NCBI GenBank assembly: GCA_025360815.1
Contig: JANYBL010000035.1
Span: 1 to 64,000, forward strand
Length of the DNA: 64,000 nucleotides
Reading direction: 5' to 3'
Source of the DNA: Burkholderiales bacterium
GTDB taxonomy: Bacteria; Pseudomonadota; Gammaproteobacteria; Burkholderiales; Usitatibacteraceae
How positions within the stretch are numbered: position 1 is the first letter of the stretch; every line of letters starts with the position of its first letter. The notes under the pieces are model-generated. The model saw nothing but the letters and a program-made list of their open reading frames with translations, did no database searches and had not been told where the DNA came from. Below are positions 1 to 64,000 of the stretch, piece after piece. The position numbers and the translations under genes are program-made.

Positions 1-1
1 T

Positions 2-427
2 GTGGCCTGCACCGGAACTGCGGCTCAATGTACGGTAACAAACGGCTGGGTGGTTGATTTGCCCAACGCTGGAGAACGCGTCAACGTGGACATGCAATTA
101 CAATCCGGCACGTTAGGCTTTATCAGCAATTTGCCCAGCAACGCAGCGTGTAGCGGCGGCGGTACTGGTTACTTCACACAGTTGTTTGCGCAAGATGGTC
201 TGGCAGTTGACGCAAGCCAACCCATATCTGTCATTTATCAGAATACGTTACTGGTCGGCCTCACGACTGTGTTGACCACGAATAATCAGATCTACGCGCT
301 CATAACACCGGGCAATCCAAGCCCAAGTGCAACACTGGCTCCTGCGTTTAACCAACTGTTCCAGACGAGGCCGCTGCCGCCAACGGGCAAACGGATTAGT
401 TGGAGAGAGATTCTGCCAGCGCAGTAG
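2..427 (+). CDS. PilY1-like type IV pilus tip adhesin, C-terminal end (partial)
   Basis: The reading frame is open from the first bases of the window, so the true start lies upstream and only about 141 C-terminal residues are present. The protein ends in GKRISWREI, which resembles the RxSWRE tail I associate with PilY1/PilC pilus-tip proteins. The preceding segment is rich in Gly, Asn and Thr, with two cysteines visible (ACTG, AQC) and a third in NAACSGG, as expected of an exported protein. PilY1 proteins sit at the pilus tip and mediate adhesion and calcium-dependent retraction control. Pilus assembly genes pilBCD lie 35 kb downstream in the same window. The assignment rests mainly on the C-terminal tail; the N-terminal and beta-propeller parts cannot be seen. 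Confidence 0.6.
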   Translation: MACTGTAAQCTVTNGWVVDLPNAGERVNVDMQLQSGTLGFISNLPSNAACSGGGTGYFTQLFAQDGLAVDASQPISVIYQNTLLVGLTTVLTTNNQIYALITPGNPSPSATLAPAFNQLFQTRPLPPTGKRISWREILPAQ

Positions 428-456
428 TCGAGAACAATCGGTTGATATTTCTGGCC

Positions 457-487
457 CAATTGATCTGCCGATTTGGCAGATCAATTG
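457..487. terminator. Perfect 13-bp hairpin between pilY1-like gene and tonB-like gene
   Basis: The arms CAATTGATCTGCC and GGCAGATCAATTG are exact reverse complements around a GATTT loop. The hairpin sits 30 bases after the PilY1-like stop and just before the TonB-family start. No T-tract follows on the plus strand, so this is either a weak or factor-assisted terminator, or an RNA structure that shields the next gene's ribosome binding region. The symmetry is certain; the function is inferred from position. Confidence 0.5.
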
Positions 488-504
488 AGTGACTCATTGA
501 ATTG

Positions 505-1173
505 ATGGAGAATCGTTTACGCTTGATAAAATGGTACACAGCGATTGGTTTGTCGTTGGGTATTCACGCCGTTGGCTACTTCTGGATAACCAGTACATTT
601 GATTTCAAACCAAGCAGATCTGAACGTGCTGGATTGTCGGCTTGGCTGGTGCCTTTAAGTAGCGCCAAGCAGGACGCAACGCAAAAACCAGATTCACCGC
701 AAATTGTAAAATCAGACGCATCCGAAAAATCGTTGCTGCCGTCTGCGCTGATGGAGTCAGATCAACGCATTCGCCCCGATTCAGAACACAACAAAAGCGA
801 CAAGTTGGCACCGCCCCCGGTTTCAATCGCTGCAATAGATACGTCCTTCCCCGACTACGCGACGTCTAATCATCTGGACCAACCACCCGTCCCGTTGACG
901 GATGTCGAGCCTGTCTATCCGGATGGCGGGATTGGCCAACAAGGGACTGTGGTTCTGCGCTTACTGATCAATGAGCAAGGTAATGTTGAGAAGGCGGTGG
1001 TGCTTAGCGCGTTTCCCAAGGAAATTTTCGACCTGGCCGCGAGCACAGCCTTTGAGAAAGCCAAATTCTCTCCGGGGCGATTACTGGGGGTACCGGTTAA
1101 ATCGCAGTTAACAATCGAGGTGAAGTTCACGCCACTAAACCGTGGCAGCAGCGTCACGGGTAATCGTCGCTAA
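505..1173 (+). CDS. TonB C-terminal-domain protein (energy transducer family)
   Basis: About 222 residues. An N-terminal membrane anchor (about residues 9-28, YTAIGLSLGIHAVGYFWI) is followed by a polar, proline-rich linker and a TonB-like C-terminal domain from about residue 130 (VYPDGGIGQQGTVVLRLLINEQGNVEKAVVL...). That order is typical of TonB-family proteins, which span the periplasm and transmit proton-motive force to outer-membrane receptors. No exbB or exbD is adjacent, so it may be an orphan or serve another envelope role. The ORF track starts at TTG 502; the adjacent ATG at 505 is preferred, although no strong Shine-Dalgarno is visible. A terminator follows at 1216. Confidence 0.75.
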   Translation: MENRLRLIKWYTAIGLSLGIHAVGYFWITSTFDFKPSRSERAGLSAWLVPLSSAKQDATQKPDSPQIVKSDASEKSLLPSALMESDQRIRPDSEHNKSDKLAPPPVSIAAIDTSFPDYATSNHLDQPPVPLTDVEPVYPDGGIGQQGTVVLRLLINEQGNVEKAVVLSAFPKEIFDLAASTAFEKAKFSPGRLLGVPVKSQLTIEVKFTPLNRGSSVTGNRR

Positions 1174-1215
1174 ATGCATTTTTCGGTCTTACCGTCAAAA
1201 TTAAATTAAATTTAA

Positions 1216-1240
1216 TTGCGCGCAAGGCGCAAACTTTTTT
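1216..1240 (+). terminator. Rho-independent terminator after the tonB-like gene
   Basis: A 6-bp stem TTGCGC/GCGCAA with a 5-base loop is followed within two bases by a run of six T residues. It lies about 40 bases after the TonB-family stop and upstream of tRNA-Thr, so it fits termination of the tonB-like transcript. A TATAAAAT stretch at 1249-1256, just downstream, could be part of the tRNA promoter. Confidence 0.6.
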
Positions 1241-1307
1241 GAGTCGTTATAAAATACGGAAACTGATGTCCGCTGATTTGGTTGTGTACTCCAATGGACA
1301 GAAAGTT

Positions 1308-1383
1308 GCCGAAATAGCTCAGTTGGTAGAGCAGCGCATTCGTAATGCGAAGGTCGGAGGTTCGATTCCTCTTTTCGGCACCA
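1308..1383 (+). tRNA. tRNA-Thr (anticodon CGT)
   Basis: The cloverleaf can be read directly. Acceptor stem GCCGAAA pairs with TTTCGGC, the D-arm is TAGCTCAGTTGGTAGAGCA, the anticodon loop TTCGTAA gives CGT, the T-arm contains GGTTCGATTCC, and CCA is encoded. It decodes ACG threonine codons. This is the first of two threonine tRNAs in the first 3 kb. The ORF drawn across it (1239-1502) is spurious. Confidence 0.97.
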
Positions 1384-1507
1384 ATTCTATTTTTGCGTTG
1401 GTGAGAGAGTCCCTGCCGTGTAACATTTTGTCGATTCGATTGGTTGGGCGTTATCGAGCAATCACCAACCCCCCCGTTTGCTGCTTCGGCGACGTAAAAT
1501 AGGGGTC

Positions 1508-2023
1508 ATGCTCACATTAAGCCTCACAGCACTGATCAATCCCCGCAATTGGGCGCGTGCGCGCGCTCACCCCAGTGCTCATGTATACGACGCCAGCACA
1601 ACGGGCTTTACCCTGCTTGAAATGCTGGTCGTTCTGACTGTAATCGCCATCATCGCGGGCATCGCGATGCCCAACTTTATGCGGATGATGGATTCTATTA
1701 GTGCCGCCGCGAAGTGGTCGGCGTTGCTAGATGAGCTAGATAGTTTGCCGTATCGCGCATTTTCGCAGGGGCAGACAATCCGTTTGAACGGCGAAACCGC
1801 GCCGCAGATTTTGACTTCGTTGCCGCCGGGTTGGATAGTCAGTGTCGAAGGCCCGGTAAAATCGAGCGCATCGCTGACGACCAATCGTGACGCGGATGGC
1901 GGTTTGATTCAATATCGTGAAAACGGTTGGTGTGGTGGTGGTAAGGTTATTTTTGTCACGGATCATGCGGTGCGCCGCGTGATCGAGTTGACGGCGCCAC
2001 GTTGCGCGGTGGCGGCTTCGTGA
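1508..2023 (+). CDS. gspH: Type II secretion minor pseudopilin GspH (FimT-like)
   Basis: A class III prepilin motif G|FTLLEMLVVLTVIAIIAGIAMP is plain, with cleavage by prepilin peptidase (pilD in this window) expected after Gly33. It is followed by a short pseudopilin globular domain (about 171 residues in all). GspH is a minor pseudopilin of the periplasmic T2SS pseudopilus. The start is uncertain: the ORF track uses TTG 1478, ATG 1508 is the first ATG, and no in-frame GTG or TTG gives a shorter leader, so the leader is unusually long. The stop overlaps the gspI start (TGATG), indicating translational coupling. FimT of the type IV pilus is the alternative, given the PilY1-like gene upstream, but gspJ, K, L, M, C and D nearby favour GspH. 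Confidence 0.75.
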   Translation: MLTLSLTALINPRNWARARAHPSAHVYDASTTGFTLLEMLVVLTVIAIIAGIAMPNFMRMMDSISAAAKWSALLDELDSLPYRAFSQGQTIRLNGETAPQILTSLPPGWIVSVEGPVKSSASLTTNRDADGGLIQYRENGWCGGGKVIFVTDHAVRRVIELTAPRCAVAAS

Positions 2024-2616
2024 TGGGGTGTCAGCTGGATTGCCGCTGTGGCTATCGCTCGAACCGCTATGGCTGGTATTCGCGCCGCCAAGGGTGTGCA
2101 CGCGATCAAGCGGGCGTTCGGCGAACTGCCGAATCCGGTTTTTCGTTGCTTGAGGCCATCGTGGCCATGGTGTTGGTCTCCGTCGCCGGGCTCGCGTTGT
2201 TTTCATGGACCAACAGCAGCTTTATGAATTTAAATCGTATTCAAGAATCCAGCGCCCGCGCTGCCGCCCAACTCAATGCGTTGCAATTTTTGCAAACCGT
2301 TAACCCGATGGTGCGGCCCGTCGGCTCGACGACGTTAGGTAAACTCAAACTCGATTGGCGCGCTAGGGTGATCACACAACCGCAAACCAACCTTCTCGAA
2401 TCTGGTTCGCCCGGGCCGTTTACGGTAGCACTTTACGAAATCGAGGCAACCATGGAAGAGCCGCCTGAAGTGCCACCATCTCGTTTCACCGTGCGCCTTA
2501 TGGGTTACGAACGATTGCCATTCGATGCGGATCCGTTTGGCGATAAACCCGTCACCTCGCCCGTCAAGAAAACAGTACCTGTGGCAAAGAATGTAACGGC
2601 TCGTTCAACACCCTAG
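2023..2616 (+). CDS. gspI: Type II secretion minor pseudopilin GspI-like
   Basis: About 197 residues with a prepilin cleavage motif SG|FSLLEAIVAMVLVSVAGLALF after a roughly 39-residue basic leader, then a C-terminal domain with the GspI-like pattern of one transmembrane helix and a small globular part. The ORF track starts at TTG 2002, but ATG 2023 overlaps the gspH stop by one base and is the likelier start. GspI caps the pseudopilus tip with GspJ and GspK, both found 8-10 kb downstream. The final 40 residues are Pro/Lys/Thr rich and probably disordered. PilV of the type IV pilus is the alternative. Confidence 0.7.
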   Translation: MGCQLDCRCGYRSNRYGWYSRRQGCARDQAGVRRTAESGFSLLEAIVAMVLVSVAGLALFSWTNSSFMNLNRIQESSARAAAQLNALQFLQTVNPMVRPVGSTTLGKLKLDWRARVITQPQTNLLESGSPGPFTVALYEIEATMEEPPEVPPSRFTVRLMGYERLPFDADPFGDKPVTSPVKKTVPVAKNVTARSTP

Positions 2617-2654
2617 TCAAACGCATGACGTGTCGCCTAATTTGCCAAGCTCAA

Positions 2655-2778
2655 TTGGGACAGCTCTCAGTTTTGGGATTCAACTTTCTACAAAACGATG
2701 CATCTGTCAGTATTTGATTGGGAATTTATTGGGGTTCCACCAAGATTTTGTTGGGGTTCTAACGGAAATAAATTGGGA
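2655..2778. repeat. Cluster of six TTGGG(A/G) direct repeats upstream of tRNA-Thr(TGT)
   Basis: Six same-strand copies of TTGGGA or TTGGGG start at 2655, 2673, 2718, 2729, 2751 and 2773. The middle copies extend to TTGGGGTTC. Further copies lie past the tRNA: TTGGG at 3016 and the inverted TTCCCAA at 3049. The ORF drawn here (2630-2821) has no coding character. Tandem TTGGGG-type repeats can accompany tRNA-targeting integrase attachment regions, so these may be leftover arm-type binding sites. That role is inference; the repeats themselves are visible. Confidence 0.45.
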
Positions 2779-2848
2779 ACTGCGCCGGAAGTACGCTAAA
2801 ATGCCGACTCGGAATTTGTAGCTCGCAGCACTCAATCGAAATTCCCAT

Positions 2849-2923
2849 GCCCGCATAGCTCAGTGGTAGAGCAACCGCCTTGTAAGCGGTAGGTCGTCTG
2901 TTCAATCCAGACTGTGGGCACCA
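2849..2923 (+). tRNA. tRNA-Thr (anticodon TGT)
   Basis: Acceptor stem GCCCGCA pairs with TGTGGGC (one G-T wobble). The D-arm is TAGCTCAGTGGTAGAGCA, the anticodon stem ACCGC/GCGGT closes the loop CTTGTAA (anticodon TGT), the T-loop contains GTTCAATCC, and CCA is encoded. It reads ACA and, by wobble, other threonine codons. The integrase-like ORF 150 bases downstream suggests the 3' end has served as an integration site. Confidence 0.96.
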
Positions 2924-2949
2924 AACTAATCTGCTGATTTAACGCACAT

Positions 2950-2985
2950 TTTTGGCATTTTGCGCAATGCAAAACATCGCCAAAA
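2950..2985. other. Imperfect hairpin just after tRNA-Thr(TGT)
   Basis: The outer stem TTTTGGC/GCCAAAA and inner stem TTTTGC/GCAAAA are separated by a small asymmetric internal loop, with loop GCAAT. It lies 27 bases past the tRNA CCA end. It could help end or process the tRNA transcript, but there is no T-run beyond it. The pairing is visible; the function is a guess. Confidence 0.35.
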
Positions 2986-3071
2986 TCGTGTCGTGGCCCG
3001 TAAATGGCCATAAAATTGGGCGAATTTAAGTTTTACCTATATGCATTATTCCCAACTTAGGAGTAATGCGA

Positions 3072-3266
3072 ATGGCACGCAGAAAAACCCCCGGCATCAC
3101 CCGTCTAACGAACGGTCGTTTCCGCGCCCGCTCACGGCGCAAAGGATATGCTCCCGATTCACAAGTTTTCGACTCGCTTGCAGATGCAGCAGAATGGAAG
3201 GCTAATGCCGACGCTGGCAAACGTCGCGTACCTACGTCAATAGCAAGGAAGCCGAAATACGCTTAA
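3072..3266 (+). pseudogene. Tyrosine-integrase N-terminal fragment (arm-binding domain only)
   Basis: Sixty-four residues resembling the N-terminal DNA-binding start of phage or island tyrosine recombinases: MARRKTPGITRLTNGRFRAR..KGYAPDSQVFDSLADAAEW. Full integrases continue for another 250-350 residues with the core-binding and catalytic R..HxxR..Y domains. None of that is present here, and the frame ends after a basic tail. AGGAG at 3059-3063 lies 8 bases before ATG 3072 and 2 bases before ATG 3066, so 3072 is preferred. Placement directly after a tRNA is where island integrases usually lie. I read this as the stump of a lost island. A complete small DNA-binding protein is the alternative, since start signal and frame are intact. 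Confidence 0.55.
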
Positions 3267-3768
3267 CTTTCATTTTAACGATTCAAAAAATCAAAACAAG
3301 ATTTAACATTACTGATCGCAATGTTTGCTCAAGTATTTGGCATTGCAGGATACATTTAAAACGCATGCTTAAAATCGCGTCTTAAGGAATTTATGCTCCA
3401 AACGCCGCGCCTAGCCTAGAGTTTGGTAAATTTTGTGTAGCATTCTCGCGCACGCACAGTCGTTGTCAATTAAAGTATCGCCATCTTGTTTGATGTTGCT
3501 GTTTGATGCTATTCGCGCCGCTTGTCAACACGACGACTGCACAAACATCCAGAACGAACCCTTGTTCGTAAAAACGATCTGAGCCCGTAGGTTCTGGACC
3601 TATGTTTTTTGCATCTCGCTTGATAACAACTCACCGCAATTTATCGCTATTTCTTACTCATTTCTCGCGCATATTCTGCGCGTTCCGTTGCGGTGTATCC
3701 TGAGCATTATTTCTTGTATTTTCTCAGCATTTTTACGTAAACGTTATTGCCTAGCATCTGATCCTTTT
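3267..3768. other. 500-base gap before dsbD with possible RNA structure, no gene recognised
   Basis: No convincing ORF. Visible features are an inverted repeat TCCAGAAC (3548-3555)/GTTCTGGA (3591-3598) enclosing a smaller ACGAAC/GTTCGT hairpin, a longer-range pairing CAGTCGT (near 3457)/ACGACTG (near 3532), and two nearby copies of TGTTTGATG. These could be the 5' leader of dsbD, an unlisted small RNA, or debris from the element next to tRNA-Thr. I do not recognise a known riboswitch. Confidence 0.3.
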
Positions 3769-5985
3769 ATGCCCATCTCGATGAATCGCATTGCTGTTTA
3801 TTTTGTAGCGCTGATTTGTGCGTTTTTTCCAACGCTTTTTTCAATTGCTTCGGCCACGGAGGCCAATCCAGGCAAAGCTCCGCACGCCACGGTCAAAACC
3901 CCGCACGTCGCGGCAGAGTTAATTTCCCAGCAAACCGCAATAGTGCCCGGCCAGCCGATTGAGGTGGCGCTGCGCTTTCAGATCATTGAGCATTGGCATA
4001 CCTATTGGCAAAACCCAGGCGATTCTGGGCTGCCAACTAAGCTTAAATGGCATTTGCCATCTGGTTTTTCTGCAAGCGCCATTCAATGGCCGTACCCGAA
4101 AAAACTGCCCTTGGGTCCGCTGATGAATTTTGGCTATGAGGGAGAAGCTCTGCATTTGGTGACGATCCAAACCCCGAAAAATTTGAACGCAGGCGATAAA
4201 ATCACGCTCAGTGCGAAGGCTGATTGGCTTGTGTGTGCCGATGTTTGTATTCCAGAAGAAGGCGATGTGTCTGTCACGCTGCCTGTCTCGCTAGATGCGG
4301 CAGCAAGCAGGATCGACCCACGTTGGGCCAATGCCTTTGCCACGGCTCAGGCGGCGCTGCCTGTCGCATTCAATACACGCACCAATTGGAAAGCCAGCGC
4401 AAAATTGGCGCCGCAAGGCTTGCAAATTGATCTCACGCCGCCGACACCGCCCCAAGGCGAAACATTGGATTTACAAGAGCTTACGTTTTATCCGTACCAA
4501 GGCGAGCTTATCGAAAACGCTGGAAAGCAAGTACTGACGCGGGTTTCAGAGGGGTTTCGTTTATTTGTGCCAGTGATCGATCCCTTGGCAGCGGACTTAA
4601 AAACGGTCAATGGCGTCTTGGTTTCGAGCAACGGCTGGGGCGGCGGCCTGGGCAGTGCACGGGCCAACAAAGCAGTCGAAATCGCAGCACCTGTCAGCTA
4701 TGCAAAAATTGAAAACCCTAGTATTGGCGGCGCTCCCAAGCCAAAAATTCCTGAAGAGCCGCTTTCAGCTGTGAGTTTGCTTGCTACGTTAGGGGCCGCG
4801 CTGCTGGGCGGCTTGATTTTGAATTTGATGCCCTGCGTGTTCCCCGTGCTCGGTATTAAGGTGATGGGTTTTGTGCAAAACGCGCACGGCGATGGAGGTG
4901 CATTGCGGCGTCAGGGGCTGGCATTTTTTGTTGGAGTGGTATTGTCGTTTTTAGTGTTAGCAGGATTGATGCTGGCGCTGAGGGCAGCGGGGCAGTCGAT
5001 CGGCTGGGGTTTCCAGTTGCAGGAGCCGGGGTTTATTGTCGTGCTGGCATTGGTATTTTTTATCATGGCGCTGAATTTATCGGGCGTGTTTGAAATCGGC
5101 ACCTCTTTGCAGTCAGCCGCCGGGCAGGCCGAACTGAATGCACAGAAAAATCCATTAGTCGGCGCGTTCGCTTCCGGCGTGCTGGCAACCGTCGTGGCCA
5201 CGCCTTGTATGGCGCCCGGCCTAGGTGCCTCGGTTGGCTTTACCTTAAGCCAAAGCACATCGATTGCGTTGCTCGTATTTTTGGCCATTGCCGTTGGCCT
5301 TGCTGCACCTGTGTTGCTGCTTTCGTTTGTGCCTGCATGGCTTAAATTTTTGCCCAAACCGGGCGCATGGATGGAAACCTTCAAAGAATGTATGGCCTTC
5401 CCGCTTTATGCCACGGTGGTCTGGCTGGCGTGGGTGCTCGGCTCGCAGACGGGCAATGACGGCGTTGCCAAGTTACTGCTGGCGCTGGTGACAATTGCCT
5501 TTGCCGCTTGGGCATACGGCCGCTGGCAGGTCAAAAAACCAATGTTAGCCATGATTCTTGCGGTGGTAGGTTTGGCGGCTGGTGCGGTGCTTGCATGGCC
5601 GGCTGACGAGCTTCAAACCGACGCGCAAGGCAAGAAAATCGACGATGGCTGGGTCGCATTCTCACCCGCCAAAATCACCGAGCTGCGCGCAGCTGGTAAG
5701 CCCGTGTTTGTCGATTTCACCGCTACATGGTGCATCACTTGCCAAGTTAATAAACGGGTGGCATTAAACAAAGCCGAGGTTGTCAAACGGTTTCAAGAGC
5801 TGGGTATTGTCCGTTTGAAAGCTGATTGGACAGTGAAAGACCCCGTCATCACCGCTGCCTTGGCCGAATTTGGCCGCAACGGCGTGCCGCTTTATGTGTT
5901 TTATCCGAAAAACGGCGAACCGCAAGTGCTGCCAGAAGTGTTGACGCCTAGTGTAGTGCTGGCGGCGATTGGAGCCGCGAAGTGA
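3769..5985 (+). CDS. dsbD: Thiol:disulfide interchange protein DsbD
   Basis: About 738 residues. A signal peptide (FPTLFSIASA) leads into a periplasmic N-terminal domain with the redox cysteines in WLVCADVCIPEEGD. A central CcdA-like membrane domain follows, with the first transmembrane cysteine in LMPCVFPVLGIKV and the second in ATPCMAPGLGA. The C-terminal thioredoxin domain has WCITC. DsbD passes electrons from cytoplasmic thioredoxin across the inner membrane to periplasmic DsbC and cytochrome c maturation factors. All three cysteine pairs are intact. The ORF track starts at TTG 3688; ATG 3769 (or 3781) gives a sensible signal peptide. It converges on gspD. Confidence 0.93.
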   Translation: MPISMNRIAVYFVALICAFFPTLFSIASATEANPGKAPHATVKTPHVAAELISQQTAIVPGQPIEVALRFQIIEHWHTYWQNPGDSGLPTKLKWHLPSGFSASAIQWPYPKKLPLGPLMNFGYEGEALHLVTIQTPKNLNAGDKITLSAKADWLVCADVCIPEEGDVSVTLPVSLDAAASRIDPRWANAFATAQAALPVAFNTRTNWKASAKLAPQGLQIDLTPPTPPQGETLDLQELTFYPYQGELIENAGKQVLTRVSEGFRLFVPVIDPLAADLKTVNGVLVSSNGWGGGLGSARANKAVEIAAPVSYAKIENPSIGGAPKPKIPEEPLSAVSLLATLGAALLGGLILNLMPCVFPVLGIKVMGFVQNAHGDGGALRRQGLAFFVGVVLSFLVLAGLMLALRAAGQSIGWGFQLQEPGFIVVLALVFFIMALNLSGVFEIGTSLQSAAGQAELNAQKNPLVGAFASGVLATVVATPCMAPGLGASVGFTLSQSTSIALLVFLAIAVGLAAPVLLLSFVPAWLKFLPKPGAWMETFKECMAFPLYATVVWLAWVLGSQTGNDGVAKLLLALVTIAFAAWAYGRWQVKKPMLAMILAVVGLAAGAVLAWPADELQTDAQGKKIDDGWVAFSPAKITELRAAGKPVFVDFTATWCITCQVNKRVALNKAEVVKRFQELGIVRLKADWTVKDPVITAALAEFGRNGVPLYVFYPKNGEPQVLPEVLTPSVVLAAIGAAK

Positions 5986-6034
5986 TCGGCTGAAAGTGCA
6001 CAGCGAGCGGCTCTTAAAACGCCTGATTATCTAC

Positions 6035-8251
6035 TTATTCTGGTTTGCTCGCCGGCGCGACAGTCGGTGATATGGTTGGTGATACGGTTGGCGGATTCTG
6101 TGCCCAAGCGCCAAGCTGTTTACGCACCGCCTCGGTAACGGCGCGGGCATCGGTGTCGTCGTTCATGATGTAGGGGGTTATCATCATGATGAGTTCAGTG
6201 CGGTCGTTACTATCCGTCGTGCTTTTGAATGCCCGGCCTAAAAGGGGGATGTCCTTCAAAAATGGTACGCCCGATGATGTTGTGGTTTTATTGTTGGAAA
6301 TAAGCCCACCTAGTACATAAGTCGAGCCGTGTTTTAGGGTGAGTTTTGTATCCAAGATACGCTTATCAATCGGCGGCGAGCTGGGCCCCCCGCTTACCAC
6401 TGCGGTGGGCGTGCTAATTTCTTGGGTAATCTCCATATCAACTTGATCAGACGAGTGGATCACAGGTTTAATTTTTAAAATCGTACCAGTGTCTACATAT
6501 TGGACCGAGCTAATGATTCCCCCGCCAGTTGCAGCGTTGGTCTGCTGCGAAGAAAGTACCGGAACAGACTTGCCAACTTGGATACTGGCCGTCTCGCCAT
6601 TTCGCGCCAGCAGTTGTGGGTTTGACAGGATATTAACGGCGGTGTCGGTTGCGATTGCGTTTAACACAACGCGGGGGTTGTTTGAGCCATCAAGTTGACT
6701 AAAAACAAAGCCCGCCACACTGGTCAGTGCGCTGCCTGGCGAAATAGCACCGCTAGTATTGCCGCCTGAGGCGGATACATTTCTTCCCGTGGAGTTTAAA
6801 TTAGAAAAAATCCAGTCAACGCCTGTCTTCATGCTGCCTGTTAATGTCACCTCAACAATCGTCACCTCGATTAAAACTTGTCTTGTGGTGCGATCCAAAT
6901 CACGTAAGAGGCGAATAATGTCCGTATACTCCTCTCCCGAAGCGCGGAACAGAATCGTATTAGAGGATTTATCAACCACGACGCTACTCGATCCGCCCGA
7001 TGCTGTAGTCGCACCAGTCGTGCTTGTCGCTGTCGTTTTTGCCGATGTCGATGAACCCCCACTCCCTAACAATTTCTGCACGGTTTCAGCCAGGCGTGAA
7101 GCATCGGTGTTTTTGACCTGATAACTAAAAAAAGTCTTCCCCACGTTTTTCTCGGCGGGTTTATCCAACACCTGCGCCCATTCGACAATATGATTCATCG
7201 TCTCTTTGGATTGGGTAAAAACAATGACAGTATTTAAGCCGCTGATGGGCAGGAATGTAACCGGATATTGAATTCCGCCAACCGTGCCCGTACCAACCGA
7301 ATAGCCTTCTTGGACGAGAATTTCGGTCAAACGCTTTGCCAGCTCGTCTGCCGACCAGATCAGCGGCGTAATGCGGATGGAGTTGCGACTCCTGAACAGA
7401 GGTTGATCCAACATCTGGATGGCTTCCATCGCCGCCTGCACATCATCGCCATTTCCGGCGAGTAGGATTGAGTTTCGAACTGGGTCTTCGCTGACACGAA
7501 TTTTCTCGCTAAACAATGTTTTCAGGTAGCTCGTAATTTCGGTGTTACGTACCGCCTGCAATTCAACCAATTGAAACACCGGCCGCAATGGTAGCGGTGC
7601 TTCCGGCATGGCGTTGCCGCGACGAATTTCAGGCAAATAACCTGAACTATTATTATCGGGCACGATGCGAATCAGCCCGCCGATATCTTGTACCGCGATA
7701 CCAAAACTTTTGAGTAACTGGCGGGCGCTATTTTCAGCGTCTGCGGCCGTTAATGCTTTGCCGCTTCGCAGCGTAACCAAATCTTTTCGCGCCATCACTG
7801 CGGGATCAATACTGATATTGCGCTTGAGAACAGTTGCGTAGACGGTCTGAATAAAAGCCGGTAAAGGCAGTGAATCAAAATTGAGTGTGACATCCGCTGT
7901 TTGGCCACTTGCGATCGGCGCTGTCGGCTGCGCGGCTTTCGGTAGGGTTATAGGCGGTTTTGGATTGTTTGCGATAGCCGTGGCGGCTTGTGCGCCGCCG
8001 ACGATACCGCTGTTTGCGCCAGTTAAATTGCTTGAGCTACCCGCGCCGCCCGCATCAACTAACGTATCTGTTTGTGGCTGTGGCTGTGGCCGAGCCGGAA
8101 TATCCAGCTTGGCGGGGATCAACGGCTCGGTTGCGCAACCAGCTAATACCAGTGCTAGCCACAGCGCATTGAGACGCATTGGTTTTGCCAACAGCGGTGT
8201 TTGCGCGAATAACGACGTTGAATCAGATTTCATTATTGGAGTTTTCTTCAT
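6035..8251 (-). CDS. gspD: Type II secretion outer-membrane secretin GspD
   Basis: About 738 residues. The N-terminus carries a lipobox (LVLAGC), so the secretin is probably lipidated and may target itself without a pilotin. The N0 domain begins near residue 125 (VTLNFDSLPLPAFIQTVYATVLKRNISIDP) and is followed by repeated N-domains. The conserved secretin C-domain has VPVLSSQQT, VQYVDTGTILKIKP and GSTYVLGGLISN..PFLKDIPLLGRAF. A Ser/Thr/Gly-rich stretch (SGGSSTSAKTTATSTTG) interrupts an N-domain, and a PTVSPTISPTVAP tail ends the protein. GspD forms the outer-membrane channel for folded exoproteins. It is the last gene of the leftward gspKLMCD operon, 24 bases after gspC. Confidence 0.92.
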   Translation of the reverse strand: MKKTPIMKSDSTSLFAQTPLLAKPMRLNALWLALVLAGCATEPLIPAKLDIPARPQPQPQTDTLVDAGGAGSSSNLTGANSGIVGGAQAATAIANNPKPPITLPKAAQPTAPIASGQTADVTLNFDSLPLPAFIQTVYATVLKRNISIDPAVMARKDLVTLRSGKALTAADAENSARQLLKSFGIAVQDIGGLIRIVPDNNSSGYLPEIRRGNAMPEAPLPLRPVFQLVELQAVRNTEITSYLKTLFSEKIRVSEDPVRNSILLAGNGDDVQAAMEAIQMLDQPLFRSRNSIRITPLIWSADELAKRLTEILVQEGYSVGTGTVGGIQYPVTFLPISGLNTVIVFTQSKETMNHIVEWAQVLDKPAEKNVGKTFFSYQVKNTDASRLAETVQKLLGSGGSSTSAKTTATSTTGATTASGGSSSVVVDKSSNTILFRASGEEYTDIIRLLRDLDRTTRQVLIEVTIVEVTLTGSMKTGVDWIFSNLNSTGRNVSASGGNTSGAISPGSALTSVAGFVFSQLDGSNNPRVVLNAIATDTAVNILSNPQLLARNGETASIQVGKSVPVLSSQQTNAATGGGIISSVQYVDTGTILKIKPVIHSSDQVDMEITQEISTPTAVVSGGPSSPPIDKRILDTKLTLKHGSTYVLGGLISNNKTTTSSGVPFLKDIPLLGRAFKSTTDSNDRTELIMMITPYIMNDDTDARAVTEAVRKQLGAWAQNPPTVSPTISPTVAPASKPE

Positions 8252-8275
8252 GGTATTTCTCGATTGTATTTTTCA

Positions 8276-8746
8276 TTACCACACTATCGGAATAGTCTGC
8301 TCGGCCAGCGGTAATAACCGCTTCTTGCCGTCAATATTGACACACACCCCGTTTTCTTTGATCTCGACAATCGGCGTGCCATCGGGGAATTTTTCACCGA
8401 CTTTTAACGGCAAGATACGATCATCGCCAAACTGTACCAGCACCACGCGGTCCCGTGCTTGGCCAGCGACCCCGGCAATGCGCCAGCGCTTGGCAGATTC
8501 ATCAACGCTGATATTGGCGAATTGCCCCCCCCACAGGTTGCTGCGAGCGAGTTCAGATAGATTTTCAGCGTTGCGGCTGGCGTTCCGGGTAGTGGTTTCT
8601 AGCCTTGAAATGCGCCAATCTTCATCGGCGCGATTCTGTTTGAGCTTGCTGCCATCGGCCACGGGTGCTGGCATGATCATCACGGCAATTGCGACGGCAA
8701 TTGCCACGGCCCAAAGCCAGTAGATGAGTATCTGGCGCGGCGTCAT
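8276..8746 (-). CDS. gspC: Type II secretion inner-membrane protein GspC-like (HR domain)
   Basis: About 156 residues: a short cytoplasmic N-terminus, one transmembrane helix (IYWLWAVAIAVAIAVMIM), a charged linker, and a small beta-rich periplasmic domain (WRIAGVAGQARDRVVLVQFGDDRILPLKVGEKFPDGTPIVEIKENGVCV) typical of GspC/PilP homology regions. There is no PDZ domain, unlike enterobacterial GspC, so it is a minimal GspC. It should contact the GspD N0 domain and link the inner-membrane platform to the secretin. Its start overlaps the gspM stop (ATGA). A single cysteine lies near the end. Confidence 0.75.
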   Translation of the reverse strand: MTPRQILIYWLWAVAIAVAIAVMIMPAPVADGSKLKQNRADEDWRISRLETTTRNASRNAENLSELARSNLWGGQFANISVDESAKRWRIAGVAGQARDRVVLVQFGDDRILPLKVGEKFPDGTPIVEIKENGVCVNIDGKKRLLPLAEQTIPIVW

Positions 8747-9405
8747 TTGCTGGCGCCGCTGCTAGGCTCGTTAGCCGCGCCGCCGTTTGAATTGGCTGGT
8801 GCGGTGGATTCAGGCTTTAATGCATAGGCGACTAGCTCAATATCGGCGGTCGGGGATGGTGCGCCGCGAACAGATAGGCTCTCTACAATCATCGCGGGTT
8901 TTTTCTCGCTCACATCGCGCGCCATCGCGGCGAGCCATGCGTTAACGGCGGCAGGGCGAAAATCAACCAGTACGCGCGCTCGAATCGCGACCACTTCCGG
9001 CATGTCTGGCGAGAGCGGCGTGTCGCTGACGACCACCTTCACTTGTCGGCTTATCAGCCCGCCCGCCGCCAAGTTGCGATTAATCGATTCTTGCACGGCC
9101 GCTTGCGCGAGGCCCAAGCTGCCCTCTTTCCACAGCAAACTTTCAAAATCATTGAGGGCTGCTTTTGCTTCGCCCGCGCGGCTGGTCCAATCGCCAGAAT
9201 TCGCAAGCACCTTTGAGCGACCAATGCGCGACTCTGCGGCAAGCCAAGCCTCGCGCTTGACCGAGACTGCATCGCGTAACATTAGGATGCCGTAGAACCA
9301 CATAATCGCGAGGATGGCGTAAATACCGTAGCGCAGCCGCGCGTTGTTGCGCCATTGTTCGCGTGAGTCGCTGAGTGCTGCGCTCAACTGGCTTTGGATG
9401 CTCAT
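8743..9405 (-). CDS. gspM: Type II secretion protein GspM-like
   Basis: About 220 residues with one N-terminal transmembrane helix (YGIYAILAIMWFYGILML) and a periplasmic region starting with a helical stretch, then an alpha/beta domain (ISRQVKVVVSDTPLSPDMPEVVAIRARVLVDFRPAAVNAWLAAMARD), the fold plan of GspM/PilO-type proteins. Sequence conservation in this family is low, so the call depends on gene order: it sits between gspL and gspC with ATGA overlaps on both sides. GspM partners GspL in the inner-membrane platform. The C-terminus is Gly/Ser/Asn rich. Confidence 0.7.
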   Translation of the reverse strand: MSIQSQLSAALSDSREQWRNNARLRYGIYAILAIMWFYGILMLRDAVSVKREAWLAAESRIGRSKVLANSGDWTSRAGEAKAALNDFESLLWKEGSLGLAQAAVQESINRNLAAGGLISRQVKVVVSDTPLSPDMPEVVAIRARVLVDFRPAAVNAWLAAMARDVSEKKPAMIVESLSVRGAPSPTADIELVAYALKPESTAPANSNGGAANEPSSGASK

Positions 9406-10784
9406 GATTTCACCTGCGCGGTGGGAATATTAGCTGCAGGATTTGTTGCTGATGGCGATACGGCGCCCGGTGTTGTTGGCGAAACGGGTAGCGGCAATGC
9501 AGACAGGTCTGAGCGATTTTGCTCAGGACGTTCCACGCGTACCTCAATCGCAATCCGTGCGCCTTCTGCGTCAATCTGTACATTGCGAAAATTCGGATTT
9601 GCCTCAAACGCTTTGACCAAGGTGGTCGCAGGGGGCGCTGTACCGTTGACGGTAAAAATCATCTTCAGACGTTTGCTGCGGCCATCGGTTCTGCTACCGC
9701 CGCCATCGTCGCGCCAATCCCATTCGTTGAGCACCATGGTGCCCGGCTTGACGATCGCGCCAAGAAGGCGGCTGATATCGGCAAACAATGCGAGAGAATC
9801 AATTTGGTTAAATGCCGCATCAAATTTTGCCACCCGCACCAAGCTACCGAGCGCATTGCCGCGTAAGCTTAGCAGCCCGTTTAATTCTTGTTCAGTACTG
9901 GCTAAACGAGCTTCAGCTTGCGATAGCGCCTCGGCATGGCGGCGGTAGTCGTTGAGAAACCAAGTGGTTGGAATCGCTAGCAATAGCGCGGTGATTGCCA
10001 CAACCGATGTCTCGCGGAGCGCATCTGGCGCATTGGCTTGGCCGCGCGCATAACCCATTGGCCGGCCTAACCAAGCCGTTTCAGTGAGTGCTGGGAGCGC
10101 GATGCTTCTCAGGTTTAAATCAACGCCAGCAGCCCGTTGGAAATTCATCCATACGGCTTGATTCGGCGCACTCGGCCACCATTGGCATTCCGTTACAACG
10201 CCATCACGAGTGACCAGCGCCTCGATGCCGTCCAAACAAGCATGGCTGCTAATTTGTTGTTCATTGCCAATTGCCCGCGGCAACGCGCGCAGCGCTGATT
10301 CGGGTATCACGGCCAAATCAAGGCCTGTCGCATTGTGCTCAGCTTGCGCATTATCAACTGCCTCTTTATCCCACGCGAATAGCCAGGCCTGGGCAGCACC
10401 TCCGCCCCCTGTCTTACTCCCGCCCACACCCACACCTTCCGAGCCTTGTGGAATCACATAGTGCGCGGTTTGACGGAACGGTGTCCAACCGGCAAGTTCG
10501 AGCTGAATAGCCGATGTGCGCCGATTGCCGGCCACATTCGAAAGCGAAATTATTTTGCTGCGATAAAGCGAGCGCGACAAAATCCACATTGGGTTACCGG
10601 CAGATTTGGTCGGGACGACGACGCCCTCACTAGTTTGGCGGTAGTGTTCGTCAAGGTTGAGGCTGCTATTGGCGCGGCGCTGGAACGGAAACGCTGTTAG
10701 TTGTGTCGGTAGCAGATTCTGTAACCGTTCTGCCAAGCCCGGCTTCGAGCTTGAGCCAAGATAATTGTGGTTGGTCGGATTCAC
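9402..10784 (-). CDS. gspL: Type II secretion protein GspL-like
   Basis: About 460 residues. The cytoplasmic half (roughly residues 1-270) carries a PilM/GspL-type domain. A transmembrane helix follows (VVAITALLLAIPTTWFL), then a coiled coil (AEALSQAEARLASTEQELNGLL) and a periplasmic ferredoxin-like domain. GspL recruits the secretion ATPase GspE, which is not in this window, to the membrane and pairs with GspM. The N-terminal about 40 residues are encoded inside the end of gspK, a 119-base overlap. The sequence LYRSKIISLSNVAG downstream of it could mark the true domain start. A glycine-rich loop (GVGVGGSKTGGGGAA) is unusual. Confidence 0.75.
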   Translation of the reverse strand: MNPTNHNYLGSSSKPGLAERLQNLLPTQLTAFPFQRRANSSLNLDEHYRQTSEGVVVPTKSAGNPMWILSRSLYRSKIISLSNVAGNRRTSAIQLELAGWTPFRQTAHYVIPQGSEGVGVGGSKTGGGGAAQAWLFAWDKEAVDNAQAEHNATGLDLAVIPESALRALPRAIGNEQQISSHACLDGIEALVTRDGVVTECQWWPSAPNQAVWMNFQRAAGVDLNLRSIALPALTETAWLGRPMGYARGQANAPDALRETSVVAITALLLAIPTTWFLNDYRRHAEALSQAEARLASTEQELNGLLSLRGNALGSLVRVAKFDAAFNQIDSLALFADISRLLGAIVKPGTMVLNEWDWRDDGGGSRTDGRSKRLKMIFTVNGTAPPATTLVKAFEANPNFRNVQIDAEGARIAIEVRVERPEQNRSDLSALPLPVSPTTPGAVSPSATNPAANIPTAQVKS

Positions 10785-11943
10785 GTTGGCTGGCTTCCCG
10801 GTTTAAGGATGTGCGCGATGGCGAAAGTAATGATGTTTTACCTGAATTGAGGGGTGCGTTTGTTGACGGGTTGGCCGCAATGCTTGTTTGTATCGTGCCG
10901 GATGATTTTTTGAGCGACAAACCGCCGAAAATTTGTGCGAATTCCTCAATGTCTGCATCCCCAACCAAGCTATTGCGTGGTCTTCGACGGCACTCGTTAA
11001 ATTGGATCGCTTTATCTTCTGCGGACGACGATATAACGATTCGACATTCTATCAGGAACGCCAGATCGTCCCGTTGGTATGTAAAGCGCCAAGTGTCAGC
11101 GCCCACTAGCGTAATGTTTTCGGTGTCGACCAAGCCATCAGTAAATGAACCAAGCTCCCCAAAATTTTTGAAAGCAGCTATACGGCGCTGCTCCAATAAA
11201 GCTCGAATTCGCAACGGATCAATCCCACCAACCGACTGCAACACAAGACGCGGCGCGGTGTTTGCGTTAATGGCCGGAAGCCTATGCACGCTGAAGTAGC
11301 TCATAAACCGCTCCGCTGCGCCGGGCGAGCCGTGTATTTCCAATTCGTTGATTAAATCCCGCCAGCCGGGAATTCTTCGCAGCTCATCGCGCGAGGCAAA
11401 GAAATCGTAGGCTGGCGGCGGCAAATTCGATTCCGCATAATCGCGGCGCTCGGCACCATTGAGCCGCTTTAAGTCATCAATGTCGACGTAATCGCGCAAT
11501 GTGTCGATCAGCCGATCATGACGTTCAACCGGAACGCCCATCGCACTGAGCAATTTTCTGAGTTGTTGATCATCGTTGATATTGAGGCTGATCAAACCAC
11601 GTTCGTCTTGAATCGAGATTTGCGCGGTGTCGCTTATCCGATACCAGCGGCCATCCAGTACCAACGGCTCATTCGGTGCCGATTTTGCCACTAAGCCGCG
11701 CTCGGTGATGGGATTGACGAGCGCCGCTTGCATCAGAGTTTGGCTGATGACCATGATTTCGCGATTCGCCTCAGACTCGGCATTTTGTAGGAAGGCGGCC
11801 GACCGCAGACCGTCAACCCGCGATGCGAAGTAGGCGGCACCGATGCCGATTACGGCAATGGCAAACAAAGTGGCCACCAAAATGAAGCCGGCTGATTGGG
11901 GAAGGGGGGGGCGGGAAATGCCAATTTTGGCGGCGACGGTCAT
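10666..11943 (-). CDS. gspK: Type II secretion minor pseudopilin GspK
   Basis: About 425 residues from ATG 11943. The longer ORF start at 12054 adds a leader without family features. The prepilin-like motif SAG|FILVATLFAIAVIGIGAAYFA lacks the Glu at +5, as is common in GspK. The large globular domain has the family stretch DTLRDYVDIDDLKRLNGAERRDYAESNLPPPAYDFFASRDELRRIPGW, including the calcium-site region, and helix-hairpin-helix-like repeats (NANTAPRLVLQSVGGIDPLRI). GspK sits at the pseudopilus tip above GspI and GspJ. A C-terminal extension of about 100 residues, low-complexity and Ser/Thr/Asn rich, overlaps the gspL start. First gene of the leftward operon, divergent from gspJ. Confidence 0.85.
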   Translation of the reverse strand: MTVAAKIGISRPPLPQSAGFILVATLFAIAVIGIGAAYFASRVDGLRSAAFLQNAESEANREIMVISQTLMQAALVNPITERGLVAKSAPNEPLVLDGRWYRISDTAQISIQDERGLISLNINDDQQLRKLLSAMGVPVERHDRLIDTLRDYVDIDDLKRLNGAERRDYAESNLPPPAYDFFASRDELRRIPGWRDLINELEIHGSPGAAERFMSYFSVHRLPAINANTAPRLVLQSVGGIDPLRIRALLEQRRIAAFKNFGELGSFTDGLVDTENITLVGADTWRFTYQRDDLAFLIECRIVISSSAEDKAIQFNECRRRPRNSLVGDADIEEFAQIFGGLSLKKSSGTIQTSIAANPSTNAPLNSGKTSLLSPSRTSLNREASQRESDQPQLSWLKLEAGLGRTVTESATDTTNSVSVPAPRQ

Positions 11944-12089
11944 GTCAAAGTATAAAGCACAACGCGGCGTGCTTTTTTTCGCAAAGCAGGTCAACGCCAG
12001 AGGCGAACGCAACTTGGCACGAAATTTGTATGGCGGTGCGTGACGCGCTATCATACAAGGTCATGATTAACCATTAAAGAGCCAGAATC

Positions 12090-12872
12090 TTGCGCGCCAA
12101 AACCTCTCAATTGCCGGTTGCGATGATTACCAGTAGGCTGCGAAACTCGTCAGTTTTCCCGAGGGGCTGGCCGACCGGGCGTGGGCAGTTGCTTGGCGGC
12201 GCGCGGAACACCGTGACAGGACCGGGCAGCGCCAGCGCCGGTTTCACGCTCATCGAAATTATGGCGGCGATGGTGATTTTCTTCATGGTGATCGGTATTT
12301 TGGTTTCTGGTGTATCCCAATCTATTCGCTTGGCGGAATTCAGCCAAACATCAGCGACCGCTGCGCGTGATGCCGCAATCCGCTTGGCGTGGTTTCGTGA
12401 AACAGTGGGGCTGCTAGTTACGCCTGCTTACTCGTCGGGGCCCCAGCTCCAGCCCAATTTTGCCGGCACTACCCGTCGTTTGTCGGGCTTAACCCTGCAA
12501 TCGTTGCAATCCGACAGCGCCGGGCCGGGCGCGTTTGCCTGGTCGCTTGCTTTTAATCCACAAACCAATGAGACCCAATTGCAATACCAAGCGCTGCTAC
12601 CGAAGCAGTTCAGGTTGGAGGTGGGAGCGTTGGGCGATAGCAAAACCTACACCGCGTTTTCATGGCTGGGGAGCAACGGACGATTCCGTTATTTAGACGA
12701 GGCCGGCGTGTGGCAAGACCAATGGCCGGCCGAAAAAGTTGGTTTGGCCAGCCAAATTAATACGCCGCCAGCGGCAGTTGGCTTGGAATACGGTAACGAT
12801 GCTCGGATGTTGGTGGTCGCCATTCAAAACCGCTCATACCCGCTGCCAAGCTTGAAGGAACTTTTAAAATGA
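12090..12872 (+). CDS. gspJ: Type II secretion minor pseudopilin GspJ
   Basis: The prepilin motif SAG|FTLIEIMAAMVIFFMVIGILVSG is followed by a GspJ-like beta domain with a long run of aromatic residues (QPQTNETQLQYQALLP...FSWLGSNGRFRYLDEAGVWQDQWP). It completes the tip complex with GspI and GspK. Three starts are possible: TTG 12090, ATG 12123, or GTG 12213, which would leave a normal 10-residue leader. The listed coordinates give the longest form. Its stop overlaps the lptC start (ATGA), so it is translationally coupled to LPS-export genes, while the rest of the gsp operon faces the other way. Confidence 0.78.
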   Translation: MRAKTSQLPVAMITSRLRNSSVFPRGWPTGRGQLLGGARNTVTGPGSASAGFTLIEIMAAMVIFFMVIGILVSGVSQSIRLAEFSQTSATAARDAAIRLAWFRETVGLLVTPAYSSGPQLQPNFAGTTRRLSGLTLQSLQSDSAGPGAFAWSLAFNPQTNETQLQYQALLPKQFRLEVGALGDSKTYTAFSWLGSNGRFRYLDEAGVWQDQWPAEKVGLASQINTPPAAVGLEYGNDARMLVVAIQNRSYPLPSLKELLK

Positions 12873-13477
12873 GCACGCGCCGACGGGCTTCGTTCAACCT
12901 TCGAACGTTGCCACTACTGCCGCTCGGTGTGCTGGTTGCATTGGTAATGCTCACATTTTGGTTATCACGGTTTGTCCAGCCCGCCAGCGGCAACGCGCTG
13001 GCAAAGCTGCGCCACGATCCGGAATCGATTGTTGAAAAATTTGTCGCGCAAAAAATGAGCCCAACCGGCGACGTACAATACGTTCTGAAAGCCGACAAAA
13101 TGATGCATTTTCCAGACGATGATTCATCCACCATGGAAAATGTATTTTTTACTGCGGTAGCGCCAAATAAACCCGAGCTAACGATCCGTGCACCGAGAGG
13201 GCAATTGCTGAACGGTAGTGACGAAATCAGGATGGAGGGCGGGGTAGTCATGAACACCGTCGCGACAGCACAATATCAGCCGATGCAGCTAAAAACACCG
13301 GTTCTAATGGTCTACCCAAAACAAAATTTGACGCGTTCGACGACAGGTGTTTTGTTTACAACGCCGACGATGAAAGTAAATGCCGCAACATTTGAATTTA
13401 ATAATGAAAGCCGTGCGACGCAAATGACCCAACTGAAGGGTCAAATGAACCGCACCGCCAGCCCAGTAAAAAATTGA
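12869..13477 (+). CDS. lptC: LPS export ABC transporter periplasmic protein LptC
   Basis: About 202 residues. An N-terminal helix (LPLLPLGVLVALVMLTFWL) anchors the protein in the inner membrane. The periplasmic jellyroll domain contains GDVQYVLKADKMMHFPDDDSSTMENVFF and RAPRGQLLNGSDEIRMEGGVV, matching the LptC OstA-like pattern. LptC receives LPS from LptBFG and passes it to LptA. Followed by lptA and lptB in the order usual for proteobacteria. The start overlaps gspJ by 4 bases. Confidence 0.92.
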   Translation: MSTRRRASFNLRTLPLLPLGVLVALVMLTFWLSRFVQPASGNALAKLRHDPESIVEKFVAQKMSPTGDVQYVLKADKMMHFPDDDSSTMENVFFTAVAPNKPELTIRAPRGQLLNGSDEIRMEGGVVMNTVATAQYQPMQLKTPVLMVYPKQNLTRSTTGVLFTTPTMKVNAATFEFNNESRATQMTQLKGQMNRTASPVKN

Positions 13478-13539
13478 TCGAGAGATCGAGCCCGACGAGT
13501 GAACTAATCGCGTCGCAAACGAAAGGTTTTGGAAATTTT

Positions 13540-14163
13540 ATGGACATGAAACCCAATCTGCTAGGCGTTCGGATTTCCTCTGTAGCGATGTTTTTATGTT
13601 TGCAGCTCGGCTTTTTGTCAAATGCATTTGCTGAGAAAGCGGATCGGCTGAAAGCATTGGAGTGGGAAGCCGCTGTCCAGTCCAGCCTGCCGAAGCAAGG
13701 CGATGTCGAGGGTATTTCACTGGACGGCAAAGTCGTCATTACGCAAGGTACCCTGAGAATAAAAGCCGATAAGCTTGTGATTAAGCAAGATAAAGACGGT
13801 GCCCGCTTCGGCGAAGGCACGGGAGCCCCAGTCTTTTTTACTCAAAAACAAGAAGGTAGCAATGAATATTTCGAAGGCGTTGCAGAGCGTTTAGAGTTTG
13901 ATGAGCGTACCAATACCATCAAGCTTTTTGCGAAAGCAAAGCTGAAGCTCGGCAAAGACGAATTCGCAGCCGAGTATATTTTGTACAACACCGAAACCGA
14001 GGCGTATCAATCTACCGGCGTCTTGCCGGGCAGCAAACTTCCTGCCAGCTCAGGATTAGCGCGAGGTACGCTATTTCCCAAAGCCAAAATATCAACTGAA
14101 GCACCAAAGCAAACAGCGCCGGCAGCCGCGGGTTCGCCGGCAAAGCCGGCAGCTACCAATTAA
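13540..14163 (+). CDS. lptA: Lipopolysaccharide transport periplasmic protein LptA
   Basis: About 207 residues from ATG 13540, which leaves a good signal peptide ending in SNAFA|E and has AAGG upstream. The TTG at 13474 proposed by the ORF track would place a polar extension before the signal. The OstA domain shows GDVEGISLDGKVVITQGTLRIKADKLVI and RLEFDERTNTIKLFAKAKLKL. LptA bridges LptC and outer-membrane LptD. The C-terminus is a short Pro/Ala-rich tail. Confidence 0.92.
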   Translation: MDMKPNLLGVRISSVAMFLCLQLGFLSNAFAEKADRLKALEWEAAVQSSLPKQGDVEGISLDGKVVITQGTLRIKADKLVIKQDKDGARFGEGTGAPVFFTQKQEGSNEYFEGVAERLEFDERTNTIKLFAKAKLKLGKDEFAAEYILYNTETEAYQSTGVLPGSKLPASSGLARGTLFPKAKISTEAPKQTAPAAAGSPAKPAATN

Positions 14164-14235
14164 GGCGGTTTTCGCGACGCGCGACTATGCCCGACTACAT
14201 CAACCAAATGCTCAATTTATTTTAATCTCGCCGAC

Positions 14236-15009
14236 ATGAATCAACCCACTGAGCTGTTAGCTAATCAACAGAACGCGCTCACCACTAAGAGCGTGTTGCG
14301 GGCGACTGGCTTGCGCAAGCAATACAAAAAACGCGTTGTAGTCAGCGACGTTTCTCTACAGGTTAAAAGCGGCCAAGTGGTCGGATTGTTGGGACCCAAC
14401 GGCGCCGGCAAAACAACGTGCTTTTACATGATCGTTGGTTTGGTGCCAGTTGATGGTGGCACTATTGAGCTTGATGGCAATGATTTATCGCAGATGCCGA
14501 TTTTCAAACGCTCCCGTTTGGGATTAGCTTATCTACCGCAGGAAGCATCGATTTTCCGTAAACTTACCGTGGCTGAAAACATACGAGCAGTGCTCGAATT
14601 GCGCGATTTAGCGGATGAAGAAATTGATTCCCGCTGCATGGCCTTGATGGAAGAATTGCATATTCAGCATTTAGCCAACAATCCGGCAATTAGCCTGTCC
14701 GGCGGCGAGCGGCGACGGGTTGAGATTGCCCGCGCGCTGGCGGTTGATCCGCGCTTCATTTTACTTGACGAGCCTTTTGCGGGGGTGGATCCGATAGCGG
14801 TGATCGATATTCAAGAGATCATAAAATTCCTTAAAAATCGCGGCATCGGCGTGCTCATTACCGATCACAATGTGCGCGAGACGCTGGGAATTTGTGATTA
14901 CGCTTACATCATCAACCAAGGCTCCGTATTAGCGAGCGGTGCGCCGAGCGAAATCGTGGACAACGACACAGTGCGCAAAGTTTATTTGGGGGAAACCTTC
15001 CGACTCTAA
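14236..15009 (+). CDS. lptB: LPS export ABC transporter ATP-binding protein LptB
   Basis: 257 residues of a complete ABC ATPase: Walker [11 protein letters not shown]-loop region [14 protein letters not shown], signature [15 protein letters not shown], Walker [14 protein letters not shown], and switch His in ITDHNVRE. LptB powers extraction of LPS by LptFG. lptF and lptG are not in the window. Its place before rpoN is the conserved proteobacterial order. Confidence 0.96.
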
Positions 15010-15089
15010 TTGTCCGTCCGTATTGGCATGTTGTACTCGATGTTGAACGCAACATACCCAGTATTTTCAGGATTAGAAGGCCGCGCGTT

Positions 15090-16658
15090 ATGAAGAACTC
15101 CCTTCAACTTAAGCTTTCACAGCATTTAACACTGACGCCGCAACTTCAGCAGTCGATCAAACTGTTGCAGCTTTCAACGGTTGAAATGAATCAGGAGCTT
15201 GAGCGTTATTTGTTGGAAAATCCGTTGCTGGAACGCGTTGAACTGGCTGGTGATGGTGATCAATTGCCGACGGCGACGAACAGCGACTCCGGTGATGAAA
15301 ATACATCCGACCGCTCTGAATTTGCCGCAGACTACCAAGCGAATGGCCAACCGTCGACGAACGACCCTGGCGCACAGCGCGACGCCCCGCGTGACACACC
15401 GGGCGACGGCCACGGCGACGAGCAAGGTGCTGCCAGCGAATCTGCCGATTCACGCCACGACGATGCTGATTTTGGTGGGGATGACGGTGCGAATTATTCG
15501 TCGCCTTCAGAGCGCACCCGAAACAATGACAACAATGATGACGATGAGGGCGGATTCGGGCAAATTGCTGCTGCTGAGCCAACGCTACAAGAACATTTGA
15601 GCAGTCAACTAGCACTCATGTCGTTAAGCGAGAAAGATCGCCAGCTGGTATTGTTGCTGATCGCGCATCTTGATGAAGACGGCTACCTCACTCACGACAT
15701 CGCCGAGCTGTCTGCCATGATTGCCGAACACATAGCACTGGATGAAGACGACCTGTCAATTGCGCTCAAATATTTACAAAATTTTGAGCCCACCGGCGTC
15801 GGCGCGCGGTCTCTCGCGGAGTGCCTCCAACTGCAATTACGGCTAATGCCAAAGAGCACGCCCTTTCTCGACAAAGCGCTGCAATTAGCCGAGCTGCACC
15901 TTGACTTGCTGGGTGCGCGTGATTTTTTAAAGCTCAAGCGGCAACTGCGCGTCAATGACGACGAGCTAAAACAGATCCGTGAATTGATTGTCGCGCTTGA
16001 ACCCAAGCCGGGGCGGCGGTTTGCGCAGGAAGATATTCGCTACGTGGTGGCTGATGTCGTTGTTAAAAAATTGCAAGGTAAATGGCAGGCAATGCTGAAC
16101 CAAGAGGCGATGCCGAAGCTGCGTGTCAATAAACTTTATGCCGATCTGTTGCACAAAAGCCGCGATGCGGAGGGCAAAAATTTATCGGGGCAATTACAGG
16201 AAGCGCGCTGGCTGATTAAAAATATCCAGCAGCGCTTTGATACGATTTTACGGGTCACACAAGCGATTGTTGAACGGCAAAAACATTTTTTTGAACACGG
16301 CGAAGTCGCCATGCGCCCGCTAGTGTTACGCGAGATTGCTGATCAGGTTGGCTTGCATGAATCCACCATCTCGCGGGTCACCACGCAGAAGTACATGCTC
16401 ACGCCCCGTGGGATTTTTGAGCTGAAATATTTCTTTGGCTCATCCGTCGCTACCGATACCGGCGGGGCGTGTTCAGCGACGGCGATCCGAGCGTTAATTA
16501 AACAACTAGTTCAGGGCGAGGATCAAAAGAAACCGCTTTCGGATCATAAGATTTCCGATATTCTGAGTCGTCAGGGTATTTTGGTGGCGCGGCGCACGGT
16601 GGCAAAGTATCGAGAAGGGATGAATATCCAACCTGCGAACCTTCGCAAGTCAATTTAG
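15090..16658 (+). CDS. rpoN: RNA polymerase sigma-54 factor RpoN
   Basis: 522 residues. Region I is glutamine/leucine rich (LKLSQHLTLTPQLQQSIKLLQLS). An acidic low-complexity Region II of about 110 residues follows (many Asp, Gly, Asn), longer than in enterobacterial RpoN. Region III contains the core-binding domain, a helix-turn-helix (IADQVGLHESTISRVTTQKYM) and the RpoN box ARRTVAKYRE near the end. Sigma-54 directs transcription from -24/-12 promoters with enhancer-binding activators. Downstream hpf and ptsN are its usual partners. Confidence 0.97.
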   Translation: MKNSLQLKLSQHLTLTPQLQQSIKLLQLSTVEMNQELERYLLENPLLERVELAGDGDQLPTATNSDSGDENTSDRSEFAADYQANGQPSTNDPGAQRDAPRDTPGDGHGDEQGAASESADSRHDDADFGGDDGANYSSPSERTRNNDNNDDDEGGFGQIAAAEPTLQEHLSSQLALMSLSEKDRQLVLLLIAHLDEDGYLTHDIAELSAMIAEHIALDEDDLSIALKYLQNFEPTGVGARSLAECLQLQLRLMPKSTPFLDKALQLAELHLDLLGARDFLKLKRQLRVNDDELKQIRELIVALEPKPGRRFAQEDIRYVVADVVVKKLQGKWQAMLNQEAMPKLRVNKLYADLLHKSRDAEGKNLSGQLQEARWLIKNIQQRFDTILRVTQAIVERQKHFFEHGEVAMRPLVLREIADQVGLHESTISRVTTQKYMLTPRGIFELKYFFGSSVATDTGGACSATAIRALIKQLVQGEDQKKPLSDHKISDILSRQGILVARRTVAKYREGMNIQPANLRKSI

Positions 16659-16710
16659 TCCAAAAGGTATATGCTATTGATATGGTATTTAATTTTTGAA
16701 TTAAATTTTT

Positions 16711-16848
16711 ATGAGTGAAGTTGAAGTTATAGCATTGGTAAAGCAATAATTGTGGGTAGATGTGGCTAGCGGATTTATAGAGCAACAAGATTCTGACGAA
16801 ACACTAGCGAAAATAGCGAATAAGAGTATTGAGCACTTTAGTCGTTAA
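16711..16848 (+). pseudogene. Possible decayed small ORF in AT-rich rpoN-hpf gap
   Basis: A 46-codon frame ATG...TAA is interrupted once by TAA at 16747. The first part reads MSEVEVIALVKQ; the part after the stop reads LWVDVASGFIEQQDSDETLAKIANKSIEHFSR. The second half has a natural-looking amphipathic, acidic composition and could start at the TTG directly after the stop. No Shine-Dalgarno is seen. The region is visibly richer in A and T than its neighbours. It may be a broken small gene or chance. Confidence 0.2.
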
Positions 16849-16869
16849 ATCCTGAAAGGAGCGTGGCAA

Positions 16870-17202
16870 ATGAACTTGCACATGACAGGCCATCACTTAG
16901 AAATCACCCCACCGATACGTGATTATGTGTCGTCGAAGATGAATCGAATCAACCGACATTTCGATCATGTGATTGATGTCAATATGACTTTAAGTGTCGA
17001 GAAGCTGCGACAGAAGATTGAAGCCAATGTGCATCTTTCCGGCAAAGATATTTTTGCCGAATGTGAAAACGAAGATATGTATGCCGCTATCGATTTACTC
17101 GTCGATAAATTGGATAGACAAATCGTCAAACACAAAGAAAAGATCAAAAACAAGCATCATGGCGAGGCGCCAAAGCGCATTCAACTCGAATCAACACCCT
17201 AA
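16870..17202 (+). CDS. hpf: Ribosome hibernation-promoting factor (HPF/RaiA family)
   Basis: 110 residues: MNLHMTGHHLEITPPIRDYVSSKMNRINRHFDHVIDVNMTLSVEK.., then the acidic patch DIFAECENEDMYAAIDLLVDKLDRQI and the basic helix HKEKIKNKH. This is a short-form HPF, which binds the ribosomal A and P sites to favour 100S dimers in stationary phase. AAAGGAG is well placed 8 bases before the ATG. The rpoN-hpf-ptsN order is conserved in proteobacteria. Confidence 0.92.
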   Translation: MNLHMTGHHLEITPPIRDYVSSKMNRINRHFDHVIDVNMTLSVEKLRQKIEANVHLSGKDIFAECENEDMYAAIDLLVDKLDRQIVKHKEKIKNKHHGEAPKRIQLESTP

Positions 17203-17216
17203 TATCAATTACGGGA

Positions 17217-17250
17217 GGCGGCGCAATCACTCTGGACTCGATTGGCCGCC
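17217..17250. other. GC-rich bulged hairpin after hpf
   Basis: GGCGGC-G-CAATC pairs with GATTG-GCCGCC (11 bp with one bulged G) around an 11-base loop, 15 bases past the hpf stop. No T-tract follows, so termination would be weak or factor-dependent. It could instead protect the mRNA 3' end. The remainder of the gap up to ptsN holds nothing I recognise. Confidence 0.35.
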
Positions 17251-17488
17251 ATCGTGATACAAAAAACAACATATCAAGCGCGAAGTGCACGCTATTTTGC
17301 TCGGCAATTCCCCCGCCCGACATCCCGCCATCTTGATTACAAGTGACTCATCCCACAGACTTTGACGGCCAATTGCCATACAATAGAGCCCATTGTACTT
17401 TCCATTCCGGCATCAATAGGCGGGTGATCGCTTTTGGTTCTTTCCTCGGTCTGCTCGCCCCATCCAACACAGACCTACACTGCACGTC

Positions 17489-18001
17489 ATGACGCTACTT
17501 GCCAAACTTCTTCCTATTTCACACGTCACGCTTGATTTGGACGTGACCAGTAAAAAACGATTATTCGAACAAATCGGTTTGTTCTTCGAAAATGAAAACC
17601 GTTTGGGCCGTGCGCAGGTTTTTGATGCGCTTTTTGCCCGCGAAAAATTAGGCTCAACCGGCTTGGGATTCGGGGTGGCGATTCCGCACGGCCGCATTAA
17701 AGGCTTACGCGAAACACTTGCGGTGTTTATCCGCACCAAAGACGGTGTGCCCTTTGAGTCCCCCGATGGCTCGCCGGTCCGCTTGGTGTTTGCCATGTTG
17801 GTGCCTGAACATGCGACCGAGCAACACCTCAATATGCTGTCCGAATTGGCACAACTCTTTAGCGATGCTGACCTTCGACAGATTTTACTGGCTGAAAATG
17901 ATCAAACGCGTATTCACCAATTGCTCTCCGATTGGACGCCCTTTATCAGCTATGCCAACTACGCACACCATGCCCCAGCTCAGCATTCAGCAGCTCTTTG
18001 A
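17489..18001 (+). CDS. ptsN: PTS IIA-like nitrogen regulatory protein PtsN (EIIA-Ntr)
   Basis: 170 residues with the EIIA mannitol/fructose-type fold. The phosphoryl-accepting histidine sits in GVAIPHGRIKGL, and LVFAMLVPEHATEQHLNMLSELAQLFSD is the conserved second half. PtsN receives phosphate from NPr and regulates potassium transport, sigma-54 functions and other targets. It overlaps hprK by 32 bases, placing EIIA and the HPr kinase in one transcript. Confidence 0.94.
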   Translation: MTLLAKLLPISHVTLDLDVTSKKRLFEQIGLFFENENRLGRAQVFDALFAREKLGSTGLGFGVAIPHGRIKGLRETLAVFIRTKDGVPFESPDGSPVRLVFAMLVPEHATEQHLNMLSELAQLFSDADLRQILLAENDQTRIHQLLSDWTPFISYANYAHHAPAQHSAAL

Positions 18002-18989
18002 AGAGCGCCGTGACAAACTGCAACTGACTTGGGTGGCCGGTCAGGCTGGCGCGTCGCGAGTGCTGCCCGCCGACGCGCTGAATCGCCCCGGTGTGGGGTT
18101 GGTGGGGCATTTGAATTTGATTCATCCGATCCTTATTCAGGCTTTGGGCGTCACCGATATTGACTATCTCACCGGCCTCGATATCGCCGATTTACAAGCC
18201 AGTTTGAAGGCGCTCTGTACCGGCGAAACGTTGGCGGTTTTTTTATGCGACGGGCTAGAAGCCCCCGACTATCTGCTCAAAGCCTGTAACGAGCACGCAA
18301 CACCATTATTTTTATCGCAGAAAAAAGGCCGGGTGTTTGTTAACTTACTGCGGCCTTATTTGCAGCGCGAGCTATCTGAAGTGACCACCACTCACGGTGT
18401 GTTTTTGGACGTGTTGGGCTTTGGTATTTTAATTACCGGCAATTCACAAATTGGTAAAAGTGAGTTGGCACTTGAGTTGATCTCGCGCGGTGCGGGTTTA
18501 GTGGCCGATGATGCGGTAGAGCTATTTCAGATCGGCCCCGAAACCATTCAGGGTCGTTGTCCGGCGTTGCTACGTGATTTCCTAGAAGTGCGTGGCATTG
18601 GTGTGCTCAATATCAAAGCTATTTTTGGTGAAACAGCAGTGCGCCCGCGTAAAACCTTGCGCTTGATTGTGCATTTGGAACGGCCAACTGAAGAATATTT
18701 CCGTGGGCTGGATCGCCTTCAAACCAAATCAAGCACCGCCACAATTTTAGGCGTAGAAATCCCAACTGTTACGCTCGCCGTGGTGGCCGGCCGCAACTTG
18801 GCCGTGTTGGTGGAGGCCGCGGTGAGGCATTATATTTTGCAGACGCGCGGCTATGATTCGACCAAAGATTTTTTAGATCGTCATGAAGCTGCGATGAAAG
18901 AACAACTCGAAGCGCCCGAGCCAGGTGAGGGGCAAAATAATGCCGCGTTGGGCGAAACCGGCATGTTTCGCGCCTTCAATGTTGATTAG
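17970..18989 (+). CDS. hprK: HPr kinase/phosphorylase HprK
   Basis: About 339 residues from ATG 17970 (MPQLSIQQLFEERRDKLQLTWVAG); ATG 17952 is possible. The longer ORF from 17718 reads through ptsN in another frame and is rejected. The P-loop is TGNSQIGKSELALELISRG and the HprK signature is LEVRGIGVLNIKAIFGETAVRPRKTLRLIVHLE. It phosphorylates and dephosphorylates the regulatory serine of HPr/NPr. The P-loop has Gln where relatives usually have Gly (SGxGKS), though GxxxxGKS is kept. A polar tail extends the C-terminus. Confidence 0.94.
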   Translation: MPQLSIQQLFEERRDKLQLTWVAGQAGASRVLPADALNRPGVGLVGHLNLIHPILIQALGVTDIDYLTGLDIADLQASLKALCTGETLAVFLCDGLEAPDYLLKACNEHATPLFLSQKKGRVFVNLLRPYLQRELSEVTTTHGVFLDVLGFGILITGNSQIGKSELALELISRGAGLVADDAVELFQIGPETIQGRCPALLRDFLEVRGIGVLNIKAIFGETAVRPRKTLRLIVHLERPTEEYFRGLDRLQTKSSTATILGVEIPTVTLAVVAGRNLAVLVEAAVRHYILQTRGYDSTKDFLDRHEAAMKEQLEAPEPGEGQNNAALGETGMFRAFNVD

Positions 18990-19093
18990 AATATCGATGG
19001 TAGGGCTGTTCAGAAGCAAACATCATCTGGAGACGCCAGTATCAACTTCCCGCCGTAAATTCCCTTAGCAAGCGCCCACTGGATTCGTGAACG

Positions 19094-20041
19094 ATGCAAC
19101 TCATTTTATTAAGTGGCCTTTCCGGCTCTGGCAAAAGCGTTGCAATTAAAGTGCTAGAGGACGCGGGCTATTTCGCGGTTGATAATTTACCTACCTCGCT
19201 CATCGCCTCGCTGGTGGCTTCACTGGTCGATAGTGTGACTAGAATTGCGATCAGCATCGATGCCCGCAGCGGCGAGAGCGTTGCAAGCTTGCCGACTACA
19301 GTGAGTGACCTCACTGCGCGTGGCGTAACGTGCAGCATCATCTATCTCGATGCTCACGACGATGCACTGCTTAGGCGATTTTCTGAAACCCGTCGCCCGC
19401 ATCCCTTGGCTGAGCGTATCACCGGCGGCGTAGCTGCCTGTATTGCCGAAGAGCGTCGCATGTTGGCCGAAATCGCCGAACTGGGTTTCCGGATCGATAC
19501 CTCGGACGCCAGCCCCAATGCGCTGCGCGGCTGGATTAAAGATTGGCTCAAGCTGGATCGTTCACGCATTGCGCTCACGTTTCAATCGTTTGGTTTTAAG
19601 CACGGTATTCCGCTCGATGCCGACTTTGTATTCGATGCGCGGTTTTTACCAAACCCGTATTACGACCCAAAGCTGCGCCCGCTCAGTGGCCGAGATGTGC
19701 CAGTGAAAGCGTTCATGGCGGCAGAGCCGAATGTGGAGCGTTTTACCAACGACATTGCCGAATTTATAATGCGCTGGCTACCGTCTTTCGCCCGCGACAA
19801 CCGCGCAGGTTTGATGATCGCAGTCGGCTGCACCGGTGGCCAACATCGATCAGTGCATATTGTGGAAGAGCTGGCGCAGCGGTTTAGCGCAGGGCGCCAA
19901 TTGTTGGTTCGCCATCGCGATGTGGCCGATGCTTTATCGACGATGGGTTCTATTGCCACTCCGACCGCAAATGTGCCGACGAACGCCACGATAAATGCCA
20001 CTCCAAATAAATCAGCAAAGCCTGAGAAGCCACCCCACTAG
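19094..20041 (+). CDS. rapZ: RNase adapter RapZ (nucleotide-binding protein)
   Basis: 315 residues: N-terminal P-loop LSGLSGSGKSVAIKVLEDAGYFAVDNLP, then conserved FQSFGFKHGIPLDADFVFDARFLPNPYYDPKLRPLSGRD and GCTGGQHRSVHIVEELA. RapZ binds GlcN6P-regulating small RNAs in enterics and RNA/nucleotides generally; in betaproteobacteria it forms a cluster with PTS-Ntr genes as here. The C-terminal about 35 residues are an Asn/Thr/Ala-rich extension (TPTANVPTNATINATPNKSA) not expected of the core family. Confidence 0.94.
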   Translation: MQLILLSGLSGSGKSVAIKVLEDAGYFAVDNLPTSLIASLVASLVDSVTRIAISIDARSGESVASLPTTVSDLTARGVTCSIIYLDAHDDALLRRFSETRRPHPLAERITGGVAACIAEERRMLAEIAELGFRIDTSDASPNALRGWIKDWLKLDRSRIALTFQSFGFKHGIPLDADFVFDARFLPNPYYDPKLRPLSGRDVPVKAFMAAEPNVERFTNDIAEFIMRWLPSFARDNRAGLMIAVGCTGGQHRSVHIVEELAQRFSAGRQLLVRHRDVADALSTMGSIATPTANVPTNATINATPNKSAKPEKPPH

Positions 20042-20127
20042 CCACCGGCAAAGCGTGCCATGTTGGTTTGTCTTTTTCCCGTGCTGCATTTTTTATTCCA
20101 CGCCACAATTCAAGAAAGCATTTATTT

Positions 20128-20799
20128 TTGATCAAGTCGCTGTTAACTTCCGTATCGGAAACGCTACTTCAGCGTAACGAGCCAGCCACCGTTGAATTAC
20201 CCATTTTCCCGCTCGGTTCGGTGTTGTTCCCCGGTGGGACGATGGCGTTAAAAATTTTTGAAACACGCTATATGGATATGGCAAAAGCGTGCCTTAAAAA
20301 CGCACAACCATTCGGTATTGCGCTTATTGAGCAAGGCAACGAGGTTGGCACACCAGCATCGCCTCACCACATCGGCACCATCGCCCGCATTGACGACTGG
20401 GACATGCCTGATCTCGGTGTGTTGCGCGTCACCGTCAAAGGTGAGAGCCGGTTTAAAATTATCGAGCAGCGCACCGAAAAAAACGGCCTCATCATCGGCA
20501 TCGTTGAAATAGTCGCCGCTGACACCGTGAGCGATGGCGTAAAACCAGAAAGCACAAGCGGCAAGGCTAGTGATCAATTGCAAGCCTGCGCACAATTGTT
20601 GAAAATGGTGATGTCACAAAGCGGCCAATCGGCCGAAGAAGTGCAATTCGCCGACGCTAGTTGGGTCAGCTTTCGCGTTACGGAATTATTGCCGTTTAGC
20701 AGCGCCATCAAGCAAAAAATGCTGGAGCTGACCGATGCCGATATGCGTCTTGAAGTGCTGTTTCGCTTCTTGCGTGATCAGCAGTTGATTCGAGTGTAA
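20128..20799 (+). CDS. Lon N-terminal substrate-binding domain protein
   Basis: The conserved Lon-N beginning is VELPIFPLGSVLFPGGTMALKIFETRYMDMAKACL, followed by IGTIARIDDWDMPDLGVLRVTVKGESRFKI and a helical C-terminal half. No AAA+ or protease domain is present, so this is a stand-alone Lon-N protein of about 220 residues, found in many proteobacteria with unknown role. No ATG precedes the conserved start. TTG 20128 is the nearest candidate and TTG 20068 a longer one. Confidence 0.8.
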   Translation: MIKSLLTSVSETLLQRNEPATVELPIFPLGSVLFPGGTMALKIFETRYMDMAKACLKNAQPFGIALIEQGNEVGTPASPHHIGTIARIDDWDMPDLGVLRVTVKGESRFKIIEQRTEKNGLIIGIVEIVAADTVSDGVKPESTSGKASDQLQACAQLLKMVMSQSGQSAEEVQFADASWVSFRVTELLPFSSAIKQKMLELTDADMRLEVLFRFLRDQQLIRV

Positions 20800-20967
20800 C
20801 GGATCGTTTTTAATATTTTTTAAACTACCATGTCCGCCAAGACGCACGGCAGACTTCAATGATGAGCCTCATGTGTGCGCGTTCATTTGCCTTGATGAGC
20901 TAAGGATTCGTCAGAGCAGTACAATATTTTATTATCGATATTGGCTTTATATTTTTGCAATTTTATT

Positions 20968-21825
20968 TTAATGGCTTGACAAGAAGTCTGCAGAACTAAG
21001 TACGTGATGCCAACCAAATTCAGGTTGATAGCCAAGCTTTAACTGAGCTTTTTCCGTTACATAAACGCGATCAATGGAACATGGCAGGAGCCAACCTAGT
21101 CTCTCGTAAGCTTGCGCCAAATCGGGACTGCGCTGGCGGAGAACAGTAGGCGCATCTCGCATGAGTTGATCACAGTCTGACTGCAAAAATGGGGTTTTAC
21201 CAGAAATGTTAAATACCTCGAAGTGATTTAGCGAGACCTTTAGCGCCAATGAAAAAGCATTAGCAACATCGCGCGCATCAACGCCGCGGTAGAGACGGTA
21301 GACGGCCATGTCGGGCAACGGTTCGGGGAAAGAGCGTGAGAACCGCAGCGCAATCGTGGCGAAATCATCGGCAAACGCCTCGCGGCACAGCGCTTCACCA
21401 GCTAGCTTTGTTTCATCATAAATGTCTTCGGCGACGGGGGTTAGGCTTTCAGTGACCCAAACGGCACGTTCATGCGAGCGCATCGCGCGGCCATAGACGG
21501 ATGTTGAGCTGGCCATTAAAAAACGCTTAACGCCACTATGCTTGGCAGCGTCAATTAAAGCGGCAGTACAGTCAACATTGGTACGATAAAAATCTGCGCG
21601 TGAATGTGTTGCGCGGTGCGGCGCGTGCAACGCGGCAAAATGTACAACCACATCTATACCAAGCAGATACGGCTCCCAATTTTTGATTTGCGTAATATCT
21701 GCCATGCTGGACGTGGTCGGGCCAGCCATCAGATCTATTCCGTACACTTCATTTTGTTTGCTGAGTACCGCCGCAACAGTTGCGCCAACTTTGGGTCCCG
21801 ACGAACCGGTGAATAAAATCTTCAC
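20968..21825 (-). CDS. NAD-dependent epimerase/dehydratase family protein
   Basis: 285 residues of an extended short-chain dehydrogenase. The N-terminal MKILFTGSSGPKVG departs slightly from GxxGxxG. DVVVHFAALHAP follows, then SSTSVYG, and catalytic Tyr/Lys in YDETK. The substrate is probably a nucleotide sugar or similar, but nothing fixes it. It is the last gene of the leftward string that starts with surf1, 44 bases after the RidA gene, so it may be co-transcribed by chance. Assignment stops at family level. Confidence 0.8.
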   Translation of the reverse strand: MKILFTGSSGPKVGATVAAVLSKQNEVYGIDLMAGPTTSSMADITQIKNWEPYLLGIDVVVHFAALHAPHRATHSRADFYRTNVDCTAALIDAAKHSGVKRFLMASSTSVYGRAMRSHERAVWVTESLTPVAEDIYDETKLAGEALCREAFADDFATIALRFSRSFPEPLPDMAVYRLYRGVDARDVANAFSLALKVSLNHFEVFNISGKTPFLQSDCDQLMRDAPTVLRQRSPDLAQAYERLGWLLPCSIDRVYVTEKAQLKLGYQPEFGWHHVLSSADFLSSH

Positions 21826-21869
21826 GCAAATATCGCTCAGTTAAATAAGGGTTAGAAATACTTTTCTAG

Positions 21870-22220
21870 CTACTTCGCGGCCACAATTTGAATCTCGACC
21901 TTATAAGCAGGCCGCGCCAGTTTCGCTTCAACGGTGGCGCGAGGTGGCGTGTGGCCTTGCACCACCCAAGCATCCCATACGATATTCATCGCCGGAAAAT
22001 CGGCTAGATCGGCGATGTAAATGGTGGTGGATAAAATCTTCGTTTTATCGCTGCCTACCTCACTTAACAAACGATCAATCGCCGTCAACACTTGCTGTGT
22101 TTGGCCAGTGATGTCTGCCGTGGGATCTTCGGCCACTTGGCCTGCTAAGTAAATCGTATTGTTGTGGACGGCCATTTCGGAGAGGCGTTTGCCGACGTGA
22201 AAGCGCTCGATGGTGCTCAT
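21870..22220 (-). CDS. RidA/YjgF-family protein
   Basis: 116 residues with the family pattern NNTIYLAGQVAEDPTADITGQTQQVLTAIDRLLSEVGSDKTKILSTTIYIADLADF and the C-terminal PPRATVEAKLARPAYKVEIQIVA, where the Arg binds substrate carboxylates in RidA. Canonical RidA hydrolyses reactive enamine/imine intermediates, for example from IlvA, which is encoded at 43.7 kb here. Many paralogues have other or unknown roles. It follows the sco gene by 27 bases. Confidence 0.85.
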   Translation of the reverse strand: MSTIERFHVGKRLSEMAVHNNTIYLAGQVAEDPTADITGQTQQVLTAIDRLLSEVGSDKTKILSTTIYIADLADFPAMNIVWDAWVVQGHTPPRATVEAKLARPAYKVEIQIVAAK

Positions 22221-22247
22221 GGTTTTCCCCAGTTTAAATTTTAAAAA

Positions 22248-22841
22248 TTATAAAAGCCGTTTGATATCAGCAGCAATTTTATCTGCCGTTAATCCGTAAT
22301 TCATGAAGAGCCGCAACCGGCCTTGCGGATCAAACACTAGCGTGCCTGCGCTGTGATCCATGCTGTAGCTGTCGGGGGTTTTGCCGGGCACTTCGCGGTA
22401 GATAATTTTGAAATCCTTGGCGACTTTTGCCGTTGCCGCAGCATCACCATAAAGCCCCAAAAAGCTTGGGTTAAATGAGGGAACGTATTGGCTCAGCAGG
22501 GTGGGTGTATCGCGCTTAGGGTCAATAGTGATGAATAATACCTGCAGCTTATCGCTGTCTTTGCCAATTAGCTGCATCGCTTGTTTCATCTCTGACAAAG
22601 TAGTTGGGCATACATCAGGGCATTGGGTGAAGCCAAAAAATATCGCTACCGCCTTGCCGCGAAAATCCGCCATGGTGCGGGGCTTCCCGGTGTGATCAGT
22701 AAGCCGAAAATCATCGCCGTAGCCTGCTATGCCGGTAATGTCAACGGCATTGAAGGTTGGTTTTGCCGGCTCGCAGCCGGCCAGTAAAAATGTGGTGGAA
22801 ACTAACAGGGCATGAAGAAAAAGCGCAGAAACAAATTTCAT
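22248..22841 (-). CDS. SCO1/SenC-family copper chaperone for cytochrome oxidase
   Basis: 197 residues. The lipobox-like FLLAGC near residue 22 suggests a membrane-anchored lipoprotein. The thioredoxin-fold copper site is complete: FTQCPDVCPTTL (CxxxC) and the distal His in YSMDHSAGTLVFDPQGRLRL. SCO proteins deliver copper to, or reduce the cysteines of, the CuA site in oxidase subunit II, encoded by coxB at 30.6 kb. It sits 12 bases downstream of ctaB. Confidence 0.92.
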   Translation of the reverse strand: MKFVSALFLHALLVSTTFLLAGCEPAKPTFNAVDITGIAGYGDDFRLTDHTGKPRTMADFRGKAVAIFFGFTQCPDVCPTTLSEMKQAMQLIGKDSDKLQVLFITIDPKRDTPTLLSQYVPSFNPSFLGLYGDAAATAKVAKDFKIIYREVPGKTPDSYSMDHSAGTLVFDPQGRLRLFMNYGLTADKIAADIKRLL

Positions 22842-22853
22842 TGCAATCTTAAA

Positions 22854-23774
22854 TTAACGCGTGAGTAATCGTGTGAACAGCGGTGCATAGTGATCAACCA
22901 GCAATGCGGCGAACAATAGCGACAAATACAAAATCGAATAGGCGAATGTTTTCTTCGATAGCGCATCACTATATTTTCGGTAGAGCTTCACAGCAAGGTA
23001 AACGAAATAAGCATTAAGCAGCGTCACAGACACTAAATAGATCACCCCGGACATGCCAATCGCCACGGGCAGCAAGGTGCAAGCCACCATGATGAAAGTG
23101 TAGAGTAGTAGGTGCAATTGCGTGAAGGCCGTTCCGTGTGTAACAGGCAACATGGGTAAGCCTGCTTTGGCATATTCGTTTTTACGATACAAAGCGAGCG
23201 CCCAAAAATGCGGCGGGGTCCAAGCAAAAATAATTAAGAACAACAGCATTGATTCGGGCGACACCACATTTGCTACAGCCGCCCACCCAAGAATCGGTGG
23301 CATCGCGCCGGATGCGCCACCGATGACGATATTTTGTGGGGTGGCGGGTTTTAAAATAATCGTGTAGATGACCGCATAGCCCACAAAGGTGGCGAGCGTC
23401 AGCCACATGGTGAGCACGTTTACAAATTGATAGAGGACCAGCAAACCTAAGCCACCGACGATGCCCGCCAGCAGCAGAATTTGCCAAGTTCGGATCGAGC
23501 CCACCACGGTTGGCCGAGCGCGGGTGCGGGCCATTTTTTTATCAATCTGCTGCTCAACCAAACAGTTGAACGCCGCCGCCGCACTGGCGATCAGCCAAAT
23601 GCCGAACGTTGCTTTTAGCATCAGGGGCACGTCCCAAGGAATGCCCGCCGGATAAGCCAGCATCATGCCGATGATCGCCGTGAAAACGATCAACGCATTT
23701 ACGCGCGGCTTCGTGAGAGTGATAAATTGCACCAAGATATTCGGCTGGGCAATATTGAGAATTTGTTCCTGCAT
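22854..23774 (-). CDS. ctaB: Protoheme IX farnesyltransferase (heme O synthase)
   Basis: About 306 residues from ATG 23774; the ORF track's TTG 23807 is less likely. This is a UbiA-type polytopic prenyltransferase with [19 protein letters not shown], the first Asp-rich motif [19 protein letters not shown], and [12 protein letters not shown] near the end. It adds a farnesyl group to heme B to make heme O, the substrate of CtaA just upstream. Also named cyoE or cox10. Confidence 0.95.
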
Positions 23775-23809
23775 TTTACAAGCCTTTGGGTTGATTCCTT
23801 GCCGCAATT

Positions 23810-24937
23810 TTAGGTTGTTACCTTACCTTGCTCTGCCAACGATGCGGACATCCGCAAATTAATCACCAACAACCAAGCAAACAGCATCGCTGCCATCCCG
23901 TTATGCCCAACCGCCACAGCAATCGGCAGGCTAAACCAGACGTTACTCAATCCCAAGGCAATTTGCGCACCCAGCATGGCAAACAACATGCGTGCAGCTT
24001 TTTTACCTTCGGCAATCTGGATGAGTTTCCAAGCAAAACTGCCCACCACCAGCAACGCGATCATGGCGCCAACTCGATGCGCCCAATGTATTGCCGTCAG
24101 TGCATCAAGAGTCAATAACGCGCCATCTGGGCCGATGCCAAGCGGACGAATAATGTGAAATGCATTAGCAAAATCCATCGATGGCGCAACCTCACCATGA
24201 CATAGTGGCAGGTCAGTGCAGGCTAAGGCAGCGTAATTGGTACTAACCCAGCCACCGAGCGCAATCTGCCCAAACAGGACTACCGACGCAATCAATCCAA
24301 ATACACGAACACCGTTACTCGCCATTATACCGACAGCCCATTTTATGGGGGTTAGAGGAAGTGTGGCGGCTGATTGCCGTGATTGTTGCCAAAGCAGCCA
24401 CGTCAGTAACGATAAAATCGTAATGCCGCCCAGTAGATGTGATGTGACGATTGCGGGCTTCAACAGCAGCGTCACTGTCCATGCGCCGAGCGCCGCCTGA
24501 AAAATTACCGCGCAGGCCAGTAGAGTAGGAAGGGCTGGAGATTGGCCCCAGAAGCGGCGATTGCGCCATGCTGCCAACATGATAGCGGCAATCAACGCGC
24601 CGACAACCATCGCCAAGTAGCGGTGGACCATTTCTTTCCAAGCCTTCGCCATCGATACCGATCCGCCAGGCTGCGCGGCTTCCGCCGCGCTAATTTCTTC
24701 TACCGAATGATGCGGCGTCAGGTTGCCATAACAACCCGGCCAATCGGGGCAGCCCAAACCCGCGTCGGATAAGCGCACATACGCACCGAGGACGATTAGA
24801 ACAAACGTTGCGACGGTGGTGATCGCTACAAGTTTGCGATATTTTATTTGGTCGCGCTGCACCCATAAAAACACGCCGACGATAATTGCTAGGACGATGA
24901 TGCCGATGATGCCGTGTTCAATGCCACTCATTTTCAT
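23810..24937 (-). CDS. ctaA: Heme A synthase CtaA (COX15)
   Basis: 375 residues with multiple transmembrane segments. Family features include [21 protein letters not shown] (cysteine pair), [17 protein letters not shown] (heme-ligand His), [21 protein letters not shown], and [15 protein letters not shown] (second-half His). It oxidises the heme O methyl to formyl, giving heme A for the aa3-type oxidase. The gene order ctaA-ctaB-sco is common in betaproteobacteria. Confidence 0.95.
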
Positions 24938-25016
24938 GATTCAGTTGCTCGTTCGGTTTGGTTTGGCTTGGTTATATTTAATTTAAATTAAATTGTCGCG
25001 TCGTTCGATTGCTGGG

Positions 25017-25622
25017 TTAGCCGATTTGTGACGCTTTCAGTACTTTCTGAAAATCTGACGACATTCGTTTGATGTCAGGATCGGCGCTGTAGCGGATAAA
25101 AATATTACCGATGGTATCTACCCCGTAAATGGCGTCATCCGTATTGCGTGCAGACACCGAGCCGGTTTCATTTTTTGCAGTTGTTTTTGGCAATGCCGCC
25201 AACCACGGCGATGATTTAGCCGAAATCCAAATTGTGCCCACAAACTGCTTTTGCAGAGCGTCACTTGGCATCACATCATCGTCTACCAGCACCACGCGCA
25301 GCACGCGATCCTGTTCGCGCCCAATGACGAGCCTTGCCTGACGCATGGCGTACAGCTTTTTCTGGCAGGCTGCTTCACAGGCACCGCTGTCACGCGTGAG
25401 CATGAGCCATTTACCGCGCAGGGCACGTTCGGCAACCTCTTTGTCGGCACCGTCAGCGTTGAGGTAAGCGAGCTTCGCTTCAGGCAGCGTCATAACAGGT
25501 GAAAGCAACTCGCCGTAGTTATTGGTTTTTGTCGGCGTCCAAAAAAAGAACGCGATGGTGGAACCGACAAATGGAATGGAGAAAATTAAAAATATCAACA
25601 CAAATTTTTGGCGCGGCGACAT
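25017..25622 (-). CDS. Oxidase-locus membrane-anchored protein, thioredoxin-like, function unknown
   Basis: 201 residues: one N-terminal transmembrane helix (FVLIFLIFSIPFVGSTIAFFF), then a soluble domain with CEAACQKK (CxxxC) and a SCO-like beta-strand pattern (LRVVLVDDDVMPSDALQKQFVGT, GVDTIGNIFIRYSADPD). I recognise it only as the conserved unknown that lies between surf1 and ctaA in many betaproteobacteria. The CxxxC and the neighbourhood suggest a copper- or thiol-handling assembly factor, but the SCO distal histidine motif is not evident. Confidence 0.75.
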   Translation of the reverse strand: MSPRQKFVLIFLIFSIPFVGSTIAFFFWTPTKTNNYGELLSPVMTLPEAKLAYLNADGADKEVAERALRGKWLMLTRDSGACEAACQKKLYAMRQARLVIGREQDRVLRVVLVDDDVMPSDALQKQFVGTIWISAKSSPWLAALPKTTAKNETGSVSARNTDDAIYGVDTIGNIFIRYSADPDIKRMSSDFQKVLKASQIG

Positions 25623-25653
25623 GAAAGTTCCGATAAAGATTTTGGTTAGCGAT

Positions 25654-26427
25654 CTATAAAGCTGATGGGACGGATGGCTTGGGCGGTGGGCGGATGGGCG
25701 TGAATTTTAAATTCAACCCAATCCAAAGCGCTAAGAGGGTAGCCGACAACGAATACCACGTCAGCATGTACTCGACATGCTTGTCTACGCCAGCATTTGG
25801 CTGCTCCGAAAGCGGCTTCAGGCCTTGTAAGGCATCGGGTTTGGTATCTGATGCGAGCAATACAATCGGAAGAACATCGAGCTTCATTTGCTGCTGATAA
25901 CGCGCGATGGTAAGGTTTTGCCAAACGGCACCGTCAACAGCGGCATTCGATAATTCCAAAAAATGCGCATTGGGGATAACCGCCAAGCCGCGCACTTCAA
26001 TCTCGCCGGCTGGCGCGGTGACGGTGGGCGGATTTGGGTAGCCCGCTGTTCGCGGCAGCCACCCGCGATTGACTAGCACGTAGGCATTGCTGCCGCTCAG
26101 CCGCAACGGTGTGATGACGTGATAACCGACGCCACCGGTGCGGACATCATCGGTTTTATTGTCTAAGAAAATTTGACCATCCACACTGAATGTACCGCGT
26201 GCAATGGCGCGGCGATAGCGGATCGCCGTGCCGTCGCGCTGCGTAGCATCCAGCGCCAGCGCAGGGGCTGCTGTGCGTTGAGTGAACTCGGCTTGCAAGG
26301 TTCGTTTCTGCCCGGCACGCCCTTGCTGCCACCACGCCAAGTAGAGTGTCAGCGACACCATTGCCAGCGCCGCTAGTGTGGGCACAAGGCGAGGTGAAAA
26401 TTGGAGGCGGTGTTGCGTGATGAACAT
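25654..26427 (-). CDS. SURF1-family cytochrome oxidase assembly protein
   Basis: About 257 residues from ATG 26427; the longer ORF start at 26517 adds non-homologous sequence. Two transmembrane helices flank a periplasmic domain. The N-terminal helix is followed by WQQGRAGQKRTLQAEF. The central domain has GYHVITPLRLSGSNAYVLVNRGWLP and the C-terminal end HVEYMLTWYSLSATLLALWIGLNLKF, all SURF1 signatures. SURF1 assists heme A insertion into subunit I. Confidence 0.9.
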   Translation of the reverse strand: MFITQHRLQFSPRLVPTLAALAMVSLTLYLAWWQQGRAGQKRTLQAEFTQRTAAPALALDATQRDGTAIRYRRAIARGTFSVDGQIFLDNKTDDVRTGGVGYHVITPLRLSGSNAYVLVNRGWLPRTAGYPNPPTVTAPAGEIEVRGLAVIPNAHFLELSNAAVDGAVWQNLTIARYQQQMKLDVLPIVLLASDTKPDALQGLKPLSEQPNAGVDKHVEYMLTWYSLSATLLALWIGLNLKFTPIRPPPKPSVPSAL

Positions 26428-26624
26428 GAATCTATTAAATTTCAAAGAGTGCGGAGTTGGCCGGTAGCGATCAGCGGTTTGCATTTGGCGGTTAGAACCG
26501 TGAAGCGACAGCCACACGCTACAATAGCGGCTTATTTGTCGCGTAGGCTTGCCCGTTCCAGCCTGAGTTTGACAGCGTGCGCCGCGATAAATTCGCCCGT
26601 TATTTTGTTTAGGATTTTTTGGAA

Positions 26625-26813
26625 ATGAAAATTGTAATTGCGGTATTACTACTGTTGGTGGTGGTGAGTTTGTTCACCAGCTTGTACTTTATGTATAAAG
26701 ATAAAGGCAATTCCAAACGGGTTGTGAACGCACTCACGATTCGGGTTGGGCTATCGATTACGATCATCGTGATTCTGATTGGCAGCTATTTTCTGGGTTT
26801 GATTCCGCGTTAA
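26625..26813 (+). CDS. Twin-transmembrane protein, DUF2909 type
   Basis: 62 residues of two hydrophobic helices (IVIAVLLLLVVVSLFTSLYFMY and LSITIIVILIGSYFLGLI) joined by a basic loop DKGNSKRVVNALTIRVG. This matches the small DUF2909 family that recurs beside betaproteobacterial cox genes. Role unknown. It lies opposite to its neighbours, between surf1 and coxC, and ends at the strong bidirectional terminator. ATG 26625 is preferred over TTG 26619. Confidence 0.8.
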   Translation: MKIVIAVLLLLVVVSLFTSLYFMYKDKGNSKRVVNALTIRVGLSITIIVILIGSYFLGLIPR

Positions 26814-26894
26814 TACCTATAGTCGGCGTCGCGTGTTCGGCAGACCGTTCATTTGTTTCGCTGTTTTATGCCTGCCCCACTCACGAATCCCGCT

Positions 26895-26932
26895 CGAAGA
26901 AAGGGCCGCACCTGCGTGCGGCCCTTTCTTCG
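26895..26932. terminator. Strong bidirectional terminator between DUF2909 gene and coxC
   Basis: A perfect 16-bp inverted repeat, CGAAGAAAGGGCCGCA/TGCGGCCCTTTCTTCG, with a 6-base loop. The stem includes A-rich and T-rich outer parts, so it can terminate transcripts from both sides. The flanking genes are convergent (DUF2909 rightward, coxC leftward), which fits exactly. Confidence 0.88.
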
Positions 26933-26960
26933 GTCACTACTCAGCAAGCGGTTCTGGGAA

Positions 26961-27827
26961 TTACACGAAGACGTAAACGAACAAAAACAAGCCTAGCCAC
27001 ACCACGTCCACAAAGTGCCAATACCACGCGACGGCCTCAAATCCAAAATGGCTGTCGGGTTTGAAATGGCCTTTAATACAACGAAACAAGATTACCGTCA
27101 GCATGATCGCGCCGAGGGTAACGTGAAAGCCGTGAAAACCCGTCAACATAAAGAAGGTTGAGCCAAAAATGCCAGACGTGAGCTTGAGGTTCAATTCGCT
27201 GTAAGCATGGGCGTATTCAAAGATTTGGAAACCCAAAAACGTGAAGCCGAGGGCAACTGTTGCAAACAGGCCGGCGATCACTTGGCTGCGGTGGCCAGCC
27301 TTGAGAGCGTGGTGCGCCCAAGTTAGCGTCACGCCTGAAGACAACAACAAAATGGTATTGAGTAGTGGTACGCCCCAAGGGCCCATGGCAACAAAATCGT
27401 TTACAGGGTTCTTCTCGAGATACGGCCCAACCGTTGGCCAAACAGCGCTATAGCCTTCCCAAAGCAGGGCGTTTTCTTGATCGGCTAGCCAAGGCACTGA
27501 AAACACGCGCGCGTAGTACAATGCGCCAAAAAAAGCGGCAAAAAACATGACTTCCGAAAAAATAAACCAGCTCATGCTCCAACGGAACGAAGTGTCAACT
27601 TGCTCGTTGTACATGCCGGATTCGCTTTCACCGATCACTTGTCCAAACCAACCGAATAACATGTAAACCAGAATTGCGAAGCCGATCGCCATCGATGTCC
27701 ATCCATAGGGCTGAATATGATTCATCACCATCGCGCCGCCCGAGGCAAAAAACAATAATGCAACCGAGCCGACGAGCGGCCATTTTGAAGGGGGGGCAAA
27801 ATAATATCCGCCGGTTACTGCAGTCAT
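26961..27827 (-). CDS. coxC: Cytochrome c oxidase subunit III
   Basis: 288 residues, seven-helix subunit III pattern: YYFAPPSKWPLVGSVALL, DTSFRWSMSWFIFSEVMFFAAFFGALYYAR (the Glu of FSEVMFF), SGVTLTWAHHAL, TGFHGFHVTLGAIML, and AVAWYWHFVDVVWLGLFLFVYVF. It stabilises the oxidase and its proton uptake. A clear AGGAG precedes the start. Last gene of the leftward cox operon, 54 bases after the DUF2970 stop. Confidence 0.97.
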   Translation of the reverse strand: MTAVTGGYYFAPPSKWPLVGSVALLFFASGGAMVMNHIQPYGWTSMAIGFAILVYMLFGWFGQVIGESESGMYNEQVDTSFRWSMSWFIFSEVMFFAAFFGALYYARVFSVPWLADQENALLWEGYSAVWPTVGPYLEKNPVNDFVAMGPWGVPLLNTILLLSSGVTLTWAHHALKAGHRSQVIAGLFATVALGFTFLGFQIFEYAHAYSELNLKLTSGIFGSTFFMLTGFHGFHVTLGAIMLTVILFRCIKGHFKPDSHFGFEAVAWYWHFVDVVWLGLFLFVYVFV

Positions 27828-27881
27828 GGAGTTACTCCTAATAGTTGCTTTGTTATCGTCGAGACAACCGATGTCAAACCA

Positions 27882-28058
27882 TTATTTTGCGGTTAAAAAC
27901 CGCACCAAAAAAACCAAGCTCAACACAAATACCAATACACAAACCAACCCCGCGGCCGCAATTTGCCAGAGCTTTAATTTTGCGCGATCCTCGTCGTAAC
28001 CTCTACTGCTGCGAATCCCAAAAAACGACCACAATACCGCTTTAAGCGCATCAAACAT
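27882..28058 (-). CDS. Small membrane protein, DUF2970 type
   Basis: Below the ORF-track cutoff. Translated by hand it is 58 residues: MFDALKAVLWSFFGIRSSRGYDED... then KLKLWQIAAAGLVCVLVFVLSLVFLVRFL. It has the FxAxxxVLWSFFGIRxxxGYxxD opening typical of DUF2970 and one transmembrane helix. Its ATG overlaps the ctaG stop by one base (TAATG), indicating translational coupling, so it is almost certainly expressed with the oxidase. Function unknown, possibly oxidase assembly. Confidence 0.88.
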   Translation of the reverse strand: MFDALKAVLWSFFGIRSSRGYDEDRAKLKLWQIAAAGLVCVLVFVLSLVFLVRFLTAK

Positions 28059-28696
28059 TATGGCGCTTTCTTCAGATTGCCCGCGCTTAAGTTGGTTGCA
28101 GCTTCGCTGTCATTCACTCTAAAAAATGTGTACGACAACGCAATAGCACCGATATCTTTCGGGATATTCGCGGCCACATAAAATGTTACCGGCATATCTC
28201 GCGTTTCCCCGGCTTGGAGCGTCTGATTACTGAAACAAAAACATTCGATCTTATTGAAATACAAACCACCTTCAATGGGCGCAAAGCTCGGAACGGCTCG
28301 ACCTGTTGTGGCATACGGCAAAGTGTTGGTCACCCGATAATTAATGGTCATTTTTGCACCGGGATTGACATCCACATGCTTTTCAACGGGTACAAAATTC
28401 CATGCAAAATTTGTATTTAAATTAGCAACAAAATCAATGGCTATTAAACGCGATGTATCAACCTGCGTATTTTCAGCCATTGCCCTTGTTGCGGTTATGC
28501 CCAGCACTTTACAAATTTGCTTGTATAGCGGCACCATCGATGCACAAAAAAATAACATCACGGGCACGATCAACAAAAGCTTGTAAAGCATGATTCGGTT
28601 ATTGCGCTCGACCTCGGTACGATCTACCGCCTGAACCAAAGCGCCTGCCATCCCATTCGAATCCAAACTTGCCCCATTGTTTGTACTCATGCTCAT
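28058..28696 (-). CDS. ctaG: Cytochrome c oxidase assembly protein CtaG (COX11)
   Basis: About 212 residues from ATG 28696, which overlaps the stop of the small upstream gene (ATGA). One transmembrane helix (LYKLLLIVPVMLFFCASMVPLYKQICKVLGI) leads to a periplasmic copper-binding domain with the family motif KIECFCFSNQTL (CxC) and DMPVTFYVAANIPKDIGAIALSYTFF. It inserts copper at the CuB site of subunit I. The ORF track's start at 28750 lies inside the upstream small gene and is rejected. Confidence 0.95.
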   Translation of the reverse strand: MSMSTNNGASLDSNGMAGALVQAVDRTEVERNNRIMLYKLLLIVPVMLFFCASMVPLYKQICKVLGITATRAMAENTQVDTSRLIAIDFVANLNTNFAWNFVPVEKHVDVNPGAKMTINYRVTNTLPYATTGRAVPSFAPIEGGLYFNKIECFCFSNQTLQAGETRDMPVTFYVAANIPKDIGAIALSYTFFRVNDSEAATNLSAGNLKKAP

Positions 28697-28833
28697 TTGG
28701 AGAATCCCGCAAAATTGAACAAAGTATAAACAAACACGGCAATAACCCACGTAAGCAGAATTGCGAGCGTAATGTATTTGCCACGCGGGTTCGGCTTGTT
28801 TTGTTGTTGGTTGCTTGGTTGTTCCGGATGCAT
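28693..28833 (-). CDS. Small single-helix membrane protein between coxA and ctaG
   Basis: Not in the ORF track. Hand translation gives 46 residues: a polar start MHPEQPSNQQQNKPNPRGKY, then one helix ITLAILLTWVIAVFVYTLFNF and a short tail ending in GFSK. The stop overlaps the ctaG start by four bases, and the start lies 36 bases after the coxA stop. Short single-helix proteins are known at this position in related oxidase operons (called cytochrome oxidase small assembly protein). I assign only that it is likely real and co-expressed. Confidence 0.78.
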   Translation of the reverse strand: MHPEQPSNQQQNKPNPRGKYITLAILLTWVIAVFVYTLFNFAGFSK

Positions 28834-28868
28834 TGGGACGCTAACTGAGTCGCTTTATTAACTTAAAA

Positions 28869-30488
28869 TTACTTAACAATGGGGGCAGTTTCAAAGGTGT
28901 GATACGGCACCGGGGACGGCAAATGTGTCCACTCCAACGACTCCGCACCTTCCCACTGCTTTGCTTCAGCTTTCGCGCCGGAGCGAATACAGCTCACCAC
29001 ATTCCATACGAACAGCAGCTGGCTAAAACCCAGAATGAACGCGCCGATACTCGAGACCATATTCCACTCGGCAAATTGCAGCGCATAGTCCGGAATACGG
29101 CGCGGCATCCCGGCAAGTCCCAAGAAGTGCTGCGGAAAAAAGGTGATGTTGAATGAAATGGCGGACAACCAGAAATGCCATTTACCAAGTGTTTCGTTGT
29201 ACATGCGGCCGGTAAACTTCGGCAACCAAAAATACACGCCTGCCATCAAACCCCAAATCGCACCGGGAAACAACACGTAATGGAAATGCGCCACCACGTA
29301 ATAGGTGTTGTGAAGCGTGATATCGACTGGAACGACTGCCAGCACAAGGCCTGAGAAGCCGCCTAAGGTAAACATACAGAGGAAGCCAATACAGAACAAC
29401 ATCGGTGTTTCAAAGCTAAGAGAGCCGCGCCACATGGTGGCGATCCAGTTGAAAATTTTCACTCCAGTCGGCACGGCGATGAGCATCGTTGCGTACATAA
29501 AGAATAACTGTCCCTGCGCAGGCATGCCCACCGTAAACATGTGGTGCCCCCATACGATAAACGACAACAAGGCGATTGAGGCGGTTGCATAAACCATTGA
29601 GGCATAACCAAACAGTGGCTTACGCGAAAAGGTCGGGATGATCTGCGAAACAATGCCGAAGGCGGGCAGGATCAAGATATAAACCTCGGGATGGCCGAAG
29701 AACCAGAAAATATGCATAAACATTGTTGGGTCACCACCACCCGCAGCGTTAAAAAACGAGGTGCCGAAATGCCTATCTGTCAGCAACATCGTGATCGCAC
29801 CTGCCAATACAGGCATCACAGCGATCATCAAATAAGCCGTGATGAGCCACGTCCAGCAGAACATGGGCATCTTCATCAGGGTCATACCGGGTGCGCGCAG
29901 GTTCAGCAGTGTCGTGATGATGTTGATCGAACCCATGATTGAGGATGCACCCAAAATATGAATCGCCAGAATCGTCATGTCCACACCCAAGCCACCTTGG
30001 ATGGAGAGCGGGGGGTACAGCGTCCAGCCCGAGCCCGCAGCGCCTCCAGGCACCGCAAAAGAGGCAAACAACAAGATGGCGGCAGGTATCATCAACCAGA
30101 ACGACCAGTTGTTCATCCGCGGGAAAGCCATATCGGCAGCACCAATTTGCATCGGGATCAGCCAGTTGGCGAAGCCGGTGAAGGCTGGCATCACTGCACC
30201 AAAAATCATAATGAGCGCGTGGACAGTTGTGAGCGAATTAAAGACTTCAGGCTGAACAATTTGTAAACCCGGCTGAAACAGTTCGGCGCGAATCAACAGC
30301 GCCATGCCGCCACCGACGAAGAACATGAATAGCGAAAACCAAAGGTACATGGAGCCGATATCTTTGTGGTTGGTCGTCGTGAAAATACGCGTCCAGCTAC
30401 CGGGGCCATGATCGTGGGCATCGGCGTGTGCTTCGTTGTGGGTGTCGTGGTGGGAAGTTGCGTCGTCGAGTGTCGTTGTGCTTGCCAT
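28869..30488 (-). CDS. coxA: Cytochrome c oxidase subunit I
   Basis: About 539 residues from ATG 30488, preceded by AGGAG; the ORF track's 30527 start is longer. A His/Asp-rich N-terminus (HHDTHNEAHADAHDHG) is followed by the 12-helix core: TTVHALIMIFGAVMP (low-spin heme ligand), FWFFGHPEVYILILPAFG (CuB His and the cross-linked Tyr), WGHHMFTVGM (two CuB histidines), and VVAHFHYVL (heme ligands). The proton-channel Glu of GHPEVY is present. This is the catalytic subunit carrying heme a, heme a3 and CuB. Confidence 0.97.
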   Translation of the reverse strand: MASTTTLDDATSHHDTHNEAHADAHDHGPGSWTRIFTTTNHKDIGSMYLWFSLFMFFVGGGMALLIRAELFQPGLQIVQPEVFNSLTTVHALIMIFGAVMPAFTGFANWLIPMQIGAADMAFPRMNNWSFWLMIPAAILLFASFAVPGGAAGSGWTLYPPLSIQGGLGVDMTILAIHILGASSIMGSINIITTLLNLRAPGMTLMKMPMFCWTWLITAYLMIAVMPVLAGAITMLLTDRHFGTSFFNAAGGGDPTMFMHIFWFFGHPEVYILILPAFGIVSQIIPTFSRKPLFGYASMVYATASIALLSFIVWGHHMFTVGMPAQGQLFFMYATMLIAVPTGVKIFNWIATMWRGSLSFETPMLFCIGFLCMFTLGGFSGLVLAVVPVDITLHNTYYVVAHFHYVLFPGAIWGLMAGVYFWLPKFTGRMYNETLGKWHFWLSAISFNITFFPQHFLGLAGMPRRIPDYALQFAEWNMVSSIGAFILGFSQLLFVWNVVSCIRSGAKAEAKQWEGAESLEWTHLPSPVPYHTFETAPIVK

Positions 30489-30610
30489 GTAGATCTCCTG
30501 AGTACAGCTTTCTGACTTTGCCAACACGCCGAACCATATCGAGGTGTTGCTTTAAATCAACTTAACTTATCTTAATTTTAAAATATGCAACGGAGAAAAC
30601 TCAAACAGCG

Positions 30611-31840
30611 TTATGATTTTCTCAGTGCTTTAATATCACTGGGCTGCACAATCTTGCCGGTATTGTTTTCCCATGAGTTTCGGGTGTAGCTAATCACCGC
30701 TGCAAGCTCGCTATCGCTCAAACGCGCAAATGAAACCATTGCCGTGCCGGGCCGGCCATTGAGCAGTACGCCAATTTGACCATCAGCTGCGCCCTGAACG
30801 ACTTTGGAGCCGCTCAGCGGCGGAAACGCCGGCGGCATGCCCTTACCGGTCGCTTGGTGACAGGCAACGCAGTTTGCCGCATATATCTTGCCGCCGATTT
30901 GTTTCGCTTCTGCCATAGTAAATTTTTTGTTTGAATCTTCGGTCACTGCGGCTAGTGCGGCTGTTACAGCGGCAGTAGCGGGTGTCGTTCCGAATTTGAC
31001 TTTTGAGTCTTCAATCCATTTGGCGTAGTCGGATTCGGATTTAACGATCACGGTAATCGGCATGTAGCCGTGCAACTTGCCGCAAATTTGGCTACATTGC
31101 CCTTTAAACGTGCCAACTTCGCTTGCTTTGAACCAAACGTCTTTAATGAAGCCAGGGATCCCATATTGGTTTACGCCCAATTGCGGCACGTACCAGCCGT
31201 GTATCACGTCGTTTGAAGTAATGAGCAGGCGTACACGTTTGCCCACTGGAACGACCAGAGGATTGTCAACTTCAAGCAAGTAATCTTTGCCCTTTGGCTC
31301 TGTTGCCTGCGCGCCGGGTTGCCCGATTTGCGCCCATGGTGTGGCCAAATTGGAATAATAGCCAATATCTTCCGCGCTGTAATCGTAACGCCATCCCCAC
31401 TGATAGCCAGTGACTTTAACGGTCATGTCGGGGTTAGTTGTATCTTTCATGTCGAGGACTGTTTTGGTGGCGGGAATCGCCATCGCGATCAAAATAATAA
31501 ATGGAATAATGGTCCAAATAATTTCAATCAGCGTGCTTTCATGGAAATTGACATCAGGTTTTGCGCCTTTCGATTTTCTGAATTTAAAAATCGAATAAAA
31601 CATCATTGAGAACACAACGACAAAAATGACCGCACAGACGATCAAAATATACATGTGCAAGCCGTAGATTTGCTGCGAAATAGGCGTTGCAGGCTGGGGG
31701 ATATTGAAATCGTATCCGGCCCAAGCGCGGCCCGTTAAGCACGCGCCCAAAACACCGATTAATGCATAGACAGCGCTAATCGCTGGTTTTAGCTTACGAA
31801 GTTGGAAGAAAGTTGCCACGGATAAAATCATTGTTTGCAT
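30611..31840 (-). CDS. coxB: Cytochrome c oxidase subunit II with fused cytochrome c domain
   Basis: 409 residues. A signal peptide and two transmembrane helices are followed by the cupredoxin domain with the CuA motif GQCSQICGKLHGYMPI. A linker then leads to a C-terminal class I cytochrome c: CVACHQATGKGMPPAFPPLSGS (CxxCH). The fusion makes this a caa3-type oxidase, which accepts electrons through its own heme c. First gene of the leftward cox operon; the 220 bases upstream should hold its promoter, though I could not fix a -35/-10 pair. Confidence 0.96.
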   Translation of the reverse strand: MQTMILSVATFFQLRKLKPAISAVYALIGVLGACLTGRAWAGYDFNIPQPATPISQQIYGLHMYILIVCAVIFVVVFSMMFYSIFKFRKSKGAKPDVNFHESTLIEIIWTIIPFIILIAMAIPATKTVLDMKDTTNPDMTVKVTGYQWGWRYDYSAEDIGYYSNLATPWAQIGQPGAQATEPKGKDYLLEVDNPLVVPVGKRVRLLITSNDVIHGWYVPQLGVNQYGIPGFIKDVWFKASEVGTFKGQCSQICGKLHGYMPITVIVKSESDYAKWIEDSKVKFGTTPATAAVTAALAAVTEDSNKKFTMAEAKQIGGKIYAANCVACHQATGKGMPPAFPPLSGSKVVQGAADGQIGVLLNGRPGTAMVSFARLSDSELAAVISYTRNSWENNTGKIVQPSDIKALRKS

Positions 31841-32063
31841 TCTGGATTACCTGCCCTGTTTTAAACCACATTTCGGCCCTATCGTTGCGCGATGCGATGA
31901 CCGCATGACTGCGCTGCTCGTGCCGATCATATTGGGTGCTGTTGAAGACTTTTCACCCTCATTTTACCTGTTTGTGCATACGTTGCGCTCAAGTAACTTG
32001 AACAACGCTTGAAAGTAATTATTTTGTTATTTCAATAACCGCTTACTTCTATATGCCTGTTGC

Positions 32064-32537
32064 TTATATTCGGCTAAATAGTGCCTGCAATTGTTTTGTC
32101 AATTGCTTTTGTTCCTCAGTCGCAAAGTGCTTGCCGACAATAACCGTCCTACCTGCATACCGGAGCTGCAGTTGCAAGCGACCAACAACATTGACCGCTT
32201 CAAATGTTGCCCAGTGCTTGTTTCCTTCCAGCACCGTGTTGCCGCCCGCACACCGCTGCTCCCACTTGAAATTTGTTTCGCCGACGGTAAGCATTTCGTA
32301 ATCGTCATCATGTTGAGCAATGACGCGGAATGCATAGCAAACCAGCGCAATTTCAAGTCCTGCAAACGGCAAAATAAGCCACGCGCCCATTGCGAAGGCG
32401 GCAACTGCCACCAGCAGTGTTGTCGTCGCCATTAAGGCGAGCCACAGTGATCTGCCTGCAGATGTTAACGAACGATTCGGCTTTGCAAACAGAGTAAAAG
32501 TGTCTGCTGCCGAATCATTCTGTTCGCTGATTACCAT
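32064..32537 (-). CDS. DUF2244 integral membrane protein
   Basis: 157 residues: a short polar start, two close transmembrane helices (LWLALMATTTLLVAVAAFAMGAWLILPFAGLEIALVCYAF), then a cytoplasmic domain beginning HDDDYEMLTVGETNFKWEQRCAG. This order is characteristic of DUF2244, a family often next to cytochrome oxidase genes. No function is established. It lies upstream of coxB on the same strand, 223 bases away, so it may have its own promoter. Confidence 0.82.
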   Translation of the reverse strand: MVISEQNDSAADTFTLFAKPNRSLTSAGRSLWLALMATTTLLVAVAAFAMGAWLILPFAGLEIALVCYAFRVIAQHDDDYEMLTVGETNFKWEQRCAGGNTVLEGNKHWATFEAVNVVGRLQLQLRYAGRTVIVGKHFATEEQKQLTKQLQALFSRI

Positions 32538-32845
32538 GTTAACGATGCCGATTGGACATTACCTTGGTGAATATTAAATGCTCGGCAGATGTCGCATTAA
32601 TCACGTCTGGACATCGGAGCGGTGTACAAAACACGCGATAGATCCAGCGCTGACCCAACAATCTCAACTACAACCTAAATTTTATCGCAGCAAGGCACGG
32701 CGTGGCAAGAAAACCTTATCGACAACGCGAGGTTCAGAGGAAACATGCTCTAAAAATTGACCTACGTCGGTTTAAGATGGGGTTTGCACCTCAAATTAGG
32801 GCTGCCCCTTAGCGGACGACGAACATCAGTCTCTCGACGACTTCT
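32538..32845. other. Gap with no recognised gene
   Basis: A 60-residue plus-strand ORF (32578-32760) is present but has no family resemblance, no ribosome binding site and a composition biased to Lys/Arg/Ser/Thr typical of chance frames. I see no tRNA, clear terminator or repeats. It separates the oxidase block from the yacG-pilB block and probably contains the promoter of the DUF2244 gene. Confidence 0.5.
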
Positions 32846-33085
32846 TTAATGCTGGTTAGGGCTTGGTGTGCCGCCCACCACACGTTGCTCGTTGTCGTCG
32901 AGCAAAGGCTGCTCGAGCGCGTCGTCGCCCTCAATGGCTTTGCCGACAATACTGTAGGCATCTGAAGCCCATGCGCCCAAATCGATCATTTTGCAGCGTT
33001 CGCTGCAAAAAGGGCGCCATTTGTTGGCGGTAGTGTAGCCACTAAGGGTGTGGCATTGAGGGCAACGTACTTGAAGAGATGACAT
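32846..33085 (-). CDS. yacG: DNA gyrase inhibitor YacG (zinc finger)
   Basis: 79 residues with a four-cysteine zinc site: [12 protein letters not shown] and [20 protein letters not shown]. This is the YacG signature; YacG binds GyrB and inhibits supercoiling. The acidic C-terminal tail is longer than the core. It is the last gene of the leftward pilB-pilC-pilD-coaE-zapD-yacG string, a standard arrangement in betaproteobacteria. Confidence 0.93.
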
Positions 33086-33120
33086 AAAGTGAACAAGAAT
33101 TGGGGGAGAAACGATAGAAA

Positions 33121-33876
33121 TTAGAGATTGCAGTAGGTGAGGTCGAATTCAACATCTTGTTCATAAAGCTTGGTGCGCTGCACACTGCCGGGCAAAATAA
33201 AACGAATATTGAGTGCATATTTGTTTGCGCTGATCTCAGGAACGCAAGGCGTGTCGCGCAAAATAGTCAGCCTGAGCATGTGTGCCGAACGCTCCATTGG
33301 CATCTGCTGAAAAATGCCGGCGTATGCAATTAGAGGCATTGATTTGCCGCTCTCGCGCAGTACTCGCAGCACAATCCTGAGTGCTGACGCGATACCATTT
33401 AACGGCTTAAGCCATGTTTCCAAATCGGCCCGCCGGCTTGCTTCATCGCGATGTAGCCAGTGATGGTACGAAGGCAAATCAAATTCGCAAACGCCGCCGG
33501 GAATGCCGGCCCGCTGCTTGATCGTCATAAGCCATTCGTTTTCGCGCAAATGCTGGCCGGTTTTGCCGGAGGCTTGTAACAGATCGGCAAAGGCAGCTTC
33601 GATTTCAGCAACGACGGCATCAAGCTTTTCTTCAGAAATTGCTGGATTGTTGCGCAGTGCTTCTAAAAACAAACGCTGGCGGTCAAGCTCTTGTAACAGG
33701 TCGGATTTCAAATCGCCACGACTCGAAACCTCAAGGATCTCAAAAATGCTGGTCAGCGCCGCTTGGTGATCAAGTGGCGAATGCTGCGCAATAAAGAACG
33801 CGACCCGATCAAAAAGGTCCTCAAGCCGCAGCAGCGTGCGGATGCGTTCATTGAGCGGATATTCGTAAATAATCAA
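33121..33876 (-). CDS. zapD: Cell division protein ZapD
   Basis: 251 residues: [24 protein letters not shown] at the N-terminus is the family hallmark, followed by an alpha-helical domain and a C-terminal beta domain ([21 protein letters not shown]). ZapD cross-links FtsZ protofilaments at midcell. It lies between coaE and yacG with short gaps, as in E. coli. Confidence 0.93.
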
Positions 33877-33924
33877 AAAAACGACTCCAAATTAGCCTTG
33901 AATTGTGACGCATTGTCGAATGCT

Positions 33925-34638
33925 TTACAAATAAGCTTCATTTTTGGCGGGCAATTTTATGCTGGCACGGGCCGACGCCGACGCAAGGTACCGCTGGTGC
34001 AATTGGTCAACTGCAGATTCCAAATGCTCGACTGACTTGTAATTTAAAATTACATCATCGGCAAGCTGTAGGCGTACGGCGCGCGGAATTTGCGTGGCAA
34101 TAATCAGGCTCACGTCATCCGACGACATTACGCCGGTGGAGAGGTTATTCATCGAGCGCCCCATTACCCGCGCAATTTGCACCGATTGAGGGCAATCAAT
34201 TGCTACCGTTCTCATCACTATTTGGCGATACGCTAGTGATTCAAACAGTAAAGGCGCTATCAGCAGCAAATAAGGGCACGGAGAAGCAGTGTTGACGCGA
34301 TGAATTTGAATTTGGCGGTCAATTTCGTCGCGAATGGCAGGATGCAAAATCGCTTCTAAACGCAACCTTTCTAGGGGGGCATTGAAAACGCGGTTGCGCA
34401 TTGTGGCGCGATTCAAACTGCCATCAACGCTGATTACAGTGTCGCCAAAAGCGGAACGAATCTGACCGATAGCCACCCCTCCTGACGCGGTAAGGGCATG
34501 TGCAATTACATCGGCATCAATGACGCCAACATTTCTTTGCGCAAAATATTCGGCAACCGTTGATTTGCCGCAACCAATTCCGCCAGTTAATCCAACCACA
34601 AATGGCGTTGCGTGGCTAGAAATTGCTTTGGCATGCAT
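33925..34638 (-). CDS. coaE: Dephospho-CoA kinase CoaE
   Basis: 237 residues. P-loop GLTGGIGCGKSTVAEYF, substrate motif DADVIAHALT, then LEAILHPAIRDEI and LLIAPLLFES, all as expected. It phosphorylates dephospho-CoA at the ribose 3' position, the last step of coenzyme A synthesis. About 20 residues longer at the C-terminus than enterobacterial CoaE (ASASARASIKLPAKNEAYL). It follows pilD by 19 bases. Confidence 0.95.
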   Translation of the reverse strand: MHAKAISSHATPFVVGLTGGIGCGKSTVAEYFAQRNVGVIDADVIAHALTASGGVAIGQIRSAFGDTVISVDGSLNRATMRNRVFNAPLERLRLEAILHPAIRDEIDRQIQIHRVNTASPCPYLLLIAPLLFESLAYRQIVMRTVAIDCPQSVQIARVMGRSMNNLSTGVMSSDDVSLIIATQIPRAVRLQLADDVILNYKSVEHLESAVDQLHQRYLASASARASIKLPAKNEAYL

Positions 34639-34657
34639 TGTTCAGATTGATCAGAGA

Positions 34658-35581
34658 TCACACAATGCCACGGCCAAGGTACCAAGCCGTCAGTGGCTGC
34701 CCCCAAATGAGAGCAATAAACCCTGCAACCGCCAAATAGGGTCCGAAGGGCAATTTGGCACCTTTATCACGGCCCTGGACGATAATGCCGACAATGCCAA
34801 TCACAGTGCCGACTGCGGCAGAAAGCAATATTACCAACGGCAACATTTGCCAGCCAAGCCACGCGCCAATGGCAGCGAGCAGCTTAAAATCGCCATAGCC
34901 CATACCATCTTTGCCAGTCATGAGCTTAAAGCCCCAGAAGACTAACCACAAGATAAGATACCCGGCCACGCAACCAACGACAGCTTCCGATAAAGGGACA
35001 ATTGCGCTGCCAATATTAATGACCAATCCCATCCACATGAGCGGCAACGTGATGTCATCCGGCAGCAAGGTTGTGTCGGCATCAATGAAGGTAAGCGCAA
35101 TCAAAGCCCAAACAAAAACAATGGCAAACAAAGCAAGCCACGTAACGCCAAAATGCCAAGCCATAAACCCCGTCAGCGTGCCTGTCAATACTTCGACCAG
35201 CGGGTAGCGAATACTAATAGCGGTGCCACAGCCAGAACATTTCCCGCGTAAAAACGCATAACTCAAGATTGGAATGTTCTCCATCGCGGTAATCTTATGG
35301 CCGCAGGCGGGGCAGCTGGAACGTGGTACGACCAGATTGTATTTAGGTTTTGGCGTCAGTCTCTGGCCAACAATCTGCGTGTCTTGCGTCGCGCTTTTTT
35401 CAACCTCTCCGACTTGATCAGGGTATAAAAATTCGGTGCACTGCTCCCGCCATTCCGACTCCATCATCTTCGGCAGTCGATGAATGACGACGTTGAGAAA
35501 GCTGCCTACCATGAGCCCAAAAACGATTGCCGTACCGATGTAAAACCAAGGAAAAGCGCGGAAGGTGTCAAATAAGTCCAT
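34658..35581 (-). CDS. pilD: Prepilin peptidase / N-methyltransferase PilD
   Basis: 307 residues of an A24 aspartic peptidase. The N-terminal helix is followed by GSFLNVVIHRLP and a four-cysteine zinc site (SCPACGHK...GKCSGCG). The catalytic aspartates lie in FIDADTTLLPD and GYGDFKLLAAIGAW. It cleaves and N-methylates type IV pilins and, by inference, the Gsp pseudopilins encoded at 1.5-12.9 kb. Its short gaps to coaE and pilC suggest one operon. Confidence 0.96.
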   Translation of the reverse strand: MDLFDTFRAFPWFYIGTAIVFGLMVGSFLNVVIHRLPKMMESEWREQCTEFLYPDQVGEVEKSATQDTQIVGQRLTPKPKYNLVVPRSSCPACGHKITAMENIPILSYAFLRGKCSGCGTAISIRYPLVEVLTGTLTGFMAWHFGVTWLALFAIVFVWALIALTFIDADTTLLPDDITLPLMWMGLVINIGSAIVPLSEAVVGCVAGYLILWLVFWGFKLMTGKDGMGYGDFKLLAAIGAWLGWQMLPLVILLSAAVGTVIGIVGIIVQGRDKGAKLPFGPYLAVAGFIALIWGQPLTAWYLGRGIV

Positions 35582-35661
35582 GGATTAGGTTTGCCACGCA
35601 AAGTGTAAAGGCCGCCCCAGCAGTCGATTGCCTGAAAGTATGCAAATATCAGCAGCCCTAA

Positions 35662-36897
35662 TCATCCGACAACGGCGCCCAGCTTGAAGATCGGCAGGTA
35701 AAGCGCAACCACAAGGCCACCGATAACCGTACCCAACACCACCATAATCATCGGCTCCATCAAGCTGGCCAACGCATCGACGGCATCGTCAACCTCACGT
35801 TCAAAAAAGTCTGCCACCTTACTCAACATGCCATCGAGTGCGCCAGATTCCTCACCAATGGCTGTCATTTGCAACACCATATTGGGGAACACATTAGTAT
35901 TTTGCATCGATACAGTCAGGCTAGAGCCAGTGCTGACCTCAGATTGAATCTTCTTGGTCGCATTGTAATAAACGCGATTGCCTGCCGCGCCCGCTACCGA
36001 ATCAAGCGCTTCAACCAGCGGTACGCCAGCCGCAAACATCGTTGACAACGTCCGAGTCCAGCGCGCAATGGTCGCCTTTCGAACCATATCGCCGACAACG
36101 GGCAGCTTCAGCATCATTCGGTCGCGCAAGAACTGAAGTTTTTCGCTTCGTCTGAGTGCGTTGGAGATGAAATAGCTCGCTCCGAAAATCGAAATAGCTA
36201 ATAGCCACCAATAGGCCACAAAAAGCTCTGAAATTTGCATAACAATGAGTGTCGGTGTCGGTAGCGTTGCCCCGAACGATTTGAACAATTCCTTAAACTG
36301 CGGAACCACAAAAATCATAATCACTGCCGTCACGACGAACGCGACCACCAAAATCGAGATAGGATAAAACAAGGCCTTTTTGATTTTGCCCTTGATCGCC
36401 ATTATTTTTTCTTGATAAGTGGCCAATCGATCCAGTAGCGCATCCAAGATACCGGCCTGCTCGCCAGCAGCAACTAAATTGCAATATAAGATATCGAAGT
36501 AAAGAGGATATTTTCGGAACGCTTGAGAGAGGCTTGAGCCGGTTTCGACTTCGGTCTTAATATCGAGGAGGAGTTTGGTGACCGACGGGTTGCTATGCCC
36601 CTTTGCAACGATATCAAATGCCTGAAGAAGTGGTACGCCCGCTTTCATCATCGTCGCCAATTGTCGCGTGAAAAAGGCAATATCGTCTGGCTTTATTTTC
36701 TTGCCGCCGCGGCCGGATACTTTTTTTACCTTGGGGCCAACAATGCCCTGCCGGCGTAATGTCGCATTGACAATATTTTCGCCCGATGCGCGCATTTCGC
36801 CTTTGACAATCTTGCCCGATTTGTCCTTACCTTCCCAAACGAAGGTATAAACCTTGACATCTTTTTGCGCTTTGGGTTGCGTCGCTGTCGTAGCCAT
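35662..36897 (-). CDS. pilC: Type IV pilus inner-membrane platform protein PilC
   Basis: 411 residues with two T2SSF domains, each before membrane helices: FFTRQLATMMKAGVPLLQAFDIVAKG and WTRTLSTMFAAGVPLVEALDSVAGAAGN. The C-terminus has MLSKVADFFEREVDDAVDALASLMEPMIMVVLGTVIGG. It anchors the PilB motor. GspF is the same family, but adjacency to pilB and pilD and the KVYTFVWEGKDKSGKIVKGEM start favour PilC. An AGGAGC sequence precedes the ATG. Confidence 0.94.
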   Translation of the reverse strand: MATTATQPKAQKDVKVYTFVWEGKDKSGKIVKGEMRASGENIVNATLRRQGIVGPKVKKVSGRGGKKIKPDDIAFFTRQLATMMKAGVPLLQAFDIVAKGHSNPSVTKLLLDIKTEVETGSSLSQAFRKYPLYFDILYCNLVAAGEQAGILDALLDRLATYQEKIMAIKGKIKKALFYPISILVVAFVVTAVIMIFVVPQFKELFKSFGATLPTPTLIVMQISELFVAYWWLLAISIFGASYFISNALRRSEKLQFLRDRMMLKLPVVGDMVRKATIARWTRTLSTMFAAGVPLVEALDSVAGAAGNRVYYNATKKIQSEVSTGSSLTVSMQNTNVFPNMVLQMTAIGEESGALDGMLSKVADFFEREVDDAVDALASLMEPMIMVVLGTVIGGLVVALYLPIFKLGAVVG

Positions 36898-37013
36898 TGC
36901 TGCTCCTTAACGGGTGCCGTTGTTACGTTTGATTGCGTTTGCCGGTGCTGGTTTTTACTTCTACTAACAAATGTCAGTTCGTGAGCCTGCAACTTACGGA
37001 TTAAAACTATAGC

Positions 37014-38744
37014 TTACTCATTCGTGACCGATTCAATTTCCTCAAGCGAAGTCAAGCCAGCCTTCACTTTGCGCAATCCTGATTGGCGCAGATCCGAAAC
37101 CCCTTCAATTATCGCCTGATCAGAAATGTCGATCGCAGTACCATTTTTCATAATGATGCGCTGCATCGCTTCAGAGACTGGCATCACCTGATAAATGCCG
37201 CATCGACCCTTATACCCTGAATTTTTACATATGTCGCACCCCACCGCGCCGTACGGTTGCCATGATCCATCGAGCTGCTCCTCGGTGAAGCCAGCGCGCA
37301 GCAAGGCTTCTCGCGGTATGTTAATCGGTCGTTTGCAAGAACAGAGCTTTCGCGCCAAGCGCTGCGCTGTGATCAAAATCACGCTCGTGGCGATATTAAA
37401 CGGCGCAATGCCCATATTCATCAAGCGCGTCAGCGTCGACGGCGCGTCGTTGGTATGCAATGTCGAGAGCACCATATGACCGGTCTGCGCGGCTTTGATG
37501 GCAATTTCGCCAGTATCCATATCGCGAATTTCGCCGACCATAATGATGTCCGGATCTTGGCGCAGAAATGCTTTCAGCGCCACAGCAAATGTCAAGCCAG
37601 CGCGGTCATTCACGTTTACTTGATTGATGCCCGGCAGGTTAATCTCGCACGGGTCTTCGGCGGTCGCGATATTGATGCCAGGCTTGTTCAAAATATTAAG
37701 GCAGGTGTATAAAGATACGGTCTTGCCCGAACCGGTCGGCCCCGTGACTAAGACCATGCCGTATGGTCTTGAGATTGCATGCATCAGCGCCTCGCGTTGT
37801 TCCGGCTCATAGCCAAGCGCCTCGATACCTAGCGTGGCGCTGGAAGGATCCAAAATCCGCATACAAATCTTCTCGCCGAATAGCGTTGGACAAGTAGACA
37901 CCCGAAAATCAATGGCGCGCGTTGCTGATAGCTTCAGTTTCATCCGGCCGTCTTGCGGAACGCGCTTTTCTGAAATGTCGAGACGCGAAACCACTTTGAT
38001 GCGGGAGGCAATTTTTTCTTTGATCGCTAACGGCGGCTGCGCCACATCGTACAAAATGCCGTCCACACGGTAACGAATACGATAAAACTTTTCGTAGGGT
38101 TCAAAGTGAATATCGGATGCGCCGCCGTTGATCGCATCCAACAATACTTTTTGCACATATTTCACGACTGGCGCATCATCGATTTCTTCAACGACGCCGC
38201 CCGATTGGCTCTCATCGACGACGCCCCCGTCATCGCCCAAATCAATGTTTTCAAGCGAAGTCTCATCGCCCGCCATCAGCGTGTCGAGCGCTTTTGCACC
38301 GGTCTCACCAAATCGTTTCAGCAGCAGTGCGAGGCGCTCTTCTTCGACCACCACAGGCTCAACGACCGAGCCGGTCGCGAACTTAAGTTCAGAGAAAATC
38401 TGGTCGTTGGACGGATCGGAGGTGGCGACAAACAGTCGGTTGCCGCGCTTTTGTAGCGGAATAACGCGTTTGGAGCCAATCAGCTTCACGTCTAGCAATG
38501 TGATTGGCAATTGCTCCGGATCAACCGCCAGCAAATCCAGCAACGGCACACCAAAAGTTTGGGCGGCGAACAAAGCCACTTCTTTCGACGAGATTTTCTT
38601 CGAGGCAATCAACTGCTCAATAAATGTAATCCCGGCACGCTTTGCGTCTGCCTGGATGGCCGTCGCGTCCGCTTGGACGAGCCGATTTTGCTGTACCAAC
38701 GCGCGGCCCAGTGGACTGAAAGTAGCGGCGACTGCAGCAGCCAT
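37014..38744 (-). CDS. pilB: Type IV pilus extension ATPase PilB
   Basis: 576 residues. An N-terminal MshEN/GspE-N domain precedes the ATPase core with Walker A GPTGSGKTVSLY, Asp box MRILD, Walker B DPDIIMVGEIRD and His box TGHMVLSTLHTND. A tetracysteine zinc motif (CSCKRP...CDICKNSGYKGRCG) lies before the C-terminal QVMPVSEAMQRIIM. It drives pilus polymerisation. No gspE is in the window, so whether this motor also serves the T2SS is unknown. Confidence 0.96.
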   Translation of the reverse strand: MAAAVAATFSPLGRALVQQNRLVQADATAIQADAKRAGITFIEQLIASKKISSKEVALFAAQTFGVPLLDLLAVDPEQLPITLLDVKLIGSKRVIPLQKRGNRLFVATSDPSNDQIFSELKFATGSVVEPVVVEEERLALLLKRFGETGAKALDTLMAGDETSLENIDLGDDGGVVDESQSGGVVEEIDDAPVVKYVQKVLLDAINGGASDIHFEPYEKFYRIRYRVDGILYDVAQPPLAIKEKIASRIKVVSRLDISEKRVPQDGRMKLKLSATRAIDFRVSTCPTLFGEKICMRILDPSSATLGIEALGYEPEQREALMHAISRPYGMVLVTGPTGSGKTVSLYTCLNILNKPGINIATAEDPCEINLPGINQVNVNDRAGLTFAVALKAFLRQDPDIIMVGEIRDMDTGEIAIKAAQTGHMVLSTLHTNDAPSTLTRLMNMGIAPFNIATSVILITAQRLARKLCSCKRPINIPREALLRAGFTEEQLDGSWQPYGAVGCDICKNSGYKGRCGIYQVMPVSEAMQRIIMKNGTAIDISDQAIIEGVSDLRQSGLRKVKAGLTSLEEIESVTNE

Positions 38745-38881
38745 AAAAGAAGCCTTCGAGTAACCTTATAAACCTGAGGGTAACCATGAGTCAGGAAAGC
38801 GGCGCACTGAGAACCCTCAAAATCTTGTGCGAACATAGAAACTACATCATGCTCTTACAGTAACATATTGTAAAGGTTGAC

Positions 38882-39478
38882 TTATTTTACTTCCAGCTGC
38901 TTTTCCAGTGCGGCCAAAAAAGCCGGCGACTCTGGATTCACGCTGCTGCCGAAACTTTGCACTGTCTGGCCATCGCGGCCAATCACATACTTATGAAAAT
39001 TCCATTTCGGACGTTGTCCCGTGGCTTTGAACAAGGCTTCGTGCAGCGGATTCACCTTCACCCCTTCTGCTTCGACGACGAATGTTTTTTCCATCATCGG
39101 AAATTTCACTTTGTACGTGCGTTCACAAAAATCCGCGACTTCCGCGTTTGAGCCGGGCTCTTGCTTACCGAAGTCATTCGCGGGAAAGCCCACGACGACC
39201 AAGCCTTTTTCTTTGTATTTTTCGTAAATCGCCTGTAAACCCTTGTATTGTTCGGTGAATCCGCAATAGCTCGCTGTATTCACGACCACAACGACTTTGC
39301 CCGCATACTGGCAAAAATTCAGCGGCTGGCCTTGCAAAGATTTAAATTTTTGATCCAATAGGGCGGGGCATCCCTGCGAAGCCTGCGCTGTTGGTGCTGA
39401 GGCGGCATCGCTGTTGGGCGCTGCTGCCATGATAGCAACGGCTGTTGTGACTGCGGCGGCGGATAAAAAGTAATGCAT
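38882..39478 (-). CDS. Exported glutathione peroxidase-family protein
   Basis: About 198 residues from ATG 39478, which has AGGA upstream and yields a signal peptide (MHYFLSAAAVTTAVAIMAAA). The longer ORF start is rejected. The peroxidatic Cys is in VNTASYCGFTEQYKGLQ (codon TGC, not selenocysteine TGA), with VVVGFPANDFGKQEPG and WNFHKYVIGRDGQ completing the catalytic set. It should reduce peroxides in the periplasm, probably using thioredoxin-like donors. Single gene, divergent from hemA. Confidence 0.9.
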   Translation of the reverse strand: MHYFLSAAAVTTAVAIMAAAPNSDAASAPTAQASQGCPALLDQKFKSLQGQPLNFCQYAGKVVVVVNTASYCGFTEQYKGLQAIYEKYKEKGLVVVGFPANDFGKQEPGSNAEVADFCERTYKVKFPMMEKTFVVEAEGVKVNPLHEALFKATGQRPKWNFHKYVIGRDGQTVQSFGSSVNPESPAFLAALEKQLEVK

Positions 39479-39863
39479 GTGTCGTCCTTGTGCATTGTAA
39501 GAATGGAGTAAGGCGGTGGCGCTAACCATAGCGGTCGAGATAAGGCTAAGACAGCCGCCGCGCGGGGCCTCAAAGAATGCAGGCTTGGTTAGTGTAATCC
39601 ACCCGCGAGCGCTACGCCGAATTCGCATTGCAAATGCAAACAAAATGCGGAAAACGAGATATAGAGCAACATAACGGCTTAATCTGGCAATGGTGGTCGC
39701 TCAGAGGCAAAATCTGCCCCCCCGTTTGTTAAGCGTTGGTTAGCGCAAGAGAATCGCCTCCCAAGGCGGCGCTTCGGGTAAAGCAACGCAGGCCCGCTGT
39801 TATAATTATTTGGTTTTCTTGTCTACCACTTGCCGTTACGTTCTTTGATTACACTATACTGCT
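39479..39863. promoter_or_regulatory. Divergent gpx/hemA intergenic region
   Basis: 385 bases without a convincing gene. A TATAAT at 39801-39806 is a good -10 for hemA with a weak -35. A second candidate, TTGCCG (39830-39835) with TATACT (39855-39860), has a 19-base spacer and lies only three bases before the hemA ATG, which would imply a leaderless start. No Shine-Dalgarno precedes hemA. A small CGCCT/AGGCG stem lies near 39756. Confidence 0.4.
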
Positions 39864-41120
39864 ATGCCGCTCTACGCCCTAGGACTCAACCACCGCACCG
39901 CCTCTATTGAGGTGCGTGAACGCGTTGCGTTTCCATTAACTGCGCAGCGGAGCGCGATTGATAGTTTGCGGCAGGAAACAGACGCGCAGGAAATCGCTTT
40001 AATTTCCACTTGTAACCGCACCGAAATTTACCTGCGAGCAAGTAACCGCGTGGCACTAGAGGCGGCGGCACGTTGGCTCAATGCTCAGCCTGCTGCAATT
40101 GGTTTGGATTTAAGCTCACATTTTTATACGCTTCATGAGGCCGATGTGCCGCGCCATGCTTTCCGTGTGGCGAGCGGCTTGGATTCCATGATACTAGGAG
40201 AGCCGCAGATCCTGGGGCAGGTAAAATTAGCCGTCAAAATAGCGAATGAGGCCAATGCGTTGTCTGGGTCACTGGATCGTATGTTCCAAGAAACATTTAA
40301 GGTTGCTAAAGAAGTTCGCACGCAGACTGAAATAGGTGCTACTTCAGTAAGTATGGCGGCGGCATCGCTAAAACTGGCGCAGCAACTTTTTGGCGATATC
40401 CGCGAGATTAAATTGTTGCTTATCGGCGTCGGTGAAATGATCGAGCTTTCTGCCACGCATTTTGCCGCGCAATCACCAAAGCAAATCGTCGTCGCCAACC
40501 GCACGCTGGAGCGCGGTGAAGAGCTGGCGCGGCGTTTTAATGCCAGCGCCATCACACTGCAGGCGTTGCCCGAGCGCGTCCATGAATTTGATGCCGTCAT
40601 CACCTCTACCGGGTCGACACTGCCGATTATCGGTAAGGGCATGATTGAGCGAGCGCTAAAATTGCGCCGTCGCAAACCGATGTTTATTGTGGATCTGGCT
40701 GTGCCCCGCGATGTCGAGGCCGAAGTAGGCGAGTTAAATGATATTTACCTTTACACGCTAGATAGTTTGGGCCGGGTGATTCAACAAAATTTAGACAAAC
40801 GAGAAGCTGCCGTCGCTCAAGCCGATGCCATTATCAAGATACGCACCGAAGAGTTCATGAATTGGTTAGCGGCTCGCAGCGCCGTTCCCGTGATCCAGCA
40901 AATACGCGGCCGTGCAGACCAATATCGTCAGACTGAGTTAGAACGCGCGCAGAAAATGCTCGCCAAAGGCGAAGACCCGGCCAAGGTGCTCGAAGCCTTG
41001 GCGCACGGACTTACCAATAAATTTTTACACCATCCCCTTGCCGCACTCAATCGCAGCGCAGGCGAGGACCGGGACGCACTTGCCAATGTGCTCGAAAAGC
41101 TCTACCCACAAGCAGAATAA
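39864..41120 (+). CDS. hemA: Glutamyl-tRNA reductase HemA
   Basis: 418 residues. The catalytic Cys lies in ISTCNRTEIYL, with SGLDSMILGEPQILGQVK and LLIGVGEMIELSATHF (NADPH domain), then a helical dimerisation domain. It reduces Glu-tRNA to glutamate-1-semialdehyde, the first committed step of tetrapyrrole synthesis, feeding the heme used by the oxidase locus here. prfA follows 22 bases later. hemA-prfA order is standard; prmC is not next to it here. Confidence 0.97.
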   Translation: MPLYALGLNHRTASIEVRERVAFPLTAQRSAIDSLRQETDAQEIALISTCNRTEIYLRASNRVALEAAARWLNAQPAAIGLDLSSHFYTLHEADVPRHAFRVASGLDSMILGEPQILGQVKLAVKIANEANALSGSLDRMFQETFKVAKEVRTQTEIGATSVSMAAASLKLAQQLFGDIREIKLLLIGVGEMIELSATHFAAQSPKQIVVANRTLERGEELARRFNASAITLQALPERVHEFDAVITSTGSTLPIIGKGMIERALKLRRRKPMFIVDLAVPRDVEAEVGELNDIYLYTLDSLGRVIQQNLDKREAAVAQADAIIKIRTEEFMNWLAARSAVPVIQQIRGRADQYRQTELERAQKMLAKGEDPAKVLEALAHGLTNKFLHHPLAALNRSAGEDRDALANVLEKLYPQAE

Positions 41121-41142
41121 TACGGACTAAAAACGCAGGCCC

Positions 41143-42225
41143 ATGAAAGAATCTATCAGTAAAAAGCTCGCATCCTTGCGCGAGAGAATTGTTGAGCTCG
41201 ACCGCTTGCTATCAGCGCCTGAAGTGGTCAACGATATGGACAGCTACCGCAAAATCACCCGAGAACATGCCGATATTTCGCCCGTCGTCGGGTTGTTTAG
41301 CGATTATAAAAAGTCCGAGGACGATGTTGCCGCCGCTCAAGAAATGGGTCGTGATCCTGATATGCGCGAGTTCGCCGAGGAGGAAATCAAAGCCGGTCGC
41401 GCCCGCTTGGAGCAAATCGAGCTCGACTTGCAGAAAGCGCTATTGCCCAAAGACCCGAATGACGACAAGAATATTTTTCTCGAAGTTCGAGCGGGCACGG
41501 GCGGCGATGAGTCAGCGTTATTTGCTGGTGATTTATTCCGCATGTACACCCGCTACGCTGAGAGAAATCGCTGGCAGGTTGAAATCGTTTCCGAATCGCC
41601 CGGTGAAGTCGGTGGTTTTAAAGAAATTATCGCGCGTATTGCCGGCCACGGTGCTTACTCGAGGCTAAAATTTGAATCTGGTGGTCACCGCGTGCAGCGC
41701 GTGCCTGATACCGAAACTCAGGGTCGCATCCACACCTCTGCCGCCACCGTCGCGGTTATGCCCGAAGCCGATGATGTGAGTGATATCGTAATTAACGCGG
41801 GCGATGTTCGCGTTGATACGTTTCGTGCATCTGGTGCCGGTGGTCAGCACATTAACAAAACCGATTCCGCTGTACGCTTAACGCACATCCCTACCGGCAT
41901 CGTGGTGGAATGCCAAGACGGCCGCTCACAGCACAAAAACAAAGAACAAGCCTTCAAAGTATTGGCCGCGAGAATCAAAGACAAACAAACGCGAGAAGCA
42001 CAAGCCAAGGAAGCCGCGACCCGCAAATCGCTCGTCGGCTCAGGCGACAGATCGGAGCGGATCCGGACCTATAATTTTCCGCAAGGCCGCATGACTGATC
42101 ACCGCATCAACCTGACGCTATACAAACTCGACTTCATAATGGATGGCGACTTGAGTGAGCTAACCGACGGCTTGATGGCGGAGCACCAAGCGGAATTATT
42201 AGCGCGGTTGGGGGAGCAGGTTTAG
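41143..42225 (+). CDS. prfA: Peptide chain release factor 1
   Basis: 360 residues: [24 protein letters not shown], the catalytic GGQ in [22 protein letters not shown], and the codon-recognition region [18 protein letters not shown] (PxT-like motif). It recognises UAA and UAG and hydrolyses peptidyl-tRNA. The GGQ glutamine is normally methylated by PrmC, whose gene usually follows but is replaced here by a convergent transporter gene. Confidence 0.98.
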
Positions 42226-42239
42226 TTAAACTGATTGGG

Positions 42240-42267
42240 GTCGGAATCGAAAGTAACTTGTTCCGAC
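42240..42267. terminator. Hairpin between prfA and the convergent MFS gene
   Basis: GTCGGAA and TTCCGAC are exact complements around a 14-base loop, 15 bases after the prfA stop. No T-tract follows, so it is a weak terminator candidate. The rest of the 159-base gap shows nothing further. Confidence 0.35.
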
Positions 42268-42384
42268 AGCCGGCAATTATAAATTAACTGCTGCCATGAT
42301 TATCGCCTTAGTGACTGCCGCCAAGCGTGAATTTGGAGGCTGATGGATTATGCTGCGCAATGTGAATCATTGCGCAACCCGCCG

Positions 42385-43587
42385 TCAGCTGTCATGTTTT
42401 GCAGCCGTCAACAACTTGCGGCGCTTCGACATAAACCAAATTACGGTCGCCGCACAAATCAACAAAAACGGCACCGCTACCCATTGCAGCGTGACCCAGT
42501 CGGCGCGGTTCACCAGCACCCCAGATGCAAATGAAGAGGTCGCGGTGGTACAAAAAACCAGCAAATCATGCACGCCTTGAATCTTCGCTTTTTCATTCAG
42601 GCGGTAAGTTTCTGTGAGCAGTGCAGTACCGCCCACATACATAAAATTCCAGCCGACGCCCAACATCACCAATGCCCACCAAAAATTTAAAATTTCTACC
42701 CCGCCGAGCGCGATGCTGACACAGCCAAACATCAGCCCGATACCAGCGCCGATCACGCTTAACACACCAAACCGCGCAATCAGCGCGGCGGTAAAAAACG
42801 ATGGCGCGAACATCGCGATCACATGGGCGCCGATTACCCCTGCCGCCGCGCCGTAGGGGTGCCCGCAAAACCCCATTGCCAGCGGTGTTGCCGTCATCAA
42901 TAAGCTCATGACGCCATAACCAATCGCACTTGCCATCACCGCGACCACGAACATCGGTTGAGCCGCGATCTCAGCCAATTTGCGCGGCGGCGCATGGCTA
43001 GTGTTGGCCTGTGCCTCGGGAATGTCGAGTTGCGTTAACACCAACATCGTGATGAGTGAAAACACAATCAGCGAAGCGTACGACGCCAAAAATTCCGGCT
43101 GTGTGAGTGCGCGCGTCCAAGTCGACAATGCCGGCCCAAGCAGACCGCCCACTAGGCCGCCTGCTACCACCAGCGAGATGGCGCGCGCTCGCTCGGCGGC
43201 CGGCTGCGTAGCTGATACGGAATCGGCGGCGGCAAATCGATAAAACCCACCGAACGCACCATAGCCGCCTAGTACAAATGTGCCAAAACACAGCAGCCAA
43301 AAACTGGATTGCCACAACGCAATCGTGGCAATCATTGCGCCGACCACACCAAACGTTGTGCCAATCTGAAACCCCGCTTTACGCCCCATTTTTTCCATCA
43401 ACAGCGACGCCGGTATCGTTGCCAGCGCCGAGCCGATCACCTGAGCTGTCACGGCCATCGTCGCCAATGTTTTCGACGGCGCCAATACATAGCCGGCCAA
43501 ACCATTAATCGCGATTAGTGTAACGTTGTTGGTAAAGAGCAACGCTTGGCAAGTTGCGAGGAGTTTGATGTTTTTGGTGGCGTTCAT
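42385..43587 (-). CDS. Major facilitator superfamily transporter
   Basis: 400 residues with the 12-helix MFS layout. The cytoplasmic loop motif LMEKMGRKAGFQIG corresponds to the MFS motif A position, and GFYRFAAADSVSATQPAAERARAISLVVAGGLVGGLLGP resembles efflux-type members. The substrate cannot be told from sequence. Single gene, convergent with prfA. It might be a drug/metabolite exporter of the YcaD or EmrD kind. Confidence 0.8.
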   Translation of the reverse strand: MNATKNIKLLATCQALLFTNNVTLIAINGLAGYVLAPSKTLATMAVTAQVIGSALATIPASLLMEKMGRKAGFQIGTTFGVVGAMIATIALWQSSFWLLCFGTFVLGGYGAFGGFYRFAAADSVSATQPAAERARAISLVVAGGLVGGLLGPALSTWTRALTQPEFLASYASLIVFSLITMLVLTQLDIPEAQANTSHAPPRKLAEIAAQPMFVVAVMASAIGYGVMSLLMTATPLAMGFCGHPYGAAAGVIGAHVIAMFAPSFFTAALIARFGVLSVIGAGIGLMFGCVSIALGGVEILNFWWALVMLGVGWNFMYVGGTALLTETYRLNEKAKIQGVHDLLVFCTTATSSFASGVLVNRADWVTLQWVAVPFLLICAATVIWFMSKRRKLLTAAKHDS

Positions 43588-43712
43588 TTTTTAGGCGAGA
43601 TCATTCGAAGCGACGAGTTTGGCAGCACCGAAAAATAAGCGAGCACCGTCGGGCAACCTCAGGCTTTTAGCTCAAAAGTGTAGTCAATAACGGGACGAAA
43701 AATTGCTAAGCG

Positions 43713-45242
43713 CTATCCCAAAAACAAGCGGTAAGCCGGGTTGTTTGTCTCATCAGTATATTCATAACCCAGTGTTTTTAAGAATTTGGCAAACGCAGCG
43801 CGCTCATTTTTGGGCACTTGCAAACCGATTAGAATTTTGCCGATATCCGCACCATGATTGCGGTAATGAAATAAGCTGATGTTCCAATTTGGGCTCATGC
43901 TGGTGAGAAATTTCATCAGGGCGCCGGGACGGTCTGGGAATTCAAAACGGTAAATGGCTTCTTCCACCGCGAGTGGTGAGCGACCGCCAACCATATGGCG
44001 AACATGCAACTTAGCCATTTCGTCGTCGGTTAGATCAAGCGTTTTAAAACCTTTTTTATTGAAATTCGCCACGAGTTTTTTTGCTTCATCGCGCCCATAA
44101 ATTTGGACGCCTACGAATAAATGCGCCTGCTTTGAATCGGTCATGCGGTAATTGAATTCAGTGAGGTTACGCGGCCCTACCAGCTCGCAGAATCGCTTAA
44201 AGCTACCGCGCGTTTCTGGCACCGTCACCGCAAGCAGCGCTTCATGATGCTCGCCCACTTGCGCCCGTTCAGCCACAAAACGGAGCCGGTCAAAATTCAT
44301 ATTGGCGCCGCAGCAGATAGCGACAAAGGTTTTGCCTTTTGCTTTCTCGCGCGCAGCATAAAGCTTGATGCCCGCCAGCGCCAAGCCGCCGGACGGCTCC
44401 ATCACCGAGCGGGTTTCTTGATAGATATCTTTAATCGATGAACAAATTTCATCAGTTGTTACGAGTACGATCTCATCGACCAATTGTTTCACCATACGAA
44501 ACGTTTCTTCGCCTACCTGCTTCACCGCCACGCCATCGGCAAACAAATTCACATGAGATAACGTGACACGCTTGTTGGCTTTGATCGACTGATACATCGC
44601 GTTGGAATCGACCGGCTCAACGCCGATAATTTTGGTTTCGGGTGAAAGCGCCTTCACGTAAGCTGCGATCCCGGCAATTAAACCGCCGCCGCCAATCGGC
44701 ACAAAAATCGCATCAATCGGGTGCTGATATTGCCGCAAGATTTCCATGCCAATCGTGCCTTGACCAGCGATGACCAGCGGGTCGTCGTAAGGATGGACAT
44801 AGGTGAGCTTCTTACTGGCACACAGCCTCTTCGCAACCAAACTCGCCTCGTGATAGCTATCGCCTTCGAGCACAACGTGCGCGCCACGCCTGGCGACGGC
44901 ATCGATCTTTATCTTCGGCGTTGTGGCGGGCATAACAATGGTTGCGTTACAACCGAGCTTTTGTGCGGCAAGTGCGACGCCTTGCGCATGGTTTCCAGCA
45001 CTCGCGCAAATCACGCCGCGTTTTAATTCAGCGGGGGTTAAATGCGCCATTTTGTTGTAAGCGCCGCGAATTTTGAATGAAAATACTGGTTGCATATCTT
45101 CGCGCTTGAGCAACACTTTGTTTTGTAAATTTTCTGAAATGCCGGTGGCCAGCTCCAGCGGGCTTTCGATCGCCACGTCGTAGACGCGTGCGCACAATAT
45201 GCGCTTCAGATATTCGTCATTTAATGCTTGGTTGTGCTTCAT
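43713..45242 (-). CDS. ilvA: Threonine ammonia-lyase, biosynthetic (IlvA)
   Basis: 509 residues. The PLP lysine lies in FSFKIRGAYNKM, with the SAGNHAQGVALAAQKLG and GGGGLIAG phosphate-binding loops. Two C-terminal ACT-like regulatory domains begin near residues 325 and 420 (LAVTVPETRGSFKRFCELVG and YRFEFPDRPGALMKFLTS). It deaminates threonine to 2-oxobutanoate for isoleucine synthesis, and the two ACT domains bind isoleucine and valine. The enamine product is a RidA substrate; a RidA-family gene lies at 21.9 kb. Confidence 0.96.
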   Translation of the reverse strand: MKHNQALNDEYLKRILCARVYDVAIESPLELATGISENLQNKVLLKREDMQPVFSFKIRGAYNKMAHLTPAELKRGVICASAGNHAQGVALAAQKLGCNATIVMPATTPKIKIDAVARRGAHVVLEGDSYHEASLVAKRLCASKKLTYVHPYDDPLVIAGQGTIGMEILRQYQHPIDAIFVPIGGGGLIAGIAAYVKALSPETKIIGVEPVDSNAMYQSIKANKRVTLSHVNLFADGVAVKQVGEETFRMVKQLVDEIVLVTTDEICSSIKDIYQETRSVMEPSGGLALAGIKLYAAREKAKGKTFVAICCGANMNFDRLRFVAERAQVGEHHEALLAVTVPETRGSFKRFCELVGPRNLTEFNYRMTDSKQAHLFVGVQIYGRDEAKKLVANFNKKGFKTLDLTDDEMAKLHVRHMVGGRSPLAVEEAIYRFEFPDRPGALMKFLTSMSPNWNISLFHYRNHGADIGKILIGLQVPKNERAAFAKFLKTLGYEYTDETNNPAYRLFLG

Positions 45243-45346
45243 GCGCCCTCAATGTTGAAAATTTGATCCTGCTCCATTCGTTAAAGTTATCAGAAATTGG
45301 GCTATGCTTTATCAAATCACCCAAACCAAATTGAGTTAGCTAAAAA

Positions 45347-46054
45347 ATGGATCCAAAAAAAAGCCAAGATGCACTGAAATTACAAGCCGCAATTGCAAGT
45401 CTGCAATACATAGAAGATGACACGATTATCGGTGTGGGTACGGGTTCGACGGTCAATTTTTTTATCGCTGAACTTATAAAAATTAAGCATCGTGTTAAAG
45501 CCTGCGTATCCAGTTCTGAAGCCAGCGCCAACCTCTTAAAAGCGGGCGGTATTGAGGTGATGGAGCTTAACAATGCAGGCACCCTGTCTCTCTACGTAGA
45601 CGGCGCCGATGAGGTTACGCGGCATTTAGCGATGATCAAAGGTGGTGGCGGCGCACTGACGCGCGAAAAAATTGTCGCAGCCGCAAGTCAAAAATTCGTC
45701 TGTATTGCCGATGAAACCAAACTCGTTGATGTGCTGGGTAAATTTCCATTGCCCGTTGAGGTGATCCCGATGGCGCGGAGCTATGTGGCGCGGGAATTGG
45801 TGAAGCTGGGCGGACACCCCGAATGGCGCGTAAAAGAAATTGATGGTGCGATGAAGCCGGTTGTTACCGACAACGGCAATTGGATTTTGGATGTGCGCGG
45901 GCTCACGATTGCTGATCCACTCGCGCTCGAAACTGAAGTTAATCAAATTACTGGCGTAGTGACCAACGGCTTGTTTGTCAAGCGTGGAGCAGACGTATTG
46001 TTGTTGGCAACACCCACCGGTGTTAACATTATTTTCAAATCAGCGCAGCCTTAA
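45347..46054 (+). CDS. rpiA: Ribose-5-phosphate isomerase A
   Basis: 235 residues: [44 protein letters not shown] (catalytic Asp and Glu region) and [11 protein letters not shown]. It interconverts ribose-5-phosphate and ribulose-5-phosphate in the pentose phosphate pathway. Divergent from ilvA across about 100 bases. A C-rich element starts 3 bases after its stop. Confidence 0.97.
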
Positions 46055-46056
46055 AA

Positions 46057-46090
46057 CCCCCCGAAAACCCCCGAAACCCCCGAAAACCCC
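46057..46090 (-). repeat. C-tract repeat with G-quadruplex potential on the minus strand
   Basis: Four C-runs of 6, 5, 5 and 4 bases are separated by GAAAA, GAAA and GAAAA. Read on the minus strand this is four runs of at least four G with 4-5 base loops, a textbook G-quadruplex pattern, with i-motif potential on the plus strand. It begins three bases after the rpiA stop and lies 137 bases before phoU. The G-run strand is the template for rightward transcription, so it could impede RNA polymerase. Function is inferred. Confidence 0.7.
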
Positions 46091-46153
46091 GCGCGAGTTT
46101 CTGCTGAGCCACTGCATTTTACAGGGTGAGCACCAGAGCATGATCAATATCCT

Positions 46154-46187
46154 GCGTCACATTTTTGTCATACTTAGCGCCTACACT
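46154..46187 (+). promoter_or_regulatory. Candidate Pho box and -10 element upstream of phoU
   Basis: GCGTCAC-ATTT-TTGTCAT matches the PhoB box layout (CTGTCAT-N4-CTGTCAT): two direct GTCA repeats exactly 11 bases apart, with an AT-rich spacer. Ten bases beyond its end is TACACT (46182-46187), a fair -10, at the spacing used in Pho promoters where the box replaces the -35. The start codon of phoU is 40 bases further. This strongly suggests phosphate-starvation control of phoU. Confidence 0.6.
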
Positions 46188-46226
46188 TTCTAATTGCTGT
46201 ATTCCTTTAACAAGTAAAAGCAAAAC

Positions 46227-46937
46227 ATGGCCAACGAACATATTTCGAAAAAATTTGATGCCGAACTTGAAGCGGTACGTTCACGCGTGTTGCAAATGGG
46301 CGGTTTGGTAGAGCAGCAAATCACCCGCGCCATGGAAGCTTTGGCGATTGGCGATATGGCGTTGGCAGACCAAGTCATTATTGACGATCATCGCGTCAAT
46401 GCGATGGAAGTCGGCATTGATGAGGACTGCGTTCATATCATTGCCAAGCGCCAACCGACGGCGAGTGATTTGCGGATGGTCATGGCGGTGGTAAAGACGA
46501 TTACCGATTTGGAGCGTATTGGCGATGAAGCGCAGAAAATCGCACGGATGGCCAAACAAATTCATCAGCAGGATCGTCGCCTATCTACCCGATTTGCCGA
46601 GGTCCGCTATGCCAGCAATGTCGCGCTAGAAATGCTCAACACCGCGCTGGATGCGTTCGCGCGGCTGGACATTGCAGCGGCAGCGAAAGTCGTCAAGCAA
46701 GATCAAATTGTAGATGAACAGTTCCGTGGGATCCTGCGTCAGCTGGTCACCTTCATGATGGAGGATCCGCGCACGATTTCGGCGGCAATTGATATTTTGT
46801 TTATCGCCAAAGCGATTGAACGTATTGGCGATCATGCCAAGAACATGAGCGAGTACGTGGTCTATTTGGTCAAGGGCAAAGACGTACGTCACATTTCTGT
46901 CGAAGAATTTGAGCGTGAAGTGCAGTCGCCGGATTGA
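46227..46937 (+). CDS. phoU: Phosphate-specific transport system accessory protein PhoU
   Basis: 236 residues, two three-helix bundles with the repeated metal-binding motifs: VIIDDHRVNAMEVGIDEDCVHIIAKRQP, then VVKTITDLERIGDEAQKIARMA and AKAIERIGDHAKNMSEYVVYLVKG (E/DxxxD type). PhoU couples Pst transporter activity to PhoR signalling. No pst or phoBR genes adjoin it, so here it is separate from its usual operon. A Pho box candidate lies upstream and a strong terminator downstream. Confidence 0.96.
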   Translation: MANEHISKKFDAELEAVRSRVLQMGGLVEQQITRAMEALAIGDMALADQVIIDDHRVNAMEVGIDEDCVHIIAKRQPTASDLRMVMAVVKTITDLERIGDEAQKIARMAKQIHQQDRRLSTRFAEVRYASNVALEMLNTALDAFARLDIAAAAKVVKQDQIVDEQFRGILRQLVTFMMEDPRTISAAIDILFIAKAIERIGDHAKNMSEYVVYLVKGKDVRHISVEEFEREVQSPD

Positions 46938-46956
46938 GGTGCCCAGCTATGTAGGC

Positions 46957-46990
46957 AAAAACGCCGCAGTCTCTGCGGCGTTTTTGTTTT
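46957..46990 (+). terminator. Rho-independent terminator after phoU
   Basis: AAAAACGCCGCAG/CTGCGGCGTTTTT forms a perfect 13-bp stem with a 3-base loop, followed by G and further T residues. The A-run upstream makes it usable in both directions, fitting the convergent yggX gene, although yggX ends about 100 bases away. Confidence 0.9.
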
Positions 46991-47090
46991 TAACTGATTT
47001 TATCTGGGGTTTATGCATCAAGTAGTTTGTATTTGCCTGCGATTTTAAGCTTGTCAAGCTAATAAAAATAGTGTTCTACTTTTATTGATG

Positions 47091-47363
47091 CTAACTGGCG
47101 GGCGGCACGTAACCCGAAGCCTTCTCCGCCCCATCTCCAAAAAAGTGGCGCATCATTTGTTCTTCCAGATATTTGCGTGCGCGTTGGTCAGCTAAATTCA
47201 AACGGTTTTCGTTGACCAAACGCTTTTGATCTTCCTGCCATTCTTTCCAAGCTACCTTGGAAACTTGCTCGTAAATCTGCTTGCCGATTGGGCCTGGATA
47301 GGGTGCAAAATCGAGGCCTTCGGCTTCGGTTTTGAGCTTGATACATTGAATCATTCTGGGCAT
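47091..47363 (-). CDS. yggX: Fe(2+)-trafficking / oxidative damage protection protein YggX
   Basis: 90 residues: [54 protein letters not shown] is a near-canonical YggX sequence with the conserved Cys in QCIKL. It protects iron-sulfur clusters from oxidants and takes part in iron handling. GGAG is placed 6 bases before ATG 47363. It follows argA by 30 bases on the same strand. Confidence 0.95.
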
Positions 47364-47393
47364 GTGATGCTCCTGTTTAGATTGCGAGAAATG

Positions 47394-48740
47394 CTAAAGC
47401 GATTTGCTATAAATTTTGCTGCGTCGCTGGTAGTTATATAGGGCCTGTTTTTCGGCAGGCAACTTGCTGACATCACTTTCCACAAAGCCGCGCTCTACAA
47501 ACCATTGCGTTGTTTGGGTGGACAGGACAAACAATGTTTTGAACCCTTTTTCCTTGGCGCGCTTTTCGGCAAAGCCCAATATGCGTTCGCCGCGCCCACC
47601 GTCGCGATAGAAAGGATTTACCGCGAGGCACGCCAGCTCGACCGATTTATCATTGGGGAACGGATACAGTGCAGCACAACCAATGATCTCTTCGTCTTCC
47701 TCTAGCACCATAAAACGATCAATTTCAGCCTCAACTAAGCCGCGCTCGCGCTTTACCAGCACACCTTGTGCGACGAGCGGATCAATGATCGCCAGAATGC
47801 CGTCAACGTCATCGCGCTTCGCATCGCGCAACTTGTCGGGCGATTCCAGTACTACCATCGTGCCGATTCCGTGGTGTGTAAAAAGCTCCATCAAAATCGC
47901 GCCGTCAATATGGCGGCTAATCAAGTGTGCACGCTTCACGCCATCTCGCACCGCACGGATGGTGCAGGGTAAGTAGTAGCGCACGTCGTCGGAGAGTGTG
48001 CTGGCGGCCTGCGGAGCCACGAGCAAATCTTGCGCCTGCTGCGCCGTTAACTCACCGAGCAACTTGCCTTTTGCGTCGGTAGCGCCCATTGCCTCAGTAA
48101 GAAAAATAATTTTGTCAGCCTTCAATGCCGTCGCCACTGAAGTCGCCACATCTTCCAGAGTGCAGTTAAAAATATCGCCGGTCGGCGAGAAACCAATCGG
48201 CGAGATTAGCACGACTTCATGATCATCCAAGCGGCGCGTAATGCCCTCCACATCGACCTTCCGAACCTGGCCGGTATGCATAAAATCCACGCCGTTATGC
48301 ACCCCGAATGGTTTAGCGGTAATAAAATTACCGGATGACACACGAATATCCGCACCCGCCATTGGTGAATTTGCCAGTTCTGTCGAGAGCGTTGCTTCAA
48401 TTTCCATCCGCACAATGCCGTTGGCTTCTTTCACACATTTCAGCGCCGCATCATCGGTAATACGGCGGCCTTCCCCATAGCGTGCAGTGACGCCATGTTG
48501 CTTGAGCTGGTCTTCAATCTGCGGCCGCGTGCCGTGGACCAACACAACGCGCACTTCTAGGCTCACCAATACATTGATGTCGTGCGCGAGCTGCATTAGT
48601 TCGCCGTCAGACAACACCTCGCCGCCGAAGGCAATCACAATCGTGCCGCCACCGAATTCATGAATGAACGGAGTCGCTGAACGGAACCACTTGACGAAAA
48701 CTTCGAGTTTTTTTGCGGCGAGTTGAGTGTGCGTGGCCAT
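47394..48740 (-). CDS. argA: N-acetylglutamate synthase ArgA
   Basis: 448 residues: N-terminal amino-acid-kinase-like domain (FVKWFRSATPFIHEFGGGTIVIAFGGEVL, VLVHGTRPQIEDQL, HNGVDFMHTGQVRKVD) and C-terminal GNAT domain (CAALYPFPNDKSVELACLAVNPFYRDGGRGERILGFAEKRAKEKG). It acetylates glutamate, the first step of arginine synthesis. The kinase-like domain binds arginine for feedback control. yggX follows. Confidence 0.96.
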   Translation of the reverse strand: MATHTQLAAKKLEVFVKWFRSATPFIHEFGGGTIVIAFGGEVLSDGELMQLAHDINVLVSLEVRVVLVHGTRPQIEDQLKQHGVTARYGEGRRITDDAALKCVKEANGIVRMEIEATLSTELANSPMAGADIRVSSGNFITAKPFGVHNGVDFMHTGQVRKVDVEGITRRLDDHEVVLISPIGFSPTGDIFNCTLEDVATSVATALKADKIIFLTEAMGATDAKGKLLGELTAQQAQDLLVAPQAASTLSDDVRYYLPCTIRAVRDGVKRAHLISRHIDGAILMELFTHHGIGTMVVLESPDKLRDAKRDDVDGILAIIDPLVAQGVLVKRERGLVEAEIDRFMVLEEDEEIIGCAALYPFPNDKSVELACLAVNPFYRDGGRGERILGFAEKRAKEKGFKTLFVLSTQTTQWFVERGFVESDVSKLPAEKQALYNYQRRSKIYSKSL

Positions 48741-48819
48741 TTTTTTGCTGATCGAATTTAAATAATGGTGTTAATTTTAACAGGCTAAGCCTGGGTGAGT
48801 CTCAATCTAGGCAACCCAA

Positions 48820-49575
48820 TCAACTCAAATCGCCAAACTGTGCCTGCAGCGCGGCGATTGCGGCAATTCCAGCGGTTTCGGTGCGCAACACACGCAAACC
48901 AAACCGTACCGTTTCAACACCTTTGCGAATCGCAGCGGCAATTTCATCGGGGGCGAAGCCGCCCTCCGGGCCGATGATGAGCGCAATGGATTTGCCTGCG
49001 TTGCCGGTTCGTGCCGTCAACGGTGCGCTGGCGCCGGGATCGAGTAGGACGCGGGTGACGTCTGGCCGCACTTCGCTTTGATGCGCAATCCAATCACCAA
49101 AATCCATCACCGCTAGCACCTTCGGTATGCGGTTGCGGCCACATTGCTCGCATGCCGCGATGGCCACGCCTTGCCAATGCGCCGCCCGCTTTTCGAAACG
49201 CTCGGCATTTAGCTTAGCGGTAGCGCGTTGCGTTTGAATCGGCTGGATCTCGGCAACACCCAGCTCGGTTGCCTTCTGAATAATCCAATCCATCTTGTCG
49301 CCAGTGGCGAGAGCCTGCACCAGCGTGATATGCATTGACGACTCGCGCTCGATCAAATGATGGTCGACTAACCGCACACGAACTTCGCGTTTGCCAATAG
49401 CTAAAACTAAGGCAGTAAATTCGCCACCTGCGCCGTCAAATATTGCGATTTCATCGCCCTCATCAAGCCGCAGTACTCGTATGTGCATCGACGCTTTTTC
49501 ATCAAGCGTCATCTCGATAGGCAACACCGCATTGCGGGGCAATGGCGAGGAAGCGAAAAATCGGGGCTGAAACAT
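48820..49575 (-). CDS. rsmE: 16S rRNA (uracil1498-N3)-methyltransferase RsmE
   Basis: About 251 residues from MFQPRFFASSPLPRNAV (ATG 49575); ATG 49593 adds six residues and cannot be excluded. A PUA-like N-domain is followed by the SPOUT knot: QKATELGVAEIQPIQTQRATAK, GVAIAACEQCGRNRIP, LIIGPEGGFAPDEI and LRVLRTETAGIAAI. It methylates U1498 near the decoding centre. Divergent from the monophosphatase gene. Confidence 0.94.
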   Translation of the reverse strand: MFQPRFFASSPLPRNAVLPIEMTLDEKASMHIRVLRLDEGDEIAIFDGAGGEFTALVLAIGKREVRVRLVDHHLIERESSMHITLVQALATGDKMDWIIQKATELGVAEIQPIQTQRATAKLNAERFEKRAAHWQGVAIAACEQCGRNRIPKVLAVMDFGDWIAHQSEVRPDVTRVLLDPGASAPLTARTGNAGKSIALIIGPEGGFAPDEIAAAIRKGVETVRFGLRVLRTETAGIAAIAALQAQFGDLS

Positions 49576-49719
49576 TGACGGGCGGCTATGCAATTAAAAT
49601 GGGTAGCTCAAAATGAGAAGCGTATTATAGCGACACTGTTTACCTATTCTTAAGTGAATGCTTACGTTGTTTGCAGCTGCGCTGTAAGCAACTGCAATAT
49701 CCGCACCTATCTTTGCCTT

Positions 49720-50646
49720 ATGCAACCCTCTCAAACTGCCCGTCTAGCCCCGTTCTTCGGGCAATTCCCCGCTGAAAATCCCATCGATTTAAATCGTTTG
49801 AGCGCGTTGGCCGTGCCGGTGATTGCGTTGCTGCGCGATGTCGCTGCGGCCGAACTGATGCCGCGCTTCAAACACGTGGCCGCAGAACGCAAGCACGACG
49901 GTACGATCGTGACCGAAGCAGATCGCGCGGTTGAAGCCGTGCTCGCTCGTGTGCTACCAACACTCTTTGACTGCCCCGTACTAGGCGAAGAAATGCCACC
50001 AGATGTTCAGCAACAACTTTGGCGTGACGCCGATTGGTTGTGGTGCGTCGATCCGCTGGACGGAACTGGTAATTTCACGAACGGCAAACGCTACTTTGGC
50101 ATCTCCGTTGCGCTGATGCGTCGTACTGAAAATCGACGCGAAAGCCAATTCGGCGCTATTTTTGATCCTAATTTAAACGAGATGTTTCACGCAGTGCGCG
50201 GCCGGGGAGCGTGGATGATCAATAGCCACAGTAAAACCAAACGCTTAAAGGCGCTGCCTGCCAAACCATTATCAGAGGCGACAATTGAAGTAGGGCGCTT
50301 CAAATTACTGGGTCGTATCAAAACCGCGTTGAGTAAAAGCGCAGATACGAATTCACCAGGTAAAAAAGTTATATCGAGCGGCGCATCCGTTTTGCAATGG
50401 TGCCACATGGCCTGTGGACGAGTCGACGCGTTTATCCATGCGGGTGAACAGCCTTGGGATTACGCTGCGGGCGCATTAATTTTAGAAGAAGCGGGCGGCA
50501 GGATGGCCACCATCCTGCACGATGACTATTGGCGTAGCGTGGATGCTGAAGGCGCGTGGGAGGGCTCTTGGCAAAAATCCGCCATTGCCGCGAGGCATCC
50601 CGCGATGTTTGATGAATGGAAGCGTTGGGTCCGCAGCCACCATTGA
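49720..50646 (+). CDS. Inositol-monophosphatase-family phosphatase
   Basis: About 308 residues from ATG 49720; the ORF track's 49654 adds an unlikely Cys-rich leader. Metal-binding motifs are complete: GEEMP (Glu), WCVDPLDGTGNFTNG (the DPLDGT signature) and WDYAAGALILEEAGG. Members dephosphorylate inositol-1-phosphate, histidinol phosphate, or 3'-phosphoadenosine compounds. The opening (ALAVPVIALLRDVAAAELMPRF...VTEADRAVEAVL) does not settle which. Convergent with the DUF1501 gene. Confidence 0.87.
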   Translation: MQPSQTARLAPFFGQFPAENPIDLNRLSALAVPVIALLRDVAAAELMPRFKHVAAERKHDGTIVTEADRAVEAVLARVLPTLFDCPVLGEEMPPDVQQQLWRDADWLWCVDPLDGTGNFTNGKRYFGISVALMRRTENRRESQFGAIFDPNLNEMFHAVRGRGAWMINSHSKTKRLKALPAKPLSEATIEVGRFKLLGRIKTALSKSADTNSPGKKVISSGASVLQWCHMACGRVDAFIHAGEQPWDYAAGALILEEAGGRMATILHDDYWRSVDAEGAWEGSWQKSAIAARHPAMFDEWKRWVRSHH

Positions 50647-50695
50647 AGCTATTTTGACGGACGCGTTGCTTTCCCGATGTCATTTGGGCGACCTG

Positions 50696-52081
50696 TTAAA
50701 ACATAAACCCCAGATTCGCAGAGGCGAACCGTTTCAAGTTCGGGAACACCAAATTCACATCGCCGCTATTTACACCAAACCATGATGCCATCGTCGCAGC
50801 ATATTGGTCGACTGATGTCGTGGGAATCCAACGGCCTTCACCAGCATCATCGGGCCCGTCCACCACCAGCGTTGGGAAAGTGCCGTACAGCGCGTTGCCT
50901 TTGACCCCGCCGCCCACCACCAGATGATGGCTGCCCCAGCCGTGATCGCTGCCGCGTCCGTTGGTGGGGAAATTGCGACCAAAATCGCTCGCGGTAAAGG
51001 CTGTGACATTGCTGCCCACACCCAGTTCAACCGTGGCGTTATAGAACGCGGTCATTGCATTTGACACCTCGCCCAGCAGTTCTTGTTGACGCTGCGGCTG
51101 ATCTTCGCCGTGTGTATCAAAGCCGCCGATTCCCGCAAAAAATACTTGGCGTTTTGCGCCGAACGTCGAGCGCACCGAAATGAGCCGCGCAACCATTTTC
51201 AACGCACTCGCAAGCCCGGTATCAGGGAACGCGGTTTGAAACAATGGGGCTCCGTTCAGTGCGGATGAAAATTGCCTTTGATTCACAATCGAGCCGCCCA
51301 AAATTTCGAGCCAAACACCGTCCATTACGTTGGCTTGCGGCTGCGCCAACATCTGCGTCATGCCTTGAGATAGCGCCGCTGTTTCGCCATTCCCGCTAGT
51401 GCTTGAATCTAAAAAATCCAAACCAAATTGCCCCGAAGGCGAGACCGGAAACGGTCGGATCGTGTCGCCATTCAAGAACGTCGAATTGCCGCCGACCGAC
51501 AAGCACGTCGCGAGGCTTCCGGATTGGTTCATCGCTGCCACTCGATCGCCTAAACGTCCGCCCCATCCGGATCGCAGTGAATTATCGGCAATGCCGGTAT
51601 TCCACAAAAACTGTTGATCGCTGTGTGAAAACAAATTGCTCGGTTTTTGCGCTTGATTATTTTGATATTGCGCTTTTGTGAGTGGTGCGGCCAGCGTACC
51701 AAGGTTGGCCACTAGAGCAGCTTTGCCTGACGTAAATAGCGTTTGGATGCCCGTCATCGCCGGATGCAGGCCAAATTCACGACCCTGCACATTGCTCGGT
51801 TTGATTGACAAAGTTTGATCACGTGGGATCGCCAAACGGCCACGCGGCCCAGCGTATTGGTTCCAGTCCGATGGGTCACGCGGGATGAGCAAATTATTAC
51901 CGTCGTTACCGCCGAACATAAAAATACACACCAATGCTTTGTAGTCTTGCGCGGATTGGGCAAGCGTTTCAGTCATGCCGAGAGAAGCAAGCATCGGCGC
52001 GGCGGCCAAGGCGGAAGCCTGCTCAATAAATATGCGGCGTGATGTGGAAGTGCGAGTTGACATTTGATCGGTGCACATCAT
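50696..52081 (-). CDS. DUF1501 family exported protein
   Basis: About 461 residues. A Tat-type signal TSRRIFIEQASALAAAPMLASLG lies near the N-terminus. The mature part starts YKALVCIFMFGGNDGNNLLIPRD and has the family motif TASDFGRNFPTNGRGSDHGWGSHHLVVGGGVKGNALYG, where Asp/His residues resemble an alkaline-phosphatase-type metal site. The activity is unknown. AAGGA precedes the paired ATG codons 52081/52078. It starts 7 bases after the DUF1800 stop, so the two are one operon; DUF1501 and DUF1800 genes commonly pair. Confidence 0.88.
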   Translation of the reverse strand: MMCTDQMSTRTSTSRRIFIEQASALAAAPMLASLGMTETLAQSAQDYKALVCIFMFGGNDGNNLLIPRDPSDWNQYAGPRGRLAIPRDQTLSIKPSNVQGREFGLHPAMTGIQTLFTSGKAALVANLGTLAAPLTKAQYQNNQAQKPSNLFSHSDQQFLWNTGIADNSLRSGWGGRLGDRVAAMNQSGSLATCLSVGGNSTFLNGDTIRPFPVSPSGQFGLDFLDSSTSGNGETAALSQGMTQMLAQPQANVMDGVWLEILGGSIVNQRQFSSALNGAPLFQTAFPDTGLASALKMVARLISVRSTFGAKRQVFFAGIGGFDTHGEDQPQRQQELLGEVSNAMTAFYNATVELGVGSNVTAFTASDFGRNFPTNGRGSDHGWGSHHLVVGGGVKGNALYGTFPTLVVDGPDDAGEGRWIPTTSVDQYAATMASWFGVNSGDVNLVFPNLKRFASANLGFMF

Positions 52082-52088
52082 CTGTCCT

Positions 52089-54269
52089 TTATTTCAAAAT
52101 TACAAAATCGGGCGAGAGCACCAATAGCGTCAATGCGGTGCGGGTGCGCAGCGTGCGCTCATACTCGGCATTTTTAAACGGTACCGCGGTGACGCTGGTG
52201 ATAATGTTGTCGCGGGTCCCGGTAGAGAGTTGCCCAAACGTCAGCAACCCGGCCAAATAATCGACTAGGGTGGCAGGATCGCTGGCGAATGATTTTGCAG
52301 GTTTTAAGTCTAGTTTGACCCTGCTATCGCCGCCGCCGTAACTTTCGTTTTTCACTAAGTTATAGAAGAAATTGGATGTGCCAATGGTCTGAATTTCATT
52401 CGTGATTTGAAACTCGGGGGCGACCATTCCCGATGCGGCAAGTTTGCCGGGCCGGGTGTAGAACGGTGAAAAAAAATTGAACACCGAAGGCGCTAGCAGC
52501 GGGCTTTGCCCTAAGGCATCATCGGCGCTATCGAGATACTGAATATTGTTTCGGCCATTTTTGGAGGTCGCATTAAATGCCCGCAAAATGTTGGCAAAGC
52601 GGATCACCGGCTCGCGCTGTTTGCCCGCTTTGATATTGTTGGTGGCGAATGTGGCGTCGCGGGCTTCAACATCCATCAAAATTGCTTTAATGACTGCGCC
52701 TAAATCGCCGCGTACTCCCTTGCCGTTATTTGCGAACACTGCCGAAACCCGCGCCACATAAGGCGCTGACGGATTTGAGGTGACAAACCGTTGGATCAAT
52801 TGTCGCGATATAAACGGCGGCGTATTGGGATGATTAAAAATATTGTCCAGCGCATCGCGTAAATCCTTTTCAGGCGTCTGCCCGTCGGGCAGGATGGTGC
52901 CACCGAGCAATTTTTTAGTACCTATGGAATGCTTGCTTGCCCACGCAATCATGGGGATTCCCCAATGCTCTTCGGTGCTGTAAAAGCGGTCGGGATTGTT
53001 GTTGTCGTTCCCGCCAAAATTCCATCCGCTAAACGCTTGCGAAAAGCCAACCACGGTATCTTCATCGTAAGTTGGAATGGTTTTTCCTGCGGCGTCAACC
53101 TTGCGGGTGCCGTCCGAGTTTAATAAATAGAGACCGACAGAAAATAATTGCAGCACCTCGCGGGCAAAATTTTGATTTGGGAATTTGTTGTCGGCTTTAT
53201 CCCCTTTTTCACTACCGAGCATGTTTAGGTAATAGCCCATCGCCGGTGTAAGTGTCACGGCCTGCAATAAATCGCGATAATTGCCGAGCACATTTTTGTT
53301 GACTACGTCCATGTAAGTCGACATCGCCTCGGGATAAATGTCGGGCGCGGTGTTAGAGATCACCATGATTTCGCTAAACGCAAAACTCATGCGTGCGCGC
53401 AACTGATCGTTGCCCCAGAGCCATTGTTGCCAAATCGCTTCGTATGAATCCTCCTCAACAAAGTCGCCACGGCCATCGCTGGATGCGGCGATTCGGCGCG
53501 CTTTAGCGGCGTTCAAGTAATTCATATGCGGCGTCGCCGTGCGCAGCAATTGATCATCAATCCAGCCGTCCATCCCGGCCGTGTTGATGCGTTTAATTTC
53601 AAGATCGTTCGGCCCGAAAGTGGCTTGTGTTAAAAACCTAAGCGCCTCTGGTTTTGCGAGAGGCACGGCGGAGACCGGCCAAGCATAGCCTTCAAGCCGC
53701 TCAAATTTCCAACCCGCCGCGACGACCGCATCGCGATCTGCTTCGCTCGTCAAATAAACATACGAGTTAAAGACCGGCGAATACAAGCGAAAAATCGGCA
53801 CTGTGCCGCCCACCTTAGTCGGTAAGATATAACCGCGTGGCCCTTCATTGGTCCAGCCCTGCGCAGCAAACGCGCTGGCTTGGGTCAGGTCCGTCGTCAT
53901 GACGTGGCGGCCAATTGTCGCGTTGTAAAGCCGTGTGAATGCAACCGTCGTGACAGCTCCCTCGGCACCTGAAATCATGCCAGCCGCTTTCATTATCCGA
54001 AACGACGGCCCTTCCGGTTTCCAGCCTATCTCGGTGAGCTGCGAATAGCCGACTGTATTTGGCGTGTAGACATGGCCGCCAAGGATGGGTGAATAAAGGC
54101 GATAGAGAGGCTGCAACTCATCAGCCGTTTGCGCGCTTACCCACCCCGAGGTTGCACTCAGCAGCGCACCGGCTAATAGCGCAAAGGGTGCATTTATAAG
54201 CTTAGCGGATGCGTTGACCAACACATGAGACACGTTCGCATAAAAACGACACGAAAAATTTTTCAACAT
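52089..54269 (-). CDS. DUF1800 family exported protein with N-terminal DUF5648-like repeats
   Basis: 726 residues. After a signal peptide (ALLSATSGWVSA) come three imperfect repeats of about 45 residues with the YRLYSPxxGxHxYT...GWKxEG pattern (PLYRLYSPILGGHVYT, AFTRLYNATIGRHVMT, PIFRLYSPVFNSYVYL). These resemble DUF5648 modules found in extracellular or cell-surface proteins. From about residue 205 the DUF1800 domain follows (ALRFLTQATFGPNDLEIKRI, NQNFAREVLQLFSVGLYLLN, PFISRQLIQRFVTSNPS). The function of either part is unknown. AAGGGGA sits before the ATG. First gene of the two-gene operon. Confidence 0.86.
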   Translation of the reverse strand: MLKNFSCRFYANVSHVLVNASAKLINAPFALLAGALLSATSGWVSAQTADELQPLYRLYSPILGGHVYTPNTVGYSQLTEIGWKPEGPSFRIMKAAGMISGAEGAVTTVAFTRLYNATIGRHVMTTDLTQASAFAAQGWTNEGPRGYILPTKVGGTVPIFRLYSPVFNSYVYLTSEADRDAVVAAGWKFERLEGYAWPVSAVPLAKPEALRFLTQATFGPNDLEIKRINTAGMDGWIDDQLLRTATPHMNYLNAAKARRIAASSDGRGDFVEEDSYEAIWQQWLWGNDQLRARMSFAFSEIMVISNTAPDIYPEAMSTYMDVVNKNVLGNYRDLLQAVTLTPAMGYYLNMLGSEKGDKADNKFPNQNFAREVLQLFSVGLYLLNSDGTRKVDAAGKTIPTYDEDTVVGFSQAFSGWNFGGNDNNNPDRFYSTEEHWGIPMIAWASKHSIGTKKLLGGTILPDGQTPEKDLRDALDNIFNHPNTPPFISRQLIQRFVTSNPSAPYVARVSAVFANNGKGVRGDLGAVIKAILMDVEARDATFATNNIKAGKQREPVIRFANILRAFNATSKNGRNNIQYLDSADDALGQSPLLAPSVFNFFSPFYTRPGKLAASGMVAPEFQITNEIQTIGTSNFFYNLVKNESYGGGDSRVKLDLKPAKSFASDPATLVDYLAGLLTFGQLSTGTRDNIITSVTAVPFKNAEYERTLRTRTALTLLVLSPDFVILK

Positions 54270-54500
54270 GACAATCCCCTTTGTTTATCTCAGTCGCGAT
54301 TTGCATGGCACTAAGCCATACGGAAATCAATGCCGCGATGGGGATGAGCAAATGGAATGCCAACTCTTAAGTAGTTGATTTAATGTAATATTACCGTTCG
54401 CGAGCGCGAAAATATGTTGCCAAGCGACGACAGGCTGGCGCAGATGGGGCAACAACACGATAACGCGATAGCGTGCTGCAGATCTGTACCGATCAGCGCA

Positions 54501-55475
54501 CTACTGTTTTTTTATCTTCATGAACCGCCAAGCAACGATGCGGCTTTTCTTTTGGCCTTGCCCCATGTTAATCGTCTCAACTTTCGCGGCTTTTGCTTCT
54601 TTCAGCGCGGCATAAATTGCCGGCAGATTTTCTTCTTTTGAAACGAGCGTGGTGAACCAAAGCGCTTGTGTGGGACGCTCAGCACTTTCTTCAATCATCT
54701 GGGTAATAAAGCCCTTCTCGCCACCCTCACACCACAGCTCACCGCCTTGGCCGCCGAAATTCAATCTGGGCATTTCGCTGCCACCGCCAGCCTCCTCATC
54801 CTTTCGCAAATTTTTCCATTTGCGCAGCGCGCCTTCGCGCGCTTGATAGGCCGAACTGTGAAACGGCGGATTGCAGATCACCGCGTCAAAAAAATCATCA
54901 TCTTCAGAACGCAACACACCGCGAAAAATATCGGGAGCAGATTCAGGTGATGACAGTTGAAGCCGCACCTCGATCACATTCTGCAAGCTATTCGCGCTGA
55001 CAATTTCTTGCGCGGCCTTCACGGCAACTGGATCCACATCGGTGCCCACAAATCGCCATCCGTATTCATGCTGGCCGATCAGCGGGTAAATGCAATTCGC
55101 GCCGACGCCAATATCGAGAATGCGCGTCGTCTTGCCGCGCGGGATCACGCCACCATGACCGGTAGTCAGTAAATCAGCTAGGTGATGCAAATAATCTGCG
55201 CGCCCTGGGATCGGCGGGCAGAGATAGTTGGCGGGAATGTCCCAAGCCGCAACGCCATAAAACTGTTTCAGCAAAGCAGCGTTTAGCGTTTTCACCGCAC
55301 TCGCGTCAGCAAAATCAATCGTTATTTCAGACGCATCATAAGGATTTGATTTCAAGAATGGTTTCAACGTCGCCAAGGCCTCGGCCAGCTTTGGAAAATC
55401 GTAACGGCCCCGATGCCGGTTGCGCGGGTGGAGATTCAGTTTTTCAATTACTGTTGGTGGGGGATTTTTTGCCAT
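54501..55475 (-). CDS. rlmF: 23S rRNA (adenine1618-N6)-methyltransferase RlmF
   Basis: 324 residues: LHPRNRHRGRYDFPKLAEALATLKPF, then ARILDIG-type SAM site ILDIGVGANCIYPLIGQHEYGWRFVGTDVDP and the adenine-N6 methylase motif VICNPPFHSSAYQA. C-terminal SRIVAWRFM is family-typical. It methylates A1618 of 23S rRNA. Single gene, divergent from the NRDE gene across 342 bases. Confidence 0.93.
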   Translation of the reverse strand: MAKNPPPTVIEKLNLHPRNRHRGRYDFPKLAEALATLKPFLKSNPYDASEITIDFADASAVKTLNAALLKQFYGVAAWDIPANYLCPPIPGRADYLHHLADLLTTGHGGVIPRGKTTRILDIGVGANCIYPLIGQHEYGWRFVGTDVDPVAVKAAQEIVSANSLQNVIEVRLQLSSPESAPDIFRGVLRSEDDDFFDAVICNPPFHSSAYQAREGALRKWKNLRKDEEAGGGSEMPRLNFGGQGGELWCEGGEKGFITQMIEESAERPTQALWFTTLVSKEENLPAIYAALKEAKAAKVETINMGQGQKKSRIVAWRFMKIKKQ

Positions 55476-55817
55476 AGTTGCAGTGGAGTTATTGTTTGGT
55501 TAGCTACTGTTGTGGTGATGTCAGGTGATGCAGTTCCACAAAATGTGGCCGAATAAAGCGATGAGATGGGACCGCAAATCGAACCATAAATTGCTAAACC
55601 ATCATTGTCGCTTGATATGCTCATTTCATCATAAGCCTTAACACACCGGAAGTGCCCTCGCTATAAGGCATGGTGCCAGCAGATTCGCCCAAGCCGAGAA
55701 AAATAAAATTGCGCCGCCTAGAAATCTTATCCGCCTGCTGCCGCGTTGGGGGACGGCGGGGGCACGAGCTGATCTAGCCGCGCTATAATTTATTGTCTTG
55801 AACCGATAGGGTTAAAA
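55476..55817. promoter_or_regulatory. Divergent rlmF/NRDE intergenic region
   Basis: 342 bases without a gene. TATAAT at 55784-55789 is a perfect -10 for the NRDE gene 28 bases downstream, but the matching -35 position reads GGCACG, a poor fit, so an activator may be needed. AGGG precedes the NRDE start. I saw no clear signal for rlmF and no repeats or stable hairpin. Confidence 0.4.
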
Positions 55818-56696
55818 ATGTGTTTAGCAGCTTGGTCTATCCAACAACATGAGCGGTTTCCTTGGGTGCTTGCGTCTAACCGTGACGAATTTTTTGCGAG
55901 GCCGACGGCACCGCTAGGTTGGTGGCAACCTTCCGTGGGTGGGCAGGAGATTTTGAGCGGGCGTGATTTAGAAGCAGGTGGCAGCTGGCTCGGTGTGACG
56001 CGCCTTGGCCGGCTGGCTTTAGTGACGAATGTGCGGGAGCCCGGTCGTTTTGCAGCCGATGCGTTATCGCGCGGCTCATTGGTGACAGCGGGCTTGGCAG
56101 CGGATCAGGTAGATGCCGCTTGGCTCGATAAAGTTACCGAGGCGCCACGCAACGGGTTTAATTTTTTGGTGGCGGATTTGTTCACAGGCGAATGTGCGTG
56201 GGCAACCAACCGCACACCGCAATATCGGCAAATGCGAGCAGGGCTTTACGGGCTATCGAATGCATCGCTTGATACGCCATGGCCGAAAGTTGCGATGCTG
56301 AAAGAAAAACTGGCAGATGTGTTGAGGGTTTGTGCCAATATCAACGTGGTCGATGTGGCCAACACCAACGCCGACATCAATGTGAACGTGGCTGCAAATG
56401 TCGTAGCCGAGCAGCTATTTGCCGCGCTCGCCAATCCGCAGATTGCCGCCGATGCTGTGTTGCCCCAAACCGGCGTGCCGCTCGAACGCGAACGCTTATT
56501 GTCATCAGCGTTTATTCGTATTGCCGATGAAGGGAAGGCTCAGGCGGTTTATGGGACACGCTGCTCGACCGTGGTGATTGCCGAGCGGGTTGGCGATGCA
56601 AAAAATGCTACCAAGATAGTCCGGATGTTCGAGCGCGTGTTCGATGCCAGCGGGCGGGTTAGCAACAACACCGCCCTTCAATTTGAAGTGGTGTAA
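55818..56696 (+). CDS. NRDE (TANGO2-like) family protein
   Basis: 292 residues beginning MCLAAWSIQQHERFPWVLASNRDEFFARPTAPLGWW, with the Cys at position 2 and NRDE motif that name the family, then ILSGRDLEAGGSWLGVTRLGRLALVTNVREP and YGLSNASLDTPWPK. The N-terminal Cys2 could act as an Ntn-type nucleophile after Met removal. Eukaryotic TANGO2 is linked to heme/lipid handling; bacterial roles are unclear. A short Asn/Val-rich insert (NTNADINVNVAANV) is unusual. Its stop directly abuts the DoxX stop (convergent). Confidence 0.88.
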   Translation: MCLAAWSIQQHERFPWVLASNRDEFFARPTAPLGWWQPSVGGQEILSGRDLEAGGSWLGVTRLGRLALVTNVREPGRFAADALSRGSLVTAGLAADQVDAAWLDKVTEAPRNGFNFLVADLFTGECAWATNRTPQYRQMRAGLYGLSNASLDTPWPKVAMLKEKLADVLRVCANINVVDVANTNADINVNVAANVVAEQLFAALANPQIAADAVLPQTGVPLERERLLSSAFIRIADEGKAQAVYGTRCSTVVIAERVGDAKNATKIVRMFERVFDASGRVSNNTALQFEVV

Positions 56697-57197
56697 CTAA
56701 AATGATGTCGCTTTGCCAATGCCGAACTTCGCCAGCCAGCCGAGCCAAATTTCACGGCGAATCCACAGCATGATCGCGCAAGAAATCCAAACTCCGCATG
56801 CCAACATAAACAGCTCGCCGCCGTCACTAGTGCCGTCGGTATTGACCACCGCCACGCCGAGTGGCGTGAATAAATGAAAAAATATCGCGCCGCTGATCAC
56901 GCCCATGCCCATCGCTGCGCCGAGCACTTGTACCCAACGTTGGCGCGCTAACAAAGCACCGGCAATCACCAACATCGACGCGATTAGTTCAAACACGCCG
57001 ACCACATGCGCCGAGAAAATACCGCCCGGCGCAAAGATGCCGGGAAAGCCTAATGTAGCTGCCCACGGGTCAAGCTTGCCCTGAAAAATATAAATCGTCT
57101 CGGGCGAGTTGGTGAATTTAAAAAATAATGATTGAATAAATACAAACGCGACAAAGATTGTGAGCAGCCAATGGCCGTAACGGCGTAACCAAGACAT
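56697..57197 (-). CDS. DoxX-like integral membrane protein
   Basis: 166 residues with four hydrophobic segments (GHWLLTIFVAFVFIQSLFFKF, VVGVFELIASMLVIAGALL, VLGAAMGMGVISGAIFFHLF, LFMLACGVWISCAIMLWI). The FKFTNSPET and GVFELIASMLVIAGALL patterns are typical of DoxX-like proteins. No activity can be given. GGGAG lies 8 bases before the start. Downstream of the YHS gene by 33 bases, likely co-transcribed. Confidence 0.75.
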   Translation of the reverse strand: MSWLRRYGHWLLTIFVAFVFIQSLFFKFTNSPETIYIFQGKLDPWAATLGFPGIFAPGGIFSAHVVGVFELIASMLVIAGALLARQRWVQVLGAAMGMGVISGAIFFHLFTPLGVAVVNTDGTSDGGELFMLACGVWISCAIMLWIRREIWLGWLAKFGIGKATSF

Positions 57198-57230
57198 GAT
57201 GAGTCTCCCAGATCAGTAGTAAGTTTTGCG

Positions 57231-57743
57231 TTATTTTTTAAGTAAGGGCTGAAATTTGCTGTCGGCTTGCTTGATGTATCCCACCGGGTCTTTCAGCCAC
57301 TTCTGCTGAATATCGGCGTCGTAGTTCAGGTAAAGCTTTCCGTTGATAATCGTGAATTTATCGGGCTCAATGGTGACAAGGTTGTCAACGGCAACGCCGT
57401 AAGCACAGTAGCCGCCGTATTGCGGGGCGTATTTTTCTGGGTTAGCTTTGAACAAATCAAGATTTGCTTGCGAAGCAAATTTCCATTTAGCACCGTTCCA
57501 TTCGGTAGCAAAGGCATCTTGGCCTTTCGCCGGTTTGCCAATTGTGAAATAGGCGACCGGATCGTAACCCAAAATTGCTGTATCAGTGCGCCCGCCGAAG
57601 AGCCCGGTCTTTAACGTGTTGGATGGGGGCGATGCAGCAGCGGCTGCGCCCACAAATAGGCCAGCAAAAACAGCGGCGGCGAAGGCTGAGAATAATTTAG
57701 ATACGATTGAATGGCGACGGTTTTGAGTTAATGCTCTGAACAT
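57231..57743 (-). CDS. Exported YHS-domain protein
   Basis: 170 residues: a signal peptide (LFSAFAAAVFAGLFVGAAAAA), then a YHS domain (ILGYDPVAYFTIGKPAKGQDAFATEWNGAKWKFASQANLDLFKANPEKYAPQYGGYCAYGVA). The YHS fold is related to TRASH/metal-binding domains; periplasmic versions have no established function. AAGGAA precedes the start. The upstream gap holds three near-tandem copies of GGTGAATA (about 57790-57815). Confidence 0.87.
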   Translation of the reverse strand: MFRALTQNRRHSIVSKLFSAFAAAVFAGLFVGAAAAASPPSNTLKTGLFGGRTDTAILGYDPVAYFTIGKPAKGQDAFATEWNGAKWKFASQANLDLFKANPEKYAPQYGGYCAYGVAVDNLVTIEPDKFTIINGKLYLNYDADIQQKWLKDPVGYIKQADSKFQPLLKK

Positions 57744-57833
57744 GAAAGTTCCTTTTTTAAATGCCGGTAACGAATTGGCTAAAGTGAATAAGGTGAATAG
57801 GGTGAATGAGGAGAAGTGACTAAGATGAAGTCT

Positions 57834-58415
57834 CTATGGTGTGATTTTGATGTTCGTCGATGCGCTTGTTGCCCGTTCATAGGCAACCGTCGAGGGCGCT
57901 TTGCCAAAATCCTCGCTCAACAAAATGCCGGCCGTCTGACAATAGGGCCGCATGAGTGCGTAGTGATGCAGCGCATGGCTAGCAACAAACACCAGTTCGC
58001 GCCCGAACGTAGATGCAATCGTGAAATTAAAATCGCCTGCCAAGCCTCCCTGGCCGCGCACACGCAGTGGCGATTTCAGTAAACCGTTGTTGGCAACAAG
58101 GCGCTGACTGACTGCATGCAAGTGGCGGCGTGCGAGATTGGTGCTACGTTCCAACGCGCGGTCACGAACGCGGGCATCGTAATCGACGAACCCGGCAATA
58201 GCGGGCGAAAGTAGCGCATCGTAGTGCTCGATGATGTGCCGGAGGTGTGCACCGACCGGGCCTGCAAATGCAGCGGCATTATGCGAATCGAACAGATCCA
58301 AAAGCGAAGTCGCTTGGGCAATCACTTCCCGATTGAAATCGAGCAGCGCAATAGCGCCTTCGTCAGATTCAAGCGTTGTGGCTAACGATAGTTTGGATGT
58401 TGAAGCGGGCGTCAT
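57834..58415 (-). CDS. DinB-superfamily four-helix protein
   Basis: About 193 residues from ATG 58415, preceded by AAGG; the longer ORF start at 58502 is rejected. Histidines at the DinB metal positions are visible in HLRHIIEHYDALL and FVASHALHHYALMRPY. DinB-like proteins are metal-dependent enzymes such as thiol transferases (bacillithiol or mycothiol S-transferases); this one's substrate is unknown. It heads a possible DinB-YHS-DoxX operon. Confidence 0.78.
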   Translation of the reverse strand: MTPASTSKLSLATTLESDEGAIALLDFNREVIAQATSLLDLFDSHNAAAFAGPVGAHLRHIIEHYDALLSPAIAGFVDYDARVRDRALERSTNLARRHLHAVSQRLVANNGLLKSPLRVRGQGGLAGDFNFTIASTFGRELVFVASHALHHYALMRPYCQTAGILLSEDFGKAPSTVAYERATSASTNIKITP

Positions 58416-58628
58416 GCGCTGACCTTTTGCGTAATGAGGAGTGATTTTGCGAACGATCGCAAATGAATACGAATGCTTAGATAAAAAACTGATCAAAAGC
58501 AATTTGCAGGGTAGTCGGTTTTAATTACCGAGCCTTACAATAAAATATGCGGCCTTGACTGCCGCGTGTCATATATTATGTTTTCAATTCTATCGGAAAG
58601 GCTCTCAAGCGCTGGGTTAACCAAACGA

Positions 58629-59810
58629 TCAATCGGTGGCGGGATACTGTGGCGTGAGGAACTTTTCGCGTCGATAGCCGCGAATAAAGTCTTTGATGGT
58701 CATCGTTTTAAAGCCGCGTTTTCGATTCGCATGGCCAATTTCATAGAGCCAGCGGTATTGACGCATCAGATCCCGCCATGCCTCAAAAAGTCCGGTGCGG
58801 CGATCCCAGATATGCGTGCTTTCAGCGCCCGCGCCGTTGACCTCGACAATCGTAAATCCTGTGCCACGCTGGACATCGGCAAAGTCGGCAAAACGCACAT
58901 CAAAGCGACCAAAATAAAACTCCGGCAGGCTTTGTGAAATCGCGTCAAACCGCGCTTCCATCTCCGGGGTTACCAAGGCGGTGCCGTTGCGAAAAATAGC
59001 GCCGCGACTATGGCTGCCGGCGAACGCCAAGCGAATTGATTCGCCGGCAGCGGGAACACTATCCAGTTTGTCCGCATGTCGCGTGAGGTACAAATGCGGA
59101 AGCTGCCCGGCGCGCGGATCGTCAAGGATTAGCTGGCGCAAAGTACGCATGCTATCGCCAGTCACATAAGGGAAATATTTGAGCGTGACAGAAATAATTT
59201 TCCCATGGGGCTCGCTGGGATGGCGCACATAAAAAATCCCCGCTTCACCTTCGAACGGGACCAGTTTTTGCAATACCAAGCAAGCGCCGCGCGGGAAGGC
59301 AGCAAGATAGGCTTGCAGATCGGCACGCGTTCGCACTAGCTTCACCCCTGCGCCACGGCAGCCCAGATCCGGCTTGGCGACGATTGGAAGCGTGATGTTG
59401 GCATTCGCCATTGCGTCCAAAGCGGCGTCGCATTCTGATGCGAGATCATTTTCCAGCTCGGCCGACGAATCAATTTTCACAAAGGGCGCAACCCATTCCG
59501 GCGCATGTTTCACCGCCAGCTTGAGAATATCTGCTTTGGATTCACCAAAAAACCCGCCACCGGGGAACGATGGATTGGCGACGGTCGGCAACAAAATACT
59601 ACGATACCGTAACATCAACCCTGCGGCGTAAATCGCGATAGGCGGATAAAACGCCCACATCGGCCAGAACTCAAAAAAACTGAGTTGCGCTCCGTCCACA
59701 GCGAGTGGCGGCATGCCCTGATGTGGTTCGGTGGCGGGTCGCCATGGCGTTTTCGTTGATGCGTTGCAAGGGTCAGCGTGATCCAACAACGTTGCGGCGG
59801 GTTGCGTCAT
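58629..59810 (-). CDS. ATP-grasp ligase-like protein
   Basis: 393 residues. The N-terminal third holds hydrophobic stretches (FFEFWPMWAFYPPIAIYAAGLML). The ATP-grasp core follows: ITLPIVAKPDLGCRGAGVKLV (nucleotide-binding lysine and glycine loop), GACLVLQKLVPFEGEAGIFYVRHP, and the magnesium-site strand YFGRFDVRFADF...FTIVEVNGAGAES (E-x-N). The family joins a carboxylate to an amine, thiol or similar nucleophile (D-Ala-D-Ala ligase-like). The substrate is unknown. Its start overlaps the DedA stop by four bases (ATGA). Confidence 0.8.
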   Translation of the reverse strand: MTQPAATLLDHADPCNASTKTPWRPATEPHQGMPPLAVDGAQLSFFEFWPMWAFYPPIAIYAAGLMLRYRSILLPTVANPSFPGGGFFGESKADILKLAVKHAPEWVAPFVKIDSSAELENDLASECDAALDAMANANITLPIVAKPDLGCRGAGVKLVRTRADLQAYLAAFPRGACLVLQKLVPFEGEAGIFYVRHPSEPHGKIISVTLKYFPYVTGDSMRTLRQLILDDPRAGQLPHLYLTRHADKLDSVPAAGESIRLAFAGSHSRGAIFRNGTALVTPEMEARFDAISQSLPEFYFGRFDVRFADFADVQRGTGFTIVEVNGAGAESTHIWDRRTGLFEAWRDLMRQYRWLYEIGHANRKRGFKTMTIKDFIRGYRREKFLTPQYPATD

Positions 59811-60571
59811 ATTCGGCGGTGAGCACTAGCGTTGGGTGAGGGGACAGGCGAGTCGGTAAGCGCGGTGGTGAGAGAGGTGGCGGTGGGAGCGGACGTCGGC
59901 GCAGACGTCGAAGCAACCGCAGCAGCGGCTGATGCCGGTTTGGCTGTAGGCTTCAGGCGACGCCTGCCGAATTTTTGAAGCGTTCGCCAAGCAGGTATCG
60001 CAAGTGCCAGCAGCAAAATTGGCAATGCGGCCGCCAACACTAACGGAATGCCTAATGCCAAAGCAAGCGCATGGCCGATAGCAACGCTAAACACATATAA
60101 ACTGCCTGTCCATAGCGCCACGGCGACCAAAACCCATCCGCAAAACAGCACGAACGGGACGCGGACAAAACCGGCTACTGTATACGTCACCAAACGCAGG
60201 CCAGGTATTACTCTTGCCAGCAAAATCGCGCTCGACAAACGCCGTTGCAATTGCGCGCGCCCCCAATCCGCTTTTTCACCGACGTATCGTTGTCTCAGCC
60301 ACGGAATGCGAGTTGCTGCGACTCCTAGGGCATACAAACCAACATCGCCCGCCGCAATACCCCCCGCGACGGCTGCCAACGATAGGCTCCATGAGATGGT
60401 ACCCTGCACCGCCAACGCAACGCCTGCCGCGATCGCGACATCCTCTAATAAAAATGTGGTCAGCACCAATACCACCACAATCACCCAAGGATCAGCCATG
60501 CCGACCAAAGCATCTTTAAAGGTCATCGTCAGGTTGTGCCGATCTATGGCATGGGCAAAAGTAATCAACAT
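59807..60571 (-). CDS. DedA-family (VTT domain) membrane protein
   Basis: 254 residues: FLLEDVAIAAGVALAVQGTISWSLSLAAVAGGIAAGDVGLYALGVAATR, then the conserved RVIPGLRLVTYTVAGFVRVPFVLF (xRFIPGxR-type DedA motif). DedA proteins include undecaprenyl-phosphate and phospholipid flippases. The last 50 residues are an unusual Ala/Ser/Thr/Pro-rich cytoplasmic tail. It overlaps the upstream hydrolase gene by 7 bases and the ATP-grasp gene by 4, so the three are translationally linked. Confidence 0.85.
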   Translation of the reverse strand: MLITFAHAIDRHNLTMTFKDALVGMADPWVIVVVLVLTTFLLEDVAIAAGVALAVQGTISWSLSLAAVAGGIAAGDVGLYALGVAATRIPWLRQRYVGEKADWGRAQLQRRLSSAILLARVIPGLRLVTYTVAGFVRVPFVLFCGWVLVAVALWTGSLYVFSVAIGHALALALGIPLVLAAALPILLLALAIPAWRTLQKFGRRRLKPTAKPASAAAAVASTSAPTSAPTATSLTTALTDSPVPSPNASAHRRI

Positions 60572-61530
60572 TTTTCCTTTGATGCGGCACTAATTTCGGA
60601 ATCAGTGGTGTGAGTCGCCGCCTGCAGAATCGCATTGCGCACGACATCGACCGAGTTCCAAGGCAAAAAATGGTTCCGCCCCTCCAGCAAAACTGTCGTA
60701 ACGCACGCGGCTCCAGTGAGGCGCGCTTGCATGTACGCAACATTGGCAACTGGAACGAGATCGTCTTTTGTGCCGTGAACAATAATTATTTTCGCACGAA
60801 TAGCGGGCAATAAGTCCCTCAGCTTTTGCAGCTCGTCCTTGAGCGCAATGAGCTCTGCATTTGCGTTGCGCATCGCGCGCGGCAGAAAAAAACGCACTGG
60901 CGACCAAGCCCCCACCCATTGCATCGGGTGTATCGATTCGAGTCCGGGATCAAGCGACGCGGCGAGCAGTACCACTGCGCTAATACGATTGGGATGCATT
61001 GCCGCAACCTGTGCAACAATCGGGCCGCCAAGCGAATGCCCGAGCAATACAACTTGCCGCCCGTCCTTCGGCAATAACGCCGTTACCGCGTCTGCTTGCG
61101 CCGCCAGACTGGTCACGGCGTCTTCCGGGCTGCTTTGGCCGAAACCGGGCCGATCAAGCGCAATCACTTCCATGCCGGGCGGTGGATAGAGCAAATAGTC
61201 AGCCCAGCCGATCGCTTCACCCGGCGTGCCGTGAACCAGTATTAGCAGCGGTCCGTTCGCGACGCCGCCACGCAGAATACTCAGCTCTTGTTCCGGTTTG
61301 TCAGGCACCCCCTGCATGTTAATGCGCCGCTTTTCGCGCAGCTTGTCGGCAACCGATTCGTCCGCTTGCGGGCCGGGCAAGGAACAACCCAATAGCGTCA
61401 GCACAACGCCAATCGCGCTCCACAGCTTGCTGCGGGCGGGCGCGTGATCCCGGCGGCTAACCAGCCATTTGCCGGTGCGTATGCCGACCTGTTTTCGTGG
61501 CGCAGATGGTGTTTTGTTCTTCAAAGGCAT
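60565..61530 (-). CDS. Alpha/beta hydrolase, membrane-anchored or lipoprotein-like
   Basis: About 321 residues from ATG 61530; the ORF track extends to 61575. A basic N-terminus is followed by a helix ending in VVLTLLGCSLPG, which could be a lipobox. The hydrolase fold shows LILVHGTPGEAIGWADYL (oxyanion HG), VVLLGHSLGGPIVAQ (nucleophile Ser), IIIVHGTKDDLVPV (Asp) and EGRNHFLPW (His), so the triad is complete. An esterase, lipase or thioesterase acting at the membrane is likely. First gene of the leftward hydrolase-DedA-ATP-grasp operon. Confidence 0.85.
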   Translation of the reverse strand: MPLKNKTPSAPRKQVGIRTGKWLVSRRDHAPARSKLWSAIGVVLTLLGCSLPGPQADESVADKLREKRRINMQGVPDKPEQELSILRGGVANGPLLILVHGTPGEAIGWADYLLYPPPGMEVIALDRPGFGQSSPEDAVTSLAAQADAVTALLPKDGRQVVLLGHSLGGPIVAQVAAMHPNRISAVVLLAASLDPGLESIHPMQWVGAWSPVRFFLPRAMRNANAELIALKDELQKLRDLLPAIRAKIIIVHGTKDDLVPVANVAYMQARLTGAACVTTVLLEGRNHFLPWNSVDVVRNAILQAATHTTDSEISAASKEKC

Positions 61531-61577
61531 GTCGTTTATTCGTTTATCCACATTTATGTCGGCTAAACGATTCATCC

Positions 61578-61595
61578 CTTACAGAAAACTGTAAG
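61578..61595. promoter_or_regulatory. 18-bp palindrome in the divergent hydrolase/olsB region
   Basis: CTTACAG-AAAA-CTGTAAG: perfect 7-bp arms around four A residues. It lies 48 bases upstream of the hydrolase ATG and 157 bases upstream of olsB. There is no T-tract on either side, so an operator for a dimeric regulator is more likely than a terminator. The symmetry is certain; the binding role is inference. Confidence 0.45.
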
Positions 61596-61620
61596 TTCTA
61601 GATGCTTGTCGCGACCAATC

Positions 61621-61660
61621 TTCTTAGAAAACAGTTCAAATTCTTAGAAAACAGTTCAAA
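61621..61660. repeat. Perfect 20-bp tandem duplication upstream of olsB
   Basis: Two identical adjacent 20-base units beginning TTCTTAGAAAACAG. The units share AGAAAAC with the nearby palindrome. A spacing of 20 bases is close to two helical turns, so both copies would face the same side of the DNA. This may be a regulator binding array or a recent replication slip. Confidence 0.7.
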
Positions 61661-61703
61661 TTTTCTCAACTGAGCGCGTTCAATCTTACACAAAAGCGCA
61701 AGC

Positions 61704-61727
61704 GCTAAATTTGATGCTAAATTTGAT
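61704..61727. repeat. Perfect 12-bp tandem duplication just before olsB
   Basis: GCTAAATTTGAT occurs twice in direct succession, ending 25 bases before the olsB ATG. It lies in the expected leader or promoter region, so copy number could shift spacing and expression. Confidence 0.6.
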
Positions 61728-61751
61728 CTTAACCATAAGTACGGTCGCCCA

Positions 61752-62519
61752 ATGATGAACACCACTACTGGCAGTAAATCGTTCTTCAAATCATCCGCCA
61801 AATCGGCCTATCAGGCACGCTTAGCAACGACGCCCGTCGAAATTCAATGCGCGCAAGCCCTACGTTTTGAAGTGTTTAATCTGGAACTCAATGAAGGGCT
61901 CTTAGAGTCATTTGACTTCGGCTTAGACGCGGATGCCTTTGATGCTGTTTGTGCGCATCTGATTGTAGAGCACACCGCTACGGGCAAAATTATTGGTACT
62001 TATCGGATGCAAACCGGATTGAGTGCAAAACAACATTTGGGATATTACAGCGAGCGGGAATTTGATTTCGCGCCGTTTGAGCCCATGCGAACCCAGATGC
62101 TTGAGCTGGGACGCGCTTGTATTAGCGCGGACCACCGGAATTTTGCGGTGCTCAATTTGCTTTGGAAAGGTATTGCAAGCTATGCGGAGAATCATGGGAC
62201 GCGTTATTTAATTGGCTGTAGTTCATTGACCAGTCAAGACAAGGCGTTGGGTGCAACTGCATATCAAGCAATGTCTGCTCGCTGGGCGACGAATTCTTGG
62301 CAAACGCGTCCGCAGCCCGGCTTTGAATGCATAGCCACTCCGTCTGGCGAGGCGCCAAAGATTCCGCGCTTACTATCTGCTTATCTTGCCCTAGGCGCCT
62401 CCATTTGCAGCCCGCCAGCGATTGATCGTGCCTTCAAGACGATTGATTTTTTGACGATGCTCGACGTGCATTCACCCAACGTGGTGGCGCTGCAGAAGCG
62501 CGGACGTTTTACTGCGTAG
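61752..62519 (+). CDS. olsB: OlsB-like L-ornithine N-alpha-acyltransferase (GNAT)
   Basis: 255 residues: an early VEIQCAQALRFEVFNLELNEG, DAVCAHLIVEHTATGKIIGTYRMQT, then MLELGRACISADHRNFAVLNLLWKGIASYAENHGTRYLIGCSSL. This is the pattern of the hemolysin/OlsB acyl-ACP-dependent acyltransferase family. OlsB makes lyso-ornithine lipid, which OlsA completes; olsA is not seen here. Ornithine lipids replace phospholipids when phosphate is low. The start ATG 61752 or 61755 has no clear Shine-Dalgarno. Confidence 0.78.
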   Translation: MMNTTTGSKSFFKSSAKSAYQARLATTPVEIQCAQALRFEVFNLELNEGLLESFDFGLDADAFDAVCAHLIVEHTATGKIIGTYRMQTGLSAKQHLGYYSEREFDFAPFEPMRTQMLELGRACISADHRNFAVLNLLWKGIASYAENHGTRYLIGCSSLTSQDKALGATAYQAMSARWATNSWQTRPQPGFECIATPSGEAPKIPRLLSAYLALGASICSPPAIDRAFKTIDFLTMLDVHSPNVVALQKRGRFTA

Positions 62520-62686
62520 GGATATTCGATTTCGCCTGCCGGTGCTGATGCCGGACGTTGATTGCACCGTTCAACGCTAAAAATGCAAAGCGCAAGATGC
62601 AACAGGCAAGGTGTAGCCAAAGCTTAGCTTGGAAATGAAGCTGGCGCGTTTAGTGGCGAAGTAAGTGTTATTCAAAATATAGGATC

Positions 62687-64000
62687 ATGATGCAAACTGA
62701 AAAAAATATTATCGTCGTTGGCGGCGGCTTCGCCGGTACGGCGCTAGCCAAGTCGATTGTGAAAAAGCTGCCCGCTGGTTATCGTCTCGTCATGGTGAGC
62801 GAAGACAGCTACACGACCTTTAACCCGATGCTGGCCGAAGCAGTGGGCGCATCCATCTTTCCCGCGCAAGTTGTCGCGCCGCTTCGCGAAGTATTGTGCT
62901 TGGATGATCCAAGAATGCGCAGCCAATTTGTGATGGGGCAAGTTGCCGCCGTTGACTTACAAAACCAGTTTTTGACCGTTAATAGTTTATCCGGTAAGAC
63001 CAAGGTAAGTTTTGAGCATCTTGTATTCGCATTTGGCAATCGCGCCCGCACGGACCTCATTCCCGGTATGGCTGAGTTTGCGTTGCCCCTCAAAACAGTG
63101 GGCGATGCGATCCATATCCGAAATATTGTATTGCGGCGTTTAGCCAGAATTGAACTTGAAACGGATCCGGTCGTGCGTAAGCGGCTCGGACACTTTGTGG
63201 TGATTGGCGGCGGCTTTTCTGGCAGCGAAGTCGCGGGAGAATTGATGGATTGTTTGCGCAGTATTGTTCCCTTTTACCCGGGTGTAAAAGCGAGGGAACT
63301 TGGCGTTTCGATTATTCAAAACATTGGGCGCTTGCTGCCAGAATTGCCAGAGTTGTTAGCACAAAAAGCCCACAAATCCTTGACCGAACGTGGCGTGCAA
63401 ATCCACTTAAATTTGGGCGCAGCATCCGTAAACGAAAATGGTGTCGTAATGACCAACGGTTTAACGATGGATGCGGGCACAGTCATATCCACCATTGGTA
63501 CCCGACCGAATGCGCTGGCGCAGTTGTTGGCTGATGAATCCGGGATCAAGCTTGAGCGCGGTCGCATCGTCACCAATCCTGATATGCGCCTGCCTGATCA
63601 TCCTAATTTGTGGGCTATCGGTGACTGCGCCTTAACCATGAATGCCCACGACAACCGGCACGCACCGCCAACGGCCCAGTTTGCCAGCCAAGAGGGTAAA
63701 TGCGTTGCTGCCAATATCATTGCCATTATTTCAGGCAAACAAGCCATGCCCCTAAACTATCAACCACGCGGCATGATGGCGACACTGGGTCATATGCGCG
63801 GTGTTGCGCTGGTGTTTGGCGTCCCTGTCTCAGGCTTAGTTGCATGGCTGATATGGAGGGCCTACTACTTGATGTTGATGCCTACATTGGGACGGAAAGT
63901 CCGCATTTACGTCGAGTGGACTTGGGGCATGTTTTTTCGCACTGACATCACGCATCTGCGCTTCAGCCGCAGCGAAGAGCAGATCGATCCGCCGCATAAA
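62687..64000 (+). CDS. Type II NADH dehydrogenase-like FAD/NAD(P) oxidoreductase (3' partial)
   Basis: 438 residues to the window edge with no stop, so it is missing from the ORF track. The FAD-binding Rossmann motif is IIVVGGGFAGTALAKSI, the NADH motif is FVVIGGGFSGSEVAGELMD, and LWAIGDCALTMN is the conserved C-terminal FAD contact. A C-terminal hydrophobic segment (LVFGVPVSGLVAWLIWRAYYLMLM) should bind the membrane. NDH-2 passes electrons from NADH to quinone without pumping protons. AGGA is well placed before ATG 62687/62690. It follows olsB by 167 bases on the same strand. Confidence 0.9.
   Translation, partial: MMQTEKNIIVVGGGFAGTALAKSIVKKLPAGYRLVMVSEDSYTTFNPMLAEAVGASIFPAQVVAPLREVLCLDDPRMRSQFVMGQVAAVDLQNQFLTVNSLSGKTKVSFEHLVFAFGNRARTDLIPGMAEFALPLKTVGDAIHIRNIVLRRLARIELETDPVVRKRLGHFVVIGGGFSGSEVAGELMDCLRSIVPFYPGVKARELGVSIIQNIGRLLPELPELLAQKAHKSLTERGVQIHLNLGAASVNENGVVMTNGLTMDAGTVISTIGTRPNALAQLLADESGIKLERGRIVTNPDMRLPDHPNLWAIGDCALTMNAHDNRHAPPTAQFASQEGKCVAANIIAIISGKQAMPLNYQPRGMMATLGHMRGVALVFGVPVSGLVAWLIWRAYYLMLMPTLGRKVRIYVEWTWGMFFRTDITHLRFSRSEEQIDPPHK

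Follow-up and report, generated by a model that had tools for sequence, protein, structure and literature searches.

The window examined here, a 64,000-nucleotide stretch of DNA from a Burkholderiales bacterium, carries a form of a gene cluster that is widespread in Proteobacteria, though patchy in its distribution, and that distantly related bacteria, Vibrio among them, have in common. We propose, with moderate confidence, that this cluster makes and modifies an ornithine-type aminolipid, a membrane lipid free of phosphorus. The link between the cluster and aminolipids is well supported; that a ligation takes place, what its second substrate would be and that the lipid is flipped are what we infer from the genes. 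In the proposed pathway OlsB (elsewhere OlsF) would N-acylate an amino acid, most likely ornithine, and a membrane-attached ATP-grasp enzyme would spend ATP on activating a carboxylate, for which the free carboxyl group of the lipid head is the likeliest candidate. Joining of the activated carboxylate to an amine would yield an extended head group of the ornithine-taurine or glycine-serine kind, and the tightly coupled DedA protein would move the finished lipid from one side of the inner membrane to the other. An exported PlaF-like hydrolase could then trim or remodel the acyl chains in beta- and alphaproteobacteria, and the YHS, DoxX-like, DinB and TANGO2 proteins may perform accessory steps.

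The cluster genes of the window are listed in Table 1. The open reading frames of the hydrolase, DedA and ATP-grasp proteins lie where an earlier note on this DNA had placed them, with overlaps of 7 nt (hydrolase/DedA) and 4 nt (DedA/ATP-grasp). The catalytic motifs that it had read as intact were found to be conserved: an alignment of 15 relatives shows no change in the Ser-Asp-His triad of the hydrolase (S181-D271-H302), and the lysine and the metal-binding acidic and Asn residues of the ATP-grasp protein (K146, D304, E323 and N325) are invariant in 42 sequences. The OlsB-like acyltransferase said to face the trio was also confirmed.

Table 1. Features of the cluster in the window (exact gene starts are approximate)
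Feature	Position	Strand	Length	Remarks
TANGO2 (NRDE) protein, N-terminal Cys2	55818..56696	+		
DoxX-like membrane protein	56697..57197	-		weak Pfam match
YHS-domain protein	57231..57743	-		signal peptide at the N-terminus, as seen by eye; VCA0647 homologue
DinB-superfamily-like protein	57834..58502	-		likely start ATG 58415; homologue of VCA0649
ATP-grasp ligase	58629..59810	-	393 aa	ORF list, 42-sequence alignment, model, profile searches
DedA/VTT-family membrane protein	59807..60571	-	254 aa	ORF list, alignment, VTT matches
Alpha/beta hydrolase	60565..61575	-	336 aa	ORF list; alternative ATG 61530 (start used in the earlier note)
Divergent intergenic region	61576..61751	.	176 bp	between hydrolase and OlsB-like gene
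OlsB-like GNAT N-acyltransferase	61752..62519	+		cluster-specific clade; divergent from trio; Acetyltransf_5 E=5e-29

A genome scan with the ATP-grasp protein located 59 loci, spread over Beta-, Gamma- and Alphaproteobacteria. With the loci from whole-genome searches and the window itself the set comprised 74 loci, which were scanned with iterated profiles; many of them come from metagenome bins, and L020 and L114 are apparently one contig. The companions of the ATP-grasp gene over this set are OlsB or OlsF, DedA and the DinB-like, YHS, TANGO2 and DoxX-like genes. In 58 of the 74 loci, and in 40 of the 47 that have 6 kb on both sides, an OlsB or OlsF gene lies no more than 6 kb from the ATP-grasp gene; by our own estimate, if a genome of about 4 Mb has one Ols gene or two, such a neighbour is expected by chance in about 1% or less of cases. 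The usual order in Burkholderiales is OlsB (divergent), hydrolase, DedA, ATP-grasp, DinB, YHS and DoxX-like, with a rearranged variant in which the YHS and DoxX-like genes come first. The order of the trio is kept in several Burkholderiales families and in two Alphaproteobacteria (L032 and L053), and so beyond close relatives; found again in dozens of loci, the arrangement of the genes is not due to chance.

Two arrangements were found in Gammaproteobacteria. In one, the ATP-grasp gene immediately precedes OlsF or overlaps it, in many cases by several bases; in the other, the order is DedA, ATP-grasp, DinB, TANGO2, YHS, (DoxX-like), OlsF. The trio is not the functional unit: the wider core consists of DedA, ATP-grasp, OlsB/OlsF, DinB and YHS (with TANGO2 and DoxX-like), and the hydrolase is peripheral. 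Of the lipid or cell-wall precursor pathway postulated in the earlier note, the aminolipid part is supported by the Ols neighbours, and the cell-wall precursor part found no support here. The adjacency or overlap with Ols genes was counted for the proposed pathway. Counted against it were DedA-ATP-grasp pairs that have no nearby Ols gene, found in several Alphaproteobacteria and one Burkholderiales genome (L041, L044, L055, L105, L110, L111 and L113), and ATP-grasp-OlsF pairs that have no nearby DedA, found in some Gammaproteobacteria.

The best NCBIfam model for the window acyltransferase is an OlsB, with scores below the curated cut-offs (126 vs 320 and 124 vs 350 bits). The host genome has two OlsB genes, that of the window and a second (C81) of a type that occurs throughout the family. 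The former falls in a clade of its own, apart from the other OlsB of the family and made up of cluster members only, which was taken as a further point in favour of the pathway. The second OlsB of the genome (L116:7030-8407) lies near what by eye alone look like genes for photosynthesis, one coding for a PuhE-like protein and the other an AcsF-like fragment. In the divergent region a dyad with 7-bp arms (CTTACAG-AAAA-CTGTAAG, 61578-61595) was recognized by eye, and there are two exact tandem repeats, of a 20-mer (61621-61660) and of a 12-mer (61704-61727); the dyad and the repeats are candidate operators.

The ATP-grasp protein matches its Pfam family weakly (PF02222, 20.3 bits, under the 27-bit cutoff), and its sequence similarity to solved enzymes, which was counted against the proposal, is also weak (best E 7e-7 in a PDB profile search, with a CphA-type enzyme on top). 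Its AlphaFold model (pLDDT 86.8) matches ATP-grasp structures, with Foldseek E-values of about 1e-10 against CphA, GshF and Ddl. Taken together, the fold, the conserved lysine and the metal-binding acidic and Asn residues, seen in 42 sequences, place the protein in the ATP-grasp superfamily, and its catalytic core is CphA/GshF/RimK-like. CphA, GshF and Ddl are amide-forming ligases acting on carboxylates, and such structural relatives speak for the pathway. A hydrophobic helix region near the N-terminus (residues about 44-70) probably attaches the protein to the membrane.

More specific assignments were rejected. A D-alanine-D-alanine ligase is not indicated, as the best Ddl match in the PDB profile search has E=0.002, CphA-type enzymes rank first and the likeness to Ddl is at the level of the fold only. 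The protein shares with the ATP-grasp domain of cyanophycin synthetase and GshF the catalytic core and a GDGxSTLxELI stretch. In contrast to cyanophycin synthetase, a multidomain enzyme of about 870 aa, it has 393 aa, lacks the other CphA domains, is probably membrane-attached, forms a separate family and scores 20-22 bits against cutoffs of 850-877. A role in peptidoglycan synthesis, prompted by one D-Ala-D-Ala ligase annotation, was discarded, since the nearest relatives are CphA-type and no conserved cell-wall neighbours were recognized.

The assignment of the membrane protein to the DedA/VTT family is based on the VTT domain, which is matched by 23 of 25 aligned members (the window protein alone falls short), and on conserved motifs: E43-D44, D76 and R120-x-x-P-G are invariant, and R126 is nearly so. 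A PDB search with the DedA profile gave no match. In two loci, L112 (576 aa) and L113 (603 aa), DedA and ATP-grasp are encoded in one open frame, and these fusions were counted in favour of the proposal. Because the ATP-grasp gene stands beside OlsF and is fused with a membrane transporter fold, head-group extension followed by flipping, in which DedA would move the lipid across the membrane, is the simplest reading. The same gene associations would also fit if the ATP-grasp enzyme coupled the carboxylate of an amino acid to the delta-amine of ornithine lipid, or made a dipeptide that OlsB or OlsF acylated later. Dipeptides are made by ATP-grasp enzymes such as D-Ala-D-Ala ligase, which is among the Foldseek matches, and a serine-glycine head group is known (PMC12493201). 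However, the hydrophobic N-terminus and the DedA fusions favour a lipid over a soluble substrate, and a dipeptide is not needed by VCA0646, which on its own gives plain ornithine lipid in E. coli (PMC12186959). We regard this alternative as unlikely. The plain product, together with the lack of any report of an extended lipid in the available part of that paper, was also counted against extension of the head group, the reading preferred here.

The hydrolase (Abhydrolase_1, E=4e-24) carries at its N-terminus a lipobox-like LLGC or a signal anchor, the lipobox-like cysteine being present in about two thirds of its relatives, and for this reason it is predicted to be exported and probably acts outside the cytoplasm. 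Its nearest solved structure, and best PDB sequence match, is the phospholipase A PlaF (6I8W), which was counted in favour of the pathway. PlaF combines an N-terminal membrane anchor with a periplasmic alpha/beta hydrolase domain, a layout that the window protein, with its anchor or lipobox-like N-terminus and its triad, may share as a candidate phospholipase; but only about 130 residues align well, and many related hydrolases score nearly as high. Another related hydrolase whose N-terminus is lipobox-like is encoded at L057:3762-4802, a few kb away from the cluster there.

The hydrolase gene was found in 24 of 28 OlsB loci but in merely 2 of 30 OlsF loci; it is thus a peripheral part of the cluster, almost absent where OlsF replaces OlsB. 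OlsB on its own has no O-acyltransferase, and this was counted against the proposal, as either the hydrolase or a gene elsewhere in the genome must then supply the O-acylation. OlsI (Sinac_1601) is an O-acyltransferase of the alpha/beta-hydrolase type (PMC12493201), and the distribution over OlsB and OlsF loci would be explained if the hydrolase were an OlsI-like enzyme completing the lipid of the stand-alone OlsB, which OlsF clusters would not need. We consider this improbable, for the N-terminus would put the hydrolase outside the cytoplasm, where it would not meet acyl-ACP, the structure most like it is that of a phospholipase, and the pattern could also reflect the history of the lineages.

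Among the accessory proteins, the DinB-like protein has invariant His residues at a putative metal site. Its profile matches are weak (7 of 17 members match DinB and 6 of 17 DinB_2, the window protein neither), and a PDB search with the DinB profile found nothing. A structure model of the YHS protein (pLDDT 75) gave no useful PDB match. TANGO2 is co-oriented within the operon in Gammaproteobacteria and lies on the opposite strand in the window. On contig C54, beyond the window, there is an open frame of >860 aa with S/T/V-rich NVSTSLGNVSTSL-type repeats (L129:8472-11057).

In 148 Vibrio genomes the ATP-grasp gene was found in 71, and the cluster DedA and cluster DinB genes in 70 each. DedA and DinB adjoin the ATP-grasp gene and were never found without it, and two carriers lack one partner (DinB in G806, DedA in G793). 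This co-occurrence (Fisher p=4e-42, genomes counted without regard to kinship) was counted for the pathway. Split or stop-containing copies of the ATP-grasp gene were seen in three Vibrio genomes, with the cluster DedA and DinB still adjoining (G789:C2:2697555-2699259, G871:C3:1278989-1280070 and G909:C3:1043745-1044823).

The published primer for VCA0646 matched exactly in one of the 148 genomes, G810, whose species identity was taken from the primer matches. The gene order there is DedA-ATPgrasp-DinB-TANGO2-YHS-OlsF, and the VCA0649 primer falls at the start of DinB, the VCA0646 primer at that of OlsF. By position, DedA was assigned to VCA0651, ATP-grasp to VCA0650, DinB to VCA0649, TANGO2 to VCA0648, YHS to VCA0647 and OlsF to VCA0646. 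This order, which was counted in favour of the proposal, shows the published vca0646-0649 operon to be the downstream part of a larger cluster. The V. cholerae locus resembles the window in its homologous YHS, TANGO2 and DinB genes and in having an Ols synthase, with DedA and ATP-grasp upstream; unlike it, the window has OlsB in place of OlsF, and hydrolase and DoxX-like genes in addition.

The vca0646-0649 operon has published ties to low-salinity ornithine lipid, to tolerance of polymyxin and to cell death under quorum sensing. At low salinity ornithine lipid is the product of VCA0646, and cells that have lost VCA0646 are more susceptible to polymyxin (PMC12186959). Overexpression of vca0646 and vca0647 drives cell death, deletion of the operon being without effect, in a study that describes the proteins as of unknown function (PMC11573629). 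In RNA-seq of a VCA0231 mutant VCA0646-7, VCA0648-9 and VCA0650-1, the last pair listed as D-alanine-D-alanine ligase and hypothetical protein, were down together (log2 -1.98, -2.08 and -2.94; PMC7600106); this joint fall was counted for the pathway. In the same mutant cpxP, msrB, copG and thioredoxin genes change along with the locus (PMC7600106). This response and the cell death would fit a module for envelope stress or cell death that has several independent functions, aminolipid synthesis being one of them, and whose ATP-grasp enzyme has some other substrate, for example a thiol peptide or metal ligand; the conserved His and Cys residues of the DinB and YHS proteins could bind metal. Taking into account that the commonest partner of the ATP-grasp gene is OlsF or OlsB, and that many Gammaproteobacterial loci contain ATP-grasp and OlsF alone out of the known set, such a module is doubtful.

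In the host the presence of the cluster is patchy and it was perhaps acquired, because the ATP-grasp gene is rare in the order (3 of 399 sampled Burkholderiales genomes, the host included) and no ortholog was found in any of 27 sampled family relatives, where the one other match (E=6e-4, 28% identity) is a non-ortholog. The GC content of the trio (56%, against a window mean of 52%) is weakly consistent with transfer. In the relative G018 the left-flank gene is kept (64-65% identity) and the cluster is absent; a clean empty site was not obtained, since the NDH-2 gene of the right flank has no clear ortholog among the same-genus relatives tested.

In the literature no paper was found that covers the whole cluster, places the upstream DedA and ATP-grasp genes within the vca0646-0649 locus, or is relevant to an ATP-grasp enzyme with ornithine lipid or DedA. 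The cluster shares with the OlsBA and OlsF pathways of ornithine lipid synthesis the N-acyltransferase families and the class of product, an amino lipid, whereas their known versions have no ATP-grasp ligase or DedA protein. The expected product, with its amide-extended head group, is of the same kind as ornithine-taurine lipid (cerilipin type), although taurine as co-substrate is here a guess; no gene named for that extension was found in the papers searched.

Tentatively, and with more doubt than conviction, we suggest that the cluster may encode the first known ATP-grasp enzyme ligating a group onto a membrane aminolipid head. Its DedA partner, to which it is coupled and in two genomes fused, would then serve to flip this one lipid, and the lipid may underlie the polymyxin tolerance and quorum-sensing cell death assigned to V. 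cholerae vca0646-0649. If so, the extension of ornithine-type head groups, for which no named enzyme was found, would have its gene, and through the fusion with the ligase a DedA protein would gain a defined candidate substrate. The vca0646-0649 operon would be recast as one portion of a lipid pathway whose two upstream genes had been overlooked, and its cell-death and polymyxin phenotypes would thereby become directly testable.
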